Positions 1-64,000 of a stretch of 64,000 nt of DNA are shown in pieces. The DNA comes from an uncultured Myxococcales bacterium (GTDB lineage Bacteria; Myxococcota_A; UBA9042). How positions within the stretch are numbered: the first letter of the stretch is position 1; every line of letters begins with the position of its first letter. Under the pieces are notes generated by a model. That model ran no database searches, had not been told where the DNA came from, and was given only the letters and a program-made list of their open reading frames with translations. The translations under genes and the position numbers were made by a program. The stretch is taken from the NCBI GenBank assembly GCA_903842345.1, contig CAIMLR010000007.1, positions 310,001 to 374,000 of the forward strand, read 5' to 3'.

Positions 1-1
1 C

Positions 2-211
2 AAGGCGGAGACGCTCGGCCAGGTCCAGGAACTTGTGCGCGAGTTGATGCAGGGCGGCGGCGCCAAGCTGCCGGAACCGCTGGCCGGCGACGAATTCGGC
101 GCGGGCGATGCCAGCAAGACCGCCGCGGCCAAACACGCGGACGAAAAGCCGGCTGACAAGCCCGCTGAACCCGTTCCCCCCGCGGCGCCTGCTGCCGCGC
201 CAGTGAAGTAG
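2..211 (+). CDS. C-terminal end of an unidentified protein (truncated by window start)
   Basis: An open frame enters from the left edge and ends with TAG two bases before the GTG of the guanylate kinase gene, so the two are probably co-transcribed. About 69 residues are visible: a short helical segment, then a low-complexity Ala/Pro/Lys tail. The YicC-type protein often found before gmk normally ends differently, and nothing here proves that identity. No function can be assigned from this tail. Confidence 0.5.
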   Translation, partial: KAETLGQVQELVRELMQGGGAKLPEPLAGDEFGAGDASKTAAAKHADEKPADKPAEPVPPAAPAAAPVK

Positions 212-213
212 CC

Positions 214-864
214 GTGAATCAGGGCACGTTGTTGGTTCTCGTCGGCCCGGCAGGCGCTGGCAAGACGACGTTGGCGCACCTGCTGCAGACCCGCGCGCCG
301 GGCCGAAGGGCGTTCTCCGTCAGCCACACGACGCGGCCGATGCGGCCCAATGAAATCGACGGCGTCGATTACTACTTTGTCGATCGGCCGACCTTTGAAC
401 ACCTGCGCGATCAGGGCGGTTTCGCGGAATGGGCAGAAGTCCACGGCAACCTCTACGGCACGTCGCGGGCGGAAATCGGCCGGCTGCATCAGGATGGCAA
501 AGTGGCGCTGTTTGACATCGACATCGTCGGTGCCCACAACCTGTGGCAGTTGTATCCCGATGAAGTGCGCCTCGCGTTCCTCCTGCCGCCGAGTTGGCAG
601 GTGCTTGTCGATCGCCTCCTGGCGCGCGGCACGGAGACACCGGAGATCGTGCGGCGGCGTCTGCGCACCGCGCGCTTGGAGTTGCACGCCGTGTGCGAGT
701 CGCCGGCGCCGTGGCACATCGTCGTGAACGACCAACTGCAACCCGCCGCGGATCGCCTGGAAGCGCTGCTCGCCGTGCCGCCGCCGCCTGCTGAAAACCC
801 GCGCGCGCATCCGTCTGTCCAGGCGTACTTGCGCGATGCTGAAGCTGATCCCCGCGCGGCTTGA
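214..864 (+). CDS. gmk: Guanylate kinase
   Basis: Cytosolic enzyme that phosphorylates GMP to GDP with ATP in purine nucleotide synthesis. The P-loop GPAGAGKT lies at residues 11-18. The GMP-binding region follows, with SHTTRPMRPNE and GVDYYFV, then a Tyr-Gly-Thr segment typical of the family. The protein is 216 residues, near the usual 200-210, with a Pro/Ala-rich C-terminal extension. The start is GTG, two bases after the preceding stop; no internal ATG lies before the P-loop. It is followed 61 bases later by gltX on the same strand. The GMP-specific RPxRxxE element separates it from other P-loop kinases. Confidence 0.93.
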   Translation: MNQGTLLVLVGPAGAGKTTLAHLLQTRAPGRRAFSVSHTTRPMRPNEIDGVDYYFVDRPTFEHLRDQGGFAEWAEVHGNLYGTSRAEIGRLHQDGKVALFDIDIVGAHNLWQLYPDEVRLAFLLPPSWQVLVDRLLARGTETPEIVRRRLRTARLELHAVCESPAPWHIVVNDQLQPAADRLEALLAVPPPPAENPRAHPSVQAYLRDAEADPRAA

Positions 865-925
865 CCCGAGCCCGCGCACCCGCCAACCTTTGAGACCCCG
901 TCCGCCGGGGCAGCCAGGCCGTGAA

Positions 926-2518
926 ATGCCGATTCCAGTGAGCAAGAAACCCGTCCGCGTCCGCGTTGCGCCCAGTCCGACCGGCGACCCGCACGTCGGG
1001 ACGGCCTACATCGGGCTGTTCAACCTCGCGTTCGCGCGCTCGCACGGCGGCCAGTTCGTGCTGCGCGTGGAGGACACGGACCAGAAGCGCTCCACGCGCC
1101 AGAGCGAAGAGGCCATCTACCGGTCGCTCCGCTGGGCCGGCCTGCAGTGGGACGAAGGTCCGGACATCGGCGGCGCATTTGGCCCCTATCGCCAGAGCGA
1201 GCGCAGCGACATCTACCGCACGCACGTCCAGCTGCTGTTGGACAGCGGCGACGCGTACCGCTGCTTCTGCACGGCGGAGCGGCTTGATCACGTGCGCGAG
1301 GAGCAGCGGGCGCGCAAGGAAACGGCGCGGTACGACGGTTTTTGCCGTCACCTGGATCCGCACGAATCGGACGTGCGCGCGCTCAGCGAGCCCCACGTGG
1401 TGCGCCTGAAATTCCCGCAAGGCGGAGAGACCGTGGTGCCCGACGCCCTGCGCGGCGGCGTGGTCTACGACAACGGCCAGATCGACGACCAAGTGCTGAT
1501 GAAGACCGATGGCTTGCCGACGTATCACCTCGCCAACGTCGTGGACGACCACCTGATGGCGATCACGCACGTGATCCGCGCCGAGGAGTGGCTGAACTCG
1601 ACGCCCAAGCACCTGGCGCTCTACGCCGCGTTCGGTTGGGAGCCGCCGGTTTTCGCGCACATGCCGCTGTTGCGCAACGCTGACAAATCCAAGATTTCCA
1701 AGCGCAAAAACCCGACAAGCCTGGAGTACTACCAACGCGCGGGCATCCTGCCGGAAGCGCTGCTGAACTTCCTCGGGCTGATGGGCTACTCGCGCAAGGA
1801 CGAGCAAGGCCAGGACGTGGAAAAGTTCACGCTCGCCGAGTTCATCTCCGATCTCGACCTGCAGCGCGTGTCGCTGGGTGGGCCGGTTTTTGACCTGCAG
1901 AAGCTGGACTGGTTGAACGGCCTGTACCTGCGCGCGATGACGCCGGAAGCGCTGGCGGACCGCGTCGTGGCGTTCCAGCGTGAAGACGGCCGCCACGCCC
2001 AAGCGGGGCATTTGGTGCAGGAACGGGTCACGTCGCTGGGCGACTATGGCGACCACGCGGGCGCGTTCTTTCGCGGCACGTTGGAGTATGGCCTCAACGC
2101 CCGGTACTTCGTCGTTGGCGCGACGAGCCGCAAGAAGACTGCGGTGCGGCTCACGCGTGCCGCGTCGCGGGCGTTTTTTGAGGACTGCCTGGCGCAACTC
2201 GAGACGGTCATCGACTGGCAACCTGCGGCCATTGAAGCGCCCCTGCGCGCGGCCTGCGACAAGGCCGGCGTGGCGATTGGCGACGGCCTGATGGCAATCC
2301 GCGTCGCGGCGATGGGCCGACCGGCGGCGCCGCCGCTGTTTGAGAGCCTGCAAGTCCTCGGTCGCGCCCTGACGTTGGCGCGCATGCGCGTCGTGTGCGG
2401 CCTGCTCGCCGATCCCAATTTCCTGCAACGTTCGCTCGCGGACGTGGAAGCTGAACTCACTGCGGCGCGCGCTGCGCTGCAAGACCCAACCCCAACACCG
2501 GAGGCTTCACATGCCTGA
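926..2518 (+). CDS. gltX: Glutamyl-tRNA synthetase
   Basis: Class I aminoacyl-tRNA synthetase that charges tRNA-Glu. The HIGH-type signature is PSPTGDPHVGTA (HVGT at residues 23-26), and the KMSKS-type loop is KISKRK near residue 256. The protein is 530 residues. The frame stays open upstream to an ATG at 836, but that would overlap gmk; the ATG at 926 places the Rossmann fold at the usual distance from the start and is preferred. The last eight bases overlap the next gene, indicating translational coupling. Whether it is discriminating or also charges tRNA-Gln cannot be told from this window, since no gatCAB genes are present. Confidence 0.95.
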   Translation: MPIPVSKKPVRVRVAPSPTGDPHVGTAYIGLFNLAFARSHGGQFVLRVEDTDQKRSTRQSEEAIYRSLRWAGLQWDEGPDIGGAFGPYRQSERSDIYRTHVQLLLDSGDAYRCFCTAERLDHVREEQRARKETARYDGFCRHLDPHESDVRALSEPHVVRLKFPQGGETVVPDALRGGVVYDNGQIDDQVLMKTDGLPTYHLANVVDDHLMAITHVIRAEEWLNSTPKHLALYAAFGWEPPVFAHMPLLRNADKSKISKRKNPTSLEYYQRAGILPEALLNFLGLMGYSRKDEQGQDVEKFTLAEFISDLDLQRVSLGGPVFDLQKLDWLNGLYLRAMTPEALADRVVAFQREDGRHAQAGHLVQERVTSLGDYGDHAGAFFRGTLEYGLNARYFVVGATSRKKTAVRLTRAASRAFFEDCLAQLETVIDWQPAAIEAPLRAACDKAGVAIGDGLMAIRVAAMGRPAAPPLFESLQVLGRALTLARMRVVCGLLADPNFLQRSLADVEAELTAARAALQDPTPTPEASHA

Positions 2519-3659
2519 TTCGAAGCCAACCCAGACCGCACGCGGCTGGTTACAAACGGGCCAAGCGCCCAAAGATCGCGTCACGGAAGTGGCCCGCGCA
2601 TCGGCGCTGCTGAGCGGCCAGATTCCGGCGATCCCGGCGGCGCTCGCACCGGCGCTGCAGGCCGACGTCGAGATGGCACTGCTTGTCGAAGCGGATACCC
2701 GCGGCCTGCTGGGCCTCGTCGATCTGCTGGCGGAACACGCGGCGAACAAGGCCGTGACCAAGCACGCCCGCAAGCTGCTGTTTCGCGCCAAGCAACGCGG
2801 CATCGCCGTGCCCGATCGCGTCCAGACGCGCGCCCCGGTGAGCCTGGCGGCCAAGCCGGAACCGCTGCCCTCGTACGCCTCGACGTTTGATGCCGACGGC
2901 AACCAGTTGCTGATGATGGGCGGCTGGGCCGCGGCGGAGGGCTCCTGGTGCCTCGCCGGCTTTGTGCACGACACAGATGGCCTGCACTCCGTCTATTTCA
3001 TGCCGCACCTGTCGCGGACTGCACACCGGGAGATCGTCGACAAAATGCGCGGCAGCTTCCACGGGGAAGTGATTGACGTGCCGGAAGCTTTTGCCGCGAG
3101 TCGGCTGCGCTGGGGCACGGATCGGCGGGATGCGCGGCAGATTGGCTGGGAAGGCGATCAGGCGGACGCTCGGCGGATTCTCGCGGATGTGGAGCCGCTG
3201 GGTGAGATCGAGTTCAACCTCGACACGGCCGATGAGGCGCTGCTGACGGCGCACCTGGAGTCGACGGTGGCGACGTGCCCCGTGACGGCGGATTTGCTGG
3301 ATGCCCGGGCGCTGCGCAAAGCGGCGGCGGCGGCGCTGACGGCGGAAATCCGCGCCGCCCGTGACAATGCGGAAGCGCAAGCGGCGCTGACGGCCAAGCT
3401 GGAGGGCTGGCTCGAGGGCTGGTTCGACGCTGACCGCCGGAGCAACTACGCCGGTCGCTTGGAGATCGAAGCGTGGCTGCGCCATCAGATGAACCAGCGC
3501 GAGGAAATGCTGCGGGCGCTCGCGGTGGCGCGCCTGATGCGGGACGCCGAGCGCCCCCTGCTCGCGGCGCCGGTTTTTGCCCACACAGTTCGCGCACAGC
3601 TGCGGCCGGAAGTGCTCGCGTCGTGGCAGATGGCGGTCGATAGCGGGAGCAACCCATGA
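2511..3659 (+). CDS. Protein of unknown function coupled to gltX and a thiolase
   Basis: A 382-residue soluble protein with no signal peptide or membrane segment. Its ATG lies inside the last codons of gltX (8-base overlap) and its stop overlaps the ATG of the following thiolase in an ATGA junction, so the three are almost certainly one transcription unit. The sequence is Ala-rich and mostly helical; a central stretch with LLMMGGWAAAEGSW looks like a compact beta-rich domain. A DUF-type family seems likely, but I do not recognise it. The overlap with a tRNA synthetase is common packing and need not imply a role in translation. Confidence 0.8.
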   Translation: MPDSKPTQTARGWLQTGQAPKDRVTEVARASALLSGQIPAIPAALAPALQADVEMALLVEADTRGLLGLVDLLAEHAANKAVTKHARKLLFRAKQRGIAVPDRVQTRAPVSLAAKPEPLPSYASTFDADGNQLLMMGGWAAAEGSWCLAGFVHDTDGLHSVYFMPHLSRTAHREIVDKMRGSFHGEVIDVPEAFAASRLRWGTDRRDARQIGWEGDQADARRILADVEPLGEIEFNLDTADEALLTAHLESTVATCPVTADLLDARALRKAAAAALTAEIRAARDNAEAQAALTAKLEGWLEGWFDADRRSNYAGRLEIEAWLRHQMNQREEMLRALAVARLMRDAERPLLAAPVFAHTVRAQLRPEVLASWQMAVDSGSNP

Positions 3660-4855
3660 GTCACGCCGTCTACGTCGTCGATGCGGCCCGGACCGCGGTC
3701 GGACGCTTTGGCGGCGGGCTGGCGACCGTGCGACCCGACGATCTGGCGGGTCACATCCTGCGGGCGCTCGTGGCACGCAGCGGTGTACCGGAGGAGGCGA
3801 TCGACGAAGTGATCCTCGGTTGCGCCAACCAGGCGGGCGAGGACAACCGCAACGTCGCGCGGATGGCGCTGCTGTCGGCCGGACTGCCGTACGAAATTCC
3901 GGCGCTCACGCTCAACCGGCTGTGCGCGTCAGGGCTGGACGCCGTCCACGCGGCCGGCCGGATGATCGCGCTTGGCGAGGCGGACATCGTGCTCGCGGGC
4001 GGCGTGGAGAGCATGTCGCGCGCGCCGTGGTCGGTGCCCAAGCCGTTCACGGAACCGCCGCGCGGCAACAACGTGATGTACGACACGGCGCTGGGCTGGC
4101 GGTATCCCAATCCACGGCTGGAGGCGCGCTTTCCGTTGGAGCCGATGGGCGAGACGGCCGAGAACGTCGCGGAGAAATACGCAATCACCCGCGAAGCGCA
4201 GGATCGTTTTGCGGTGACGAGCCATGAGAAAGCGGTAAGGGCGCAAGCCAATGGCCGTTTCGCCGATGAGCTTGTCGCAATCCAGGCGACCGTGGGGAAA
4301 GCGACGGCGACGGTTGCGGCAGATGAGTGTCCGCGCGCCGATTCCTCGATGGCGGCCCTGGCCAAGCTCCGTCCGGCGTTTCGCGCTGGCGGCAGCGTCA
4401 CGGCCGGCAATAGCTCAACCTTGAACGACGGCGCGGCGGGCTTGCTGCTCTGCTCGGAATCGGCACTGAAACGCCATGGTTTCAAAGCCATGGCGCGCTG
4501 GGTCGGCGGCGCCGCGGCGGGCGTCGATCCGCGCTTCATGGGCATTGGCCCGGTACCCGCGGTCAGCAAGCTCCTGCAGCGGCTGGACTGGCAGTGGTCG
4601 GACATCGGCCTGGTCGAACTGAACGAGGCCTTCGCCGCCCAAGCGCTCGCCGTCCTGTCGCACTGGCCCATCGACGTGGCGCGCGTCAACGTCAACGGCG
4701 GCGCGATCGCGATCGGCCATCCGCTGGGCTGCTCTGGCGCCCGGATCGCCGGCACGCTGATTCACGAGATGCGCCGCAGCGGCACCAAGCGCGGCATCGC
4801 CTCGCTGTGCGTGGGCGTCGGCCAAGGCGTCGCTTCAGCGTTTGAACTGGTCTGA
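3656..4855 (+). CDS. Acetyl-CoA C-acyltransferase (thiolase)
   Basis: Thiolase-superfamily enzyme of 399 residues that condenses or cleaves acyl-CoA thioesters. The nucleophilic Cys is C90 in NRLCASGLDAV. The second signature is NVNGGAIAIGHPLGCSGAR, with the catalytic His, and the C-terminal Cys sits in LCVGVGQG. The ATG overlaps the previous stop by four bases. The MSRAPW segment resembles both acetoacetyl-CoA thiolases and beta-ketoadipyl-CoA thiolases. No other beta-oxidation, polyhydroxybutyrate or aromatic-degradation gene adjoins, so the substrate is left open. Confidence 0.92.
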   Translation: MSHAVYVVDAARTAVGRFGGGLATVRPDDLAGHILRALVARSGVPEEAIDEVILGCANQAGEDNRNVARMALLSAGLPYEIPALTLNRLCASGLDAVHAAGRMIALGEADIVLAGGVESMSRAPWSVPKPFTEPPRGNNVMYDTALGWRYPNPRLEARFPLEPMGETAENVAEKYAITREAQDRFAVTSHEKAVRAQANGRFADELVAIQATVGKATATVAADECPRADSSMAALAKLRPAFRAGGSVTAGNSSTLNDGAAGLLLCSESALKRHGFKAMARWVGGAAAGVDPRFMGIGPVPAVSKLLQRLDWQWSDIGLVELNEAFAAQALAVLSHWPIDVARVNVNGGAIAIGHPLGCSGARIAGTLIHEMRRSGTKRGIASLCVGVGQGVASAFELV

Positions 4856-4885
4856 CGGCTGCGCAGAAGGTGCCTTGACGCCGGC

Positions 4886-5575
4886 CTAGTTCGCTTCCAC
4901 CAGCGCCGCAAGCCGCTCTTCAAACAGCAGCTCCAGCTCGTCGATGCTCGAACCCTCAATCAGATCGCGTTCCAGGTTGCGCAGATACACGGCCACCGTG
5001 CCGTTATCCAGCAAATCCAGCGACCGACTGAGCATCCGCCCGCCGTCCGCCTTCTTGGGGATCTCCTCGAACACAGCGGTCAACTTCAAGCCTTCCTTCG
5101 CAACCTGCCGCAACACGCGCTGAATCGCCTGCCGCGCCGCACCGCGTTCAAAGCGCGCGGGCGCGGGCATCGCCGGGTCAACCTCCGCCGCGGCGGCATA
5201 GCGCTCGTCGGCTTCCGGAAAACGGCCCTGCAGCTCCAAGGACAGCGCCTCGGCGCGCAGCAAACGCGGATCCTCGCTATCGATCGCGCGCGCCACTTCC
5301 AGCTCCACGCGGCTGGCGTCAAAGCGTCCCAGATCGGCCAGCAGCTCAGCACGCCACGTGTAGGCTTCCAACCAATCTGGATCCAACTGCACGTACTTCG
5401 CCAACGCTTTCAAAGCTTCATCATAGGTGCCAGCCGCCACGTGCGCGTCCGCGAGCCACGCCCAGAGGTCGGGATCGTTCCCCATCTCCGGACTCAGCTT
5501 CAGACAGAAAGCCACGGCTTCAGCGGGGTTTTCATCCAGCAAGTACTCGATCTCTTCAATATCGCTACGGCGCAT
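4886..5575 (-). CDS. TPR-repeat protein
   Basis: A 229-residue soluble protein without a signal peptide. Residues roughly 10-140 form consecutive tetratricopeptide-type helical pairs (for example the WAWLADAHVAAGTYDEALKAL and YTWRAELLADLGRFDASRVE units), a fold that mediates protein-protein contacts. The C-terminal 90 residues are helical and not repeat-like. The C-terminus faintly recalls TPR-fused zincin proteins of myxobacteria, but no HExxH is present. It converges on the thiolase gene (30-base gap) and diverges from the motor operon starting at 5881. Partner and pathway cannot be inferred. Confidence 0.8.
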   Translation of the reverse strand: MRRSDIEEIEYLLDENPAEAVAFCLKLSPEMGNDPDLWAWLADAHVAAGTYDEALKALAKYVQLDPDWLEAYTWRAELLADLGRFDASRVELEVARAIDSEDPRLLRAEALSLELQGRFPEADERYAAAAEVDPAMPAPARFERGAARQAIQRVLRQVAKEGLKLTAVFEEIPKKADGGRMLSRSLDLLDNGTVAVYLRNLERDLIEGSSIDELELLFEERLAALVEAN

Positions 5576-5880
5576 AGGACCTCCGGTCGTTCAGGCGGCG
5601 CATCACAGCACTTTGCCGCACGCATCGTCAACGCCATGTGCCATGCTTGTGTCGCTTGCGCGCCATCGATTTTGGACTACTTGACCCCACTTCCGGCGGA
5701 TGTTATCTAGCCCGCGGTCCGCACGTCCTCAGGACGGGCGGTCAGCTGTGTCCTTGCGCCTCCACCACGCGGTGTCGGAACAAGGCCAGCTCCAGTGAGT
5801 GCAGGGCTCATGTGTTTCGCATCAACCGGGGTCGTGGACCCCAACCCGGGTCTTCCCAGGATCTAAGGAGCAGAAAACCG
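5576..5880. other. 305-base divergent intergenic region
   Basis: This gap separates the leftward TPR gene from the rightward TolQ/ExbB gene. It holds a sigma-70-like promoter at 5681-5709 and the strong ribosome-binding site AAGGAG at about 5866-5871 ahead of the ATG at 5881. Between them lies a leader of about 165 bases. Short open frames across it have no ribosome-binding site and look spurious. I see no convincing riboswitch or terminator. Confidence 0.55.
5681..5709 (+). promoter_or_regulatory. Sigma-70-like promoter for the TolQ/ExbB operon
   Basis: TTGACC at 5681-5686 is followed after 17 bases by TATCTA at 5704-5709, with an extended TG at 5701-5702. This is a good match to a vegetative promoter in an otherwise GC-rich background, and it points toward the motor operon. 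The predicted transcript would have a leader of roughly 165 bases before the ATG at 5881. Confidence 0.5.
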
Positions 5881-6546
5881 ATGTTTCATACTATTGCCGA
5901 AATCTTCGAGAAGGGCGGCTGGGGCATGTGGCCGATTCTTGGCCACCTCGTCTTCATCATCGCCATCATGTTTGAGCGCATCTTCGTGCTCTACATCCGC
6001 TCGAGCGTGAAGAAAGAAGAGTTCATCAAGCTGCTCCAGGTTCCGATCCTGAAGGGCGATCTCAATCGCGTCCTCAAGGTCTGCGCGACGTACCAGTACC
6101 CGCTCGCGCGCATCGTGCACGCCGGCGTGCTCAAGGTGAAGCGTTCGGATGAGGAAGTTCAGGCTGCCATGGACGAAGCGTACCTCCGCGAAATCCCGGC
6201 GATTGAAAAGCGCATCGACTACCTGAATCTGCTCGGCAACACCGCCACGCTGGCTGGTCTGCTCGGTACGATTTCCGGTCTGATCGCGACGTTCGGCGCC
6301 ATTGGTAAGCCGGACGTGGACGCTTCGCAGCGTTCGACCCTGCTCGCCAACGGCATCGCGGAAGCGATGAACTGCACGGCGTTCGGTCTGCTCACGGGCA
6401 TCATCGGCGTGCTTTCGTTCGCCGTGCTGACGTCCAAGGCCAAGGAAATCAAGTCGGACATCGACGAGGGCACGGTTCGCGTGCTCAACCTGATCGTCGC
6501 CAATCGCAACAAGATGGGCGAGATCAAGGACGAAGCGGCGGCGTAA
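5881..6546 (+). CDS. MotA/TolQ/ExbB proton-channel family protein
   Basis: Inner-membrane subunit of a proton-motive-force-driven motor. The start at 5881 has AAGGAG about ten bases upstream; an open frame extends further 5' without a credible start. The protein is 221 residues with membrane segments at about 16-38, 118-142 and 160-184 and a cytoplasmic loop between the first two, the standard TolQ topology. The segment GNTATLAGLLGTISGLIATFGAIG is replaced here by its key elements Thr122, Gly129-Thr130 and Gly133, typical of the pore helix. Two ExbD/TolR-type genes follow. The one-TolQ/two-TolR order matches AglR-AglQ-AglS of the Myxococcus gliding motor; ExbB or TolQ roles in transport or envelope maintenance remain possible. 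Confidence 0.88.
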   Translation: MFHTIAEIFEKGGWGMWPILGHLVFIIAIMFERIFVLYIRSSVKKEEFIKLLQVPILKGDLNRVLKVCATYQYPLARIVHAGVLKVKRSDEEVQAAMDEAYLREIPAIEKRIDYLNLLGNTATLAGLLGTISGLIATFGAIGKPDVDASQRSTLLANGIAEAMNCTAFGLLTGIIGVLSFAVLTSKAKEIKSDIDEGTVRVLNLIVANRNKMGEIKDEAAA

Positions 6547-6747
6547 GTCCCGTTTCGCGGTTGTCAGCGCGTGCGCTGGCGACCTGCACGCCCGGTGCGT
6601 CCAGGCGTGGTCCAAGGTACCTGTATCGGTTTTCTGCATTGGCTACTCCTGGAGCGCGGCATGAGCAACCCTGCCGTGCCGCGCTTCAGGACCGCCGACG
6701 CCACGTGCCGCCGCCCGCAAGGCCGCGACACCGACGCAATGCCGAAA

Positions 6748-6790
6748 GTCTGAAGTATTTGACACAGTTTCTATTACGACTTTCTCAGAC
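6748..6790 (+). promoter_or_regulatory. AT-rich inverted repeat with a TTGACA box between motor genes
   Basis: The 258-base gap between the TolQ-type and first TolR-type genes contains GTCTGA at 6748-6753 and its inverse TCAGAC at 6785-6790. The bases between are unusually AT-rich for this genome and contain TTGACA at 6759-6764. No clear -10 box sits 16-18 bases downstream. It could be an internal promoter with an operator, or a hairpin that tunes the subunit ratio. Confidence 0.25.
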
Positions 6791-6804
6791 GGAACGAGGA
6801 CATC

Positions 6805-7422
6805 ATGGGTGGTGGAGCATCAGGAAAGGGCGGCGTTGCCGATGCATCTTTGAACGTGGTTCCGTTCATCGATCTGCTGGCTTGCACAATCTGCTTCCTG
6901 CTCGTTTCGGCGGTCTGGACTCAGATGTCCAAGATCGACGTGGATCAGGCCCTTCCGAAAGCGTCCAAGACGCCGCCGAAGGAACCACCCAAACCGGAAC
7001 CAAAAATCAACTTGGCGATTACGCCGACCGGCTACCTGGTCAACTTGTGGAACGCCGACAAGATGGCGACGCCCAAGCCCGATCTGGTCCAGCCGAAGCG
7101 CATCCCGACCAATGGCGAGTTCAAGATGTGCCGCGGCAAGGGCACCATCTCGGACTGCAAGGGCACCATCGAGACTTTCAAGAAGTACGATCGCGCCAAG
7201 CTCAAGGAAACCCTTGAGGGCTACATGAAAGACGCGGCGTTGGGCGACAAGGTCAAGATCATGGTCGCGGCGACGGACAAGGTTCAGTACGTGCACCTGA
7301 TCGGCACGCTGGACACGATCCTGAAGTCGTGCGACCCGGCTTCGCCGAAGACGTGCCTGAAGAGCCCGAGCGTCGGCGACATCAACCTGCTGCGCGCGGA
7401 AGGCTTCTCGACCTTCGAATAG
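6805..7422 (+). CDS. ExbD/TolR-type motor protein 1
   Basis: A 205-residue protein with one N-terminal membrane helix and a periplasmic domain. The conserved proton-carrying Asp of the family is D23 in NVVPFIDLLAC, at the start of the membrane helix. A Pro/Lys-rich linker (about residues 52-66) leads into the periplasmic part, which contains four Cys that could form disulfides; these are unusual for TolR. The periplasmic domain is longer than in ExbD (about 140 residues in total), as in gliding-motor AglQ/AglS-type proteins. It would pair with the TolQ-type subunit encoded upstream. Confidence 0.85.
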   Translation: MGGGASGKGGVADASLNVVPFIDLLACTICFLLVSAVWTQMSKIDVDQALPKASKTPPKEPPKPEPKINLAITPTGYLVNLWNADKMATPKPDLVQPKRIPTNGEFKMCRGKGTISDCKGTIETFKKYDRAKLKETLEGYMKDAALGDKVKIMVAATDKVQYVHLIGTLDTILKSCDPASPKTCLKSPSVGDINLLRAEGFSTFE

Positions 7423-7479
7423 GTCGCGGCATCTCCCCGTACTAACGCGTTTTCAACTCTCGCTTACTGAGGATCGAAC

Positions 7480-8067
7480 ATGGCCATCCACCACCCCGGA
7501 TCACGCGCAGGCACTGGCGTCGCGCTCAAGGCGATCCGCGAAGCGATCATGCACGGCAGCGGCAAGGGCATCTTCGCCACGCTGAACGTGGTGCCCATGA
7601 TCGACTTGTTCACGATGCTCGTGATCTTCCTGATTCAGCAGTACAGCGCGTCCGGTGAGCTCACGCTCGTCAATCCGAACGTGGCGCTGCCGAAAGCCGG
7701 CGCTTCTGCTGAACTGCTGCGCGCCCCGATGATCGGTCTGACCCGCGCGGACTCGAGCTCGCAGGGCGACCTGCTGTTCGAAAACCAGCGCATCATGAGC
7801 CTCGCGGACATCAACGAAGTGAAGTACCCGTCGTGGGACATCAAGCCGTTGGCGGACGTGCTCAAGCGCAACTGGGCCGTGCAGCAGACCGTGTCCAACA
7901 AGAAGGACAAGGAAAACCGCAAGGTCATCATTCAGGCTGACCGCACGGTGCCGTTCCAGGTCATCAAGATGGTCATGGCCACCTGCGGCCGCAATGAATA
8001 CCGCGAGCCCAACTTCGCCATCATGGTCGACTCCAAGGGCGACGAAGGCTCGGCCGGCACACCGTGA
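7480..8067 (+). CDS. ExbD/TolR-type motor protein 2
   Basis: Second TolR-type subunit, 195 residues. The membrane helix carries the conserved Asp at D42 in LNVVPMIDLFTML. The ATG at 7480 is preceded by GAGGATCGAAC, a good ribosome-binding site; an internal ATG at 7549 would shorten the cytoplasmic N-terminus and cannot be excluded. The periplasmic half ends with the strand-helix-strand pattern of ExbD (VIIQADRTVPFQVIKMVMATC). Two different TolR-type proteins behind one TolQ-type protein suggest a heteromeric motor of the AglRQS type rather than a standard Tol-Pal or TonB system; no tolA, tolB, pal or tonB gene is adjacent. Confidence 0.85.
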   Translation: MAIHHPGSRAGTGVALKAIREAIMHGSGKGIFATLNVVPMIDLFTMLVIFLIQQYSASGELTLVNPNVALPKAGASAELLRAPMIGLTRADSSSQGDLLFENQRIMSLADINEVKYPSWDIKPLADVLKRNWAVQQTVSNKKDKENRKVIIQADRTVPFQVIKMVMATCGRNEYREPNFAIMVDSKGDEGSAGTP

Positions 8068-8834
8068 TGACGCGTTCGCTGTCGACGTTGCCTTTCCCGT
8101 CGACGGGCTTGCCTGTCTCGCGCTCCTTGAACCGCTTGCTGACCCTGATGTTGGTAGGATCAAGCCTGCTGATTGCGTCGGTTTGCGTCGCCAAGCCAGC
8201 TTCACGCGTGTTTCTCAACGGTCGGCCAACGCCGGTCTTCTTCAACGACGGCGACAGCTTTGCTGTGCTCGAGGGTCCGCTGAAGGGCACCCACGCGCGG
8301 CTCTCAGGCTTCAACACCCTGGAAAGCTTTGGCCCAGCGCACCGTTGGGGCACTTGGGATCCGCACGAGCTCTACGTCGTCGCCAAGCAAGCGGCGCTCA
8401 ACGCCCGGCAGGGCGAGTGGCACTGCGAGAGCGATCTGGCCAAGGACGGCTACGGCCGCATCCTGTGGCACTGTGAAGACCTGATCGAAGACGACATCCG
8501 CAAAGGCCTCGCCCACGCCATGACCGTGACCGCGGATCCGGCGTCGCCCAAGCAACTGGAACTGCAGAAGCTGGCGCAGGCCGAGAAACGCGGCATGTGG
8601 GCCAAGGGCATCCCGCCCTTTGTCCTGACGTCCCTGCACTCCGCCGATGAAGGCGCGGGCGCGGAGACGTACAACCGGCTGATTTCCACGGAAGACGGGC
8701 ACACGGAGAAGTGGAAACACCAGGATCTCTACAAGGACTGCGAGTGGATTTGCCATCCGACTGGCGCTTGCATGCTCTACGTGGGCTTCCAGCATCGCTA
8801 CGGCGCCAGCCAAGCGGAGTGCCTGAAGCACTGA
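8067..8834 (+). CDS. Secreted staphylococcal-nuclease-like (TNase) domain protein
   Basis: A 255-residue protein whose ATG overlaps the stop of the preceding motor gene by one base (a GTG three bases upstream is an alternative). An N-terminal hydrophobic segment near residues 22-42 looks like a signal peptide. The OB-fold nuclease elements follow in order: DGDSF, ARLSGFNTLES (Arg and Glu equivalent to the catalytic Arg35 and Glu43), then DGYGRILWHCED (equivalent of Arg87), then an AEKRGMWAKG helix. The catalytic set seems intact, although the Asp40 position is Asn. A Cys-containing C-terminal tail is extra. The translational overlap ties it to the motor operon, an unusual partner for a nuclease. 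Confidence 0.75.
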   Translation: MTRSLSTLPFPSTGLPVSRSLNRLLTLMLVGSSLLIASVCVAKPASRVFLNGRPTPVFFNDGDSFAVLEGPLKGTHARLSGFNTLESFGPAHRWGTWDPHELYVVAKQAALNARQGEWHCESDLAKDGYGRILWHCEDLIEDDIRKGLAHAMTVTADPASPKQLELQKLAQAEKRGMWAKGIPPFVLTSLHSADEGAGAETYNRLISTEDGHTEKWKHQDLYKDCEWICHPTGACMLYVGFQHRYGASQAECLKH

Positions 8835-8948
8835 ACGCCTCTCCCTGAAAGTGGCGCGCTCCCCCCAAGCGCTGGCCAAGTCTCACGGACATCCCGAAGT
8901 CCGTCCACGAGCAGAACAAGACCTCCGACAGGCAGAAACAGGTGCGGC

Positions 8949-10181
8949 ATGCGGCGTTTGTGGGTTTTGACAGTTCTCTTTGTCAGTTGCTACACGCCGG
9001 GCAACCAGCCGCCTTTGGGCTACGAGTCCGGGGACGACCTGTGTCACAACGGCCTCGACGATGACCATGACGGCCTCATCGATTGCGCGGACAAGGACTG
9101 CCTGTACACGTCAGGCCAATGCGGCGAGTACATCCCGCTCGTGCCGGCGCAACGGCCGCTGACGGAGAACACGCCCGACCTCTGCCACGACTTCATCGAC
9201 AACGACGGCGACGGCAACTTCGACTGCAACGACAAGGACTGCCAGGCCATCGCTGAAGCCTGCTGCAGCAACGAGAACAACGACGCGCGATGCTCCGACG
9301 GGCTCGACAACGACGGCAACGGCTACGTCGACTGCCTCGATTTTGGCTGCAGCGCGGGGATCTTCGTCACCGTCTGCGTCGAAAACACCGACGCCCTGTG
9401 CAGCGATGGCAAGGACAACGACGGCAACAAGAAGGTCGATTGCGCGGATAGCGGCTGCAAGACCGCCACGCCGTGCTTGCCCGTCGCCCCGACTGGCACG
9501 ACCGGACCGGAGGATACACTCGCGGCGTGCAGCGACGGCGTCGACAACGACGGCAACGGCTTCAAGGACTGCGCGGACTTCTCCTGCTCCAAGTCGAGCA
9601 TCCAGGCCATTCTCGACTACTGCGCGGCGCACCTGGAAAACAGCCTGGCCACCTGCTCGGACGGCATCGACAACGACGGCAATGGCTACGTGGATTGCGC
9701 CGACCACAACTGCTCGCTCAAGGGCGACGCCGCCACGCTCGCGTACTGCACCTCCATCTCGGAGTCGACGTTCGAGCGGTGCAGCGACGGCATCGACAAC
9801 GACAAGAACGGCTTTCTGGACTGCAGCGACTACAGTTGCTCGCAGTCCGTCGAGCCGTGGCCCGGCAACGACGGCAAGACCGTCGCCGACTACTGCGCGT
9901 CCATCCTGGAAGCGACCTTCGCCAAGTGCACGGACCACATCGACAACGACAACAACGGCCACACGGACTGTCAGGACTACTCGTGCAGCAAGTCCAAGGA
10001 CAGCGCCGTGCGCCAGGCCTGCCAGGAAAGCCTGAGCGACAGCCTGGGCAGCGCCAACGAAAAATGCAGCGACGGCAAGGACAACGACGCCGACGGCTAC
10101 ATCGACTGCGCGGACTGGGATTGCTCACACAATCCCGCCGTCACCATTTGCAACGACAAGCCCAAAGTTTGCGGCCAGTAG
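8949..10181 (+). CDS. Lipoprotein with nine Asp/Asn/Cys repeats (calcium-binding-like)
   Basis: A 410-residue surface or periplasmic lipoprotein. The signal peptide MRRLWVLTVLFVSC ends in a lipobox at C14. The rest is built almost entirely of nine copies of a 22-residue unit of the form C-S-D-G-x-D-N-D-G-N-G-x-x-D-C-x-D-x-x-C. The DxDNDGxGxxD core resembles EF-hand-like or thrombospondin type 3 calcium loops, and each unit has three Cys. The next gene starts ten bases downstream and encodes a barrel protein carrying the same repeat, so the two products probably interact. Calcium binding is inferred from the pattern only. Confidence 0.85.
   Translation: MRRLWVLTVLFVSCYTPGNQPPLGYESGDDLCHNGLDDDHDGLIDCADKDCLYTSGQCGEYIPLVPAQRPLTENTPDLCHDFIDNDGDGNFDCNDKDCQAIAEACCSNENNDARCSDGLDNDGNGYVDCLDFGCSAGIFVTVCVENTDALCSDGKDNDGNKKVDCADSGCKTATPCLPVAPTGTTGPEDTLAACSDGVDNDGNGFKDCADFSCSKSSIQAILDYCAAHLENSLATCSDGIDNDGNGYVDCADHNCSLKGDAATLAYCTSISESTFERCSDGIDNDKNGFLDCSDYSCSQSVEPWPGNDGKTVADYCASILEATFAKCTDHIDNDNNGHTDCQDYSCSKSKDSAVRQACQESLSDSLGSANEKCSDGKDNDADGYIDCADWDCSHNPAVTICNDKPKVCGQ
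9036..10124 (+). repeat. Nine coding repeats of a Cys/Asp/Asn unit
   Basis: Nine imperfect tandem-like copies (about 66 bases each, separated by variable spacers of 40-70 bases) encode the CSDGxDNDGNG-DC-C unit. The first covers residues 30-51 and the last ends at residue 392 of the lipoprotein. The spacers diverge more than the units, which suggests selection on the protein repeat rather than recent DNA duplication. Confidence 0.85.
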
Positions 10182-10190
10182 GAGAACTGC

Positions 10191-11810
10191 ATGTTTCGAA
10201 TTCTAACCATCGCCGCGTGTCTTTGCTGGTTCAGCGCGAGCGCCTTTGCTGACGACGCCAAGAAAGAGACCAACTGCAGCAACCGCGTCGACGACGACGG
10301 CGACGGCATGGTCGATTGCGCGGACGCGGACTGCCAGAGTGATCCCGCGTGCAAGGTCGGCCAGGGACCGGAGAACACGGACGCGCGCTGCAGCGACTGG
10401 TTCGACAACGACGGCGACGGCTTGATGGACTGCGACGATCCGGACTGCGAAGCGCCGGGCATCCACGTCTGCAAGGGCTCCTGGCAAGGCGACTTGAGTG
10501 GCGGCGGCAAGGCCCCCGTGCGCGCTGCAACCACCTCCAGCGCGCCCCCGGCGACGTCCGTGGCCAATGGCTTGAACGACGAGGGCATCCCGATCGAAGC
10601 CATCAGCTCGATGGGCGACAGCACGGATTTCTACGAACTCATCGGCAAGTTCGGCGACATCGACGGCGAGCGCAACGACGAAGTCTGCTCGGACGGCATC
10701 GACAACGACGGCGACGGGCGCACGGACTGCGCCGACTTTGGCTGCCGGTTCGACCCGGAAGTCACCGTCTGCCGGGGCTCGCCTGGCCTGCGCTTTGGCG
10801 TTGTGTCCATGGTCGACGGCGGCAGGCTCTCCAGCACCAGCACGCCCAAAGGCACCGCTGGCACGACGACCGACACCTACTCGACGCAGTTCTCCAAGCT
10901 CCAGCTCACGGCGCTTGGCCCGATCTCCATGATTCAGAACTCGTTCTTCCTGCTGAGCATGCGCATGGAACGGACGCCGCGCCTCTCCTTCGCGATGTTC
11001 CAGATGCCGCTGGGCAACGGCGGCCACTTCCTCAACTTGAACTCGGGCGGCGGTGGCCTCTCCGCGGCGCTCATCACGTCGACGTCCAAGCAGCTGCTCA
11101 TCGACCCCGCCGCGTACATGTACCGCGCGTTTGAGCAGGCCAATGGCGCCGCGCTGGAAGCCTACGGTCCGCTGATGGCCGGCTCCAAGCTGACCTACCG
11201 CGTCTTTGTTGCGGGCGGCTCCGGTCGTTCAACCGGCAGCGTCGGCGGCACGTATATTCTCAACAACGACACGAGCTACACGTATGGCGCGGGCGCCCAG
11301 TTGGGCCTCAACGTCGTCGGCACCTACAACCGCTTTGACACGCCGTTCCTCTACACCCCCGTGCCGATGACCTTGGGCTTCCTGCTCGGCTTCAAGTGGG
11401 ACCAACGCGCCCAGGAGCGCTACCCGGCGGCCAATCTGCTCGGCGTGCTGCGCTGGAACCGCGTGTACGCGCAGGTTGAGGCGTACGGCAAGCGGGAGAT
11501 CGACTACAACGCCAACTCGATCGCCTACAACGCGACCGTTGGCGTGCTCGTCATTCCCAAGTGGCTGCTCCTCGCCGCGGATTACGGCGCATTTGTCAGC
11601 CAGACGATGCAGAACCTGCCGGCCAACGCCTCGTCGGATCTGACCAAGCAGTTGGATGAGCAGCAGTTCCGCGTGGCCGCGCACGTCTACTTCTGGCGCA
11701 ACATCGGCATCTTCTCGGCCGTGTTCCGCGATCGCATGGTGGGTGGCACGGACACCATCGCGGCGATCCACGAGCAGGAATTCTTCGGCAACGTCCAGTT
11801 CCGTTTTTAG
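10191..11810 (+). CDS. Outer-membrane beta-barrel protein with N-terminal Cys/Asp repeats
   Basis: A 539-residue exported protein with the signal peptide MFRILTIAACLCWFSASAFA. Residues about 25-200 carry three copies of the same C-S-D-x-x-D-N-D-G-D-G-x-x-D-C unit found in the lipoprotein encoded just upstream. The remainder is rich in alternating hydrophobic/aromatic strands and ends in the sequence QFRF, a C-terminal Phe typical of outer-membrane barrels recognised by BamA. A ten-base spacing to the previous gene indicates one operon. The product is likely a barrel whose repeat domain docks the lipoprotein. I cannot assign a transport substrate. Confidence 0.8.
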   Translation: MFRILTIAACLCWFSASAFADDAKKETNCSNRVDDDGDGMVDCADADCQSDPACKVGQGPENTDARCSDWFDNDGDGLMDCDDPDCEAPGIHVCKGSWQGDLSGGGKAPVRAATTSSAPPATSVANGLNDEGIPIEAISSMGDSTDFYELIGKFGDIDGERNDEVCSDGIDNDGDGRTDCADFGCRFDPEVTVCRGSPGLRFGVVSMVDGGRLSSTSTPKGTAGTTTDTYSTQFSKLQLTALGPISMIQNSFFLLSMRMERTPRLSFAMFQMPLGNGGHFLNLNSGGGGLSAALITSTSKQLLIDPAAYMYRAFEQANGAALEAYGPLMAGSKLTYRVFVAGGSGRSTGSVGGTYILNNDTSYTYGAGAQLGLNVVGTYNRFDTPFLYTPVPMTLGFLLGFKWDQRAQERYPAANLLGVLRWNRVYAQVEAYGKREIDYNANSIAYNATVGVLVIPKWLLLAADYGAFVSQTMQNLPANASSDLTKQLDEQQFRVAAHVYFWRNIGIFSAVFRDRMVGGTDTIAAIHEQEFFGNVQFRF

Positions 11811-11882
11811 CACCAGCCGCCGCGGCAAAACCCGCAAATCCACGAACACCATCTGACGGGCCCGTTGCCCGTGAGGTGGGCG

Positions 11883-14474
11883 ATGTTCTTGCGCGGACGG
11901 ATTTGGCTGCCGCTGCTCGCGGCGCTGTGGCTCGGTGCGGTCGCAGGCTATCTGCTGCCGCTGTGGTGGCCCGCGGCGATCGCCGGTCTCGGTCTGACCC
12001 TCCTGACGGCGCTGCTCCTGGCCCGGCGCGGTCCAACGCTTGCGGCTCCGGTGCTGGGCTTCCTCGCGATCGTGCTCGCCGGCGCGCTGCGCAGCGCGTG
12101 GTCCGTGCCCAATCCCCAGCCGCTTGACCTGCCGTTGCCGCACCGCATGCCGCCGGTTCAGCGGCTGGCGGTTCTCTCCGAGCCGGAATGGACGCCGCAC
12201 GGGCAGCGCTTTCTGGGCCAATGGCTGGCGCGTTGCCTGCCGCACGACGGTCATCTCGCGTGCGTGGCGCGCGGTGGAATCGTGCGCGTGGATGTGAGCG
12301 CGACCGACTGGCGCGAGCGCGACGTGCGCGTTCATGCCGGAGATCGCGTGCGCGTGCCGGCGTTTGTGAGTCCGCCGCCGCATTACGGGAATCCGGGCGC
12401 GCTGGATCTGCGCGGCGTGTGGCAGAGGCGCGGGTGGCAGGGCGCGCTGCACGTCGCGGACCCGGGGCAATTTGCCATTGAACCGGTCAATGGCTGGCAG
12501 TGGCAAGTGCCATGGCGGGCGACGCAGCGCGTGGTCGGGACGTGGCGGCGGCAGCTCGTCGCCGCGCTGCGGACAAGTGTGCCGGGTCACGACGGCGGGG
12601 TGCTCGCGGCCCTCGCGCTCGGCGACGCGAGCGACGACGATCCGCAGTTTGACGATTGGCTGCGCGCCACCGGGACCGCGCACGCGATCGCGGTTTCTGG
12701 CAGCCACCTGGCGATCGTGCTGCTGCTCGGCCACGGGTTGCTCGGGCGCCTGCTTGTGTGGCTGCTGCCGGGGCTGCTGCGCCGCCGCCCGCGGGACCAG
12801 TGGCTGCTGCCTCCCGGGCTGCTGCTGATCTGGAGCTATACGCTGATGACGGGGAGTGCGACGGCGACCTTGCGCGCCGCCTGGATGGCGAGCGTGCTGC
12901 TCGTGGCGCGCGCGTTGGGCCGCCAGATCGAGGTGCTGGAGTCGCTGGCGTTCTCCGCTGTCGTCCTCATCGCGCTTTCGCCGGCAACGGCGCTCGACGC
13001 CGGTTTCGCCCTGTCGATCGCCGGCGTGTTGGGCCTGGTGCTGGCCGCGCAAGTGCCGATGCCGCCTCACGCCGGTCGATGGCAGCGCCAGTGGCTGCAG
13101 CTCTGGCGCGGCTGCCTGGGGCCGTTCGTCCTGACTTCGCCCGTGACGGTGCTGGCGTTTGGCAGCCTCGCGTGGAGCGCCCCGGTCGCGAACCTGCTTG
13201 TCGTTCCGATGGTCGCCCTGCTCCTGCCTTTTGCCCTGCTCTGCGCGCTTCTCGCGCAGTTGTTTGCGCCCGCGTGGCTCGCGCCGCTCGCGCACATGGC
13301 GCTGTGGCCGCTCCGACACCTCGCCGCGGTGCCGCTGCGTTGGCTGCCGCAGTGGCACGGTCCGACGGCGACGGGCCTCGCGCTGGCGTTGACGCTGATC
13401 GCGGCGCTGTTCTGGCACTGGCACGGGCGGCGGACGGCGGCGCGGCGGACGGGGCTGGCCATGGCGTTTGTCGTGATCAGCACGGCCTGGCATCAGGAGC
13501 GGGATCGGGTCGCCCCTGGCAGCATCCGCCTGACGTGGCTGGACGTCGGACACGGGGATTCAGCGTTGCTGGAGTGCGATGACGGATCGCGGACGCTGAT
13601 CGACGGCGGTGGCGAAGTGGGCGACGATGGCCGGATCGGCAAGCTGGCGGTCCTGCCGTGGCTCCAGGCGCGGGGCGTCGTGCGGCTCGACCGGATGGTG
13701 CTGACCCATGGCCACCCGGACCACGAGAACGGGCTCCTGGCGGTGGCGCGGCAGCTCGACGTCGGCGAGTTTTGGTGGAATGGCCAGCCGACAGGCGGCG
13801 CGGAGCACGTTGCGCTGCTGGCGACGCTGCGGGCGCGCGGGGTGCCCTGGCGCAGCTTTGCGAACCGGCTGCGCGGTCCACGGCAGTTTCGCTGCGGCAG
13901 CGCCCAACTGCGCGTGCTGTGGCCGACGCCGGAGCGGGCGCCCTACCCGGCGGGCTTGGGCTTGAATGACGGGTCGCTGGTCCTGGAGGTTGCCATCGGC
14001 GGGAACCGGGTGCTGCTGACGGGCGACATTGAGGCGCGCGCTGAGGCGGCTCTGATCGCGAGTGGGGCGTTGTCTGCCGTCGGCGTGCTCAAAGCGCCGC
14101 ACCACGGGAGCAAGACGTCCAGCACGCCGCCGTTTCTGGACGCGGTGCAGCCGCTGCTGACGGTCGCGCCGTCGCGGCCGTGGGGACAATTGGCGTTCCC
14201 GCACGCGGTGGTGCGGGACCGGTACGCGGCGCGCGGTACAGCGCTGTGGCCGACGGCCGATGGGGCGGTCACGCTGGTGATGACCGCGCAGCGCACCGAT
14301 GCAACCCAGGAAGGGCGGCGGATGGCGCTGGAACTCCACCCGCTGACTGAAGTTCGAGCGGAAACATCCCCGATCCGCGGCGTGCCACCCGAGGCGCAGG
14401 CGCGCGGTCCGGGTCCGAAACGCACCGGGGCTGACCGACGGACTTTGGTGTCGGACCAAGGTCTGCAGTTTTAG
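11883..14474 (+). CDS. comEC: ComEC/Rec2-family DNA internalisation protein
   Basis: Inner-membrane channel protein for DNA uptake in natural transformation, 863 residues. The N-terminal half holds the soluble OB-like domain and then the competence membrane domain, with ATGTAHAIAVSGSHLAIVLLL-type signature residues (Gly-Thr-Ala-His and Ser-Gly-Ser-His) near 265-280. The C-terminal third is a metallo-beta-lactamase domain: LDVGHGDSALLE, THGHPDHENG and GDIE match the motifs for metal binding. The ATG at 11883 has GAGGTGGG just upstream; TTG and GTG codons at 11865 and 11871 are alternatives. The last four bases overlap the convergent small gene at 14471. No pilus or comEA gene is nearby. Confidence 0.92.
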   Translation: MFLRGRIWLPLLAALWLGAVAGYLLPLWWPAAIAGLGLTLLTALLLARRGPTLAAPVLGFLAIVLAGALRSAWSVPNPQPLDLPLPHRMPPVQRLAVLSEPEWTPHGQRFLGQWLARCLPHDGHLACVARGGIVRVDVSATDWRERDVRVHAGDRVRVPAFVSPPPHYGNPGALDLRGVWQRRGWQGALHVADPGQFAIEPVNGWQWQVPWRATQRVVGTWRRQLVAALRTSVPGHDGGVLAALALGDASDDDPQFDDWLRATGTAHAIAVSGSHLAIVLLLGHGLLGRLLVWLLPGLLRRRPRDQWLLPPGLLLIWSYTLMTGSATATLRAAWMASVLLVARALGRQIEVLESLAFSAVVLIALSPATALDAGFALSIAGVLGLVLAAQVPMPPHAGRWQRQWLQLWRGCLGPFVLTSPVTVLAFGSLAWSAPVANLLVVPMVALLLPFALLCALLAQLFAPAWLAPLAHMALWPLRHLAAVPLRWLPQWHGPTATGLALALTLIAALFWHWHGRRTAARRTGLAMAFVVISTAWHQERDRVAPGSIRLTWLDVGHGDSALLECDDGSRTLIDGGGEVGDDGRIGKLAVLPWLQARGVVRLDRMVLTHGHPDHENGLLAVARQLDVGEFWWNGQPTGGAEHVALLATLRARGVPWRSFANRLRGPRQFRCGSAQLRVLWPTPERAPYPAGLGLNDGSLVLEVAIGGNRVLLTGDIEARAEAALIASGALSAVGVLKAPHHGSKTSSTPPFLDAVQPLLTVAPSRPWGQLAFPHAVVRDRYAARGTALWPTADGAVTLVMTAQRTDATQEGRRMALELHPLTEVRAETSPIRGVPPEAQARGPGPKRTGADRRTLVSDQGLQF

Positions 14475-14674
14475 CTCGCGGATCCCAGGCCGAAGAGGTC
14501 AAGACCCGGCCGTTGCCACGCCTTGAACACCGCGCATTGGCGCGACCACCGGCAGTTGGTCTGGCAAACCTCCGTGGCCACCATCGCGCGATTCTTGCGC
14601 TTGGGGCACGGGAGGTAGTGGCCACCCTGCAGGGAGATCGTCTTCAGGACTTTTTCAGATTCCCGCCGCGCCAT
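14471..14674 (-). CDS. 67-residue four-cysteine protein of unknown function
   Basis: A small frame on the minus strand starting at ATG 14674, 31 bases downstream of the YfhO-like gene and overlapping the comEC stop. It has a Lys/Arg-rich N-terminus and then CPKR (C23), C37, C41 and C47 (spacing CX13CX3CX5C), ending with an Arg-Pro-Gly-Leu-Asp-Leu-Phe tail. The four Cys suggest a zinc site or a small iron-sulfur fold. The frame continues open upstream into the YfhO coding region but without Cys or other sense-like composition there. I judge it a real gene from the ordered Cys pattern, low-complexity-free sequence and position; function unknown. Confidence 0.55.
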   Translation of the reverse strand: MARRESEKVLKTISLQGGHYLPCPKRKNRAMVATEVCQTNCRWSRQCAVFKAWQRPGLDLFGLGSAS

Positions 14675-14705
14675 GTCCACTTTGTACGTGGCGCGATCGC
14701 AGCTG

Positions 14706-17078
14706 TCAAAGGCCTTTTTGCCGCTGGCGCAACACGAGCCACGCCGCGATCCAGGCCAGCCATGCAAGCCCTGAAGCGACAAGGCCCGCTTGCAGCCCGG
14801 GCGCGGCGAATTGCCAGACGACCTGGTGCTGGCCAGCCGGAACCGCCACCGCGCGGAACAGCCCATCGGCGCGCACGATGGGCTGCGGCTGCCCGTCCAC
14901 GGTCGCGTGCCAACCGGGCGCGAGCGCGTCGCGCAGCACGAGCACCGTCGGCGCACTCGCGCTCACTTGGGCGGCCACGCGCTGGGGCGTGTCTTCCAGC
15001 AACTGCACCGGGCCACCCGCCCCGGGCGTGTGCGGCAAAGCCTCCGCGAGCACCGTTGTCTCCGGCGGCGTCTGCGCGAGACGGCCGATCACGCCCTTGC
15101 TGTCCGGGTCGACCGCGATGGTTTGCGCCCACGCGAGCCGCGCCATTGGCTTGGGATTCTGCCGCAGTTGCCGGCCCGACGTCAGCGACGCGACGACCGG
15201 CCACAGGCTAAAACCGCGCTGGACCGACGGGTCGCGCGTGTCGATCAGCACGTGCGACGCGGCCATGCGGTCAAGCCACGGCGACGGTCCGCGCACCTGA
15301 AAATTCACGGAGTAGCCGTCCTCGCTGCGGCCGGCCAGCAGGTTGCCATACCAGTCGGCTTCGCGCGTGATCGTGGGTTCGTAGCCGCCGACGATGCGGA
15401 CTCCGGCGCGACCGCCAAAATCCGCTTGACGCAGCGCCGCGGACGTGGCGAGGCGGTGCTGGCCATCCACCGCCGCGGCGATAGCGGCCGCTTCTTCTGC
15501 GGACCATGCAACCACAGATTCGGGCCGCTGAAACGCGGCGCCGACGTGTTGGCTGCCAAACCACAGCGCTTCCGCAACGGCGAGCCCAGCGAGCAGCGGC
15601 GCCAGACGGGCGTGCCACGCGGCGTGGCGCAGCATCCAACCGGCGACTGCAAGCGCGACGGCAACGGCGACGAGCTCGGCGCTCACAAGGCTGACGGTCT
15701 GCGTCGCCTCCTGGGCTTTGCCCTGCACGATTTCCGCCCACCAGCCGCGGTCCGTCCGCACCTGCAGCGCCAACAGCGCGGGCACGGCGGCGAGCAGCCA
15801 CAGCAGGACCGGGCCCATCCGCTGCGCGAGCGGCGTCGAGCGCGGCGGCACCTTGGCGTCCGCTTTGGCACCGGGCTTGGCGGCGAGCGGCAAGGGCGCT
15901 TCCGGAGTGGCGAGGCCGTCGGCGACCAGCAGCGCCAGGAAGGCGACGGCCGGGATCAGCCAGCGACTGGGCACGCGAAACGCCCCGAAGCCCGGCAGCA
16001 GGTCGACGAGCGTGGGCAGCAGCGGGGAATCCTTGCCCAGCGACAGGAGCAGGAAGAAGCCGATGCCGGCAAACAGCAACACGCCGCGCCGGCCAGACCG
16101 GAGCACGCCCAGCAGCCCCAGCGCCAGTCCGATGGCGCCCACCCAAGCCAGCGACTCGTGGTAGCTGACGTCGGCCAGACTGCGCCCCGGACCGCCCCAG
16201 ACGTGCGGCGCCAGGGCCGTCACCAGGCTCCGCGGCGGCACGGAAAACGCCATCGCGAGCTCCATCGGCGTGGAGAGCGAGCGGTTCAAGTGCTCAGCCA
16301 TCGCGGCGGTTGGGAACAGCTGCGCCGCCGCCAACAGCGCCGCGCCCGCGCCCGTGATGGCCAGGACCGCAAGCGCGGCGAGCGAGTTCGGCCAACGCGC
16401 CAGGCCCCGACGGTCGACGGCCGGCTCCGGCGCGGTCACAACGTGCGCCAGCAGCAGGACGACGAGCCCCACGCCACACAGGAACGTCGCCTGCGGATGC
16501 CCCGCGAGCACCTGCAGCGCTGTCACGCCCGCCGCGAGCAGTGCGGCCGCCAGACTGCGCGTCTGCCACGCCCGCAGGACCGCGGCCCACAGCCACGGCC
16601 AAATCGCCCACGCCTCGATGAAACTGACATGACCCGCCCACAGGTGCCCCCAGGTCACGCCGCAGCCGACCCACACCGCTGCCGAACCGAGCAGCGGCCA
16701 AGGCGACTGGCCCGCGCGCGCGCCCAGATGCACCCGCGCCAACACCGCGCCGCCCGCGCCCAGGATCAACAAGTGCAGGATGTACAGCAGCAGAACGGAC
16801 GACTTGCCGGTCAGCAGCCCGACGGCGACGTTCAGCGGGTACAGCATCCCCAGCTGCATCCCCGCGTGCGAGGCCACGCCGCCCAGCAGCCACGGATTCC
16901 ACGCCATCAGCTCGCCGCGTCGGAGCGTGGCGGCCACGGCGTCGCGCATCGGCATTTGGTAGCTGTAGAGGTCAGCGCCGTCGCCCACAAAGACGCCCGG
17001 CAAGGTCAGCGCCCAGACGAGGGGCAGCGCCATCACGGCGATGCCGATGGCCAGGATGGCGCGCGCGCGATTTGCCAT
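14706..17078 (-). CDS. YfhO-like polytopic membrane protein
   Basis: A 790-residue inner-membrane protein with about a dozen hydrophobic helices in its first 500 residues and again a membrane helix at the extreme C-terminus, with a large extracytoplasmic region (about 530-770) between. The early loop with GDGADLYSYQMPMRDA and MAWNPWLLGG is typical of the bacterial YfhO family, which shares the fold of lipid-linked-sugar (GT-C) glycosyltransferases. ATG 17078 has AAGGGG eight bases upstream and is preferred over a TTG two codons earlier. It follows the ArsA-like gene by 48 bases, so both may be co-transcribed. Substrate unknown. Confidence 0.8.
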   Translation of the reverse strand: MANRARAILAIGIAVMALPLVWALTLPGVFVGDGADLYSYQMPMRDAVAATLRRGELMAWNPWLLGGVASHAGMQLGMLYPLNVAVGLLTGKSSVLLLYILHLLILGAGGAVLARVHLGARAGQSPWPLLGSAAVWVGCGVTWGHLWAGHVSFIEAWAIWPWLWAAVLRAWQTRSLAAALLAAGVTALQVLAGHPQATFLCGVGLVVLLLAHVVTAPEPAVDRRGLARWPNSLAALAVLAITGAGAALLAAAQLFPTAAMAEHLNRSLSTPMELAMAFSVPPRSLVTALAPHVWGGPGRSLADVSYHESLAWVGAIGLALGLLGVLRSGRRGVLLFAGIGFFLLLSLGKDSPLLPTLVDLLPGFGAFRVPSRWLIPAVAFLALLVADGLATPEAPLPLAAKPGAKADAKVPPRSTPLAQRMGPVLLWLLAAVPALLALQVRTDRGWWAEIVQGKAQEATQTVSLVSAELVAVAVALAVAGWMLRHAAWHARLAPLLAGLAVAEALWFGSQHVGAAFQRPESVVAWSAEEAAAIAAAVDGQHRLATSAALRQADFGGRAGVRIVGGYEPTITREADWYGNLLAGRSEDGYSVNFQVRGPSPWLDRMAASHVLIDTRDPSVQRGFSLWPVVASLTSGRQLRQNPKPMARLAWAQTIAVDPDSKGVIGRLAQTPPETTVLAEALPHTPGAGGPVQLLEDTPQRVAAQVSASAPTVLVLRDALAPGWHATVDGQPQPIVRADGLFRAVAVPAGQHQVVWQFAAPGLQAGLVASGLAWLAWIAAWLVLRQRQKGL

Positions 17079-17126
17079 GCTCAACCCCTTGTGACGGATC
17101 GTGGACGTCGGGCAAGTGCGGCGCGC

Positions 17127-18332
17127 TCAACCGTCAAGCAGCGCCTCGGTCATGCGAAACAGCCCAACCAGCGAATCCGGCTCATCCGGCGCACGCGGCA
17201 CCGGCAGCACCTCAAGGTCGCGCGCCAGGCCACGGACAGTCTCGACCACGCGCGCGTCCGCGAGCGCCAGCGTTCCCAGGCGCCGCGCCGCTTCTGCCAG
17301 GAGCTTGGCGGTCCGCGGCGCCTGCCGGGCATCGCCGCCAATCGCGTCCGGCCCGAGCTGCAGCAACAGCGCTTCGAGCTGCGCTTCCAGTTCTGGCCCC
17401 GCCTGTGCCGGCGCAACCGGAAAGGGCGCAACGCGATTGACGAGCCACGCCGCAGCGTACATCTCCTGCTCCTTGAGCTTTTTCCACAGGTACCGCGCCT
17501 CTTCCGTCGACGTCGCATCGCACGAGGACACCAGCACGAACGCCGTCTCCGGCCCGCGCAGCAGCGCCTGCGTCCGCCGCGCGCCTTCCACGAAGCCCTC
17601 GAACGTGTCCGAAAGGTGCGAGAAAAACTGCAGCAGCTCGCTGAACATCTCCACCGAGGTGAACCGCGACAGCCCGCGCATCACCACGCTGCCGGCGCGA
17701 AAGGGCCCAGTGCGCAGCTTCTGGCTCGGTTTGAGCAGCATCTGGAAAGCCCGCGAGTCAAAGAGCCCCACGAGGCGATCCGGCGCGTCCAGGAAATCGA
17801 GGGCGTGGGCGGACGGCGGCGTGTCGAGCACAATCAGGTCCCACTGGCCCGACGTCGCCGACTCGTAGAGCCGCTCCATCGCCATGTACTCCTGCGTGCC
17901 CGCCAGCGTCGTCGATGCCTGCCGGTAGAAGGGATGGTTGAGAATCGCGTCGCGCGACTCCGGCGTCTTGGCGTAGCGGCCCACGACGCGGTCAAAGGTG
18001 CGCTTCACGTCGAGCATCGCGGCGTCCAGCGGCGCCGCCACGACGCAGTGCTGCGCGGCAAAGTCCGCCACCGGGATGCGCTGCACGTTCTCGTCAAACT
18101 TCTCGATGCCGAGCGCCGACGCCAGCCGCCGCGCCGGGTCCACCGTCAGCACCAGCGTGCGCCGTCCAAGCCGCGCTGCCGCCACGCCAATCGCCGCCGA
18201 GAGCGTGGTCTTGCCAACGCCGCCCGCGCCCACCACGACGATGACGCGCTTGTCCGCGATGATGTGGGCGAGAGACAGAGGCACGCGCTTCCCGAACGCC
18301 GATGACCGGCGCAGACTCGATACACGCTGCAA
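17127..18332 (-). CDS. ArsA/GET3-family ATPase
   Basis: A cytosolic P-loop ATPase of 401 residues. The deviant Walker A is VGAGGVGKTT at about 34-43, followed by LVLTVDPARRLASALG and the switch element LIVLDTPPSAHALDFLD. These are hallmarks of the ArsA/GET3 branch that powers arsenite pumps or membrane-protein targeting. No arsB, arsR or arsC gene is nearby, so arsenite export is unlikely; chaperone-like or cell-envelope roles have been proposed for similar stand-alone proteins. The start is uncertain: TTG at 18332 gives the full frame, whereas GTG at 18284 starts 17 residues before the P-loop. Confidence 0.82.
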   Translation of the reverse strand: MQRVSSLRRSSAFGKRVPLSLAHIIADKRVIVVVGAGGVGKTTLSAAIGVAAARLGRRTLVLTVDPARRLASALGIEKFDENVQRIPVADFAAQHCVVAAPLDAAMLDVKRTFDRVVGRYAKTPESRDAILNHPFYRQASTTLAGTQEYMAMERLYESATSGQWDLIVLDTPPSAHALDFLDAPDRLVGLFDSRAFQMLLKPSQKLRTGPFRAGSVVMRGLSRFTSVEMFSELLQFFSHLSDTFEGFVEGARRTQALLRGPETAFVLVSSCDATSTEEARYLWKKLKEQEMYAAAWLVNRVAPFPVAPAQAGPELEAQLEALLLQLGPDAIGGDARQAPRTAKLLAEAARRLGTLALADARVVETVRGLARDLEVLPVPRAPDEPDSLVGLFRMTEALLDG

Positions 18333-18353
18333 CCGCAGACGTCAAAGGGTCCG

Positions 18354-18911
18354 ATGCAAACAACCGCGCCGCTAAACCGTTCGCAACCGGAGAACGCCTC
18401 GTATTTCCATGCGGTTGCCATTCCGAAATTCGTCGCGCTGTGGCTGGGCAGCTTGGGGCTCTACGGGCTCTACTGGTTCCACGCGCACTGGCAAGTGATC
18501 CGCCAGCGGCAAGGTGGCGACATCAAGCCCTGGCAGCGGACGCTGCTGGCGGGCTCTTACTGCGAGCCGCTGCTGCAGCTGTTTCTGGACGCGGCCAATG
18601 GCACGCCGGACATCCAGGCGTTCAAGCCGCGCGTCCGGGCGATCCTCTGGCTGTTGATGACGGCGACGCTGTTTTTTGGCCCGCCGTTGAGTCTGCTTTG
18701 CCCGCTGGCGTTCCTGCCGCTCATCGCCGGCCAACGCGTCGCCAACCAGGTCAGCGCGGTGCGCACGCCGGGGGCGGACCGCAATTCCCGGTTCCGCCCG
18801 CGCGAGTGGCTGGCGCTGCTGCCGCTCGCGCTCCTGCTGTTGGCCGCGGCGCTCATGGCCTGCGGATTTGACAGCGCTTCCGTGCCCAAGCCCGGTCACG
18901 CGACGCCCTAG
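18354..18911 (+). CDS. Integral membrane protein of unknown function
   Basis: A 185-residue protein with membrane helices near residues 26-45, 95-130 (two closely spaced) and 150-170. The segment LWLGSLGLYGLYWFHAHW followed by IRQRQGGDIKPWQR has the look of a small family of bacterial membrane proteins with a conserved aromatic first helix, but I cannot name it with confidence. It diverges from the ArsA-like gene across 21 bases and is followed after 117 bases by the RND adaptor gene. No catalytic motif is visible. Confidence 0.7.
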   Translation: MQTTAPLNRSQPENASYFHAVAIPKFVALWLGSLGLYGLYWFHAHWQVIRQRQGGDIKPWQRTLLAGSYCEPLLQLFLDAANGTPDIQAFKPRVRAILWLLMTATLFFGPPLSLLCPLAFLPLIAGQRVANQVSAVRTPGADRNSRFRPREWLALLPLALLLLAAALMACGFDSASVPKPGHATP

Positions 18912-19028
18912 AATCCTACGCAACGGCCGGTGGCGGCACAGGCCGATGCGTGGCATCATCCCACCCCGCTGCGATGGGAAAGCCCGACGCGCACTAGCTG
19001 GCCCGACAGGCGCCATGGGTGGAATACA

Positions 19029-20144
19029 ATGCGTTGGCAGGTTCTTGCTCTCCACACCGCCGCGCTCTTCGGCCTCGCTGCTTGCCAAAGCCACGGCGCT
19101 CCGGCGCTGCCCGCCAAGATCGCCGCGCCCAGCAAGCTGGCCAATGGCCGGATTCACGTGCCGCCCGAATCCATGCAGTACGTCCAGGTCGCGGTGGCGA
19201 CGCAGAGCGCGGGGCGGATTCCGCTGCGCGCACCGGCGCGCGTGGCGTTTCGCGATGGCGCGGTGTCGCGCTTGGGCGTGCCCGTACCCGCGCGCGTTTC
19301 CGCCGTGCACGTCGCGCTGGGTGAGGAAGTGTCGCGCGGGACGGCGCTCGTCACGCTGGCGAGCGCAGAAGCGGCGGCGGCACGCGCCAACGTTGAACGC
19401 GGCCATCTGGAAGTCCGCGCCGCGCAGGAATTGGTCAAACGCCAAAAAGAGATGGTCAAGTCAGGCGTTGGCATTGAGATGGAGCGGTTCACCGCCGAAA
19501 TGCGCTTGGCCGAGGCGAAGTCGGACCTGCGCAAGTCCTTGGAAGAGGCCAATCTGCTCGGCGACGACCGCGACGTGACCGTCACCATTCGCGCGCCGAT
19601 GGACGGCAAGATCCTGGCGCTGCGGGCGACCGTCGGGGCGTCCGTGGAGCCGTCGGGCGAGCCGGTCGTGGAGATCGGCAACCCGCGGCTGCTGTGGGTC
19701 GTCGCGGAAGTGTTTGAGCAGGATTTGCAGGCCGTGCGCGCGGGCGCGACGGTCTCGGTCGAGATCAGCTCCATCGACGGGCCGCTTGCCGGTCGCGTGG
19801 AAGCGATTTCCGGCCACGTCGATCCGAACGCCCGGCGCGTGCCCGTGTTCATCACCTTGGACGCCGGCGACGTCGCGCGCCTCCGCCCGGGCATGTTCGC
19901 CGCCGTGCGCATTGAAACCGACGCGGTCCACGGCGTGCCCGTGCCGTCGACCGCGGTGTTGGTCAAGGAAGGCGGCATCAACGTCGTCTACGTGCAGGTG
20001 GAGGACGGCTTTGAGCCGCGCATCGTCACGGTTGGCCGCAGTTTTGAAGGCCACGTGGAGATTCTGCACGGGCTGCAGGTCGGCGAGAAAGTCGTGGTCG
20101 GCGGCGCGCTGCTCCTCGATGGCTCGTCCGAGCAGCGGCTTTAG
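19029..20144 (+). CDS. RND efflux periplasmic adaptor lipoprotein (CzcB/CusB type)
   Basis: Membrane-fusion subunit linking an inner-membrane RND pump to an outer-membrane channel. The start at 19029 gives a lipoprotein signal with lipobox LAAC, then 371 residues in total. Recognisable parts are the barrel-sandwich hybrid (RVSAVHVALGEEVSRGTALVTL), a helical hairpin from about residue 120 to 180, and the second half-lipoyl (IRAPMDGKILALRATVG). A beta-barrel region and a C-terminal membrane-proximal domain follow. The RND pump gene begins 30 bases downstream. An open frame extends 33 codons upstream but lacks a signal sequence. The metal-binding N-terminal Met cluster of CusB is not evident. 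Confidence 0.9.
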   Translation: MRWQVLALHTAALFGLAACQSHGAPALPAKIAAPSKLANGRIHVPPESMQYVQVAVATQSAGRIPLRAPARVAFRDGAVSRLGVPVPARVSAVHVALGEEVSRGTALVTLASAEAAAARANVERGHLEVRAAQELVKRQKEMVKSGVGIEMERFTAEMRLAEAKSDLRKSLEEANLLGDDRDVTVTIRAPMDGKILALRATVGASVEPSGEPVVEIGNPRLLWVVAEVFEQDLQAVRAGATVSVEISSIDGPLAGRVEAISGHVDPNARRVPVFITLDAGDVARLRPGMFAAVRIETDAVHGVPVPSTAVLVKEGGINVVYVQVEDGFEPRIVTVGRSFEGHVEILHGLQVGEKVVVGGALLLDGSSEQRL

Positions 20145-20174
20145 CCTCATGAGCGACCGCGAGGGAGTCACGTC

Positions 20175-23100
20175 GTGCTAGGACCGCTGCTGACGTTCTT
20201 TATCCAGCGGCGGGCCGGCACGGTCGCTTTTGCGCTCGCCGTCGCGGCCTTGGGCGTCCATTCCTACATGCGCACGCCGGTGGAAGCGTTCCCGGACGTG
20301 ACCAACGTGCAGGTCACGGTCATCGGCCAGGTGCCGGGCCTCGCCGCGGAGGAGATGGAGCGGCAGATCTCCGTGCCGCTGGAGCGCGCGCTCAATGGCA
20401 CGCCGGGCATGATCGGCATGCGCAGCGAATCGCAGTTCGGCCTCTCGCTCGTCACGCTGGTGTTTGACGACTCCGCGGATTCTTTCCGCTCGCGCGTGCT
20501 CATCCAGGAGCGCATCAGCGCCGCGGACGTGCCGCGCGACGCCAAGATCGAGCTCGCGCCCAACGCGACGCCGCTGGGCAAAATCTACCAATACCGCGTG
20601 CATTCCGATCGCCACGACCTGTACCAGTTGCGCAGCGAGCAGGAATTCACCATCGCCAAGCACCTGCGGCAAGTGCCGGGCGTGGCCGACGTCGTGAGTT
20701 TTGGCGGGATGCTCAAGGAGTTCCACGTTGAGGTGGACCCGGACCGGCTGCTGGCCACCGGCCTGACGCTGGACGACGTCGTGCAGGTCATGGAGCGCTC
20801 CAACAAGAACGCGGGCGGGGGCTTCCTGCACCGCGGCGATCAGGAGTTCGTGATTCGCTCGATGGGCTACCTCGGCGGGCCGCGCGACATCGAACGCGTC
20901 GTGGTGCGCGCTGACAAGGGTTCGCCGGTCACGGTCGGCGACGTCGCGCGCGTGGTGCAGTCCCATACGCCGCGGCGCGGCACGGTGGCGCAGGATCACG
21001 ATCTGGAGATCGTTGAAGGCGTGGTGCTGCTGCGGCGCGGCGAGAATCCATCGGACGTGCTGGACGGCGTGCACAAGAAGGTGGACGAACTGAACCACGG
21101 CATCCTGCCCAAAGGCATGGAACTGCGCCCGCACTACGACCGCACGGTGCTGGTCAGCCAGACCATGAAGACGGTGAACCACAACTTGCTGGAAGGCGCG
21201 CTGCTGGTGCTGGCGGTTGTGTGGCTGTTCCTGCGCTCGATTCGCGCGGCGCTGATCGTCACGGCGGTGATTCCGCTGGCGATCCTCGTGGCGTTCATCG
21301 GCCTGAGCGCGCTGGGGCTGCCGGCGAACCTGATTTCCATGGGCGCGATCGACTTTGGCATCCTCGTGGACGGCGCGGTGATCCTCGTCGAGCGGGCGAT
21401 TCACTCGGTGCGCGAGCACCGGCCCAAGACGCAAAAACAACTGCGCCTGCTGATCGCTCGCTCCGCCCTGGAAGTGGCGCGGCCGACGCTGTTCGCGATG
21501 TCCATCATCATCGCCGCGCTGATTCCGGTGTTTACCCTGGAGCGCGTGGAGGGCCGCATTTTCCGGCCGCTGGCAATGACGTACTCGTTTGCGCTGCTGG
21601 GCGCGCTCGTGTTCTCGCTGTCGCTGGTGCCGGCGCTTTCCGCGATCCTGCTGCGCCCCCAGGACGCGGAGACGCACGAGCCGCGCTGGCTGCTGGCGCT
21701 GGAGTGCGGGTACGCGTGGGTCATCCAGCGGGCGATCCGGCTGCGCTACCTCGTCGTGGTGCTGATGGTCCTGCTGGCGGCGGCGGGCGCGGTTGCGACA
21801 AAAAAGCTGGGCACGGAATTCCTGCCGACGCTGGACGAAGGCGACGTGTTTGTGTTCACGGAGATGCCGCCGTCGATTTCACTGGAACGCGCGCAGCTCC
21901 TGCTGGCCGACGTCCGCGAGACGATCCTGAAATTTCCGGAAGTGCGCGCCTGCCTGACCGAGCACGGTCGCCCGGAAGACGGCACGGACAATGAAGGCGC
22001 CAACATCGGCCAGACCGCCGTGCGCTTCCATCCGCGCGAATCGTGGCGGCCGGGCTGGAACAAGCAGCGGCTGATCGAGGCGATGCGCAAGGAGCTGGCC
22101 ATCATCCCCGGCGCGCGCTTCAACTTCAGTCAGCCGATCAAGGACCGCGTGGAAGAAGCCGTGAGCGGCGTGCGTGGTCAGGTGGTGCTGAAGATCTTTG
22201 GCCGCGATTTTGACGTGATGCGCAAGAAGCTGTTGGAGATCATCGACGTGCTCAAGCCGATCGGCGGGGTCGTCGATCTGGACATTTACCGCGATTCGAC
22301 GGTGCCGCAGCTGCAGATTCGCCTGGACCGGCAAGCGCTGGCGCGCGAGGGCATCAGCGTGGACAGCGCGCAGGAGCACGTGGAAGCGGCCATGGCCGGG
22401 CGGATCGTGACGCAGCTGTGGGAAGGCGAACGGCCGGTGCCAATTCGCGTGCGGCTGCCCCACGCGGAGAGCCAGAGCGAGGATCGCATCGCCCAGACAC
22501 TGATGCCGGCGCCGTCGGGCGCGCAAGTGCCGCTGGGACGCGTGGCGCAGATCGGCATGGCCAACGGGCGGGCGGCGATCAACCGCGAGTCCAATAGCCG
22601 GTTTGCCGCGCTGAAGTTCAACGTGGAAGGCCGCGATCTTGGCTCCGTCATCCAGGAGGCGATGGCGGCTGTGCAGGCCAAGATCAAGGTCGAGGATGGC
22701 TACAACCTTGTGTGGGCCGGTGAATTCGAGAACCAACAGCGGGCGATGAAGCGGCTGGCGGTGATCATTCCGGTGGCGATTTTCGTTGTGATGGCGCTGC
22801 TCTACGCCGCGCTGGGTTCGGCACGCGCGGCGGGTACGGTGCTGCTTGTGGCGCCGTTCGCGATGGTCGGCGGGGTGTTCGCGCTGGGCGGGATGCACAT
22901 TGCGATGTCGGTGTCGTCGGCGATCGGCTTCATCGCGCTGCTCGGCCAGGTGTCGCTGTCTGGCCTGTTGGTGGTGGGCGCGATCGACGCAGAGCGCCGC
23001 GCAGGCGTGGGCAATTTTGAAGCGGCGGCGATTGGCGCGGCCAACCGGTTCCGCGCGGTGCTGATGGCGAGCCTGCTGGCAATGCTCGGGCTGATGCCGA

Positions 23101-23258
23101 TGGTGGTGAGCGAGGAAGTGGGCGCGGAGACGCAGCGGCCGTTCGCGACGGCGATTGTCGGCGGGATGGTGACGACGCTGTTTGTGGTGCTGTTCGTGCT
23201 GCCGGTGATCTACACGTGGACGGCGGGCAAGTTCGCGGAGCCGACCGAGGAGGAGTAA
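20175..23258 (+). CDS. Heavy-metal efflux RND pump (CzcA family)
   Basis: A proton-driven inner-membrane exporter of 1027 residues with two repeats of six membrane helices and two large periplasmic loops. The fourth helix carries IDFGILVDGAVILVE (about 392-406); this D/D/E pattern is the signature of HME-RND pumps for divalent cations such as Zn, Co, Cd or Ni, unlike the monovalent-type CusA helix. The start is GTG at 20175 behind GAGGGAG. Together with the adaptor it forms a two-gene unit; no outer-membrane factor gene adjoins, so one must be supplied from elsewhere. No metal-sensing regulator is visible here. Confidence 0.93.
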   Translation: MLGPLLTFFIQRRAGTVAFALAVAALGVHSYMRTPVEAFPDVTNVQVTVIGQVPGLAAEEMERQISVPLERALNGTPGMIGMRSESQFGLSLVTLVFDDSADSFRSRVLIQERISAADVPRDAKIELAPNATPLGKIYQYRVHSDRHDLYQLRSEQEFTIAKHLRQVPGVADVVSFGGMLKEFHVEVDPDRLLATGLTLDDVVQVMERSNKNAGGGFLHRGDQEFVIRSMGYLGGPRDIERVVVRADKGSPVTVGDVARVVQSHTPRRGTVAQDHDLEIVEGVVLLRRGENPSDVLDGVHKKVDELNHGILPKGMELRPHYDRTVLVSQTMKTVNHNLLEGALLVLAVVWLFLRSIRAALIVTAVIPLAILVAFIGLSALGLPANLISMGAIDFGILVDGAVILVERAIHSVREHRPKTQKQLRLLIARSALEVARPTLFAMSIIIAALIPVFTLERVEGRIFRPLAMTYSFALLGALVFSLSLVPALSAILLRPQDAETHEPRWLLALECGYAWVIQRAIRLRYLVVVLMVLLAAAGAVATKKLGTEFLPTLDEGDVFVFTEMPPSISLERAQLLLADVRETILKFPEVRACLTEHGRPEDGTDNEGANIGQTAVRFHPRESWRPGWNKQRLIEAMRKELAIIPGARFNFSQPIKDRVEEAVSGVRGQVVLKIFGRDFDVMRKKLLEIIDVLKPIGGVVDLDIYRDSTVPQLQIRLDRQALAREGISVDSAQEHVEAAMAGRIVTQLWEGERPVPIRVRLPHAESQSEDRIAQTLMPAPSGAQVPLGRVAQIGMANGRAAINRESNSRFAALKFNVEGRDLGSVIQEAMAAVQAKIKVEDGYNLVWAGEFENQQRAMKRLAVIIPVAIFVVMALLYAALGSARAAGTVLLVAPFAMVGGVFALGGMHIAMSVSSAIGFIALLGQVSLSGLLVVGAIDAERRAGVGNFEAAAIGAANRFRAVLMASLLAMLGLMPMVVSEEVGAETQRPFATAIVGGMVTTLFVVLFVLPVIYTWTAGKFAEPTEEE

Positions 23259-23279
23259 GCGGCTGCGCACCGCCACTGC

Positions 23280-23819
23280 TCACGCACGCCGTCGCCCGCC
23301 GCGCTCCAGCCAGTAGAATCCAATCAGCACAAGCTCCCAGGCGATTGCGGTGACCAGCCAGGGCCGGACGCCCAGGGCCTCGGCAATCGTGACCGGCCCC
23401 CAATTGCCCAGCGCCACCAGCCGCGGCATGACGAACGGATACAGCCAGCCAAACAGGACTGCGCCCGCGTAGAGCCCCAGAAAGCCGGGAATCAGGTAGT
23501 CGATTCGGCCCTCGCCCGCGCCCGCCGCGACCGTCCCCGGGCAGAAACCGGACAGCGCCATGCCCGCGCCAAACACGACGCCGCCGAGCAGCACGCCCCA
23601 GACGTACGTCACCGGCAGCGGATAGTCGCCCGCCAGCCCCAGCGCCGCCAGCACCTGCAGCAGCAGCGCACCCACGACAAGCGCGCTCAGCATGAACTGC
23701 ATCACGGCGAAATCGCGGAGGCGAAAGATGTTGACGATGCGGTCGTAGCGCGACAGCCCGGCACGCTGCAGCAGCCAGCCGAAGCAGAAACCGATGAGCA
23801 CTGGCTTGAGCACATCCAT
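23280..23819 (-). CDS. YeeE/YedE-type sulfur transporter, C-terminal-like half
   Basis: A 179-residue polytopic membrane protein. The Gly-rich motif GAGMALSGFCPGTVAAG (C93 in the FCPGT element) matches the repeat motif of YeeE/YedE (TsuA) proteins, where conserved Cys residues relay thiosulfate or a sulfur moiety across the membrane. Full-length family members contain two such halves; here each half is a separate gene. The ATG at 23819 overlaps the stop of the upstream half gene. The 3' end converges on the RND pump gene with a 21-base gap. Confidence 0.85.
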   Translation of the reverse strand: MDVLKPVLIGFCFGWLLQRAGLSRYDRIVNIFRLRDFAVMQFMLSALVVGALLLQVLAALGLAGDYPLPVTYVWGVLLGGVVFGAGMALSGFCPGTVAAGAGEGRIDYLIPGFLGLYAGAVLFGWLYPFVMPRLVALGNWGPVTIAEALGVRPWLVTAIAWELVLIGFYWLERGGRRRA

Positions 23820-24328
23820 CAGCGCCTCCGGTAAATGAGCCACGCGGTGGGAATGCCGCCTGCGAACATGCCGGCCATGAACAGGAACGCGGCGGGGACG
23901 AGCGCGGCACCCCCGGAAACGGCGAGGCTGGCGGTGCAGCCACCGGCGATGCCGCCGGCGATTTCCGTGAGCATGGAGCCGACAAACGCGAGGACGAAGC
24001 GCTTGGTGCGGCTGGGGCCAAAGACGTCGATCCACTGGCGGTCGGGCATGGTGCGGATGCGGAAGGTGCCGGCGAGCGACGACGCGGCGAACGCGCCCAG
24101 GAGGCCGCCGACGATGACCCAGACGTCCCAGGTGATGCCCGTGGGCACGATGCCGCGCCAGTAGAGGCTGTCCGGCGTGACGACGCGGCCGAGATAGCCG
24201 GACAGATGCTGCCATGCGCCCGCGCCGCTGAGGCGGTGGCCTCCGAGCGCCATGCTGCACGCGACGACGATGCCGAGCAGCGCACCCGCGACATACGGCG
24301 ACCACGCCGGACGGCGAAGCGGATTCAT
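23819..24328 (-). CDS. YeeE/YedE-type sulfur transporter, N-terminal-like half
   Basis: A 169-residue membrane protein with four to five hydrophobic segments. It contains the family motif EIAGGIAGGCTASLAVSGG with a central Cys, equivalent to the first pore loop of the thiosulfate transporter TsuA/YeeE. The start ATG overlaps the end of the upstream cytochrome gene by four bases, and its stop overlaps the start of the second half gene. The three genes therefore form a tightly coupled operon. Split YeeE/YedE pairs are known in proteobacteria, so this need not be a broken gene. Confidence 0.85.
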   Translation of the reverse strand: MNPLRRPAWSPYVAGALLGIVVACSMALGGHRLSGAGAWQHLSGYLGRVVTPDSLYWRGIVPTGITWDVWVIVGGLLGAFAASSLAGTFRIRTMPDRQWIDVFGPSRTKRFVLAFVGSMLTEIAGGIAGGCTASLAVSGGAALVPAAFLFMAGMFAGGIPTAWLIYRRR

Positions 24329-24855
24329 GGTTGGCCTCCAGAGGCGCGACGGCGGCGCTCATTCCACCAGATGGACGCACCACCGGCGAGCGCGAGGGCA
24401 AGCGCGATGGCGGCGGCAGCGGCGTTGGCGTCGGGCGCAGACGGTGGAGCGGGCGGGCGCGCTGGCGCACGGGCGTCGGCGGCTGTGGGCGCGTGCGCCA
24501 GCGGTGCGGCAGGCTGAAGGGAGGATCGATAGCCGGCGGCGAGTTGCTCCGCCTTGCCACCGTGGCACATCGCCGTACCGCACGTGATCCGGAACGCACG
24601 CAGCGGATCCATCAGGCCGTCGTGCGCGGCCGCGTTCGCTGTCGCGGTACCGTCGCCGCCGTGGCACGCCACACAGAAGTCGCCAAACGCGTGGTCCTTG
24701 TGCCACGGGCGACCGTCCGCGAGGACCGGATGCTGCTTGTTGATCTCGTGGCACTGTCGGCACTGGGAGACGGTCGCACCGCACTGCGCCAACGCATCGG
24801 CACCCGCGAGTGAGACCGCGACGGCGAGGATCAGAAGCGAAATCAGCCAACGCAT
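24325..24855 (-). CDS. Membrane-anchored c-type cytochrome with three haem motifs
   Basis: First gene of the YeeE/YedE operon, 176 residues. A signal peptide (MRWLISLLILAVAVSLAGADALA) leads to CRQCH (32-36), CVACH (61-65) and CGTAMCH (92-98). The first two are classical CX2CH haem c sites; the third has CX4CH spacing, used by some multihaem cytochromes. A Pro/Ala linker then leads to a C-terminal membrane helix and a basic tail, so the haem domain sits in the periplasm tethered to the inner membrane. The 4-base overlap with the transporter suggests coupling of sulfur-compound uptake to electron transfer. An in-frame ATG six codons upstream is less likely. Confidence 0.82.
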   Translation of the reverse strand: MRWLISLLILAVAVSLAGADALAQCGATVSQCRQCHEINKQHPVLADGRPWHKDHAFGDFCVACHGGDGTATANAAAHDGLMDPLRAFRITCGTAMCHGGKAEQLAAGYRSSLQPAAPLAHAPTAADARAPARPPAPPSAPDANAAAAAIALALALAGGASIWWNERRRRASGGQP

Positions 24856-25009
24856 CGCACGTCCCAGTTGCACGCAACCGACGCAGCACTCACGACCTCT
24901 GCGCCACTTGCCAACTTAGGTCTGCACGGCGTTGCGTCAACGGCACAGGCCTTGCGGCCACGCAGGTTCCCTGTATCGTTGCAGTTCTATCCCGATCGCC
25001 GAGGTCCAC

Positions 25010-26065
25010 ATGTCCAAGCCCCACGCCACGCTCAAGGAACGCCTGGAAGGCACCGTCGCCCGTGGCATCCTTCGCTTGCCGCCCAATTGGATCGCCAAGC
25101 TGCTGGGCAAGCGCCGACGCGTCATCCACGGCATCGCGCTGGATCCGACGGTGCAGCTCAGCCTGGAGCTGTTCAAGCTGACGGGACGACCGACGATGGA
25201 CAAGCTCCCGCCGGACCGCGCGCGCATCGAATTCGCCAAGCTCGTGCCGATCGCCGACATCCTGCCGCGGCCGCTGCTGGACGTTCAGGACCGCAAGATC
25301 CCCGGGCCCGCGGGCGAAATCGCCATCCGCATCTACCGCGACAAGCCCGGCGTCCTCCCCGCGCTGGTCTTCGTCCACGGCGGCGGCTTCGTGGTCGGCG
25401 ACCTGGACACGCACGATCCGCCGCTGCGTGAACTGGCGCACCAGAGCGGCTGCGTCGTCATCGCGGTGGACTATCGCCTGGCGCCGGAGCATCCATTTCC
25501 GGCGGCGCGCGATGACGCAGCGGCGGCGCTGGCGTGGGTGCAGAAACAGGCAAAGTCGCTGCAGATCGACCGCATGAAGATCGCGATGGGCGGCGACAGC
25601 GCGGGCGGCAATCTGACGGCGGCGACGTGTCATCTGCTGTGGGAAACCGGCGGCCAGCTGCCCGCGGCGCAGCTGCTCATCTATCCGGCAACGGACATGC
25701 ACAATCTGGCGCCGTCGCGGGAAACGTACGCGGAGGGCTTCTTTCTGGACCGCGGGCTCATCGACATGTTCGTGCGCGCCTACGCACCGCTGCCGGGGCA
25801 GACCGCGGATCCGGGCGTCTCGCCGCTGCTTCATACGGACTTCTCCGGCCAGCCGCCAGCCCTGCTGCTGACTGCGGGCTTTGACCCGCTGCAGGACGAG
25901 GGCCTCGCCTACGGGCAGAAGCTGATGGCGGCGGGCACGCCGGTGGAATTCGTGCACTTCCCGACGCAGATTCACGGCGTTTTTGGCATGGCCGGCGCGG
26001 TCGCTGAAGGTCGGGAGGCGATCGCCGCGTGCGCGCGCTTCCTGCGCGAGACGTTCAGCGCGTGA
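25010..26065 (+). CDS. Alpha/beta-hydrolase esterase of the hormone-sensitive-lipase family
   Basis: A 351-residue cytosolic carboxylesterase. The oxyanion-hole motif HGGGFVVGD lies near residue 124 and the nucleophile elbow GDSAGG near residue 200. The acid and base appear in GFDPLQDEG and QIHGVFGM. A long N-terminal cap region (about 100 residues) is present. The ATG at 25010 has GAGG nine bases upstream; an upstream in-frame ATG at 24932 lies in sequence without coding character. Substrates in this family are short acyl esters; the physiological one is unknown. The gene is monocistronic and diverges from the cytochrome operon over 154 bases. Confidence 0.9.
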   Translation: MSKPHATLKERLEGTVARGILRLPPNWIAKLLGKRRRVIHGIALDPTVQLSLELFKLTGRPTMDKLPPDRARIEFAKLVPIADILPRPLLDVQDRKIPGPAGEIAIRIYRDKPGVLPALVFVHGGGFVVGDLDTHDPPLRELAHQSGCVVIAVDYRLAPEHPFPAARDDAAAALAWVQKQAKSLQIDRMKIAMGGDSAGGNLTAATCHLLWETGGQLPAAQLLIYPATDMHNLAPSRETYAEGFFLDRGLIDMFVRAYAPLPGQTADPGVSPLLHTDFSGQPPALLLTAGFDPLQDEGLAYGQKLMAAGTPVEFVHFPTQIHGVFGMAGAVAEGREAIAACARFLRETFSA

Positions 26066-26205
26066 CCTTCGGAAACGATGTCGAAACGTCAAATTGACGC
26101 CGCACGGCGAGTTTTTCGTTGACGGCGCCCGGAGCCTGCCGCAATCTCGCGGGCCTGTGGCGCAAGCGGACGTCACGCGCGCCTCCCTTCGACATCTGGA
26201 ATTTC

Positions 26206-27642
26206 ATGCGCAATCTCAAGAGAACGGCCGACCTTTTGCTGATCCTCGCCTGCGGACTGACGCTCGCAGCATGCGGGTCTGACGACACCGCAGCGACGAC
26301 GACGGGCGCGGAAGACGCCGCAACGGACAATGACCTTGGCGCGCTGGACGGCGGCGATGACGCCTTTGCCGGCTCTGACGCAGCGGTCGACGACACGGGA
26401 GCGGCAGATGCAGCGACCGATTCGGCTTCGGACGTCGTCTACAAGGACGCGCCGTTTGAGACCGCGAGTCATACGGCGCTGCCGCAGCTTGTCTACGGCG
26501 GCGTCGACGTGCTGCACAAGCCGCACATCGTGACCGTGACGTTTGCCGGCGACCCGTACGTCGATCAGCTCGAGCAGTTCGCCGCCCAATTGCAGCAGAC
26601 GCAGTGGTGGATGGCGTGGTCGGTCAGCTACTGCTCGTCCGTGGGCAACTGCGTTGGCAAAGGCGACACGGACAAAGTGCGCCTCGGCTCCAGCGCCGCC
26701 AAGAGCTACACGGACTCGACGGTGAAGGGCGGCGTATCCACGATCCAGCAGTTCATCACGACGCGCCTCGACAGCGCCGAACTGCCCGCGCCGGTCACGG
26801 ACACGGTCTACGTCATCTATTTTCCGCAGGGCACGCAGATTTCACTGGCCAGCGGCGGCGGTCAGAGCGCCAAGAGCTGCCAGAGCTTTGGCGGCTACCA
26901 CCACTCGATGCTGTACGGCAAAGGCCAGATCGCCTACGCCATCGTCCCGGAATGCAAGAACGGCGGACCGGGCATGAGCCAGCTGGAGAGCGTCATCCTC
27001 GCGTCGAGCCACGAGATCGCCGAGGCCGTAACCGACCCGTATTTTCCGCAGACGGCGCAGGGCGAGACGACCGGCGGCTTCAACATCAACATGCTGGACA
27101 TGAACGCGATTCCGTGGGAGCTGGCGCTGGGCGGCGGCGAGGTGGGCGATCTGTGCCCGGATCTGCCGTACGCCGGCTTTGGCCACGCGACGGAGAACGG
27201 CTACAAGCTGACGCGGGTGTGGAGCAATGCGGCGGCCAAGGCCAGTCACAATCCGTGCGTGCCGGCGGACCCGGGGGCGTACTTCAACGTCGCGCCGGAG
27301 AAGAACAAAGGCACGCACGTGAAGATTGAGCTCGGCGCGAGCGTGACGATCGCCCTGCACGCGTTCTCAGACATGCCGGTGAAGCCGTGGACGGTGACGG
27401 CCATCGACATTGACTCGTTCCAGGGAGGCGGCACGCCGCTGACGTTTGACTTTGACGGCAAGGATTCAGCGACGGTCAACAACGGCGACATCATCAATCT
27501 GACGATCACGCGCGACGCGTTCGCAACGCCGGCCTCGCCGTACGGCGCGATCTTCTACCTGATGTCGACGTCGGCCGATGGCCAAGCCACCAATATGTGG
27601 CCGATCTGGGCGTACACGCAAAAAGAGCTGACCGGGCAGTAG
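26206..27642 (+). CDS. Secreted lipoprotein with a HEIAE metalloprotease-like motif
   Basis: A 478-residue lipoprotein: signal peptide, lipobox LAAC at C23, then an Asp/Ala-rich linker to about residue 85. The following domain contains SSHEIAEAVTDPYF around residue 268, a pattern in which HExxE and a downstream Asp recall zinc-dependent peptidase sites seen in a family of exported proteins common in myxobacteria. Several Cys pairs support an extracytoplasmic location. The C-terminal 130 residues form a beta-rich domain. The start at 26206 is chosen because it gives the signal peptide. Protease activity is inferred from the motif alone. Confidence 0.75.
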   Translation: MRNLKRTADLLLILACGLTLAACGSDDTAATTTGAEDAATDNDLGALDGGDDAFAGSDAAVDDTGAADAATDSASDVVYKDAPFETASHTALPQLVYGGVDVLHKPHIVTVTFAGDPYVDQLEQFAAQLQQTQWWMAWSVSYCSSVGNCVGKGDTDKVRLGSSAAKSYTDSTVKGGVSTIQQFITTRLDSAELPAPVTDTVYVIYFPQGTQISLASGGGQSAKSCQSFGGYHHSMLYGKGQIAYAIVPECKNGGPGMSQLESVILASSHEIAEAVTDPYFPQTAQGETTGGFNINMLDMNAIPWELALGGGEVGDLCPDLPYAGFGHATENGYKLTRVWSNAAAKASHNPCVPADPGAYFNVAPEKNKGTHVKIELGASVTIALHAFSDMPVKPWTVTAIDIDSFQGGGTPLTFDFDGKDSATVNNGDIINLTITRDAFATPASPYGAIFYLMSTSADGQATNMWPIWAYTQKELTGQ

Positions 27643-27666
27643 GCCGCCCGGCCGCTCCCTCGTCCG

Positions 27667-28266
27667 CTACTGGCCGGCAACTTCCGCTTTCGCGTGCGCC
27701 ACAGCCGCGTGCATGCGCGTGAGCAGCTCCGTGCGCGTAACGAGCACGTGGACTTCCACGCCGTGCGCTTCAATCGCCTCGCGGCCGCCTTCCTCGCGGT
27801 CCACAAGAATCAGCGCGTGCTCGACGGTGTGGCCAGCCTGACGGATGCGGTCAATGGCCTTGATGGTCGAGCCGCCGGTCGTGATCACGTCGTCGATGAC
27901 TGCGACGCGGGAATTCGGCGCGAGATCGCCCTCCAACCACTGCTCGGTCCCGTGCTTCTTGGGTTCCTTGCGCACCACAAACGAGTTGAGCGGCTGCTTG
28001 CGCGAGTGGCTGTGCATCGCGATGGCGTTGGCAATCGGGTCCGCGCCCAACGTCAGGCCGCCGACCGCCGCCAGATGAAACGGCTTGAGCGCTTCATAGC
28101 CCAGCGCGCCAATGACATTCAGGCCTTCCGCCTGTAGCGTGACCGGCTTGCAGTTGACGTAGTACGGCGACGTTCCACCCGACGCGAGGATGAACGGCGG
28201 GTTTTCACGCACCTGGAAAGAGTGGAGGAGCAGCAGTTCGATCAGGCGGTCTTTGCGCAGGTCCAT
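27667..28266 (-). CDS. pyrE: Orotate phosphoribosyltransferase
   Basis: Transfers ribose-5-phosphate from PRPP to orotate, giving OMP in pyrimidine synthesis. The PRPP signature [14 protein letters not shown] lies near residue 118, and the N-terminal orotate-binding segment [12 protein letters not shown] is present. The protein is 199 residues, close to the usual 200-215. ATG 28266 has GGAG eight bases upstream and is preferred to an ATG seven codons earlier. It converges on the metalloprotease-like gene and diverges from pstB. Confidence 0.93.
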
Positions 28267-28372
28267 TTGGGCGTCTCCGGCAAGCATGGAAAGCTCGCAG
28301 TCCCGGGTATAGCGGGGTCCGTGCGGCGCGTCGAGGGGTAGCCCTGCGGTTTCACCCGATGCCGCACCGCCG

Positions 28373-28411
28373 CTGTCACAGGTTGTCGCGTGGGCGTCAT
28401 GCGCCTGTCAC
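28373..28411 (+). promoter_or_regulatory. Pho-box-like array of four heptamers upstream of pstB
   Basis: CTGTCAC (28373-28379), TTGTCGC (28383-28389), GCGTCAT (28394-28400) and CTGTCAC (28405-28411) recur on one strand at 10-, 11- and 11-base intervals. PhoB sites consist of heptamers close to CTGTCAT repeated every 11 bases, so this matches a double Pho box, about 50 bases before the pstB ATG. It lies in the 197-base gap between divergent pyrE and pstB. A PhoB-like regulator is encoded at 49484-50203. Confidence 0.55.
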
Positions 28412-28463
28412 ACGGGGTTCGCACACTGTTGCCGCCCGCCAGTCCGGGCAGCGGAGCCTTACA

Positions 28464-29237
28464 ATGGCGCTCAAACCCGGCGACACGCCGCGCATTCAGG
28501 TGCAGGACCTGTCGTTCTATTACGGCAACACCCGCGTCCTGCACGACAACCACTTGGAAATCGCCGACAAGCGCATCACCGCGTTCATCGGACCGTCCGG
28601 CTGCGGCAAGTCGACGCACATTCGCACGTACAACCGGATGTTCTCGCTCTATCCCGGTCAGCGCGCGGAGGGCACGGTCAAGCTCGGCGACGTCAACGTG
28701 CTCGACCCCAAAGCGATTGACGACATCGCGCTGCGCAGCCGCGTCGGCATGGTGTTCCAGAAGCCGACGCCGTTTCCGATGACGATCTTTGAGAACGTCG
28801 CGTTCGGCTTGAAGCTCCTCGGCATCAAGGGCGCGGAGCTGGAAGACCGCGTCGTCGCCGCGCTGAAAAATGCCGCGCTCTGGGAAGAAGTGAAGGAGCG
28901 CCTGAAGGAATCCGGGCTGCAGCTCTCCGGCGGCCAGCAACAGCGCCTGTGCATTGCGCGCGCGCTGGCGGTCGAGCCGGACGTGCTGTTGCTGGACGAG
29001 CCGGCGTCAGCCCTGGATCCAATCGCGACGGCGCGGATCGAGGAATTGGTGCAGGAGATGCGCGGCCGCTACACTGTGGTCATCGTGACGCACAACCTGC
29101 AGCAGGCGGCGCGCGTCAGCGATTACACGACGTTCTTCTACCTCGGAAAAGTCATTGAGCACGGTCCGACGGACCTGATCTTCACGCGGCCGACCGAGCA
29201 GCGGACCGAGGACTACATCACCGGGCGCTTTGGTTAG
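28464..29237 (+). CDS. pstB: Phosphate ABC transporter ATP-binding protein
   Basis: ATPase of the high-affinity phosphate importer, 257 residues. Walker A is GPSGCGKST, the signature is [16 protein letters not shown], Walker B is VLLLDEP with the PstB-typical SALDPIAT, and the switch His lies in [13 protein letters not shown]. The element [15 protein letters not shown] is diagnostic of PstB. The residue after the Walker A Thr is His rather than the common Leu. ATG 28464 has GGAG upstream. The permease and binding-protein genes pstS, pstC and pstA are not in the window. phoU follows nine bases downstream. Confidence 0.93.
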
Positions 29238-29246
29238 GAGTTGAGC

Positions 29247-29924
29247 ATGACGCTGCACACGGACCGCACCTATGAAGCAGAGCTGCAAGCGCTGCGCGAT
29301 CGGCTCGTCGACATGGTCGGTCAGGTCGAGCAGATGACGATTGAAGCGGTGAAAGCCGTTGTCGACCGCGATGCCCAGCTGGCGCGGGAGACGATTCGCC
29401 TGGACCGCCGCGTCAACCGCGCGGAGGTGGAAATCGACGAGGCGTGCATGTTGCTGCTGGCGCGGCGGCAGCCCGTGGCGTCCGACCTGCGGCTCGTGAC
29501 GACCGCGCTGAAGATGGTGACCGACATCGAACGCATCGGCGACGTGGCGGTGAACCTGTGCGAGCGCGCCATCGACTTGGCGGGCGAGCCGCCGATTCCG
29601 GGCATCGACGAGGCGCTGAACGCGCTGGGGCAGCTGGCCGCGGCGATGCTGCGCAAGGCGATTGAAGCCTTTGCCGAGCGCGATGCCGCCAAGGCGGAGA
29701 ACGTCCTGGAGATGGATGACGACGCGGACGAACGCTACCACCAGATTGTCCGTTCCCTGGCCCAGCGGATCCGCGACGATCCGGACAAGGTCGAGCAGAA
29801 CGTGGCGCTGCAGTCGGCGGCCAAGCAACTGGAACGCATTGGCGACCACGCGACGAACCTCGCCGAGCAGGTGATTCTGCTGGTGCGTGGTCAGGATCTG
29901 CGGCATCAAGGCAAGCTGGCGTAG
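29247..29924 (+). CDS. phoU: Phosphate transport regulator PhoU
   Basis: A 225-residue all-helical protein with two copies of the PhoU three-helix bundle. Each copy has the metal-binding ExxxD motif region: DRRVNRAEVEIDEACMLLL with DLRLVTTALKMVTDIERIGD in the first, and ALQSAAKQLERIGDHATNLAE in the second. PhoU links PstB to the PhoR kinase and represses the Pho response when phosphate is ample. ATG 29247 has AGGAG six bases upstream; a TTG two codons earlier is less likely. It converges on the TetR gene with a nine-base gap. Confidence 0.93.
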   Translation: MTLHTDRTYEAELQALRDRLVDMVGQVEQMTIEAVKAVVDRDAQLARETIRLDRRVNRAEVEIDEACMLLLARRQPVASDLRLVTTALKMVTDIERIGDVAVNLCERAIDLAGEPPIPGIDEALNALGQLAAAMLRKAIEAFAERDAAKAENVLEMDDDADERYHQIVRSLAQRIRDDPDKVEQNVALQSAAKQLERIGDHATNLAEQVILLVRGQDLRHQGKLA

Positions 29925-29933
29925 CGCCAGCGC

Positions 29934-30488
29934 TCAGAACGACAGCGCGACGAACTGCTCCATCCAGAGCTGCAGCAGCCGCTGCCGGTCGACCTCGCGG
30001 TGCGCCAGCCATTCCAGACTCGTGTGCTCGGCAAAACCCAGCCAGCCGTGCAGCCGCAGCCGCGTCAGCGGGTCGTCGCCCAGCCCAACCAGATCGCGAA
30101 TGCGCTCCAGCACCGTCCGGCGCACGCGCTCAACCAGGCTGTTCACCTCCGTGTCCATGCCGATGCCGCCGCGCAGCAGCGCTTGATAGACGGCGGCGTT
30201 GGCCTCAATGAAGTCAAGAAACTGCCCAAGCGTGCGCGCCAAGACCGCCTGCGGATCCTCGCCGCGCGCAAAAGTCAGGAGCGCCAGCAGCTCGTCTGCC
30301 AGGGACTGCACGGTGGCCACGTAGTATTCGCGCTTGCCGGGAAAGTAGTGGTAGAGCAGCCCTTTGGAAATGCCGGCAGCCCGCGCGATGTCGTCGGTCG
30401 AAATGGCGTCGTAGGCATGTGCGGAGAACAACTGCCGACCGAGGGCAATCAGCTGCGCGCGTCGCTCTTCTACAGTCTGTCGTGCCAT
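29934..30488 (-). CDS. TetR-family transcriptional regulator
   Basis: A 184-residue repressor-type protein. The N-terminal helix-turn-helix reads TDDIARAAGISKGLLYHYFPGKREYYVATV, whose diagnostic elements are Ile-Ala-x-x-Ala-Gly-Ile-Ser and Tyr-His-Tyr-Phe at about residues 33-55. The rest is the usual helical ligand-binding domain. The start ATG at 30488 diverges from the nucleotidyltransferase gene over 144 bases, which makes that lipid-headgroup operon a candidate target. I see only a weak inverted repeat there (GCAACGC at 30525 and GCGTTGC at 30561), too widely spaced for a standard operator. Confidence 0.9.
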   Translation of the reverse strand: MARQTVEERRAQLIALGRQLFSAHAYDAISTDDIARAAGISKGLLYHYFPGKREYYVATVQSLADELLALLTFARGEDPQAVLARTLGQFLDFIEANAAVYQALLRGGIGMDTEVNSLVERVRRTVLERIRDLVGLGDDPLTRLRLHGWLGFAEHTSLEWLAHREVDRQRLLQLWMEQFVALSF

Positions 30489-30632
30489 CGGCGCCTCAAT
30501 CCTCGAACCCGCGTCATGCTGGTGGCAACGCCGGCAAAGGTCAATCGACGACGGGCGGCAGCGTTGCGCCAACGGCCAAGCCGTCGCATCATGGCGTCGC
30601 CGCGGCAGGGATCGCCGCAAACGGGGCTGACC

Positions 30633-31376
30633 ATGAAAGCAATTCTTCTCGCGGCGGGCGTTGGACGGCGGCTGCGGCCGTACACGGAAGACCGGCCGAA
30701 GTGCCTGCTTCCGTTCAAAGGCAAGACCCTGCTGGATCGCCATCTGGACGCGCTGGAAGCGACGGGCGTCCACGAGGTCATCATCGTGCTCGGTCACTGC
30801 GGCGACCAGATCCGCGCGGCGGTGGCCCAGCGCCACGACGCGGCGCGCGTGCAGTTCCTCGAGAATACGCGCTACACGGAGGGCTCGATCCTCTCGCTGC
30901 ACACCGCGATTGGCCACATTGACGACCACGCCGACGGCGCGATTGTGATGGACGCCGACGTGCTCTACCCGCGCGAGCTGATGCGGCGGCTCGTGCAAAC
31001 GCCCGGCACGGCGTTCCTTGTCGATGAGACGAGCCTCGAGACGGGCGAAGAGATGACCGTCGGCATCAAGGACGGCCGCGTGCGGACGATCGACCGGTTT
31101 GTCGGGGATGGCTGGGATCTCAAAGGTGAGACGGTCGGCTTTACCAAGTTCGCCGCGGAGGACGCTCCGGAGCTGCGCCGCCAGATGGACGCGTGCCTGG
31201 CGGAAGGGCTGAACAAGGCCGAGTACGAAGCGGCGATCATCCGCATGCTCAAGACCTGCCCGGGTCGCTACGCGCTCGTCGGCGATCTGCCGTGGACGGA
31301 GATCGACTTTGACGCGGACGTCGAGAAAGCCAAGGAAATGCTGCCGGAAATTGAAGCGGTGGACGCCAAGCCCTAG
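30633..31376 (+). CDS. Sugar/choline-phosphate nucleotidyltransferase family protein
   Basis: A 247-residue cytosolic enzyme of the NTP-transferase fold. It starts MKAILLAAGVGRRLRPYTEDRPKC in outline (Gly-x-Gly-x-Arg-Leu and the downstream Pro-Lys pair bind the nucleotide), followed by GKTLLDRHL and the metal-binding DADVLYP at about 110-116. Its closest functional relatives by pattern are LicC-type CTP:phosphocholine cytidylyltransferases. The gene 13 bases downstream encodes a CDP-alcohol phosphotransferase, which makes CTP-dependent activation of an aminoalcohol phosphate or inositol phosphate the likeliest role. The nucleotide and substrate cannot be read directly. Confidence 0.82.
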   Translation: MKAILLAAGVGRRLRPYTEDRPKCLLPFKGKTLLDRHLDALEATGVHEVIIVLGHCGDQIRAAVAQRHDAARVQFLENTRYTEGSILSLHTAIGHIDDHADGAIVMDADVLYPRELMRRLVQTPGTAFLVDETSLETGEEMTVGIKDGRVRTIDRFVGDGWDLKGETVGFTKFAAEDAPELRRQMDACLAEGLNKAEYEAAIIRMLKTCPGRYALVGDLPWTEIDFDADVEKAKEMLPEIEAVDAKP

Positions 31377-31388
31377 CCGGAGCCCGCG

Positions 31389-32399
31389 ATGACCGTCCAG
31401 TACGTGCTGCACGACCGTTCGATCCTGCTGCCGCATGTGACGCGGTGGGTCGTCAAGCCGTTGCTGCGCGTGATTCCGCACGGGGTGAGCGCCAACGCGT
31501 TGACGCTGTCGTCGCTGACGTGCGCGGCGACCGGTTTCGCGGCGTCCCTGCTGCTGCCGCCGTCCGGCTGGACGCTGCTGCTCGTGGCGCTGCTCTTCAC
31601 CGGCTACACGCTGCTGGACAACCTCGATGGCCCGCACGCGCGCCAGACCGGTACGACTTCTCCGCTCGGCGAGTTCCTTGACCACTGGCTGGACTGCTTG
31701 AACGGGATCTTCGTCTTTGTCGGCAGCGTTTTTGCCCTGCAGGCGCAGGATGCGCGCGGCATGGCGATCATCGCGCTGATGGTCGCGAGCACGTCCCTGA
31801 CGTTCTGGGAGCAGCGCGTCACCGGGCGGATGTACATGGGCCGGATCGGCACGCTGGAAGGCCTGCTGCTGGTGATGGGCATGCTGCTGCTGGCGGCGAT
31901 CGTCGGGACGGCGCACTTCCACGAGCCGCTGTGGCGCGGTTATGACGGCATCGACTTCACGCTCTGGGCCGGGATCATCGCAGGCGGCTCAACGATTCTC
32001 GGCCCGATGTGGCGCACCGGCCGCAAGCTGCACCAGGCGCTCGGCGTGGTGGCGGTGCTCGCGGCGCTGCTCGCGTGGCAGCAGCTTGGCCAGGTGCCGC
32101 TGCTGCTGCACTGCGTGCTCGCGGCGGCGGTGGGGCCGCTGACCGGCGGGCGGTTCATCCTCGGCCGCGTGACAAAGCAGGAGAACGTGGGACCGGAGGT
32201 GCGCGTGCTCACGGCGATTGGCGTCGCGGCGCTGGCGTGCCTCGTATTGCGGCCGTCTGCGGCGGTGCAAACCGGCCTCGCGGCGGCGCTGCTGGTGTGG
32301 GCAGTGGTGCAGATGCTCCTGGATTTTCGCGGTGCGGTGCGGCAGCTCGCCGCATACGTGCGGCCCAATGAACTGCTCGCGCACCTGCTGGCCAAGTAG
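31389..32399 (+). CDS. CDP-alcohol phosphotransferase (choline/ethanolamine type)
   Basis: An integral membrane enzyme of 336 residues with eight to ten hydrophobic helices. The catalytic signature DGX2ARX8GX3DX3D is complete in DNLDGPHARQTGTTSPLGEFLDHWLD in outline: Asp-Gly, Ala-Arg, Gly, Asp and Asp at about 79-103. The family moves a phospho-alcohol from a CDP-alcohol onto a lipid. Length and topology resemble eukaryotic-type choline/ethanolamine phosphotransferases more than the ~200-residue PgsA or PssA. Together with the nucleotidyltransferase 13 bases upstream it outlines a Kennedy-like branch for phospholipid headgroups. Confidence 0.88.
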   Translation: MTVQYVLHDRSILLPHVTRWVVKPLLRVIPHGVSANALTLSSLTCAATGFAASLLLPPSGWTLLLVALLFTGYTLLDNLDGPHARQTGTTSPLGEFLDHWLDCLNGIFVFVGSVFALQAQDARGMAIIALMVASTSLTFWEQRVTGRMYMGRIGTLEGLLLVMGMLLLAAIVGTAHFHEPLWRGYDGIDFTLWAGIIAGGSTILGPMWRTGRKLHQALGVVAVLAALLAWQQLGQVPLLLHCVLAAAVGPLTGGRFILGRVTKQENVGPEVRVLTAIGVAALACLVLRPSAAVQTGLAAALLVWAVVQMLLDFRGAVRQLAAYVRPNELLAHLLAK

Positions 32400-32426
32400 C
32401 GCCCCGCGCGCCCTTCCGGAGTTCCC

Positions 32427-33323
32427 ATGGCCCAGACCCAACCGCACATCTTCCAGACCCCGCCGCATTTTGCGCCGTCCTGGCTGCGGGCGATCGCCGC
32501 GGCGACCAAGTCTCCCAAAGGCGAGCTGACCCTGCCGCGCCTGGACGTGGAGCTGGTGCCGCAGCCTCTCGACGCCCCGCGCCTGACGAACTACCGGCAG
32601 CTGTGCGGCTTTGCCGATGGACCGACGTTGCCGCCGACGTGGCCGCAAGTTGCTTCCGGCGCACTGCACATGCAGATGCTGACCGATCCGAGGTTTCCGC
32701 TGCCGGCGATGGGCGTCGTGCACCTGCGCAACCACATCGAGCAGTACGCACCCATTCCGGTGGACGCGCCGCTGCACTACGCCTGCCACCTCGAGCCGCT
32801 GCGCGCGACGGACAAGGGCGATGAGATCGATTTGGTGACCGATGCGACCGTCAACGGCAAGCTGGTGTGGCGCGCGGTCATCACGATGTTGTCGCGCGCC
32901 CGCAAGGTCAAGCGCGGCACGCCGGCTGCGGTTGCGGCGATGACCGAGCCGGCCGGCGCGGTCCATCCCCTGCGTTCGGTGGTGTTACAGGTGCCGGAGG
33001 ACCTCGGCCGGCGGTACGCGCGCGTGGCCGGCGACTTCAACCCGATTCACCAACACGCGCTGCTGGCCAAGCCGTTTGGCTTCAAGCGCGCCATCATCCA
33101 CGGCATGTGGTCGCTGGCCCGCGCGGTTGCTGTGTGCCAGGACGAGATGCCCGCCGGTCCCGTGGCGATTGATGTCGCCTTTCGCCGGCCGATTTTCCTG
33201 CCCTCGACGGTGGTGCTGAACATCGCGCGCGGCGAGAGCGGCCTGGAATTCGTCATCGTGAGCAAGGACGGCCGGACCGTGCACTTGCGGGGCACGATTC
33301 GCCCGCTGGCCCACACGCCGTGA
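32427..33323 (+). CDS. MaoC-type hot-dog dehydratase/hydratase
   Basis: A 298-residue protein with two hot-dog folds. The C-terminal one has the hydratase-2 motif AGDFNPIHQHALLAKPFG with D203 and H208 as the likely catalytic pair, followed by AIIHGMW. The family hydrates trans-2-enoyl thioesters or dehydrates 3-hydroxyacyl thioesters. The N-terminal half has the same fold with no catalytic pair, as in double-hot-dog hydratases. It follows the CDP-alcohol phosphotransferase gene by 27 bases, so it may belong to the same lipid operon. An alternative is a role in beta-oxidation or polyketide-type chain formation. Confidence 0.85.
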   Translation: MAQTQPHIFQTPPHFAPSWLRAIAAATKSPKGELTLPRLDVELVPQPLDAPRLTNYRQLCGFADGPTLPPTWPQVASGALHMQMLTDPRFPLPAMGVVHLRNHIEQYAPIPVDAPLHYACHLEPLRATDKGDEIDLVTDATVNGKLVWRAVITMLSRARKVKRGTPAAVAAMTEPAGAVHPLRSVVLQVPEDLGRRYARVAGDFNPIHQHALLAKPFGFKRAIIHGMWSLARAVAVCQDEMPAGPVAIDVAFRRPIFLPSTVVLNIARGESGLEFVIVSKDGRTVHLRGTIRPLAHTP

Positions 33324-33336
33324 CGCGCGCTGGAGG

Positions 33337-33364
33337 GCAACCAGCGGTCCGCTTGTTTGGTTGC
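33337..33364 (+). terminator. Inverted repeat after the MaoC gene
   Basis: GCAACCA at 33337-33343 and TGGTTGC at 33358-33364 are perfect complements separated by 14 bases, starting 13 bases after the MaoC stop codon. An inner GCGG/CCGC pair could stack in the loop. There is no downstream T run, so it is either a factor-dependent terminator or a regulatory hairpin in the leader of the NifH-like gene. Confidence 0.35.
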
Positions 33365-33500
33365 TGAGCCGCGCGGCCAACTTGCCGCGATTTCGATTGA
33401 CGCGCCGTTGGGCTACGCTAGGCTGCATGTAGGACTGGAATGGTCCGTCAACCACCACCGAGGTCGCCCGCTCGTGCTATCGATTGAACGCAACTTGCAG

Positions 33501-34361
33501 ATGGCTGAAAAACCTGCCAAGAGCCACAACCGCCCGCGCTCGCTGGCTTTTTATGGCAAGGGCGGCGTGGGCAAGTCGACCGTCGTCAGCAACCTCACGG
33601 CCGCGCTCGCGCACAAGGGCCGGCGCGTGCTGCAGGTCGGCTGCGATCCCAAGCGGGACAGTTCGCGCAACCTCATCAAGACCTTTCCGCCGACGACGCT
33701 GATGGACCTGCTGTCCGTGGGCAAGACCGACCTCGTGCCGTCGGACATCCTGATGGACGGCGGCGAGAACGTCGAGTGCATCGAAGTCGGCGGCCCCAAG
33801 CCCGGCGTCGGTTGCGCCGGCCGCGGCCTCGGTCGCTTGTTTGAAGAACTTGAAACAATGGAGATTTTTGACCGCGGCTACGACTACGTCTTCTACGACG
33901 TGCTCGGCGACGTGGTCTGCGGCGGTTTTGCCGTGCCGATGCGCGATGGCTACGCGGAAGAAGTCTACGTCGTCACGTCGGGCGAATTCATGAGCCTGTA
34001 CGCCGCCAACAACATTGCCCGTGGCATCGCCAACTACGCGGAACAAGGCGATATCCGCATGGGCGGCCTGATCGCCAACGTCAAGGATCTGGCGTTTGAC
34101 CGCGCGCTGATCGAGAAATTCGCCGAGAAAATCGGGACGCACGTGGTCTGGTACCTGGAATGGAACAAGGTGGTCTACGAGGCCGAACGGCGGCGCAAGA
34201 CCGTGCTGCGCTACGCGCCGGATCACCCGTTTGCCCAGGAATGGCTGGACATGGCCGATGCGCTGGAGAAGAAGGCCAAGCCGCACATCCCGCATCCGAT
34301 GAGCGACACGGAGCTGGACGTGTTCCTGGAAGATCTGTTTGGAATTCAGGCGGAAGAGTAG
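33501..34361 (+). CDS. NifH-like iron protein of a nitrogenase-like reductase
   Basis: Homodimeric ATP-dependent [4Fe-4S] reductase, 286 residues. Seen: P-loop GKGGVGKST (19-27), switch I-like CDPKRDSSR (48-56), cluster ligands C105 in PGVGCAGRG and C140 in DVLGDVVCGGF, and the Arg of the GCAGRG loop (ADP-ribosylation site in NifH). The stretch FYDVLGDVVCGGFAVPMR and the downstream SLYAANNIARGI are closer to true NifH than to BchL or BchX, which have GCGG here. The ATG at 33501 is preferred for length; GTG at 33474 behind GAGGT is an alternative. It would pass electrons to the two component-1-like proteins encoded convergently at 34395-37106. Confidence 0.88.
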   Translation: MAEKPAKSHNRPRSLAFYGKGGVGKSTVVSNLTAALAHKGRRVLQVGCDPKRDSSRNLIKTFPPTTLMDLLSVGKTDLVPSDILMDGGENVECIEVGGPKPGVGCAGRGLGRLFEELETMEIFDRGYDYVFYDVLGDVVCGGFAVPMRDGYAEEVYVVTSGEFMSLYAANNIARGIANYAEQGDIRMGGLIANVKDLAFDRALIEKFAEKIGTHVVWYLEWNKVVYEAERRRKTVLRYAPDHPFAQEWLDMADALEKKAKPHIPHPMSDTELDVFLEDLFGIQAEE

Positions 34362-34394
34362 CGTCCGGGCGATTGTCGGCAGCGCGCCGCCCCG

Positions 34395-35723
34395 CTAGCG
34401 CCGCCGCGTCACCGTCTGCATGACCTGTTCCGCCAGCCGCAACGCGCCGTGAAAGCCCAGCCAGGGCGCCGGCTGCAGGAAGTGCCGCTGCTCGCTCGGA
34501 AAGCCGAATTCCAGGAACGGCACGCCGCAATCGCCCAGCAATTCGCGCTCGATCGTCGTGCCAATCGCGATGGACGTCCCGTGCAGCGCCGTCCCGGACC
34601 CCTCGCCCGCCAGCCCGCGAACCTGCTGCGGCGTCGGGTCGATCAGCCACTGCACGTCCTTGGGCAGCGTCACGCCGTGCTCCGCGAGCATGGCCTCCAC
34701 CTCGCGTTGGCCGCCCAGACGGAAATGCGTCACGCCGAGCACGGTCGGCGTCATGTTCAGCTCGCTGAGCAGCAGGATGAGCCCGACGAGCCGCGGCGCC
34801 TCCGCAAATGCGGCAAACCGTTGGCCACGCAGGACCCGGCGCGCCAGCTCCGCCAGCGGTTTTGCCGTCTGCAGCTCGGCGGCGACAAACGCGTCCGCGC
34901 GCGCCTGCGGAATCTGCAGCGCATCGGCGACTTGCTTGATCCACCGCTGCGTACCGGCAAAACCCATGGGCAGCGAGACTTTGTGCAGCGAGCCGGCGGG
35001 CAGTCCGGGCGTCTTCTGCAATTCCCGCAGCTGCCCATGCGCCCACGGCAGCACCAGATGGCCACGCGCCTGCGTCGTGTGGGAAAGCCGCGCGTACGGC
35101 TCGCCCGCGAGGTAGACCGACGTCGCGCGCAGCCCGATGCCGGCAAGCAGCCGCCGCACCTCCGCGACGTTGCCCTGACAATCGCCTTCAAAACGGTCAA
35201 ACGGCACGCCCAGGACGCTCACCTGATCGGGCTGCACATGGACTTCAAAACGCTCGAACTGCCTGCGAAAAATCGCCGCGACCGTCGCCGCGTAACCCGC
35301 GTACAGGTCGTCCTGATAGTTGCGCGTCGCGATCGCCAGCACATCCACGCCGGTTTTCTGGCGCAGGCGCTCCACAACCGGGCCCAGCGGCTGGGCCTGG
35401 AGGGAAACGGGCGTCGACGAGTCGATCACCACCAACTGACTCCCGAGGCGGCGGGCAAACGCGATGATCTCCGATTCCAGCTGCTCCGTGGAGCCCTGGA
35501 TCAGATCTTCGTCGATGAACTGGGAGTAGCGCATACGGTTGTGCGCTTCCGTGCCAAAGTCGTGTGCGCTCAGATGCTGTTGGGTCTTGACCTTGCACCC
35601 GACCGAGGCGTGGCACATGCAGAGCGCGTCAGCGACCGCGTGCGCCGCCAGATAGACGCCAAAAAACGGCGTGTGGCTGCTGCTGCGAATCACCAGGTCG
35701 TCGAGCGTCAGGTCCTCGTACAC
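34395..35723 (-). CDS. Nitrogenase component-1-like subunit B (NifK/NifN-like C-terminus)
   Basis: A 442-residue cytosolic protein of the NifD/NifK/NifE/NifN/BchN/BchB superfamily. The N-terminus holds C35, C37 and C43; C43 in MCHASVGC aligns with the second P-cluster-type Cys (HGPxGC). The element DEDLIQGSTEQL (71-82) parallels EKDIVFGGxKKL. The Cys preceding by about 26 residues is replaced, and there is no equivalent of the third Cys. The C-terminus has LEFGFPSEQRH and LGFHGALRLAEQ, strongly like the GFPxxDRH...LGYEGA region of NifK/NifN. GTG start behind GGAG; nine bases after the other subunit gene. The iron-molybdenum-cofactor ligands of NifD are not evident. Confidence 0.85.
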   Translation of the reverse strand: MYEDLTLDDLVIRSSSHTPFFGVYLAAHAVADALCMCHASVGCKVKTQQHLSAHDFGTEAHNRMRYSQFIDEDLIQGSTEQLESEIIAFARRLGSQLVVIDSSTPVSLQAQPLGPVVERLRQKTGVDVLAIATRNYQDDLYAGYAATVAAIFRRQFERFEVHVQPDQVSVLGVPFDRFEGDCQGNVAEVRRLLAGIGLRATSVYLAGEPYARLSHTTQARGHLVLPWAHGQLRELQKTPGLPAGSLHKVSLPMGFAGTQRWIKQVADALQIPQARADAFVAAELQTAKPLAELARRVLRGQRFAAFAEAPRLVGLILLLSELNMTPTVLGVTHFRLGGQREVEAMLAEHGVTLPKDVQWLIDPTPQQVRGLAGEGSGTALHGTSIAIGTTIERELLGDCGVPFLEFGFPSEQRHFLQPAPWLGFHGALRLAEQVMQTVTRRR

Positions 35724-35732
35724 GCGGACTCC

Positions 35733-37106
35733 TCAAGTGGCGGAAGCCGCGACCATCTGCGACGGCAGCACAAGGCGCGCAACCGCGTCCGAGTCATCCG
35801 GCAGCTGCGCATGTTCCTGAAACGTTTGATAAAATGTGTCCCGCAGCGCGCGATCCACCGTCGCGAGGACGCGCGGGACCTGCAGCCAACCCAGGCGGAC
35901 GTCGCCGTGTTGCAGCAGCGGAATCCCGCGCTGGCTCAGCTGGTCGCGCAGAAAACCCGCGCCGTAGAACACGTCGTAGGCGCTGCGGGACAGCATCTGC
36001 CGCAGGCTGCTCGTCGCCGGAAACAGGCAAAACGGCCGATCCACGTGCAGGTCGTGCAGCACGCGCGCGACGCGCTGCCAATTCGCCTCGTCTTGCGGAC
36101 CTTGGATGAAGATCGCGGTGGTGAAGCCCAGTTCGTCAAACAGCGGCAGTTCGCCCAGCTCTTCCTGGGCGATGCGCCGCAGGTCAAAACTGCGCACGGA
36201 GCCGACGTTGTAGGCCACCCGCAGCGGTTTGTCGGCCCACTGCTGACGGAATCCGGCGATCGCCGCGACCGCGACTTCCCGTCCCGGCAGACCCAGCACC
36301 GCAGCCGCCGGTCGTCCCGTCGCTTCAGCAATCGCCTGCCAGAAACGGTCGGTCGCTGCGACGCCCACGGGCAGCGGCACCTCGATCGACTGCTGCTGCC
36401 ACTGCTCCAGCGCGACCTTGCGCAAGCCGACGAGCATGTCCGGACCCGGGTGAATCAGCCAGCCGGCATCGGCGGCGCGCAAAAAATCGTCCAGGCCGGA
36501 ACGTTCATTCAGCACCGCGTTGACGGTCAGCCCCAGCGCGGCAAAGCCGGCGTCCAATTCCGCGCGCTCCTCCGGTTGCAGCGACACGCCCACGAGGTTC
36601 ACGCGGTCCTGACGCGCCGCGAGCGTCGGCCGGGACGCACGCGCCAGCAGCGTGTACACCGTGTCCAGGATCTCCGCGGGCGAGCGCGGCTTCAGGCCGT
36701 GCGTCACTTCCGCTTCCACGCGAATACCCAGATCGCGCGCGGCCTTGCGCGCCACGTTCACGACGTTGTCGCCGATCATCACGGTCGGACAGGTCGAGAG
36801 CACGAGGATCAGGTCCGGCTGCAGCGACGCGTGCACAAGTTCAATCGATCGCCGCAGCTTGGCGTTGCCCTGGCCGGTCACCAGCTCGTCTTCCCGCATG
36901 TTGGTGCACAGAAATTTGTAGGCAAGATCGCTCTGCACGCGGCCGCCGGTCTTGGGCAGCACGTTGGAACAGTCGCGGTCCGAGTGGATGACCACGGCGA
37001 ACCGCCCGCGCAGGCGTGAGAGGAGTTCCGTGGCGCCCTGGTAGCTGCACGCTTCCTGCGCCAACAACGCACCGGGATACATGCGGTGCGGGCGGTGACG
37101 GGGCAT
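35733..37106 (-). CDS. Nitrogenase component-1-like subunit A (three-cysteine cluster site)
   Basis: A 457-residue partner subunit. Three Cys sit in the order and spacing of cluster ligands: C20 (EACSYQGA), C46 (SDRDCSNVLP) and C106 (VLSTCPTVMIGDN); NifD has 26 residues between its first two ligands, as here. The elements CTNMREDELVTGQG (with an extra C67) and LSTCPTVMIGDNVVNVARKA closely parallel NifK/NifN. A later VPLPVGVAATDRFWQAIAE matches the PIGVxATDxFL motif. ATG 37106 has GGAG upstream. A [4Fe-4S] or P-cluster-like centre held by three Cys from this subunit plus a ligand from subunit B would resemble dark-operative protochlorophyllide reductase. Substrate unknown. Confidence 0.85.
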   Translation of the reverse strand: MPRHRPHRMYPGALLAQEACSYQGATELLSRLRGRFAVVIHSDRDCSNVLPKTGGRVQSDLAYKFLCTNMREDELVTGQGNAKLRRSIELVHASLQPDLILVLSTCPTVMIGDNVVNVARKAARDLGIRVEAEVTHGLKPRSPAEILDTVYTLLARASRPTLAARQDRVNLVGVSLQPEERAELDAGFAALGLTVNAVLNERSGLDDFLRAADAGWLIHPGPDMLVGLRKVALEQWQQQSIEVPLPVGVAATDRFWQAIAEATGRPAAAVLGLPGREVAVAAIAGFRQQWADKPLRVAYNVGSVRSFDLRRIAQEELGELPLFDELGFTTAIFIQGPQDEANWQRVARVLHDLHVDRPFCLFPATSSLRQMLSRSAYDVFYGAGFLRDQLSQRGIPLLQHGDVRLGWLQVPRVLATVDRALRDTFYQTFQEHAQLPDDSDAVARLVLPSQMVAASAT

Positions 37107-37209
37107 ACGACTCCAGCGGCGGCATCAGCGGAAACGCCGGCAGCGCCACTGTGCCCGCAGGGGCCATTCAGGTCAAGGCGCGGCGCGGCAAAGCAGCGGG
37201 ATCCACGGG

Positions 37210-37767
37210 CTATTGAACGTGCGCGCCAGCGACCTTGGCCGCCTCCAGGAAGCCGTCGATGTCCGCGGGCGTAATGAACCAGCGGGCAGGCCCATCCAGC
37301 ACGACGCCGCCTTCGCGCATCGTCGCCCACACCCGCGCGCGCTGGTCGCCCAGCAGGTAGTACCCGGTGTAGAACCCCGGCAGCCCCGTGCCCGCCAGCC
37401 GCATGCTCAGCTTGGCTGACGTGCGCTGCACCCTCACACCCAGCAAGGGCAGCTTGTACGTGCGCAGCAGCGTGTGGACAACCAGCGCGCCGTCGGCGAT
37501 CTCAAACCGCAGTCGCTCCGCGCCAAAGAAGCACAGCGCCACAAGCCACGTCGCAAGCACCGGCATCAGGATGACCGTCACCAGCAGCGTCACCTGCAAC
37601 GGCAAGCCGTGGAGCTTGGCGGCCTCGCCCGGCAGCGTCAGCACGCGCGTGACAACAAGCACCGGCGCCAGCGCGATCAGCGCCAACACGACGCCGGTCA
37701 TCCTGCGGGCCTTGCGCCAAGACTGCGGCGGAGAAAACGACAACGGCACATGGGAAAGCTTGCTCAT
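37210..37767 (-). CDS. bPH-domain-like membrane protein
   Basis: A 185-residue protein with two membrane helices (about 24-50 and 65-85) followed by a beta-rich domain. The domain reads LRFEIADGALVVHTLLRTYKL and then GLPGFYTGYYLLGDQRARVWAT, the pattern of bacterial pleckstrin-homology-like (bPH) domains of membrane proteins. ATG 37767 is chosen over a start 13 codons earlier. It lies 103 bases upstream of the nitrogenase-like subunit genes on the same strand and could be co-transcribed with them, but nothing links it to their chemistry. Confidence 0.72.
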   Translation of the reverse strand: MSKLSHVPLSFSPPQSWRKARRMTGVVLALIALAPVLVVTRVLTLPGEAAKLHGLPLQVTLLVTVILMPVLATWLVALCFFGAERLRFEIADGALVVHTLLRTYKLPLLGVRVQRTSAKLSMRLAGTGLPGFYTGYYLLGDQRARVWATMREGGVVLDGPARWFITPADIDGFLEAAKVAGAHVQ

Positions 37768-37845
37768 GAACACCCTGACGTCGATCAAAACCCGGCGTGC
37801 GGACAAGATAGCCCGACGCGCGTGCAGTGCAATCGCTGCGCGCGG

Positions 37846-40098
37846 CTACTTGGCGCGGAAGCTGTCCGTCCAGAGCGGCGGCGGCGGCGCGGAGCCGGCC
37901 TTCAGCATGGCCTCCCAATCCTCGTCGGAGAGCCGCTTGATTTCGTGCACGTCGACTTCGTGATAGCGGAACGTCGGGCCAACAAAGGTCTCCGCGCCCG
38001 TACACGTGTCCACCGTCAGCACCATCAGGCTCACGTTGCCCGTCGCGACGTGCAACACGTCCGGCCCGGGCAGCGGTCCTTGATTGGCATTGGTATGCAC
38101 GTCGGCAATCGTCGGCTTCCACTTGTCCAAGCTCTCCACGCGAAAGAAGAGCGACGTGTACCAGCCGCTGTACACCTGCCCGCACATGTTGCCCTGGGCG
38201 ATGACGCTCTTCAGGAACTTCTGGTCTTCCGCTGACGTGCCCTGCCCGGCCACCTCGTGCTCCGCCGCCGTCTGCAGCTTGCCCATGATGTCCTGCCAGT
38301 TGGTGAAGAACTGGTTGAGGTTCTGCTTGACGTCCGCTTTCACGACCGGCGCGTTGGCCAGCGCCTGGTTCGCAACCGCACCGAGCAACTTCATCCGCGC
38401 AAAGAACTGCGGATACGGCTCCACGTACGCGCCCGGATGCTCGCACACCGCCACCGCCGTGTAGCTCTGCTTGGCGTAGAGCAGCGTGTCATGCCGCAAT
38501 TGCGCCCAGGACGCCAGCTGCGTGTTGGCCATCTTGTCCCGCCACGCCGGCGTGCGCAGGGCGAACGGGAACTTCACGTCCGTCGTCGGCGCGTTCAACT
38601 GCCGCAGGCCGTCCAGCCACAGGTTGTATACGTTGCCCTGCCAGAACGCCGTGTCGTGCTGGTCGATCAGCCAGCGCAGGGAATGCAGCGCGCCCCAGTA
38701 GGGAAACTGCGCGAAGTCCGGCGCGAGCAGCGGCAGCACCTGGTCGTTGCCCAGTGCGAAGAGCGCGTCCAGCGGGTTGGGCAGCACGCGCTCGACCTTC
38801 TTGCCGTCGTGGATCACGCGGTCAAACGTCACGTTGCTGAACACGTACGAGTCGATGACGAACCGCTGGCCCAAAAGCGCAAACGCCGGCGGCTGCGGGG
38901 CTGGCTCGCTCGTCGTCGGATCGACTTCCAGCACCTGACTGGCGATCTGCTGCGTGCCGTACTGGCCACCCGTCAGCGCGCCGACGACGACCTCAATCTG
39001 CGTGGGCGTCAGCGCGGCGATGTCCGACACGGTCGTCCATTTCTGGTCCGCCGCAAGCTTCTGCACGCCGGCGATATTGATGTAGTCCACGGGACCGACC
39101 AGCAGCGTCAGCAGGTCGTCCGCCGTCTGCAACTCCGGTGCGACGTTGCCCGCCTGCACGGACTGACCCAGCAGCATCGCCAGCATCACCTGCCGCGGCC
39201 GCCACTTCCAGTTGCCCGCCACATCCTGCTCGGCAAAGCGCAGGTCCGTCCGGCCAAGCCACATCATCGCGCGGAAGTACTGTTCCAGTTCCGGCACGCC
39301 GGCATAGTGACCGCGCGGCTTGAACTGACTGAAATCCAGCCTGCGCGGACTGCCAAAAAGCGTGATGTCCGCCATCTGCTCGGCCGCCACCGCGTTGAGC
39401 AGGTCCGCGACCTGACTGTCGACCGCGCCGCCCGTGAGGCTCGGCAGCGTCTTGCCCGCCAACAGGCTGCGCGCCACGGTCAGGTACAGGTCCGCGTCCA
39501 GCTTGGCCGCCTGCGCATCCGCCGCCGCGCCGAGATTGAGCCCCGGCAGCGCCGCCTGCGCCTTGGTCAGCGTGTCGTCGAGGATGCCGATCAGCGCAAA
39601 CTGCTCCAGCATCTTCAAAATGTCGTCGTAGGAAGCGTGGAGTGCCTGCAGGATCGCGTCCGTCGTCACGACCACGGGCAGATCCTTCTGAAACACCTCC
39701 AGCAGCGCTTGCGCCATCGTGTCGCGCTGCAGCCGATCGGAGACCACAAAGCCGTTGGCGTGCAGCTTGGCCTTTTCGCCGTCGGTCAGGGTCAGCTTCT
39801 GGTCGACGAGGTCCATGTTCTTGGCCAACAGCGGATCGGCGGGCGGCACAATCGGCTTCACCGCGTCTGACGGCGTGTGCAGCGCGAGGAACTGCTCCAG
39901 CGTCATGGTCTTGGCGTCGGCGACAACCGGCGCGTAGGCCGTCAGGAACGCCGCTTTCTGCGCCGTCACGGACGGCTTGCCGGTCACGGGCACGCCGATG
40001 TCCTCGCCGGGACTCGCAGCGGGCGCGTTGCCGGCACAGGACCCAAGGACGACGCTGCCGAACAGCGCGATGAGGCACACAAAACGCGGAGCACGCAT
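37846..40098 (-). CDS. DUF3160-type lipoprotein
   Basis: A 750-residue exported lipoprotein (signal peptide with lipobox GSC near residue 21). The body is largely helical, with conserved-looking blocks such as FVVSDRLQRDTMAQALLEVF, PVVVTTDAILQALHASYDDIL and a late GNMCGQVYSGWYTSLFF, which I recognise as the DUF3160 family of exported proteins common in Myxococcota and Bacteroidota. No catalytic residues are established for that family. The ATG at 40098 is picked because it gives the signal peptide; the frame is open for another 80 codons upstream. The bPH-like gene follows 78 bases downstream. Confidence 0.8.
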   Translation of the reverse strand: MRAPRFVCLIALFGSVVLGSCAGNAPAASPGEDIGVPVTGKPSVTAQKAAFLTAYAPVVADAKTMTLEQFLALHTPSDAVKPIVPPADPLLAKNMDLVDQKLTLTDGEKAKLHANGFVVSDRLQRDTMAQALLEVFQKDLPVVVTTDAILQALHASYDDILKMLEQFALIGILDDTLTKAQAALPGLNLGAAADAQAAKLDADLYLTVARSLLAGKTLPSLTGGAVDSQVADLLNAVAAEQMADITLFGSPRRLDFSQFKPRGHYAGVPELEQYFRAMMWLGRTDLRFAEQDVAGNWKWRPRQVMLAMLLGQSVQAGNVAPELQTADDLLTLLVGPVDYINIAGVQKLAADQKWTTVSDIAALTPTQIEVVVGALTGGQYGTQQIASQVLEVDPTTSEPAPQPPAFALLGQRFVIDSYVFSNVTFDRVIHDGKKVERVLPNPLDALFALGNDQVLPLLAPDFAQFPYWGALHSLRWLIDQHDTAFWQGNVYNLWLDGLRQLNAPTTDVKFPFALRTPAWRDKMANTQLASWAQLRHDTLLYAKQSYTAVAVCEHPGAYVEPYPQFFARMKLLGAVANQALANAPVVKADVKQNLNQFFTNWQDIMGKLQTAAEHEVAGQGTSAEDQKFLKSVIAQGNMCGQVYSGWYTSLFFRVESLDKWKPTIADVHTNANQGPLPGPDVLHVATGNVSLMVLTVDTCTGAETFVGPTFRYHEVDVHEIKRLSDEDWEAMLKAGSAPPPPLWTDSFRAK

Positions 40099-40256
40099 GG
40101 CCAACCTCCAGCAATCAGGGCGCGGCAGGAAATGCGTGCCGCGCGCGCCATGGCCAAGCAGGCCACGGACGGGGAATCCCGCGCCGACAAGATAGGCGAT
40201 TGCGAACATGGCGCTCGCGGCGGCAGAACTGCGTAGCGGCAAATGCGCGGATGGCG

Positions 40257-41042
40257 CTACGGCCGCAGCTTTTCGGGATAATCCTCGCCAAATCGCCAGC
40301 TGAAGGCGGGCGCCGCGAGTTCCATATCGGCCGGCCAATGAATGCCGGCGTGGCGCCAGAAATCGACAAAAACGTCGTAGTCATCGAGGTCGTATTCGTC
40401 GTCGGCAAAGGCCGGACCTGCGGCAAATGGCGCCGGCTCGGGGGCAAAGAACCGCGCAAAAAACCCGCGCTTGGGCGGCTTGGCGGCCACCTCTTCGGCA
40501 TCGAGGTCGCGCAGATACGGCGCGATCGCCGATTCCGGCACCGCGAATTTGCGCGCCAGCACCGCTGCGTCGCCGCGCCACGCCTCGGACAGGCCAACCG
40601 CATCCGCGACCGTCGCCGTCATGCGCGCAGGCCGCGAACAGAACTGATCGACGATGGCGCCGTTTTCCACAAGCACGTGCGCCCAGTAACGGCCCTCTTC
40701 CACAAAGACGACGGACGCCAGCAGCCGCAGCTCCCGCGTCACCGCCTCAACCGCCGCCACGTCAAGGCCAACGAACCGCTCCGGCCAAAACACCACGACC
40801 CAGCCGTTCTGCGGCTGAAAAATCAGCGTATTGCTGGCAAATTCATCGCTGACTTCAACGGCCTCGCACGCCACGCCACGGGCTTGAACGTAGCGCGCGA
40901 TCGCCGCGGAAACGGCCGCAGCGTCGCCGGTACGAAAAGCTGTCGTGCTGACAAATGCGCCCACCAAGACCCCGCCGCAAGCTGCCCCACAGCCCGTTCC
41001 AGTACGTTGCTCCGCGCACGGCTTTGGGTCAAGCGGGTTCAT
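40257..41042 (-). CDS. Protein of unknown function coupled to a GH1 gene
   Basis: A 261-residue protein without signal peptide, starting at ATG 41042, whose ATGA overlaps the stop of the upstream beta-glucosidase gene. The N-terminus has several Cys (PCAEQRTGTGCGAACGG) and the C-terminus ends in an acidic patch (DDEYDLDDYDVFVDF) and a Trp/Phe-rich tail. The central part is an alpha/beta domain with hydrophobic strands such as NGWVVVFWPERFVGL. No family recognised. Coupled translation suggests linked expression with the glucosidase, though the two products likely occupy different compartments. Confidence 0.7.
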   Translation of the reverse strand: MNPLDPKPCAEQRTGTGCGAACGGVLVGAFVSTTAFRTGDAAAVSAAIARYVQARGVACEAVEVSDEFASNTLIFQPQNGWVVVFWPERFVGLDVAAVEAVTRELRLLASVVFVEEGRYWAHVLVENGAIVDQFCSRPARMTATVADAVGLSEAWRGDAAVLARKFAVPESAIAPYLRDLDAEEVAAKPPKRGFFARFFAPEPAPFAAGPAFADDEYDLDDYDVFVDFWRHAGIHWPADMELAAPAFSWRFGEDYPEKLRP

Positions 41043-42610
41043 GGCGTCGTCTTGTCCGTCACATATTTCTGCGCAGTCCACTTCTTGTGGAGCGCCACGG
41101 AGATCGCCCGTTGCGCCGCGATCTCAGCGTACACGCCGGCTGACGTCGTCTTGGTCCGCGGCAAGTCCGGCTTGGTGTAGTCGACGCGGAACAGCCCGAG
41201 CCGCGGCTCCTTGCCGTGCGCCCACTCAAAATTGTCGAGGATCGACCAGTGCATGTACCCGCGGATGTCCACGCCGCGGGCAATCGCGCTCGACAGTACC
41301 GCCAGGTGCTCGATCAGGTAGCGCGGCCGCTGCACGTCGTCCGTGTCCGCCGTGCCGTTCTCCGTGATGTACAGCGGCAGCTTCCAGCGATTGGCGGCGT
41401 GCGCGATCACGTCCAGAAAGACGCCCGGATTGATCTCCGTCCCGAGCTCGCTGTGCGGCAAGTTGGGATCGTAGCTCGCGACGTCCGTGATCGGCAGCGC
41501 GTCGATGCCCGCGAGCAAGCCCGGAACCGCCTGCGCGCGCGACGGGCCGTAGTAATTCAGGCCGATCCAATCCAGCGAACCTTTCAGTTCTGGGTAGTTG
41601 CCTTCCGGCGGCGTCATCGCCGTGTTCGTCGCTTTCCCGTCCAGATCCAGGTCGAGGTTGCCGGTCGTGAGCGCGTCCAGCCACGCGTCGTTGGCCGCGT
41701 AGTTCAGGCGCGCCGCTGCCGCAATGTCCTCCGCGGACTTGGGGTCCAGCGGCAGGAACGGCATGGATGCCATCGCGCAGCCGACGGATTGGGCGACGCC
41801 ATCGCCATCGGCATCCACATCGTCCAGTTGCCGGACCAGCGCCGCCGCCTTGCCATGGGCAAATGCGAGGTTGGCGAACACGGCGCGCGCGCCCTCAATG
41901 TCCAGCGCAAAGCCCGGCGGCAGGGAGCCTTGCAGGTAGCTGCCCGCGATCACGGAGAACGGCTCGTTGATAATCGGGTACTCGTCGACGTAGCCCTTGA
42001 CCTGCGGAATGACCCACGCGACGAATGCCGCGAACCGATTGGCGAATTCCGGGTTGTAGACGCCGAGCATGTCCACCGGGCAGGACTTCGTACTGGCGTT
42101 GCAGCCCGTCGGACTCGCGACGTCGGTCGGCGTCGTCCAGTGAAAAAATGTCAGGAAGACTTTGATGTTGTGCGCACGCGCCGCTTTCAGCACGTCCAGC
42201 ACGTGGTTCATCTCTGCCTGGTCAAACTGCCCCTGCTTGGGCTCAATCCGCGGCCAATCGATGGAAAACCGGAAAGCTGTCAGCCCCAGCGCGGCCATCT
42301 GGTCGATATCCGTCTGCCACTGTTCGCGAAATCCGGACGCCTTGCCGCTGTGCTCCCCGTTGCACTTGCCCAGATCCTCCCACTCGGACCAATTCGACAC
42401 CACGTTCTTGTCGCCGGGCATCCACGTCCCTTCGCCTTGGTACTGGGCAATCGCCGAGCCAAACAGGAAGTTCTCGGGAAAAACGAACGGCGGCTGGCCC
42501 ATCGTCAACGGCTTGCCGTCGTAGGCAATCGGCGTCGCGGTCGTCGCGCGGGCCGCATCGCAGGCCACAAGGAGCACAAAGGTCAACGGGATCAGCAGGA
42601 GATGGCGCAT
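41039..42610 (-). CDS. Lipoprotein glycoside hydrolase family 1 (beta-glucosidase-like)
   Basis: A 523-residue retaining glycosidase. The signal peptide ends with lipobox LVAC (C17). The GH1 order is intact: AFRFSIDWPRIEP (112-124), acid/base E216 in IINEPF, the conserved LNYYGPSR near 351, and nucleophile E417 in YITENGT. An inserted DVDADGDGV (264-272) looks like a calcium loop. A lipid anchor and the extra Cys pairs place it outside the inner membrane, whereas most bacterial GH1 enzymes are cytosolic. Substrate specificity cannot be read. It diverges from the MopE-like gene over 104 bases. Confidence 0.92.
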   Translation of the reverse strand: MRHLLLIPLTFVLLVACDAARATTATPIAYDGKPLTMGQPPFVFPENFLFGSAIAQYQGEGTWMPGDKNVVSNWSEWEDLGKCNGEHSGKASGFREQWQTDIDQMAALGLTAFRFSIDWPRIEPKQGQFDQAEMNHVLDVLKAARAHNIKVFLTFFHWTTPTDVASPTGCNASTKSCPVDMLGVYNPEFANRFAAFVAWVIPQVKGYVDEYPIINEPFSVIAGSYLQGSLPPGFALDIEGARAVFANLAFAHGKAAALVRQLDDVDADGDGVAQSVGCAMASMPFLPLDPKSAEDIAAAARLNYAANDAWLDALTTGNLDLDLDGKATNTAMTPPEGNYPELKGSLDWIGLNYYGPSRAQAVPGLLAGIDALPITDVASYDPNLPHSELGTEINPGVFLDVIAHAANRWKLPLYITENGTADTDDVQRPRYLIEHLAVLSSAIARGVDIRGYMHWSILDNFEWAHGKEPRLGLFRVDYTKPDLPRTKTTSAGVYAEIAAQRAISVALHKKWTAQKYVTDKTTP

Positions 42611-42714
42611 GAGGCGTTCATGCGCTCAAACGCCAAGGACGTCAATTTTCGCGGTTTGGACCGGCGCTGGTACACTGGTCGAATGCGCCGGCGCGGCGTG
42701 CGGGCGGACACGGC

Positions 42715-45462
42715 GTGGGACGAACGGCAAGGCGATACACGTGGGTTCTGGCCATGCTTCTGGAGGCCTGCGGTGGCCCTGCGGCGCCCGCGACCGGCGG
42801 CGAGGACGCGGCGTTGGCGGGCAGCGACGCTGACCTGATGGCCGATGCAGGTGCGGACGCGCAAGGCAGCGACGCTGCGCCGCTCGCGGATGCCGTGGAT
42901 GCGACGGTGGACACCGCGATGGACGTCGCGCCCGACGTCGCCGATGCCAAGGACGCCGCTGGCAGCTGCGATTTTCCGGCAAAGCCCGCCGCAGGTGAGC
43001 CAGGCGCCAGTTGCAGCAAAGCAGAGGACTGCGACAGCGGCTTCTGCGTCGAGGCGGCACAGGGCAGGATCTGCACCGCCGCGTGCGTCAGTTGCTGCCC
43101 GAGCGGTTTTGCCTGCGCGTCCTTTCCCGGCAACGACGCCGTGTTTGCCTGCATGCCCAAATTGACCGCGCTTTGCCGCCCGTGCGGCGCCGACAGCGAT
43201 TGCGCGGCGCTGAGCAACGGCGCCCTGTGCATCGGCAGCGGCAAAGACGGCGCGTTCTGCGGCGGCCTGTGCGTCAGCGACGGGGATTGCCCCACTGGCT
43301 ACGGCTGCACCGCCAGCAAGGGCACGCAGGGCGCGAGCAAGCAATGCGTCCGCACATCCGGGACGTGCGACTGCTCGCCGCGGTCCATCGCCGACGGCGC
43401 GGCGACGTCCTGCCAGGTCAGCAACGCGATCGGGACGTGCACGGGCGCGCGCACGTGCCTCGCGAGCGGCTTGAGCGCATGCGACGCGCCGCTGGCCAGC
43501 CCGGAGGTCTGCGGCAACGCCGTGGACGACGACTGCAACGGCGCAACCGACGAGGCTGGCAGCGCGGGCTGCACAAAGTGGTATCCGGACGGCGATGGCG
43601 ACGGCTTTGGCTCCGGCGCCGCGCTCTGCGTTTGCCAACAACCGACCAGCGGCTTCAGCGCCAGTAGCGGAGACTGCAGCGCCAGCGACCCGGCGATCCA
43701 TCCCGGCGCCAAGGAAGCCTGCAATGGCGCCGACGACAACTGCAACGGCAAGACGGACGAGGGCTTTGCCGATCTCGACGGCGACGGCATCGCCGACTGC
43801 ATCGACACCGACATCGACGGCGATGGCGTGGCCAACAGCGCGGATTGCGCGCCGAACAACGCCAGCGTGCATCCCGGCGCGGTCGAGCAATGCGACGGGC
43901 TCGACAACAACTGCGACGGCGCGACCGACGAAGAATACGCCAGCGGCTGCAAATTCTACCTCCGCGACGAGGACGGCGACGGCTTTGGCATCGCCAGCGA
44001 CGCAAAATGCCTGTGCGCCGCAGCCGGCGTGTTCAGCGCGCTCGCGGGCGGCGACTGCAACGACGGCGATGCGGCGATCCATCCCGGCGCGATCGAGACC
44101 TGCGACGCCGCCGACGACAACTGCGACGGCGCGACCGATCCCGCCAACTCCGCGGGCTGCAGCAATTTCTGGCCGGACAAGGACGCCGACGGCTACGGCA
44201 GCGGCGGCACGCAGGCGGCCAAGTGCCTGTGCGGCGTCATCGTCGGCTACGTGCCGCAAACGGGCGATTGCGACGACAGCAACTTCGCGATCCACCCCGG
44301 CGCCGCGGAAGTGTGCAACGGCAGCGACGACAACTGCGACGGCAAGGTCGACCCGGCCAACAGCGGCGGCTGCGCGACGTACTACGCGGACGCCGACGGC
44401 GACGGCTGGGGCGCGAGCGGCGGCACGCAATGCCTGTGCGCGCCGGTCGACAACTTCACCGTCACCCAAGCCGGCGATTGCGCCGACGGCGACAAGAACA
44501 TCCACCCCGGCGCGACGGAGACGTGCAATGGCCTGGACGACAACTGCGACGGCAAGACCGACGAGGGCGTCCTGTTGCTGTTCTTTGCCGACGTCGACGG
44601 CGACGGCTGGGGCTACGGTTTTGGCCAATTGCTCTGCGCCGCCAAGAACAAGTTCACCGCGCTTCAGGGCGGCGACTGCAACGACGCCAGCACTGCGGTC
44701 TATCCCGGCGCCGCGGAGATCTGCGACCTCCTCGACAACAACTGCGATGGCTTGACCGACGAGGACCTGCCGATCGGCACGTACTACAAGGATGCCGACA
44801 ACGACGGCTACGGCAACAGCACCTTGCCGGCGACGTTGTGCGGCGCCATCAACGGCTACGTCGCCAAGAGCACGGACTGCGATGACAGCAACCCAGCGGT
44901 GCATCCCGGCGCCCAGGAAATCATCTGCAATGGCTTGGATGACGACTGCATCGGCGGCGACTCCTGCGATCCGAAGAACTGCACGGTGCAAAACATTGGC
45001 GATTTTGAAGGCGCTTTTGGCGGCTGGACCGTCGGCGTCGGCTGGGGCGTGGGCGCGTGGGCCAAGAACGGCGGCTTGCACGGCTTTGGCTACGGCGACG
45101 GCGTGAACTACCCGGATTCCGGCGTCAGCGGCAGCGCGGCGGCAACGCAAGTGCTGATCCTGCCCGGCACGGTCAGCATCGTGCTGGACTACTGGTACGA
45201 TCCGGACGGCAATGAAGCCGTGACGCCGGGCACGACGCGCGACACGCTGGTGCTGACGATCAACGGCGTGACGGAGCTCAACCTCAATCCGTACAATGAC
45301 ATCTCCAACGCCTGGACGCCGCAGCACGTCATCCCGGTGCCGGTCGCGTGGTGGGGCAAGACGGTGGAGCTGAAGTTCGTGTTCACGACCAAGGACGACA
45401 AGTTCAATCACGGCATCGGCTTTGCCGTGGACAACATCGTCACGACCTGCCAGCCGCTTTGA
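42715..45462 (+). CDS. MopE-type repeat lipoprotein with a C-terminal jelly-roll-like domain
   Basis: A 915-residue surface lipoprotein. The GTG start gives a basic signal peptide with lipobox LEAC (C20), then an Asp/Ala linker to about residue 80. Next come Cys-rich modules (about 85-250). The MopE-like array follows: eight units of the form GDCxDxxxxIHPGAxExCNGxDDNCDGxTDE, alternating with WYPDxDGDGFG-type acidic loops. The last 160 residues form a beta-sandwich resembling MAM or carbohydrate-binding domains (GDFEGAFGGWTVG ... GIGFAVDNI). The repeat is the Pfam Cu-binding_MopE type by pattern; metal binding is not shown. A di-haem cytochrome lipoprotein gene lies 75 bases downstream. Confidence 0.88.
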   Translation: MGRTARRYTWVLAMLLEACGGPAAPATGGEDAALAGSDADLMADAGADAQGSDAAPLADAVDATVDTAMDVAPDVADAKDAAGSCDFPAKPAAGEPGASCSKAEDCDSGFCVEAAQGRICTAACVSCCPSGFACASFPGNDAVFACMPKLTALCRPCGADSDCAALSNGALCIGSGKDGAFCGGLCVSDGDCPTGYGCTASKGTQGASKQCVRTSGTCDCSPRSIADGAATSCQVSNAIGTCTGARTCLASGLSACDAPLASPEVCGNAVDDDCNGATDEAGSAGCTKWYPDGDGDGFGSGAALCVCQQPTSGFSASSGDCSASDPAIHPGAKEACNGADDNCNGKTDEGFADLDGDGIADCIDTDIDGDGVANSADCAPNNASVHPGAVEQCDGLDNNCDGATDEEYASGCKFYLRDEDGDGFGIASDAKCLCAAAGVFSALAGGDCNDGDAAIHPGAIETCDAADDNCDGATDPANSAGCSNFWPDKDADGYGSGGTQAAKCLCGVIVGYVPQTGDCDDSNFAIHPGAAEVCNGSDDNCDGKVDPANSGGCATYYADADGDGWGASGGTQCLCAPVDNFTVTQAGDCADGDKNIHPGATETCNGLDDNCDGKTDEGVLLLFFADVDGDGWGYGFGQLLCAAKNKFTALQGGDCNDASTAVYPGAAEICDLLDNNCDGLTDEDLPIGTYYKDADNDGYGNSTLPATLCGAINGYVAKSTDCDDSNPAVHPGAQEIICNGLDDDCIGGDSCDPKNCTVQNIGDFEGAFGGWTVGVGWGVGAWAKNGGLHGFGYGDGVNYPDSGVSGSAAATQVLILPGTVSIVLDYWYDPDGNEAVTPGTTRDTLVLTINGVTELNLNPYNDISNAWTPQHVIPVPVAWWGKTVELKFVFTTKDDKFNHGIGFAVDNIVTTCQPL
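43501..44967 (+). repeat. Eight MopE-like coding repeats
   Basis: Eight units encode the PGAxExCNGxDDNCDG motif, starting at the Pro-Glu-Val-Cys element and ending at Gly-Gly-Asp-Ser-Cys. Spacing between units is about 150-210 bases because acidic DGDGxG loops of variable length lie between them. The first unit lacks the GDC lead and the last has a degenerate CIGGDSC end. Confidence 0.8.
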
Positions 45463-45537
45463 CCCGCGCCCCGGAGTGCGCGTCGGCTGAACAATCTGCT
45501 ACGCTCGCCGCTGCGGATCCACCAAAACGGAGACTTG

Positions 45538-47208
45538 ATGTTGCGCCACCTGCTGCTGACGACCTGTGCGCTTGTGCTGAGCGCTTGCACGACTGCCCCC
45601 AAGACGACGACGCCTGCCGACGCGGATTGGAGCGCGACGGCGCAACTGCCGGAATCGGGCGAGCGGCGCGACATCTACAACCTGGGCAGCGGGCTGCCAG
45701 ACGCGGCCTCCTGCGGGCTGCGGCACATCTCGACCTGGCCGGTGACGGTCTCCGGCGTGCTCTTGCCGTGGCGGCCGATCGCGCTGGTGTTTGACCCGCA
45801 TGCGACCGCCGCGGACATCCTGCAGCTGCAGGCGGTGGGCCGCGCGGCGCTGGGTTTTGGCACGATTGACGAGATGTACGGCTTCCTGGGGCTGTCCAAG
45901 CGACCCGCGGGAACCGAGGCATTTGCCGGCGTGAACTGGCCCGCCGAGCTCAAGGCGGGCGACTACCTCGGCGCCGGCACGGTCACGACGAGCCACGGTC
46001 CGGCCCTGACGTTCTCGTGCGCGACCTGCCACGTCGCCAGCTTCTTTGGCAAGACCATCGTCGGCATGACCAACCGCCACTCGCGCGCCAACGTGTTTTT
46101 CGGCGTCGCCAAGCAGTTCTTTCCCGCCGTGACGGACGAACTGTTGGTGGCCAAGACCCAAGCGACGCCCGATGAACTGGCGCTAATGGACCGCGCGCAG
46201 GCCAATCTGCCGGCGGTTGGGTACAAGGAGCCAATGGCGCACGGCCTGGACACGTCGCTCGCGCAGGTGGCGCTGAGCCTGGCCCGCCGCAAGGCTGACG
46301 CGTGGGCGACCCGCGATCCGGCGCTGGAAGCGACGCCGCGCCCGAACGATCTGGAGACGTTCACGGCCGACAGCAAGCCCGCGGTGTGGTGGAGCCTGAA
46401 GTACAAGACGCGGTGGCTCTCCGACGGCTCGATCGTCTCCGGCAATCCGGTCTTCACAAATTTCCTGTGGAACGAGCTTGGCCGCGGCACCGATCTGCAC
46501 GAACTGAACGATTGGCTGGAGAAGAATGACGCGCTTGTCGACGATCTGACCGCGCTGGTTTTTGCCAATACGCCGCCGCGCTGGCAGGACGTTTTCCCGG
46601 ATCTGCCGATCGACGTGACGGCGGCGGCGCGCGGCAAGGTGACGTTTGACGCGATGTGCGCGAGCTGCCACGGCACGTACGACAAGGCGCTGGATACCGG
46701 CGACACGCGGACGCTGGCGGTGCACTACCACCAAGTGACGCCGGTGCTGGACGTGGGCACTGACGGCCAGCGCGCCAAAGGCATGGCGGCGTTCGCCAAG
46801 AACTTGAACGATCTGGCGATTTCCCAGGCGATGAAGACGGTCGTTGAGGTGCAGACGGGCTACGTGCCGCCGCCGCTGGAAGGCGTGTTCACGCGCTACC
46901 CGTATCTCCACAACCAGAGCGTGCCGACGCTGTGCGAGCTGCTGCGACCGGCGAAGCTGCGGACGGCGCAGTTCTGGATGGGGCCGGACGTGAACGTGGC
47001 GACGGATTTTGATGCAAAGTGCGTGGGGCTGCCGGTGGGCGAGGCCGTGCCGGACGCGTGGAAGGTCGACGAGAAGAACCAGATGGACACGACCGTGCCG
47101 GGGCTGGGCAACCAGGGGCATGAGTCGTTCCTGATGGACGCGAACGGCAAGGAGCTGCTGGGAGACGCGCAGCGCGGGGACTTGGTAGAGTTCCTGAAGA
47201 CGCTGTAG
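45538..47208 (+). CDS. Di-haem cytochrome c lipoprotein
   Basis: A 556-residue exported lipoprotein (lipobox LSAC, C17). Two haem c motifs are CATCH at 161-165 and CASCH at about 374-378. The long distance between them and the intervening Trp-rich region resemble the cytochrome c peroxidase/MauG superfamily in general layout, but the protein is much longer and the peroxidase motifs are not clear. ATG 45538 has GGAG upstream. It follows the MopE-like gene and precedes two small lipoprotein genes, possibly one operon. A surface electron-transfer or oxidase role is inferred. Confidence 0.8.
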   Translation: MLRHLLLTTCALVLSACTTAPKTTTPADADWSATAQLPESGERRDIYNLGSGLPDAASCGLRHISTWPVTVSGVLLPWRPIALVFDPHATAADILQLQAVGRAALGFGTIDEMYGFLGLSKRPAGTEAFAGVNWPAELKAGDYLGAGTVTTSHGPALTFSCATCHVASFFGKTIVGMTNRHSRANVFFGVAKQFFPAVTDELLVAKTQATPDELALMDRAQANLPAVGYKEPMAHGLDTSLAQVALSLARRKADAWATRDPALEATPRPNDLETFTADSKPAVWWSLKYKTRWLSDGSIVSGNPVFTNFLWNELGRGTDLHELNDWLEKNDALVDDLTALVFANTPPRWQDVFPDLPIDVTAAARGKVTFDAMCASCHGTYDKALDTGDTRTLAVHYHQVTPVLDVGTDGQRAKGMAAFAKNLNDLAISQAMKTVVEVQTGYVPPPLEGVFTRYPYLHNQSVPTLCELLRPAKLRTAQFWMGPDVNVATDFDAKCVGLPVGEAVPDAWKVDEKNQMDTTVPGLGNQGHESFLMDANGKELLGDAQRGDLVEFLKTL

Positions 47209-47217
47209 GGGGTGCGC

Positions 47218-47595
47218 GTGAGGCGGATGCTGCTCGGTTTGTTGCTGGTGACGTTGACGGCGACGTCGGGCTGCTCGTCGCTGGTCTTTCGCCGCGGTCA
47301 GCCGGCCATCATCGGCGACATCCAGCCGGGGACGCGCGCGCACGTCTACGTGAGCAACGACGCGGGCCAGGTCTTTCGCCTGCCGCGCACGAGCATCTCC
47401 GGCACGCGAATGGGCGGAATGCGGACGACGCTGTGGTCGCTGCTGGCGGGATATGGCGCGCTCATCCTGATCCCGGGCGGGCTGATCCAGTGGTCGCACA
47501 ACGTCGCGGCTTTTGATGCCACGGATGGCGCAGCGGCCCGCGTCCTGGACGTCGCGGATGAAGAGGAAGTGGACGCGAGCGGGGTGTCGCAATGA
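47218..47595 (+). CDS. Small lipoprotein 1 of a related pair
   Basis: About 125 residues with a signal peptide and a lipobox at GC (TATSGCSS). GTG 47218 follows GGGGG closely; GTG 47212 is an alternative. The body has a beta segment (THVYVSNDAGQ-like: AHVYVSNDAGQVFRLPRTSISGT) and then a hydrophobic helix, LLAGYGALILIPGGLIQWS. The next gene shows the same plan, so the two are probably duplicates. Their ATGA junction couples translation. Function unknown; the hydrophobic helix may insert into a membrane. Confidence 0.7.
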   Translation: MRRMLLGLLLVTLTATSGCSSLVFRRGQPAIIGDIQPGTRAHVYVSNDAGQVFRLPRTSISGTRMGGMRTTLWSLLAGYGALILIPGGLIQWSHNVAAFDATDGAAARVLDVADEEEVDASGVSQ

Positions 47596-48083
47596 AACGA
47601 CTCCGCGTCGGCGTGGCCGCGCTGCTCTTTTGCACCTGCGCGTGCTCCAGCGCCACGATCTACCGGCGCGATGCGCCTGACCTGGAAGCGACGCTTGTCG
47701 GCGGCAACACAAAGTATCTGTACGTGGAGACCGAGGACGGGCGCGTCGTGCAGATTGAGCGCAGCAAGATTACCGACATCGACCATCCGGGCAACGTCGC
47801 GGCCGTGGTCGGCGGCATCCTGACGGCGGAAGGCGGCGCGCTCGTGGCGCTCGACTGGTACGGCGCGGAGCGACCGACGGGCGTACTCACGTTCGTGGGC
47901 GCGCTCTTCGCCGTGCCTGGCCTCATCGTGCTGGCGCATGGCCTGATTGAATGGAGCCGCTCGACCGGCGCGGAGAACGAGCGGACCCTGCAGTTGCCCG
48001 TGCGCCGCCCCGACGGCACCGCGATCCTCGGGACGCTGAGCGTGCCAATGGCCGCTGGCGCGACGCTGCTTCAGGCGCAATAG
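47592..48083 (+). CDS. Small lipoprotein 2 of a related pair
   Basis: A 163-residue lipoprotein (lipobox CAC, about C18) overlapping the previous gene by four bases. Its TKYLYVETEDGRVVQIERSKITDID segment corresponds to the matching stretch of lipoprotein 1, and it also has hydrophobic helices (AAVVGGILTAEGGALVAL and LFAVPGLIVLAHGLIEWS). It ends 42 bases before the convergent kinase gene, in an AT-rich gap. The pair recalls small YgdR-like or SlyB-like envelope lipoproteins only in general layout. Confidence 0.7.
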   Translation: MKRLRVGVAALLFCTCACSSATIYRRDAPDLEATLVGGNTKYLYVETEDGRVVQIERSKITDIDHPGNVAAVVGGILTAEGGALVALDWYGAERPTGVLTFVGALFAVPGLIVLAHGLIEWSRSTGAENERTLQLPVRRPDGTAILGTLSVPMAAGATLLQAQ

Positions 48084-48125
48084 CCATTTTATTTCAATGA
48101 GTAGACACAGCCTTCGGTCGTTGCG

Positions 48126-49487
48126 CTACGTGTGCAGCCACACGCGAAACCGCGCGCCGGTCGGCTCGTTCGCCTCACACGTAATCGTCCCGCCCATCGC
48201 CTCGATCAGGTGCCGCACGATCGCCAGGCCCAGCCCGGTGCCGCCCAGCTCACGCGACCGCCCCGCGTCGATCCGGTAGAACCGCTCAAAAATCCGCTCG
48301 CGGTGCGACGCAGCGATGCCCGGACCGTTGTCCGCCACCCACAGCTCCACCCGCTCGCCATCGCGCCGACAGCCAACCTCGATCTGCGAGCCGTGCGGCG
48401 TGTACTTGCTGGCATTTTCAAGCAAGTTCACCAGCACCTGATCCAACGCCTGCGGATTGCCGCGCACCGTCAGTCCGTCCTCGATGTGCGCGGTCACGGT
48501 CTGGTTGCGCGCCGTCGTCGTCGGCTCGATCAGCCGGATCGCGTGGCGGATGCGCTCCGTGACGTGCACGCCGCTCGGGCTCAGGTCGTACGCGCCGGCT
48601 TCAATGCGGGAAAGGTCGAGCAGGTCGGAGATGATCCGCGACATGCGCTCCGCGTGGCGCAGGATCGTCTCGGCAAAATCGCGCGCGATCGGCGGCTCTT
48701 CCAGCCCACCGTCGCACAGCGCTTCCGCTGACGCGTAGACGATCGCCACGGGCGTGCGCAGCTCATGCGAAACGTTGGAAATGAAGTCCCGCCGCACCGT
48801 CTCCAGCCGCCGCAGCGCCGTCACGTCGCGCATCGCCAGCAGGACGCCGATGCCGGCGCGATCCAGCGGCCACGCCGACCACAGCAGCTTGGCGCCCGAC
48901 GGCATCGCCAGCTCGACCTGCGGCACGTCGCTCTCCCGCACTTCATCGGGACGCAGGTGCGGCGCGGCGCGGGCGCGCTCCAGCAAATCCTTCAGCGCGG
49001 GCTGGCGCACCAGGTCCAGGAGGCGCTTCTGCAGCGGCGGCTTGGTTTCGCCCAGCATCGCGGTCGCCGAGCGGTTGCACAGCGCCACGCGGCCATCCAC
49101 GGTCAGGCCAATCACGCCCTCGACCATGCCTTCCAGCACGACGCCAAAGCGATCGCGCTCGCCGCGCAACTCCGCCGTCGTCCGCTCCAGCTTGTCCGCC
49201 ATGTGGTTGAGCGCGTCGCCAAGCTCCTGGAATTCGCCCGACGACGCCACGCTTGCCCGCCGCTCCGGGTGATCGGACGCCATGGCCTGCGCCACTTCCG
49301 TCAGCCGCCGCGCCTGCAAAGTGACGAGCCGCGCGCCGACGAGGCCGAGCAGCAGGGACATCGCCGCGCCGATCAGCGCCGCAAGCGCCGGGTCAAAGCC
49401 AACGGTCACGCCAGCAGCAAGCGTCGAGCCAATCGCCATCGCCAGCGAAGTCAGCAGGAACATCCGACCGCGGGACTCCAACGTCAC
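48126..49487 (-). CDS. Sensor histidine kinase (PhoR-like)
   Basis: A 453-residue inner-membrane kinase. Two membrane helices lie near residues 8-30 and 32-52 with almost no periplasmic loop, as in PhoR. A HAMP-like segment and a PAS domain (about 105-215, with GMVEGVIGLTVDGRVALCN) follow. The H-box is FISNVSHELRTP, the N-box NLLENASKYTP, and the ATP lid GIAASHRERIFERFYRID with GGTGLGLAIV. The short loop suggests sensing through partner proteins such as PhoU/PstB rather than a ligand. GTG start overlaps the stop of the response-regulator gene by four bases, so the pair is co-translated. Confidence 0.88.
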   Translation of the reverse strand: MTLESRGRMFLLTSLAMAIGSTLAAGVTVGFDPALAALIGAAMSLLLGLVGARLVTLQARRLTEVAQAMASDHPERRASVASSGEFQELGDALNHMADKLERTTAELRGERDRFGVVLEGMVEGVIGLTVDGRVALCNRSATAMLGETKPPLQKRLLDLVRQPALKDLLERARAAPHLRPDEVRESDVPQVELAMPSGAKLLWSAWPLDRAGIGVLLAMRDVTALRRLETVRRDFISNVSHELRTPVAIVYASAEALCDGGLEEPPIARDFAETILRHAERMSRIISDLLDLSRIEAGAYDLSPSGVHVTERIRHAIRLIEPTTTARNQTVTAHIEDGLTVRGNPQALDQVLVNLLENASKYTPHGSQIEVGCRRDGERVELWVADNGPGIAASHRERIFERFYRIDAGRSRELGGTGLGLAIVRHLIEAMGGTITCEANEPTGARFRVWLHT

Positions 49488-50203
49488 GGAATGCCTTGCT
49501 CGTCGCCGCTCTCGACGGGTTCGTCGCTGAACCGATAGCCCACGCCGCGCACGGTTTCCAGATGCGCTTGGCCGACGCCGAGCTTCTCGCGCAGCCGCTT
49601 GACGTGGGCATCCACGGTGCGCTCGTTGACGTCGGATTCCCGGCCCCAGACGCCGTCCAGCAGCATCGACCGGGTCTGCACGCGGCCGCGCCGGGCCATC
49701 AACCGGGCCAGCAACTTCACTTCCGTCGCCGTCAACGTCACCGGCTCCTCGCCGACCCAGCAGCGATGGCCATCGACGTCCAGACGCACCGGTCCGCCGA
49801 CCAGCAGGCCGCTCTCGGTCGGCGTCGACGCCGTCCGCCGCAGCAACGCGCGAATCCGCAGCGCCAGCTCACGCGTGGAAAACGGCTTGACCACGTAGTC
49901 ATCCGCGCCGACTTCAAAGCCGACGACGCGGTCAATCTCCTCGCCGCGCGCAGTCAGCATCAGCACGAGCGTGTCCCGCGTGCGCGGATTCATGCGGATT
50001 TGCCGGCATACTTCCGTGCCGGACAGGTCAGGCAGCATCAGATCGAGCAGCACGAGGTCGTACGGCGGCTCATCTTCCAGCCGCTCCAACCCCTGCTTGC
50101 CCGTCAGCGCCTGGCCAACGACAAAGCCCTCGCGCCCCAGCGCCCACGCGACCGTGCGCGCCAGATCAGCCTCGTCTTCAATGATAAGAATTCGCGCAGA
50201 CAT
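49484..50203 (-). CDS. OmpR/PhoB-family response regulator
   Basis: A 239-residue transcription factor. The receiver domain has the acidic pair E9/D10, phospho-acceptor D54 in LVLLDLMLPD, and the conserved Thr and Lys (MLTARGEE, YVVKPFS). The winged-helix output domain has LTATEVKLLARLM and VNERTVDAHVKRLREKLG with GYRF at the end. A PhoB-like identity is favoured by the PAS-containing kinase behind it and by the Pho-box-like array before pstB, but OmpR-family members are hard to separate by sequence alone. Confidence 0.88.
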   Translation of the reverse strand: MSARILIIEDEADLARTVAWALGREGFVVGQALTGKQGLERLEDEPPYDLVLLDLMLPDLSGTEVCRQIRMNPRTRDTLVLMLTARGEEIDRVVGFEVGADDYVVKPFSTRELALRIRALLRRTASTPTESGLLVGGPVRLDVDGHRCWVGEEPVTLTATEVKLLARLMARRGRVQTRSMLLDGVWGRESDVNERTVDAHVKRLREKLGVGQAHLETVRGVGYRFSDEPVESGDEQGIP

Positions 50204-50233
50204 GGAACGACTCCCTTGCCGGCGCAGGGCCGG

Positions 50234-51145
<912 letters not shown>

Positions 51146-51396
51146 CCGTGGGCTCCGTTGCGTCGTCTGGGCGGTGGCAAAACTCGGCCGCGGTTTAGCG
51201 CGGGCCGCAACGGATGACAAGCTGGCAATCCCAGCCGGCGGCAGGATGGCGGCTGGATGTGCGGGTCGTGCGGCGGGATTGTGACGTTTTGGCGATCGCG
51301 ACGCGGGCGCGACCGGGCGTCCACACGGGATGACTTTGCCTGCGCCGCCGTGTACCCTTGCGCGCGTCGCCGTTCGGGCGAGCCGATGGACGTAGC

Positions 51397-52416
51397 ATGG
51401 CAACAATGAACATCATCCAGGCGGTCAATGACGCGCTGACGCTGGCGATGCGCCGCGACCCCAAGATCGTCGTCATGGGCGAGGACGTCGGCAAGTTCGG
51501 CGGCGTCTTCCGTGCAACGGTCGGCTTGCAGGCTGAATTTGGCGACGACCGCGTCATCGATACGCCGCTGGCCGAAGGCGGCATCATCGGCACAGCGATT
51601 GGCATGGCAATCTACGGCCTCAAGCCGGTGGCGGAAATCCAGTTCAGCGACTTCATCTTCCCGGCGTACGACCAGATCGTCAATGAACTCGCCAAGTACC
51701 GCTATCGTTCCGGCGGCGAATTCCCCTGCCCGATGGTCATTCGCACGCCGTTTGGCGGCGGCATCCGCGGCGGCCACTACCACAGCCAGTCGCCGGAATC
51801 CGTGTTCGTGCACCATGCCGGACTCGTCTGCGTCGCGCCGTCCAACCCCTACGATGCCAAGGGCTTGCTGCTGTCAGCCATCGCCAGCGACGACCCCGTC
51901 ATCGTTTTTGAGCCCAAGCGCGTCTACCGCGGCCCCGATCACGGCACCAACTGGAGCGCGCACCCGATGGGCGAAGTGCCAGTCGGCGAATACCGCGTGC
52001 CGATCGGCAAGGGCTCCATCGTCAAGCCGCTCTCCGGCACCGGCACGGCCGTGTCGCTCATCACGTACGGCGCGATGGTCCACACGTGCCAGAAGGCCGC
52101 TGATCTGGCGAACGCGGAAGGCATTGACGTGGAACTCATCGATCTGCGGACTCTTGTCCCGTACGATCTGGAGCTCATGGCGGAATCCGGCAAGCGTACG
52201 GGCCGCGTCGTCATCGCCAATGAGGCGCCGCGCACCTGTGGCTTTGCCGCGGAACTGGTGACCGCGGTGCAGGAAGAATGTTTTGACTGGCTGGAAGCGC
52301 CGGTCGCACGCGTGACGGGCTGGGACACGCCGTTCCCGTACGCCTTGGACCATCTGTACATGCCGGATCCGCAGCGGGTTTTGACCGCTTTGCGCAAGGC
52401 CGCGAACTACCGCTAG
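51397..52416 (+). CDS. 2-oxoacid dehydrogenase E1 beta subunit (branched-chain type)
   Basis: Thiamine-diphosphate-binding beta subunit of a 2-oxoacid dehydrogenase, 339 residues. Signatures: GEDVGKFGGVFRAT, DTPLAEGGIIGTAIG, AEIQFSDFIFPAYDQIVNE and YHSQSPE, all strongly matching the 2-oxoisovalerate (branched-chain) class. E1-alpha is not adjacent: the upstream neighbour is speE on the opposite strand. E2 follows ten bases downstream. In myxobacteria the Bkd complex supplies starter units for iso-branched fatty acids, a plausible role here. Confidence 0.9.
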   Translation: MATMNIIQAVNDALTLAMRRDPKIVVMGEDVGKFGGVFRATVGLQAEFGDDRVIDTPLAEGGIIGTAIGMAIYGLKPVAEIQFSDFIFPAYDQIVNELAKYRYRSGGEFPCPMVIRTPFGGGIRGGHYHSQSPESVFVHHAGLVCVAPSNPYDAKGLLLSAIASDDPVIVFEPKRVYRGPDHGTNWSAHPMGEVPVGEYRVPIGKGSIVKPLSGTGTAVSLITYGAMVHTCQKAADLANAEGIDVELIDLRTLVPYDLELMAESGKRTGRVVIANEAPRTCGFAAELVTAVQEECFDWLEAPVARVTGWDTPFPYALDHLYMPDPQRVLTALRKAANYR

Positions 52417-52425
52417 GAGCTGACC

Positions 52426-53682
52426 ATGGCATTCGAATTCAAGCTACCGGACATCGGCGAAGGCGTCGTTGAGGGCGAGCTGACCAAGTGGCTTGTCGAG
52501 GCCGGCCAAGCCGTTGTCGAGGACACGCCGCTGTTTGAAGTGCTGACGGACAAGGTCTCCGCCGTCATTCCGTCGCCGCGCAAAGGCATTGTCACCAAGC
52601 GGCACTTCGCCGAGGGCGACATGGTGCCGGTGGGCGCGATCGTCGTGACGATTGAAGAGAGCGGCGCTGCTGTTGTCGCGCCTGTCGTGGCTGCGGCTGT
52701 CGCCCCGGTGGCGGCGGCAGCTCCGGTTGCGGCGGTCGTTGCGGTTGCGGCAGCTCCGGCGCGCGAACCCGGCGAACGCGTGCGCGCGGCCCCGGCGACC
52801 CGCAAGCTGGCGCGCGATCTCGGCGTGGATCTGCAGGTGGTGGCGGGCTCAGGCGAGCACGGCCGCGTGACCAAATCGGACATCGAGGCGCTGGCCAACC
52901 AGATCGCCAGCGCGCCGACGGGCGCTCCGGCCAAGGCTGCGGTTCCCAAAGCGCCGATGGCTGCGACGGCACTGGTGCGAGGCCCCGACGAGGAGCGCAT
53001 CAAGCTCAAGGGCCTGCGCCGCAAGATCTACGCCAAGATGCGCGAGTCCAAGGACCACGCGGCGCACTTCACCTACGTCGATGAGATCGACTTCACCGCC
53101 ATCATCGCGCTGCAGGACGCACTGGCCCAGAACGGCGTGAAATCGACGTTCTTGCCGTTTGTCGTCAAAGCGGTCGTGCTCTCGCTGCAGAAGCCGGAGT
53201 TCGCCTACCTGAACGCGCAGATCGACGAAGCGGCGGGTGAGATTGTTCTCAAGAAGCGCTACCACATCGGCGTGGCGGCGGCGACGGAAGCTGGCCTGGT
53301 CGTGCCCGTGGTGCGCGATGCCGACCAGAAGTCGATCCGCCAACTCATCGAGGAAATCCGCCGCGTTGGCGAAGGCGCGCGCACCGCCACGTTGCCTGGC
53401 GAGGAAATGTCCGGCTCCACTTTCACGATTACCAGCCTGGGCAAACTCGGCGGCATGTTCGCGACGCCGATCGTCAACTACCCGGAATCGGCGATCCTCG
53501 GCCTCCACAAGGTGGAGAAACGGCCCGCCGTGGTCGACGGCCAGATCGTCATCCGCGATCGCATGTACATGTCCTGCAGTTTTGACCATCGGCTCATCGA
53601 CGGCCACGTCGGCGCGGGCTTTGTGCAGTCGGTCAAGACGTACCTGGAACAGCCTGCGCTGATGCTGGCTGAGTTGGTTTGA
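52426..53682 (+). CDS. 2-oxoacid dehydrogenase E2 (dihydrolipoyl acyltransferase)
   Basis: A 418-residue core subunit. The lipoyl domain carries the attachment Lys at K43 in EVLTDKVSAV. A Val/Ala/Pro linker (about 80-115) joins the E3-binding domain (RAAPATRKLARDLGVDL with GRVTKSDIE). The catalytic domain ends with SCSFDHRLIDGHVGAGF, containing the active-site His and Asp. It pairs with the E1-beta gene upstream to build a branched-chain-type complex. Neither E1-alpha nor E3 (lpd) is in the window. Confidence 0.93.
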   Translation: MAFEFKLPDIGEGVVEGELTKWLVEAGQAVVEDTPLFEVLTDKVSAVIPSPRKGIVTKRHFAEGDMVPVGAIVVTIEESGAAVVAPVVAAAVAPVAAAAPVAAVVAVAAAPAREPGERVRAAPATRKLARDLGVDLQVVAGSGEHGRVTKSDIEALANQIASAPTGAPAKAAVPKAPMAATALVRGPDEERIKLKGLRRKIYAKMRESKDHAAHFTYVDEIDFTAIIALQDALAQNGVKSTFLPFVVKAVVLSLQKPEFAYLNAQIDEAAGEIVLKKRYHIGVAAATEAGLVVPVVRDADQKSIRQLIEEIRRVGEGARTATLPGEEMSGSTFTITSLGKLGGMFATPIVNYPESAILGLHKVEKRPAVVDGQIVIRDRMYMSCSFDHRLIDGHVGAGFVQSVKTYLEQPALMLAELV

Positions 53683-53764
53683 ACGCGCACCGGGTTCGTA
53701 TGAACTTTCTTATGAATCATCCCGCCGCTGGTGCGTTGAACTGCCGAGGACCGGTGCACACGTG

Positions 53765-54346
53765 ATGGAACCACGCGAGCAAGAGACGGTCACGGCAGCG
53801 ATGGCGGGTGACCGCGCTGCGTTCAGGCGATTGGTCGAGCAATACACGCGGCCAATCTTCAACGTGTGCATGACGCACTTGCGGGATGAGGCAGAAGCAA
53901 TGGACATCGTTCAGGATACTTTCCTGAAGGCATGGACCCGGCGCGAGCTGTTTCAGCCCGACACCAACTTCAAGGCGTGGCTGTTCCGCATCGCCGCCAA
54001 CGGTTGCATTGACCGCATCCGCCGCCGCAAAGTGCGCCGCGCGGAGGAACTGGATGAGCGGGTGACGTCCGATCAGCTGGCTGAAGGCGATTTGCCGGCG
54101 GTTGGCACGTATGGCCGGGCTTCGCCGCTGCAAGAACACGCGCGCCATGAACTGGCGGATCGCCTGCACAAGGCCCTGGAAACGCTGCCGGAGAACATGC
54201 GGCAGGCTGTGCTGTTGTGTGACGTGCACGGCTATTCGTACCAGGAAATCGCGGACGAGATGGGCATTCCCAAAGGCACCGTGATGAGTCGGCTGTTTTA
54301 CGCCCGCAAGAAACTGCAGGCTGAACTGGCGGACTACCGCGACTGA
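53765..54346 (+). CDS. ECF-type RNA polymerase sigma factor
   Basis: A 193-residue group 4 sigma factor. Region 2 is AFRRLVEQYTRPIFNVCMTHL, DIVQDTFLKAW and NFKAWLFRIAANGCIDRIRRRK; region 4 is LPENMRQAVLLCDVHGYSYQEIADEMGIPKGTVMSRLFYARKKL. Region 3 is absent, as expected. ATG 53765 follows the E2 gene by 82 bases. Next comes a membrane-bound anti-sigma-like gene, then secreted and envelope genes with overlapping stops and starts, so it very likely controls this local envelope operon. No convincing ECF promoter pair was found upstream. Confidence 0.92.
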   Translation: MEPREQETVTAAMAGDRAAFRRLVEQYTRPIFNVCMTHLRDEAEAMDIVQDTFLKAWTRRELFQPDTNFKAWLFRIAANGCIDRIRRRKVRRAEELDERVTSDQLAEGDLPAVGTYGRASPLQEHARHELADRLHKALETLPENMRQAVLLCDVHGYSYQEIADEMGIPKGTVMSRLFYARKKLQAELADYRD

Positions 54347-54358
54347 GTGAGGTCCAGG

Positions 54359-54994
54359 ATGAACGAGACGATGACCAAGATGACGCTGCGCGACGAGGAC
54401 TTTGAGCTGCTGATGCTGCACGCCGATGGCGAGCTGCCGGCGGAGCGCATGGCCGACGCGCAGCGGCTGCTGGCGGAGTCGGCGGCGGCACAGGCGATTT
54501 GGCAGGATCTGCAGCTGGGTCGGGAGCTGGTGCGCGGCATCGCGCTGGACGCGCTGGCGCCCGCGCAGGTGAAGCAGGCGCGCGTGGACCTGAGCCTGCT
54601 GCCGGGTCAGGTGATGCGCAAGCTGCCCAACGATGAGGCGCTGCATCCAGTCGCCGAGACGCCGCCCGAGCGTGGCCTGATCGCGTGGCTGCAGAACCTC
54701 GGGATTGGCAAGGTCGGCTTCGCGATGGGCATGGCGGTCGCCGCGGTCGCGTTCATGGTTGTCAAGGCGGGCCCGGTCGTGGAGCAACCGCTGGGTGAGC
54801 AGCAGGCGGAGATCGCAGCGGTGCCAGGCACGAACGTCGCCGTGCCACGCGACGATCCATCCGTGATTATTGAGGAAATGGAGATCGAGTCGGGCACCCT
54901 CATGGTGCATCCGCCGCACGAGCAGGGCGACTCGACCATCATCTGGCATTTCCAGGACAACAACGCAGCCCAGGGCGCGGGAGGCGAAGGATGA
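54359..54994 (+). CDS. Membrane-bound anti-sigma factor-like protein
   Basis: A 211-residue protein encoded 12 bases after the ECF sigma gene. The N-terminus has the helical anti-sigma layout, with LLMLHADGELPAERMADAQRLL (typical of the DGEL motif in anti-sigma domains), though without the HxxxCxxC zinc motif. A single membrane helix lies near residues 120-140, followed by a periplasmic tail of about 70 residues. The ATG at 54359 has GAGG upstream; a GTG four codons earlier is possible. Its stop overlaps the next gene in an ATGA junction. Confidence 0.8.
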   Translation: MNETMTKMTLRDEDFELLMLHADGELPAERMADAQRLLAESAAAQAIWQDLQLGRELVRGIALDALAPAQVKQARVDLSLLPGQVMRKLPNDEALHPVAETPPERGLIAWLQNLGIGKVGFAMGMAVAAVAFMVVKAGPVVEQPLGEQQAEIAAVPGTNVAVPRDDPSVIIEEMEIESGTLMVHPPHEQGDSTIIWHFQDNNAAQGAGGEG

Positions 54995-55491
54995 TCGCGA
55001 TGACGTGGCAAAAGGGCGCGATGCGCACGCTGATCCCCGCGCTGGTGCTGCTGGCATGCGCCCAAGCGTCGGCGCAGGTCCCGCAGGTGCCCAACCAGCC
55101 GACGCCGGTGCCGGCGCAGGTCGTCGAGCGCGCGAGCTTTCAGGTGCGCGTGATTGAAGCGAGCAAAGGCGCGCCGCAGGTCGACCCCAAGCTGGGCGAT
55201 CTGGAGCGCGAACTGCGCTCGCTGCACCGCGACTACGCCCATTTCACCCTGATCAAGACGGAGACGCAGAACCTGACGACCGGCACGCGCGGCACGCTGC
55301 GGCTGCCCAACGGCGAGTTGGTTATCCAGTTTCTCGGCCTGTCACCGGACAAAGTGCAACGCGTGCGCCACCGCGTCGAGATGCCGGGCATGAACGCCAC
55401 CGTCCGCGCCATTGCGCCGGGTGGCCGCACGCTGGACGTCCTGCAGGTGGGCGACAAGCTGGTGATCGTCGCGACGACGGTCGGCCGGTAA
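54991..55491 (+). CDS. Secreted protein of unknown function in the ECF operon
   Basis: A 166-residue protein with a signal peptide (LIPALVLLACAQASAQ; the cleavage site after ASA is more likely than a lipobox). The mature part has a Pro-rich start and a beta-rich domain (FQVRVIEASKG, LKTETQNLTTGTRGTLRLPNGELVIQFLGL-like strands, then RTLDVLQVGDKLVIVAT). The ATG overlaps the anti-sigma stop. No enzyme motif. It is probably the periplasmic partner or a target of the sigma/anti-sigma system. Confidence 0.7.
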   Translation: MIAMTWQKGAMRTLIPALVLLACAQASAQVPQVPNQPTPVPAQVVERASFQVRVIEASKGAPQVDPKLGDLERELRSLHRDYAHFTLIKTETQNLTTGTRGTLRLPNGELVIQFLGLSPDKVQRVRHRVEMPGMNATVRAIAPGGRTLDVLQVGDKLVIVATTVGR

Positions 55492-55601
55492 GGGCCTGCG
55501 TTTGCAGCGCTGTGGCCGCCATGGTATCGTTCTGCCGGTGTCACGGTAGCCTGTTGCGCTTGTTCCATCTGGATTTCACAGCTCAGGATCGTCACTTGTC
55601 G

Positions 55602-56816
55602 ATGCACGCGCAAACCGACCCACAGCAGCAGGCGCGCTTTCGGTTGCGATTCGCGCGCTTTCTTGCCGTCGCGCTGATGCTCTGCGTCGCATCCGCGGCG
55701 CTGGCTCAGGCGCCGGGAGCCCCGAGGGCTGCCGCCGATGAAGCCGCGCTTGCCGCCGGTGAGCAGATCGCTGAAGAAGGCCGCGACGCCTACCGCGCGG
55801 GACGCTACGCCGACGCGATCGCCCTGTTTGACAAGGCTTTTGCCCTCAGCTCCAAGCCTGCGTACCTGTACAACATCGCGCGCGCCAAAGAGAAGCTGGC
55901 GGAATACGACAACGCGATCAAGTACCTGGAAAAATACCTGGACGCCTACAAGCAGCAGAACGCCGGCGCGGACCCGCAGAATGCCGCGGACGTGAAGAAC
56001 TTGATCCGCGATTTCAAGCAGCGCGCGTTCGAGGCGCTGCCGGAAGTGACGATCAACTCGGTGCCGCCGGGCGCGCAGGTCTATCTGGGCGCGACCGATG
56101 GCTTGCTGGCCGAGGGCGGGAGCGACAAAGGCTCGCTCATCGGCTCAACGCCGGTTTCCACGCACATGAAGCCGGGCACGTACCAGATGACGGTGCAGCT
56201 GACCAACCACGTTGACCACCGCGCCGAACTGCAGGTGCCGCAGTCGGGCAAGCTGAACCTGTCGATCGCGATGAAGTTCAAGCAGACGCGCTCGGGGCTG
56301 GCGATCTGGAGCAACGTCAAAGGCGCGCAGGTCGCGGTGGATGGCAAGGTCGTGGCGGTGACGCCGTACAACGGCGTGCTGCCGATGCCGCCCGGCGTGC
56401 ATCAGGTGACGCTAACCCGCGTGGGCTACCACACCGCGGACGAGCAGGTAACGCTGAGCGAGGACAAGCTGACGACGGTCCGGCTGAACCTGAAGCCATC
56501 GGCGGGACCGCCGGCATCGTGGCGGTCGTTCACGGGTTGGCCGCTGCTCATTCTGGGCGGGCTGGCGATTGGCGGCGGCTACGTGGCCAAGACCTACGCG
56601 GACAAAGAATACGCCGGCTCGCCGCTCTTTGTGGAGCGGCAGAAGCTGCAAAATGACGGCTACTATCTGGGCGGTGCGGCGGTGGGCCTCGGCCTGGGCC
56701 TCATCATTTGGGATTGGGCGCGCTCTGGCGTGAACTCCGACGATCTGGTCTCCGGTCCCTATCTGGATGACGGCGTTGAGAACAAGCCGTTGCCGCCGCC
56801 GGAGTCGACGCCATGA
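55602..56816 (+). CDS. TPR plus double-PEGA exported protein
   Basis: A 404-residue envelope protein. A signal peptide (FLAVALMLCVASAALAQ) is followed by TPR-like helices (about 50-130: AGRYADAIALFDKAFAL and EYDNAIKYLEKYL). Two PEGA domains come next, one around 140-230 (EVTINSVPPGAQVYLG) and one around 230-310 (SGLAIWSNVKGAQVAVDG), and then a membrane helix near 317-335 and another near 360. PEGA domains are surface-associated beta folds common in myxobacterial kinases and envelope proteins. ATG 55602 gives the signal peptide. Its end overlaps the SUMF1 gene by four bases. Confidence 0.82.
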   Translation: MHAQTDPQQQARFRLRFARFLAVALMLCVASAALAQAPGAPRAAADEAALAAGEQIAEEGRDAYRAGRYADAIALFDKAFALSSKPAYLYNIARAKEKLAEYDNAIKYLEKYLDAYKQQNAGADPQNAADVKNLIRDFKQRAFEALPEVTINSVPPGAQVYLGATDGLLAEGGSDKGSLIGSTPVSTHMKPGTYQMTVQLTNHVDHRAELQVPQSGKLNLSIAMKFKQTRSGLAIWSNVKGAQVAVDGKVVAVTPYNGVLPMPPGVHQVTLTRVGYHTADEQVTLSEDKLTTVRLNLKPSAGPPASWRSFTGWPLLILGGLAIGGGYVAKTYADKEYAGSPLFVERQKLQNDGYYLGGAAVGLGLGLIIWDWARSGVNSDDLVSGPYLDDGVENKPLPPPESTP

Positions 56817-57997
56817 CCCTACAAGCGCGCGACATGCCCAAATTGCTGATTCTCCTCGGTTCCGTGGCATTGGCCGCGTGTGCCACCGGTCGCACGCCGC
56901 CCGACGACACGCCGATGGCGGAACTGAGCGACCCGGCGCAACTGACCTACCTCTTTGGCATGGGCGACAAGGCCTGCACGATTACCTCGACGGGCTCTGG
57001 CGCGCAGGATCTCGGCTCGCCGGAAGTCATGGTGAAGGTCAAGCCGTTTGCGCTGGACGTGCACGAAGTGACGATCGAGCAGTACCGCTACTGCGTCGAA
57101 ATGGAAGTTTGCTCGGAGCCGGCCGCCTACAACGGCCCCAACAACATTCAGGACTACTACCTGACGACCAACGGCGACCCGAACGCCAAGTACGCCAATT
57201 ACCCCATCGTCTACGTGACGCAGAACCAGGCGCGCGAATACTGCGGCTTTCGCGGCAAGCGCCTGCCGACCGAATTTGAATGGGAACTCGCCGCGGGCGG
57301 TCCTGCGCAGAAGCGCGAGGACAAGCAACTCTACACGTTCCTCCCGGACAAGGGTCCGGACGTCAAGATCCCCAGCGGCTGCGACAAGAACGTGGCGATT
57401 GGCGCGTGCAAAGGCAACAACGCCGACGTGCGGGCAGTTGGCACGTCCACGGACGACAAGATCACCATGGGTGGCACGCCGCTCTACGACCTCGCCGGCA
57501 ACGTCATGGAATGGACGACGAGCGACGCCGACGAGCCGAAATCCAGCCCCGCCGCCAAGCCGATCAGCGCGACGTGCGACTGGGACGGCGACGAGCCCTG
57601 GACGTGCGACGAATGCATCACGTGCCTCACGACCGCGGGAACGGCCGGTGGCACCAAGTGCACGATGTGCGCGACCTGTCTGTGCGGCGCCGACCAGCAA
57701 TTGCCCACCGACCCGACCGCCACCGCGATCCGGCCAAACTGCTACCAGCCCAACAAGACGCCGATTTGCCCGCGCTATCCGACCAAGGACCTGCCGCTCG
57801 ACAAGTCCTACACCGGCAAGAACGCGGCGACCAAGCGCATCATCCGCGGCGGCGCGTTCATCACGGCGACGGCGTCCGGCCTCGCCAAGTCGGTCGTCGA
57901 CAACTGCTTTGGCCGGTCCGACGCGCGCGTGCTCGCCAAGGGCCCGCAGGACGATCCGCTGGTGTTTGTCGGCTTCCGCTGCGCTCAGGATCGCTAG
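56813..57997 (+). CDS. SUMF1/formylglycine-enzyme-fold lipoprotein
   Basis: A 394-residue lipoprotein (lipobox LAAC, near C23, if started at either ATG 56813 or 56834). The fold signature is present: FALDVHEVTIEQYRYCVE, YPIVYVTQNQAREYCGFRGKRLPTEFEWE, YDLAGNVMEW and IIRGGAF ... VGFRCAQD. A Cys-rich insertion (about 262-300, with eight Cys in CDECITC, CTMCATCLC blocks) lies between AGNVMEW and RGGAF. The classical formylglycine-generating Cys pair is not clearly in place, so a non-catalytic, binding or altered role is plausible. No sulfatase gene is nearby. Confidence 0.82.
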   Translation: MTLQARDMPKLLILLGSVALAACATGRTPPDDTPMAELSDPAQLTYLFGMGDKACTITSTGSGAQDLGSPEVMVKVKPFALDVHEVTIEQYRYCVEMEVCSEPAAYNGPNNIQDYYLTTNGDPNAKYANYPIVYVTQNQAREYCGFRGKRLPTEFEWELAAGGPAQKREDKQLYTFLPDKGPDVKIPSGCDKNVAIGACKGNNADVRAVGTSTDDKITMGGTPLYDLAGNVMEWTTSDADEPKSSPAAKPISATCDWDGDEPWTCDECITCLTTAGTAGGTKCTMCATCLCGADQQLPTDPTATAIRPNCYQPNKTPICPRYPTKDLPLDKSYTGKNAATKRIIRGGAFITATASGLAKSVVDNCFGRSDARVLAKGPQDDPLVFVGFRCAQDR

Positions 57998-57999
57998 CC

Positions 58000-58263
58000 T
58001 TGCGAACTGACCTCCTGGCCTGCCCGGAAACCCAGCAACCGCTGCGACCGGCGCCTGCTCCGCTGATTGCCACCTTGAATGGCCACATTGCCCGGCTGGC
58101 GCTCCGCGACAGCACGGGGACGCTTGTGCGCGCGCCGATGGACGCGGGACTGCTGCGCGCCGATGGCCAGCTGCTGTACCCAGTGCGCGGCGGCGTGGCG
58201 GTGCTGTTTGCGGGCGCGGGGATTGTCGTCAGCCCGTCAGACGCTCCACGTGCGCATCAATGA
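58000..58263 (+). CDS. Trm112/YcaR-like small protein
   Basis: An 87-residue protein starting at TTG 58000, two bases after the previous stop. It begins with LLACPETQQPL and ends with LLRADGQLLYPVRGGVAVLFAGAG, matching the pattern of the Trm112-like (YcaR) fold: a CP element near the N-terminus and a YPxRxGIPVLL-type C-terminus. The second Cys pair of zinc-binding members is missing, as in many bacterial YcaR proteins. Trm112-like proteins support methyltransferases in other organisms, but no partner is visible here. The TTG start and small size explain why it is easy to miss. The 3' end overlaps the convergent glycosyltransferase gene by 35 bases. Confidence 0.65.
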   Translation: MRTDLLACPETQQPLRPAPAPLIATLNGHIARLALRDSTGTLVRAPMDAGLLRADGQLLYPVRGGVAVLFAGAGIVVSPSDAPRAHQ

Positions 58264-59413
58264 CCTCAAACGCCTCGGCGTTGCCGTGCTGACGGTGCCG
58301 ACGCATCTTCGCCCGGCAAGCGTCACCGCGATCCAGCAACCGCAGGATCTCCTTGCGCCCGAGTTCCTCAGTCATCATCCCGTAGCCCAGATGGTCGAGC
58401 CACCGCGCGTTCAGCATCTGCTCGAACTGCCCCGCCAACGGCACCGCGAGCATCGGCTTGCCCAGCCAGAGCGCTTCGGACATCAGCGTGAAGCCCGCGC
58501 TGGCGATCACGGCGCGACAGCTTGCGAGATCCTGGAGGAAGCCCTGCTCGCTGATGGGTCGGAACAGCAGGTTGTCATCGCGGACGTCGCCGTCGATGTC
58601 CCGCCGGTAGCCGTAGATGTGGAAATCGACGTTCGGGATGCGCTTCAGCACGTGCGGCAAGTCCCGCCAGCCTTCCGCTGACTGGTAGACGACGACGTGC
58701 TCGCCGTCGCGCGGAATCGCCCGCAGCGCCGCGGCGCGCAGGATCGGCGGCACGGTGGTCGTGCGCTTCTTGATGACCTCCGTCTTGAAGAACGTCGTCA
58801 CGATGTAGTGATCCGCACCCGGCGACTTGGCCTTCACGACGGCCCGCGCCAGCTCAAACGACGCACGCTGCCCCGCGCGCACGGACTTGGGATGCGCCAG
58901 GCGGTTGATCGACTGGCAATTGTCGATGGCCAGAAAGGGCAGCCCGTGCATACGCGCACAGCACCACGTCCACGACTCAAAATCGGAGATCACCAGGTCC
59001 GGCGCAAAATTGGCCGCAGACGTCATGGACTCGGCCACCAGCTGCAGCGGCGGCTTGACCGGCGGGGTCGGCAGGAACCCGTTGACCGCGCGTTGCAGGG
59101 GCTGCTCAACCGTCAACGCCGCGGGTTCCAGAAGCAGGTCCTGCCACGCGGTGAAGTTGTGGCGCACGTTGCCCAGGGCGCGCGACATGTTGTGCATGAA
59201 CGTGCCGGTGCGATCGACCTTGTTGCCGGCGATCGCCAGCTCCATGCCTTCAATCCGCCGCACAAACGGCAAATGCGGCGCCAGCGCTTCCGCCGCGCGC
59301 CCAGCGGCCAGCACGCGGACGTCGTGCCCCTGCGCCAACAGGTGCTGCGCCACCGCCTGCGTGCGCATCGCGTGCCCCAGCCCTTCGCCCGCCACACCGT
59401 AGAGAATCCGCAT
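58229..59413 (-). CDS. Glycosyltransferase of the MJ1255/GT28-like family
   Basis: A 394-residue GT-B-fold enzyme. The N-terminal GVAGEGLGHAMRTQAVAQHLLAQGHDV is the acceptor-binding glycine motif of the MJ1255-like family, and the C-terminal domain has VIASAGFTLMSEALWLGKPMLAVPLAGQFEQMLNA, the GT28-type donor site with its characteristic Gly-Phe-Thr-x-x-x-Glu-Ala. ATG 59413 is chosen because the frame upstream is open but not coding-like. Donor and acceptor sugars unknown. It stands alone between the ECF operon and the phosphate-related block. Confidence 0.85.
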   Translation of the reverse strand: MRILYGVAGEGLGHAMRTQAVAQHLLAQGHDVRVLAAGRAAEALAPHLPFVRRIEGMELAIAGNKVDRTGTFMHNMSRALGNVRHNFTAWQDLLLEPAALTVEQPLQRAVNGFLPTPPVKPPLQLVAESMTSAANFAPDLVISDFESWTWCCARMHGLPFLAIDNCQSINRLAHPKSVRAGQRASFELARAVVKAKSPGADHYIVTTFFKTEVIKKRTTTVPPILRAAALRAIPRDGEHVVVYQSAEGWRDLPHVLKRIPNVDFHIYGYRRDIDGDVRDDNLLFRPISEQGFLQDLASCRAVIASAGFTLMSEALWLGKPMLAVPLAGQFEQMLNARWLDHLGYGMMTEELGRKEILRLLDRGDACRAKMRRHRQHGNAEAFEVIDAHVERLTG

Positions 59414-59583
59414 CGGCTGCTCCCCGGCCAGGATGAGTGGCCTGAGCAAGCGTATTCCGTATTGCTGAACCATGACGGTGTGTTGGCGATGTCGTTGCGC
59501 AAGGAGCGCGGCGATGTCGCAAGGCATCGCGATCGCCGCAGACCTGTTGCCACCCCGTCACGGCGGCGGCAAAAAGCCCGTGA

Positions 59584-59964
59584 TCAGCAGTGGCTCGTGT
59601 GGGTGCATCCGCCCGGCAGGACGCACACGTCGTCCGTGCACGCTTGGCCGTCGTCGCAGCTCACCGGGTCGCCCGCGCACGTGTCGCCCGTGCAAAAGTC
59701 CGCCGTGGTGCACGGATTGCCGTCGTCGCACTTGCCGGAGTGCGGGATGTGGGTGCAGCCGATCTTGATGTAGCAGACGTCGTCCGTGCACGGATTGTGG
59801 TCGTCGCAGTCGGCGCTGCAAAAGATGCTGCCGTCGCCCGCGGCGGCCTCAACCGCAACGGCGGCGTCCGCCATGCCGTCGACACCTGAGTCGGGCGCTG
59901 GACCCGCCGGCGGCGTCGCTGCGCCACAACCGGCGAGCAGGAGAAGCGCCGCCCAAGCCTTCAT
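59584..59964 (-). CDS. Lipoprotein with Dictyostelium-type Cys repeats
   Basis: A 126-residue lipoprotein (lipobox LAGC, C13). After an Ala/Asp linker, the mature part contains three copies of CDDxxPCTxDxC...GCxH (CDDHNPCTDDVC, CDDGNPCTTADFC, CDDGQACTDDVC), the pattern of the slime-mould CTDC repeat (PF00526) that recurs in Myxococcota surface proteins. It is the last gene of a minus-strand block whose upstream member is a purple-acid-phosphatase-like lipoprotein; the junction is an ATGA overlap. A binding or structural role is likely; no catalytic residues. Confidence 0.8.
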   Translation of the reverse strand: MKAWAALLLLAGCGAATPPAGPAPDSGVDGMADAAVAVEAAAGDGSIFCSADCDDHNPCTDDVCYIKIGCTHIPHSGKCDDGNPCTTADFCTGDTCAGDPVSCDDGQACTDDVCVLPGGCTHTSHC

Positions 59965-61331
59965 TTCTGGATCGAGTACTGGTCCAGCGTCGTCGCGCCG
60001 TCGCCGGAGTACGCCGTGAAGTCCAGCTTCTTGTCGTTCACGGTCATGACGACGTAGTTGTGCTTGTTGCCGTGCGTCGAAGTCGCCGTCCAGATGTCGC
60101 TGCCGTTGGTGTAGCCGTCGGCGAAGAAGCCGCCCGCGACGACGTAAACCGGGCCCTTGGCGGCCTTGTTGTTGTTGACCCACGGCCAGGTGCGCTCGTA
60201 GTTGTGGTCGTGGCCGGCAAACACCAGGTCAACGTTGTGCTTCTCAAACAGCGGCACCCAGTACTTCTGCACCCACGCCGTGGACCCGTGGTTGGTGCAA
60301 GCGGAATACGCCGGGTAGTGCATCGCCACGATGATCCAGTCAATGTCCGCATCCGCGCGCGCCGCCGTGAGGTCGGCATCCAGCCACGCGGCCTGATCAG
60401 ACGCCGCCGCGGCGCTCGTCGAGTCCAGACCCACCACGTGAATGTTGGCGTAGTTCATCGACCACGCGTGCTCGGTGTAGTTGTCCGGCACGCCGGCGTT
60501 GACCGGCAGCGCGAACTGGCCGTAGTACATCGGCGGAAAGACCTCGTGGTTGCCCTGCACCGGCATGAGCGGCGCGCCGTTCAGAATCGGGTGCATGGCC
60601 AGGAACCACGCGTCCCACTGCGCCTGGAGGCCCATGTCGGTGAAGTCGCCGTTGAACACCCAGAAGGCCGCGCCAATGGCCGCGAGCCGATCCGCGTTGG
60701 CGGTGATCAGGGCGTTGCCGCCGCGGCTGTCGCCAGCGAGGACGACCTTCACCGGCTGACGCGTACCCTTCTTGGGTGCCGTGTGGAAGGTCATGACCTC
60801 CTGCGTCAAATCCGGCTGGATGAACGCGCCGTTCTTGTAGTCGCTCCAGGTGCCCGCGCGCAGCACGTAGTCCGTGTCGGGCGTCAGTCCGGTCAGTTCA
60901 ACCGTCCACGTCAGGTACTGCGGCCCGGTCGTGTCACCGGCAACCAGCGACTGGTAGTACAATTCGCCCGCGCCGGTCGCCGTTTGCGCCGCGCTGAACG
61001 CCATCTTGGCGCCGTCCGCACCGGCGTTCGCCTTGGTGTCAAACCAGGCCTTGGGCGTGTACCCCTTCAAATCCGTTGCCGCCGTCGTCCACTGCACGGT
61101 CACGGTCGTCGCCGGATCGTGCTGCCAGGTCAGGTGCATCGCGGTCGGCGCGTTCACGGGGTTGGTCTGCCACACAACGGGACCGGTGCTCGCATCGCCG
61201 CCTGCCGCATCCGTCTGGCCATTGACGTCCGCAGTGTTCGCATCCGCAGTCTGCGCCGCGGTTGTGCTCTGCAGGCATGCCGGCAGACTCGCCGTGGCCA
61301 AGATACCAAGATAGATCGCATACTTCCGCAT
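59961..61331 (-). CDS. Purple-acid-phosphatase-like metallophosphoesterase lipoprotein
   Basis: A 456-residue exported lipoprotein (lipobox LPAC, C19) with a long Thr/Ala/Asp linker. Residues about 60-185 form a fibronectin-III-like domain as in purple acid phosphatases. The catalytic domain has D201 (GDSRGG), D229 (GDFTD), N261-H262 (GNHE), H338 (MHYP) and H374/H376 (GHDHNYER): the complete dinuclear metal set. It probably releases phosphate from organic esters outside the cell. ATG 61331 has GGAGGG upstream. It lies 22 bases after the porin gene in the same operon. Confidence 0.9.
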   Translation of the reverse strand: MRKYAIYLGILATASLPACLQSTTAAQTADANTADVNGQTDAAGGDASTGPVVWQTNPVNAPTAMHLTWQHDPATTVTVQWTTAATDLKGYTPKAWFDTKANAGADGAKMAFSAAQTATGAGELYYQSLVAGDTTGPQYLTWTVELTGLTPDTDYVLRAGTWSDYKNGAFIQPDLTQEVMTFHTAPKKGTRQPVKVVLAGDSRGGNALITANADRLAAIGAAFWVFNGDFTDMGLQAQWDAWFLAMHPILNGAPLMPVQGNHEVFPPMYYGQFALPVNAGVPDNYTEHAWSMNYANIHVVGLDSTSAAAASDQAAWLDADLTAARADADIDWIIVAMHYPAYSACTNHGSTAWVQKYWVPLFEKHNVDLVFAGHDHNYERTWPWVNNNKAAKGPVYVVAGGFFADGYTNGSDIWTATSTHGNKHNYVVMTVNDKKLDFTAYSGDGATTLDQYSIQK

Positions 61332-61352
61332 CAAACCCTCCAAGATCCCCAA

Positions 61353-62513
61353 TCAAAATGCCAAGTGGCAGGTCATCTGGCCGCTGTCATTGATGAAACT
61401 CAGGCCTTCCAGTTCCGTCCGGTGGATGTACGCAACCACGCAGCGCGCTTGCGGCGCCACAGTGTAGCCGACGCCGACGGTCATCCACTGCTTTTTCTGC
61501 CGGACGATCGAATCGGCCAACAAGCTACCGCCGTCAATCGCCGCCGGATCCGTGTCGCCATCCATCTGCTCCACGCGCCCGGTCAAGCTCAGCTTGTCCG
61601 CCCACAGCCAGCCGGTCAGGTCGACGTGCCAACCCAAGCCCGTGTGCACCTGCTGTGAACCATCCACCAGCGGCGCGAGCTTGAACTGCACTTGCATCAG
61701 CTCTGCCTCCAGCTCCAGGAAGCGGAACTTCGCGCGCGTGTCGGCGCCCAGCCACATCCGCTGCTGGCCGTCGTCAAAGTACTTCTGCGTGTAGCCGCCG
61801 TTGCCGGCGACGCGCCAGGTGAAGCCGCTGTCAGTGCCAAAGAACTTGTCGACGTTGACTTCCGCGCGGCCAACCACCATCAACTGCTTGATGTCCTGCA
61901 TCTGCTCCGACGCTTGCTTGGTTGAATCGAACACGCCCAGCGTCAACTTCGCGTGCTGACCCGGATCCTGCGCGGCGAGCGTGAGGCCGAGCTGGCGCAG
62001 CGGTGTGAACGTGTCAAACGTCGGCGCGTACGGCAGCAGCATGTCCTGCGTGGCCTTCAGGTTCGCCTGCGACATCGGCACTTTCTGATAGCCCAACCGC
62101 GCTTCCAGGAAGTTGTAGCGATTCCAGCCCACGTACGCGTCCCGGACATAGTCCGCGGTCCGGTTGCCGGCCTTGTCGCGCGGCACCAGCTCCATTTGCA
62201 GGGCGTAAAAAAGGCCGGACTCGTTGAACCGGCCGCGGAGGCCAAACTGGGCGTTCTCCAGGACGAAGCCCTGGCGATAGCCGTACTGCGACGGGTCAAT
62301 CTCACTGGAATCGTGCGCGACGCCATTGACGGTCACCGGCCCGTGATCCGACGCAATGATGCTGGATCGCACGAGGATGCTCGGCTCCATGCGCGCGTCG
62401 ACGAGGCGCGCTTTCGCCGGCGCGGTCAGCAGCGTGGTGTCCTGCGGCAAGTCCTCGGCGAAGGCGATTCCGGCGAGCAGGAAAAGGGGCAGCGATAGCA
62501 GGAGATGCCGCAT
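61353..62513 (-). CDS. Phosphate-selective porin O/P-like outer-membrane protein
   Basis: A 386-residue protein with signal peptide (LLLSLPLFLLAGIAFAED). The mature part has alternating hydrophobic strands and ends in HLAF, the terminal Phe of outer-membrane barrels. The N-terminal region RQGFVLENAQFGLRGRFNESGLFYALQMEL is typical of the OprO/OprP family that takes up phosphate or polyphosphate. The substrate is inferred from family and from its neighbour, the phosphatase gene; sequence does not fix it. Four bases separate it from the SurA-like gene. Confidence 0.72.
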   Translation of the reverse strand: MRHLLLSLPLFLLAGIAFAEDLPQDTTLLTAPAKARLVDARMEPSILVRSSIIASDHGPVTVNGVAHDSSEIDPSQYGYRQGFVLENAQFGLRGRFNESGLFYALQMELVPRDKAGNRTADYVRDAYVGWNRYNFLEARLGYQKVPMSQANLKATQDMLLPYAPTFDTFTPLRQLGLTLAAQDPGQHAKLTLGVFDSTKQASEQMQDIKQLMVVGRAEVNVDKFFGTDSGFTWRVAGNGGYTQKYFDDGQQRMWLGADTRAKFRFLELEAELMQVQFKLAPLVDGSQQVHTGLGWHVDLTGWLWADKLSLTGRVEQMDGDTDPAAIDGGSLLADSIVRQKKQWMTVGVGYTVAPQARCVVAYIHRTELEGLSFINDSGQMTCHLAF

Positions 62514-62516
62514 GGT

Positions 62517-63626
62517 TCAGTCTTCCTCTTCTTCAAAAGCCGCCATGGTCACGGCGCCCGACAACGGAAGGCCGCCCGGCGGATGATCAAACGGCGAGAA
62601 CCGCTGCGTCTTGGCGGCGGCGCGCAACCTCGCCAGCGCGATGGCGTCGAGCGGCACCCACTTCATGCGCTGCACGTAGGCGGCCAACTGCGGCTTCGCC
62701 TCGGCAAAAGTCGGCTGGCGCGGCGGCCGCTGCGCGAGGAGCTTGAGCCGGTGCAGGCCAAACGCGGTGCGCACCTGCGGCGTGACCGCGCCGATCTTCA
62801 AGCCCTGCAGCGCCGTCCAGCGTTCCGGACCCAGCGCGCGCTCCGTCTGCCAGGCACTGGCCACTTTGGGCCACTTGCCCGCGCTCACCTGCGCGTCCAG
62901 CCGGGCCTGCGCCTGCGCAAGCTGCGCCGCCGTCGCGCCAACCGGCAGCGCCTCCGAAAACTCCGCGGTCTGCACCGCCGCGGGCACCGCGAGCATCGCG
63001 CGCTGGCTCTCGTAGCGCTCCCGCAGCTCCGCGTCGGTCACCTTGAATGGCGTCTCCTTCTCCACCAGCACGTGCAGCTGCGCCTGCGTCCGCAACGTGC
63101 GCATGTGCGTCTCTTCCGTCACGCCGCGCCGCTTCAGCGCCTTCAACCACTTCTCGCGGCCGCCCGTCGTCGCCAGCTCGCGCGCCAACTCAACCTGCAC
63201 CGCCGCGTCCGCCTTGCTGGCATCCGCCGCCACCGCTTTTTGCACGATGAGCGCATCGATCCGCGCTTCCAGCGCCGTCGCCGCCGCTCGCAGACCGGTG
63301 ACTTCGTCGACGTCGTTGGCCAGCACGCCGCCTTCCACGCCGGCCTGCAGCTCGGCCACCAGATCCTTCTTGGCGATCGGCGCGCCATCGACAATCGCCA
63401 CGGGATCCGGCCAATCCGCCACGTGCGACCACATCGTCGGCTTGCGCTGGATGCTCGGCGCGCGACCGGAACGCACCGCGGGCGTCGCCGCCTCGGGCAA
63501 AGGCGCAGCGTCAGCGACCGGGGCAACCACGGGCGCGCTGATCTCCACCGGCGGCGGCGTTTCAGCCTCCTGCCGGCACCCCAGCAACAGCAACAACAAA
63601 CCGCAACTAATCGTCCGCATCAACAT
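62517..63626 (-). CDS. SurA/parvulin-like periplasmic folding lipoprotein
   Basis: A 369-residue lipoprotein (lipobox LLGC near C15). A helical SurA_N-like segment (about 75-190; EARIDALIVQKAVAADA) precedes a parvulin-like region with VTPQVRTAFGLHRLKLLAQ, resembling the end of a peptidyl-prolyl isomerase domain. The proline isomerase core is only partly recognisable. A role in folding the porin encoded four bases downstream is reasonable. ATG 63626 has GGGGGA upstream; ATG 63620 is an alternative. The gene's start overlaps the end of the phosphoesterase gene. Confidence 0.65.
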   Translation of the reverse strand: MLMRTISCGLLLLLLGCRQEAETPPPVEISAPVVAPVADAAPLPEAATPAVRSGRAPSIQRKPTMWSHVADWPDPVAIVDGAPIAKKDLVAELQAGVEGGVLANDVDEVTGLRAAATALEARIDALIVQKAVAADASKADAAVQVELARELATTGGREKWLKALKRRGVTEETHMRTLRTQAQLHVLVEKETPFKVTDAELRERYESQRAMLAVPAAVQTAEFSEALPVGATAAQLAQAQARLDAQVSAGKWPKVASAWQTERALGPERWTALQGLKIGAVTPQVRTAFGLHRLKLLAQRPPRQPTFAEAKPQLAAYVQRMKWVPLDAIALARLRAAAKTQRFSPFDHPPGGLPLSGAVTMAAFEEEED

Positions 63627-64000
63627 TGTCCCCCGCACGGCCGACCAGCCAATTCGGCCACGGCGCAGGGCTGCCCTTGTACATCAGCCAGAGCAGACGG
63701 CCCAGTCCGCGGTTCTGATCCGGGCCGTCAAATTTCATCGCGTCCCACGCCGCCTGGATGCCCTTGGACCACTTCTTGGCTTTTTCGTCCTTGTTCATCG
63801 TATCCGGGTACAGGCGATCCAGCTTGGCGTAGGGCCCGTCGTTGGGCGTGTCGGTGAAACAGCCGTAGATCGGCGACGCCAGCGCATCCAGCTCCGTCAA
63901 CGGCGTCACGTCGAGCATCCGCTCCAGCGTCGCGTGGATCGAGCCAGTCGCGTGGTGATCGTGCACGACGACCCCGCGCTTGGCCCATGGACTGACAACC
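63607..64000 (-). CDS. C-terminal part of a phosphoesterase-family protein (truncated by window end)
   Basis: About 130 residues of the C-terminus enter from the right edge on the minus strand. The first visible residues, VVSPWAKRGVVVHDHHATGSIHATLERML, correspond to the conserved end of PF04185 phosphoesterases (phospholipase C/acid phosphatase AcpA type; Ser-Pro-Trp/Tyr-Ala-Lys-Arg-Gly and the following His). The active-site Thr or Ser lies beyond the window. It probably heads the phosphate-related operon with the SurA-like protein, porin and phosphatase. The identification rests on this one conserved segment. Confidence 0.55.
   Translation of the reverse strand, partial: VVSPWAKRGVVVHDHHATGSIHATLERMLDVTPLTELDALASPIYGCFTDTPNDGPYAKLDRLYPDTMNKDEKAKKWSKGIQAAWDAMKFDGPDQNRGLGRLLWLMYKGSPAPWPNWLVGRAGDNVDADD

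Follow-up and report, generated by a model that had tools for sequence, protein, structure and literature searches.

The characterised branches of the nitrogenase superfamily carry out hard reductions that are central to pathways: N2 fixation, the chlorophyll and F430 pathways, and sulfur salvage. The enzymes DPOR (BchLNB) and COR (BchXYZ) move electrons in an ATP-gated manner via a bridging [4Fe-4S] cluster to an organic acceptor, without a FeMo-type cofactor. The single bridging cluster of DPOR has three cysteines and an aspartate as ligands (PMC11423573). MarHDK has a full P-cluster, an [Fe8S9C] cofactor and the partner MarB, and MarDK requires six P-cluster cysteines plus Cys270 (PMC12552129). 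IsrHDK is a three-subunit enzyme of Group IV without FeMoco ligands, a likeness to the genes described here; it has one cysteine in IsrD and three in IsrK (PMC11423573).

A three-gene set in Myxococcota

The window (the whole stretch of 64,000 nucleotides that was analyzed) comes from a Myxococcota genome that is 95.7% complete. We use H for the gene and protein of a NifH-type ATPase, and D and K for two component-1 subunits of the NifD/K superfamily (Table 1). The original prediction placed a NifH-type gene beside two NifD/K-superfamily genes at 33501-37106; domain matches agree, and the range is right. We confirmed that the three-gene set is real and excluded chance. D lies 9 bp upstream of K on the same strand, in the order D then K. 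H is convergent with D-K, so there is no HDK operon. The start of H is the ATG at 33501; the listed open reading frame, from a TTG at 33357, is too long.

Table 1. Features of the H, D and K genes (positions in the window)
Feature	Position	Strand	Evidence
H, nflH-like gene, NifH-type reductase	33501..34361	+	PF00142 (Fer4_NifH) E=4e-91; 78-96% identical orthologues; dN/dS ~0.05
P-loop GKGGVGKS of H	33555..33578	+	sequence; invariant in 10 orthologues
H Cys105, [4Fe-4S] ligand, GVGCAGRG loop	33813..33815	+	invariant in 10 orthologues
H Cys140, [4Fe-4S] ligand, DVVCGGF	33918..33920	+	invariant in 10 orthologues
K, nflK-like gene, component-1 subunit, 442 aa, GTG start	34395..35723	-	PF00148 E=8e-48; model pLDDT 88
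K Cys43, bridging-cluster ligand (predicted), NifK C70 / BchZ single-Cys position	35595..35597	-	invariant in 24 K sequences; reference alignment
K Cys35 + Cys37 (CMCH), extra cysteines	35613..35621	-	13/13 focal K, none in sisters
D, nflD-like gene, component-1 subunit, 457 aa	35733..37106	-	PF00148 E=2e-36; model pLDDT 87.5
D Cys106, NifD C154 position	36789..36791	-	invariant in 24/24 D sequences; alignment to references
D Cys67, extra cysteine	36906..36908	-	invariant within focal clade
D Cys46, NifD C88 position	36969..36971	-	alignment to references
D Cys20, NifD C62 position	37047..37049	-	alignment to references

H has an intact P-loop, C105 and C140, as had been claimed, with residues numbered from the ATG. 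In profile searches H fell below every curated family cut-off. It scored 315 bits with nifH (cut-off 394), short of the nitrogenase family score, and its second-best score was with CfbC (303 bits; cut-off 402). Scores with BchL and BchX were 210 and 164 bits, consistent with the earlier view that H is nearer to NifH than to either. A Group IV-like NifH of Treponema is ~46% identical to H.

D and K have the ligand layout of DPOR and COR

We found that D has three cysteines at cluster-ligand positions and K has one, conserved over 24 sequences each. Relative to nitrogenase, D retains 3/3 P-cluster cysteines and K 1/3; the positions of NifK C95 and C153 are not cysteine in K. The position of the cofactor cysteine, NifD C275, is glycine in D and cysteine in the NifD and NifE references, in line with the prediction that the component-1-like proteins are without iron-molybdenum-cofactor ligands. 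In COR, which has the same H + D + K layout, the three cysteines of BchY and the one of BchZ are at the same aligned positions as those of D and K, and the cofactor cysteine is missing in both systems. DPOR shares the component architecture and the component-1 fold, but its fourth ligand is an Asp in BchB and not a Cys as in K. D and K have the DPOR/COR layout of three alpha ligands and one beta ligand. As read from the alignments, this set fits one bridging [4Fe-4S] cluster, and neither MarDK nor IsrDK. Three further cysteines (D67, K35 and K37), which are restricted to the focal clade, could serve a different or second cluster. A histidine ligand of MarD escaped sequence-only reading until the structure was solved (PMC12552129), so DK might conceivably hold an oddly ligated cofactor.

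These ligands bear on the suggestion, made in the original prediction, of MarHDK-like chemistry. The best solved-structure matches of D and K by sequence are MarD and MarK (9d9u, 9fmg), which could point to a Group IV enzyme like Mar or Isr that salvages sulfur by C-S bond cleavage. However, K is without two P-cluster cysteines and D is without the cofactor cysteine, and MarDK needs both (PMC12552129). The cysteine distribution of Isr is the reverse of that in D and K (PMC11423573). In addition, the genome has no credible NifB or MarB, and sulfur genes were not found adjacent. We consider this reading very unlikely, and the suggestion is not borne out. None of the scanned neighbour genes encodes the radical-SAM partner IsrB.

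Family profiles did not place D or K. The best score with nifD and nifK profiles was 31 bits (cut-offs 427-654), and D scored 29 bits with CfbD (cut-off 268). CfbCD also differs from the focal set in having no K subunit. Among NCBIfam profiles NifE ranked first for D as well as for K, but the matches were weak (51-52 bits). The D and K models are confident, and the K model has the full nitrogenase component-1 fold. In the fold search all component-1 families were about equally distant (13-22% identity), so the search had no power to discriminate function; NifE chains were among the top matches of D. The NifE matches would suit proteins that, like NifEN, act as a scaffold or maturase in the assembly of some other metalloenzyme and are not catalysts themselves. 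This is highly improbable given that the genome has no credible NifB and that D is without the cofactor cysteine that NifE keeps. The predicted NifH-type ATPase, the Oxidored_nitro subunits and the modelled component-1 fold place H, D and K in the nitrogenase superfamily in the broad sense.

Gene content of the host genome

Genome-wide, D and K are the sole matches to PF00148, so there is no nifEN and no bchNB or bchYZ, and H is the only strong NifH-family match. The best match to NifB scored 19 bits (cut-off 344). No match to Mg-chelatase/CobN/BchH (PF02514) was found genome-wide, and by this test the (bacterio)chlorophyll pathway is absent. The absence of nifE, nifN, nifB and bch/chl genes, originally noted within 30 kb, extends to the whole 95.7%-complete genome. 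Nitrogenase (NifHDK) was rejected as an identity for the set: the cofactor cysteine is missing, K has 1/3 P-cluster cysteines, nifE, nifN and nifB are absent from the genome, and scores are below the cut-offs.

The three-plus-one ligands, as in DPOR (PMC11423573) and BchYZ, and the CfbC score of H are what might be expected if the enzyme reduced a compound of the heme or siroheme pathway. Reduction of a tetrapyrrole or porphinoid was also raised in the original prediction. We think that this is unlikely. The genome has no Mg-chelatase/CobN, no tetrapyrrole gene is nearby, and the tests of tree topology described below reject grouping with Bch. Matches to CbiF, of cobalamin synthesis, were sub-threshold across 22 genomes of the order, carriers and non-carriers alike (0/22 above cut-off).

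Phylogeny

The trees contained no authentic CfbCD, IsrHDK or R. rubrum Mar proteins. In them, each of H, D and K formed a single clade, and D and K were nested in a large Myxococcota radiation. Strong clustering inside the Bch or canonical Nif clades, which would speak against the original prediction, was looked for, and AU tests reject it for D and K. Joining with BchNB/BchYZ, represented by one Bch reference organism, was rejected with p=2e-4 (D) and 1e-7 (K); joining with the Nif plus Group IV references, R. rubrum Mar being outside the tree, was rejected with p=1e-6 (D) and 1e-4 (K). DPOR falls in a separate clade, and COR differs in its rejected shared clade, in BchX/Y/Z profile scores far below cut-off and in its bacteriochlorophyll genes. 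The results support the original view of a reductase that is not nitrogenase, DPOR, COR or CfbCD.

The nearest relatives are unnamed Myxococcota D-K pairs and H-D-K sets (L080-L119), 23-32% identical to the focal proteins. They share the three-plus-one ligands; unlike the focal set, most of the pairs have no adjacent H, and their K proteins are without the extra cysteines. Some members of the radiation are D-K pairs without H, and in others D is fused to H or to a radical-SAM domain. We found no account of this clade in the open-access literature, and the radiation is apparently undescribed. On balance, we favour the interpretation that the set is a member of this undescribed nitrogenase-like radiation and performs a reduction that no characterised superfamily member performs.

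Distribution, selection and neighbours

We compared 22 genomes of the order, all draft MAGs (12 carriers and 10 non-carriers), using single-family tests of gene content. K was found in 12/22. H and K occurred together in 10 genomes, K alone in 2, H alone in 0 and neither in 10 (Fisher p=1e-4). In some genomes H is on a different contig from K, yet H never occurs without K. All three genes are under purifying selection, with dN/dS of ~0.05 (H), ~0.11 (D) and ~0.16 (K). One genome (G013) has a frameshifted D and no H, which suggests that the genes of the set decay jointly. This genome and the patchy distribution might indicate a decaying relic without function, which is extremely improbable because ligands and motifs are invariant and dN/dS is low for each of H, D and K. 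Genes for 2-oxoacid:ferredoxin oxidoreductase, a possible source of reduced ferredoxin, were present in 22/22 genomes and the anaerobiosis marker NrdD in 0/22, so neither gives a contrast between carriers and non-carriers.

In an all-against-all comparison of neighbour genes nothing except H, D and K was conserved outside the genus. The Pfam families next to sister pairs (kinases, M16 peptidase, AIR-synthase-like, cpn60 and CoA-transferase) showed no common theme. One sister pair (L081) is preceded, 13 bp upstream and in the same orientation, by a gene for a fused type III CoA-transferase, which might suggest Birch-type reduction of a CoA thioester with an aromatic or unsaturated acyl group. 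Such reductions require very low-potential electrons. However, L081 is one locus, no conserved CoA gene lies beside the focal set, and the MaoC gene in the window is a neighbour within the genus only. We regard a Birch-type reductase as quite unlikely.

Proposed mechanism

By analogy with DPOR and COR, H, D and K likely constitute a two-component, ATP-dependent, nitrogenase-like reductase with an organic acceptor. A homodimer of H with one [4Fe-4S] cluster would take low-potential electrons from ferredoxin, bind MgATP, dock on D2K2 and hand over single electrons. We infer that a single bridging [4Fe-4S] cluster, on D Cys20, Cys46 and Cys106 plus Cys43 of K, would receive these and pass them to an organic acceptor in the D/K cavity. 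DK would not use a P-cluster or a FeMo-type cofactor. The substrate is probably not one that any characterised relative uses.

Implications

Judged by its sequence, the set is an intact three-part relative of nitrogenase in uncultured Myxococcota, distinct from nitrogenase itself and from every relative characterised so far. Such H genes could be miscounted as diazotroph markers in NifH-based surveys, and the new sequences may help to date the gain and loss of P-cluster and cofactor ligands. The branch is deeply separate, its machinery is intact with a minimal set of clusters, and within one phylum there are several paralogues per genome; these features suggest new reductive chemistry. The Myxococcota HDK proteins probably use ATP to drive electrons onto an organic molecule.

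Gene content and genomic context

We found that the window contains a NifH-type reductase gene (H) and two component-1 subunit genes (D and K); the ORF table places H on the forward strand and K and D on the reverse strand. H matched the Pfam family Fer4_NifH (E=4e-91), and Oxidored_nitro was found in K (E=8e-48) and D (E=2e-36). Counted from the ATG at 33501, the H cysteines fall at 105 and 140, as originally predicted. D and K are separated by 9 bp on a common strand; H converges on them, with approximately 30 bp between the H and K stops. With GC3 values of 0.82-0.85, H, D and K resembled neighboring genes (0.79-0.90), and there is therefore no sign of recent foreign insertion. An open frame of 856 aa antisense to D and K, without independent support as a gene, is probably a high-GC artefact.

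Features of the window and of related loci (G013 and the L numbers are Myxococcota genomes and loci compared)
Feature	Locus	Position	Detail
H	window	33501-34361 (+)	
K	window	34395-35723 (-)	
D	window	35733-37106 (-)	
Antisense open frame	window	34449-37019 (+)	
NTP transferase + CDP-alcohol phosphatidyltransferase	window	30000-32399	adjoin H/D/K
PhoU-domain protein	window		adjoins H/D/K
MaoC-like protein	window		adjoins H/D/K
bPH_5 protein	window		adjoins H/D/K
DUF3160 protein	window	37846-40338	830 aa; E=4e-145; adjoins H/D/K
Split D of G013	L034	3655-5288	
H-D fusion	L098	5241-8240	
H-D fusion	L110	5539-8796	
H-D fusion	L119	1774-4764	
Radical-SAM-D fusion	L105	6773-9442	
Radical-SAM-D fusion	L111	10567-13260	
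CoA-transferase protein	L081	11427-13997	

The source genome (a MAG of 5.85 Mb) contained exactly two Oxidored_nitro genes, D and K, and one strong NifH-family gene, H. The best NifB match in a genome-wide profile search reached 19 bits, where the cut-off is 344, and the source genome had no CobN/Mg-chelatase. Thus, within the completeness of the MAG (95.7%), no nifENB or bch genes complete the set elsewhere in the genome. The idea that the substrate is a tetrapyrrole is weakened by the missing Mg-chelatase/CobN, and also by the finding of no CbiF above cut-off in the 22 genomes of the order.

The original prediction raised the question of recurrence with the same neighbors. H, D and K do recur, and a neighbor comparison found no other gene conserved beside them in other genera; flanking genes were common to close relatives only and indicate no pathway. 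The NTP-transferase and CDP-alcohol phosphatidyltransferase genes may together serve inositol-phospholipid synthesis; genes for PhoU and ABC-transporter ATPase proteins lie upstream of them.

Distribution and phylogeny

Within the order, K was present in 12 of 22 genomes (51-83% identity). Focal-type H (78-96% identity) occurred in 10 of the 12 K-bearing genomes and was absent from all 10 genomes without K (Fisher p=1e-4). In one exception, G021, a contig end cuts K on the side where other genomes have H. The other, G013, has no focal H and a frameshifted D split over three frames, which reflects ongoing loss or errors in the assembly. G017 and G010 carry H on a separate contig, and no contig end near K accounts for this; in G018, the K-bearing contig ends at K. 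The H-K link therefore rests on more than adjacency. Within the genus, dN/dS was approximately 0.05 for H, 0.11 for D and 0.16 for K.

Among 379 genomes across the phylum and 52 of the class, focal-type sequences were confined to one family, with nearest relatives beyond it at ~30% (K) and ~50% (H) identity. A pattern search across 84,980 species, of limited sensitivity, returned Myxococcota loci only.

The focal H proteins formed a clade (support 100/100) that excluded the NifH, Group IV, BchL and BchX references as well as other Myxococcota H proteins. In an 83-sequence tree, D and K each formed one focal clade within a larger Myxococcota clade; in a more careful tree of 36 sequences, support for the Myxococcota clade was 100/99 for D and 96/96 for K. 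With references from five organisms, authentic CfbCD and IsrHDK left out and Bch branches long, AU tests rejected grouping of focal D with BchN/Y (p=2e-4) or with NifD/E plus Group IV (p=1e-6), and of focal K with BchZ/B (p=1e-7) or with NifK/N plus Group IV (p=1e-4). The Treponema and Chlorohelix references count as Group-IV-like because of their gene context (NifB/NifX, cysteine genes) and are not proven MarHDK. The set on Treponema saccharophilum plasmid pTS2 (L121, L127), with an annotated nifH, NifB/NifX, cysteine-synthesis and several component-1 genes, probably encodes a sulfur enzyme of Group IV, not a nitrogenase.

Myxococcota relatives of D and K had varied architectures. D-K pairs in other families (L080-L097) usually had no adjacent H and may use an H from another locus. 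At three loci, a NifH-type reductase and a D-type subunit were fused into a single polypeptide of ~1000 aa, encoded beside a K gene. At two others, a NifD-like protein had an N-terminally fused radical SAM domain, possibly a built-in cofactor-maturation or radical partner, and a NifK-like gene came immediately after. D of the H-D-K sets at L043, L081 and L118 carried a 200-300-residue N-terminal extension. Several genomes had three or four of these relatives. The sister D-K pairs came as several paralogues per genome in, e.g., G210 and G044. G004 and G002, from the same family/genus, had long-D sets (L043, L103, L104) instead of the focal set. We found no published description of this radiation in the open-access literature searched.

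Metal ligands and mechanism

AlphaFold gave confident models for D (pLDDT 87.5) and K (88.0), both with a complete three-domain component-1 fold. Foldseek matched every component-1 family at 13-22% identity (for K, TM 0.76-0.79 to the DPOR NB chain, NifK and MarK); the fold by itself did not single out a function.

In an alignment to reference proteins, D Cys20, Cys46 and Cys106 align with NifD C62, C88 and C154, and K Cys43 aligns with NifK C70 and with the lone cysteine of BchZ; these four were invariant or nearly so across 24 sequences of each subunit. Cysteine is missing from K where NifK has C95 and C153. The cofactor ligand predicted to be missing is indeed replaced: Gly occupies the NifD C275 position in D, and sister proteins in the alignment are also non-Cys there. 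In DPOR, three BchN Cys and one BchB Asp bind the bridging [4Fe-4S] (PMC11423573), an arrangement like that of D and K except that Cys43 stands in place of Asp. In contrast, IsrD keeps one Cys and IsrK three (PMC11423573), the reverse of D and K, and in MarDK six P-cluster Cys are accompanied by Cys270 and His429 (PMC12552129), where D and K have four Cys and D has Gly at the cofactor-Cys position. The layout is therefore that of DPOR/COR, not Mar or Isr, which weakens the earlier suggestion of MarHDK-like sulfur chemistry, including Mar-kind C-S cleavage. Additional cysteines, D Cys67 and K Cys35 and Cys37 (C-x-C-x5-C with Cys43), occur in the focal clade. Around this motif, K His38, Lys44, Lys46, His54 and His61 were invariant or nearly so; these polar residues might, we infer, fit an anionic substrate.

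The one hint of CoA-thioester reduction is a sister locus, L081, where a gene whose product has two type III CoA-transferase domains lies 13 bp upstream of a D-K pair. That gene is divergent from a second H-D-K set.

Our results are most consistent with a DPOR/COR-type mechanism, in which ferredoxin would reduce the H dimer, which would pass electrons in an ATP-gated step to one bridging [4Fe-4S] and from there to an organic acceptor. Genes for 2-oxoacid:ferredoxin oxidoreductase, present in 22 of 22 genomes, could supply the reduced ferredoxin. H-D-K is a real, predicted functional and so far uncharacterized member of the nitrogenase superfamily, with a likely mechanism class.
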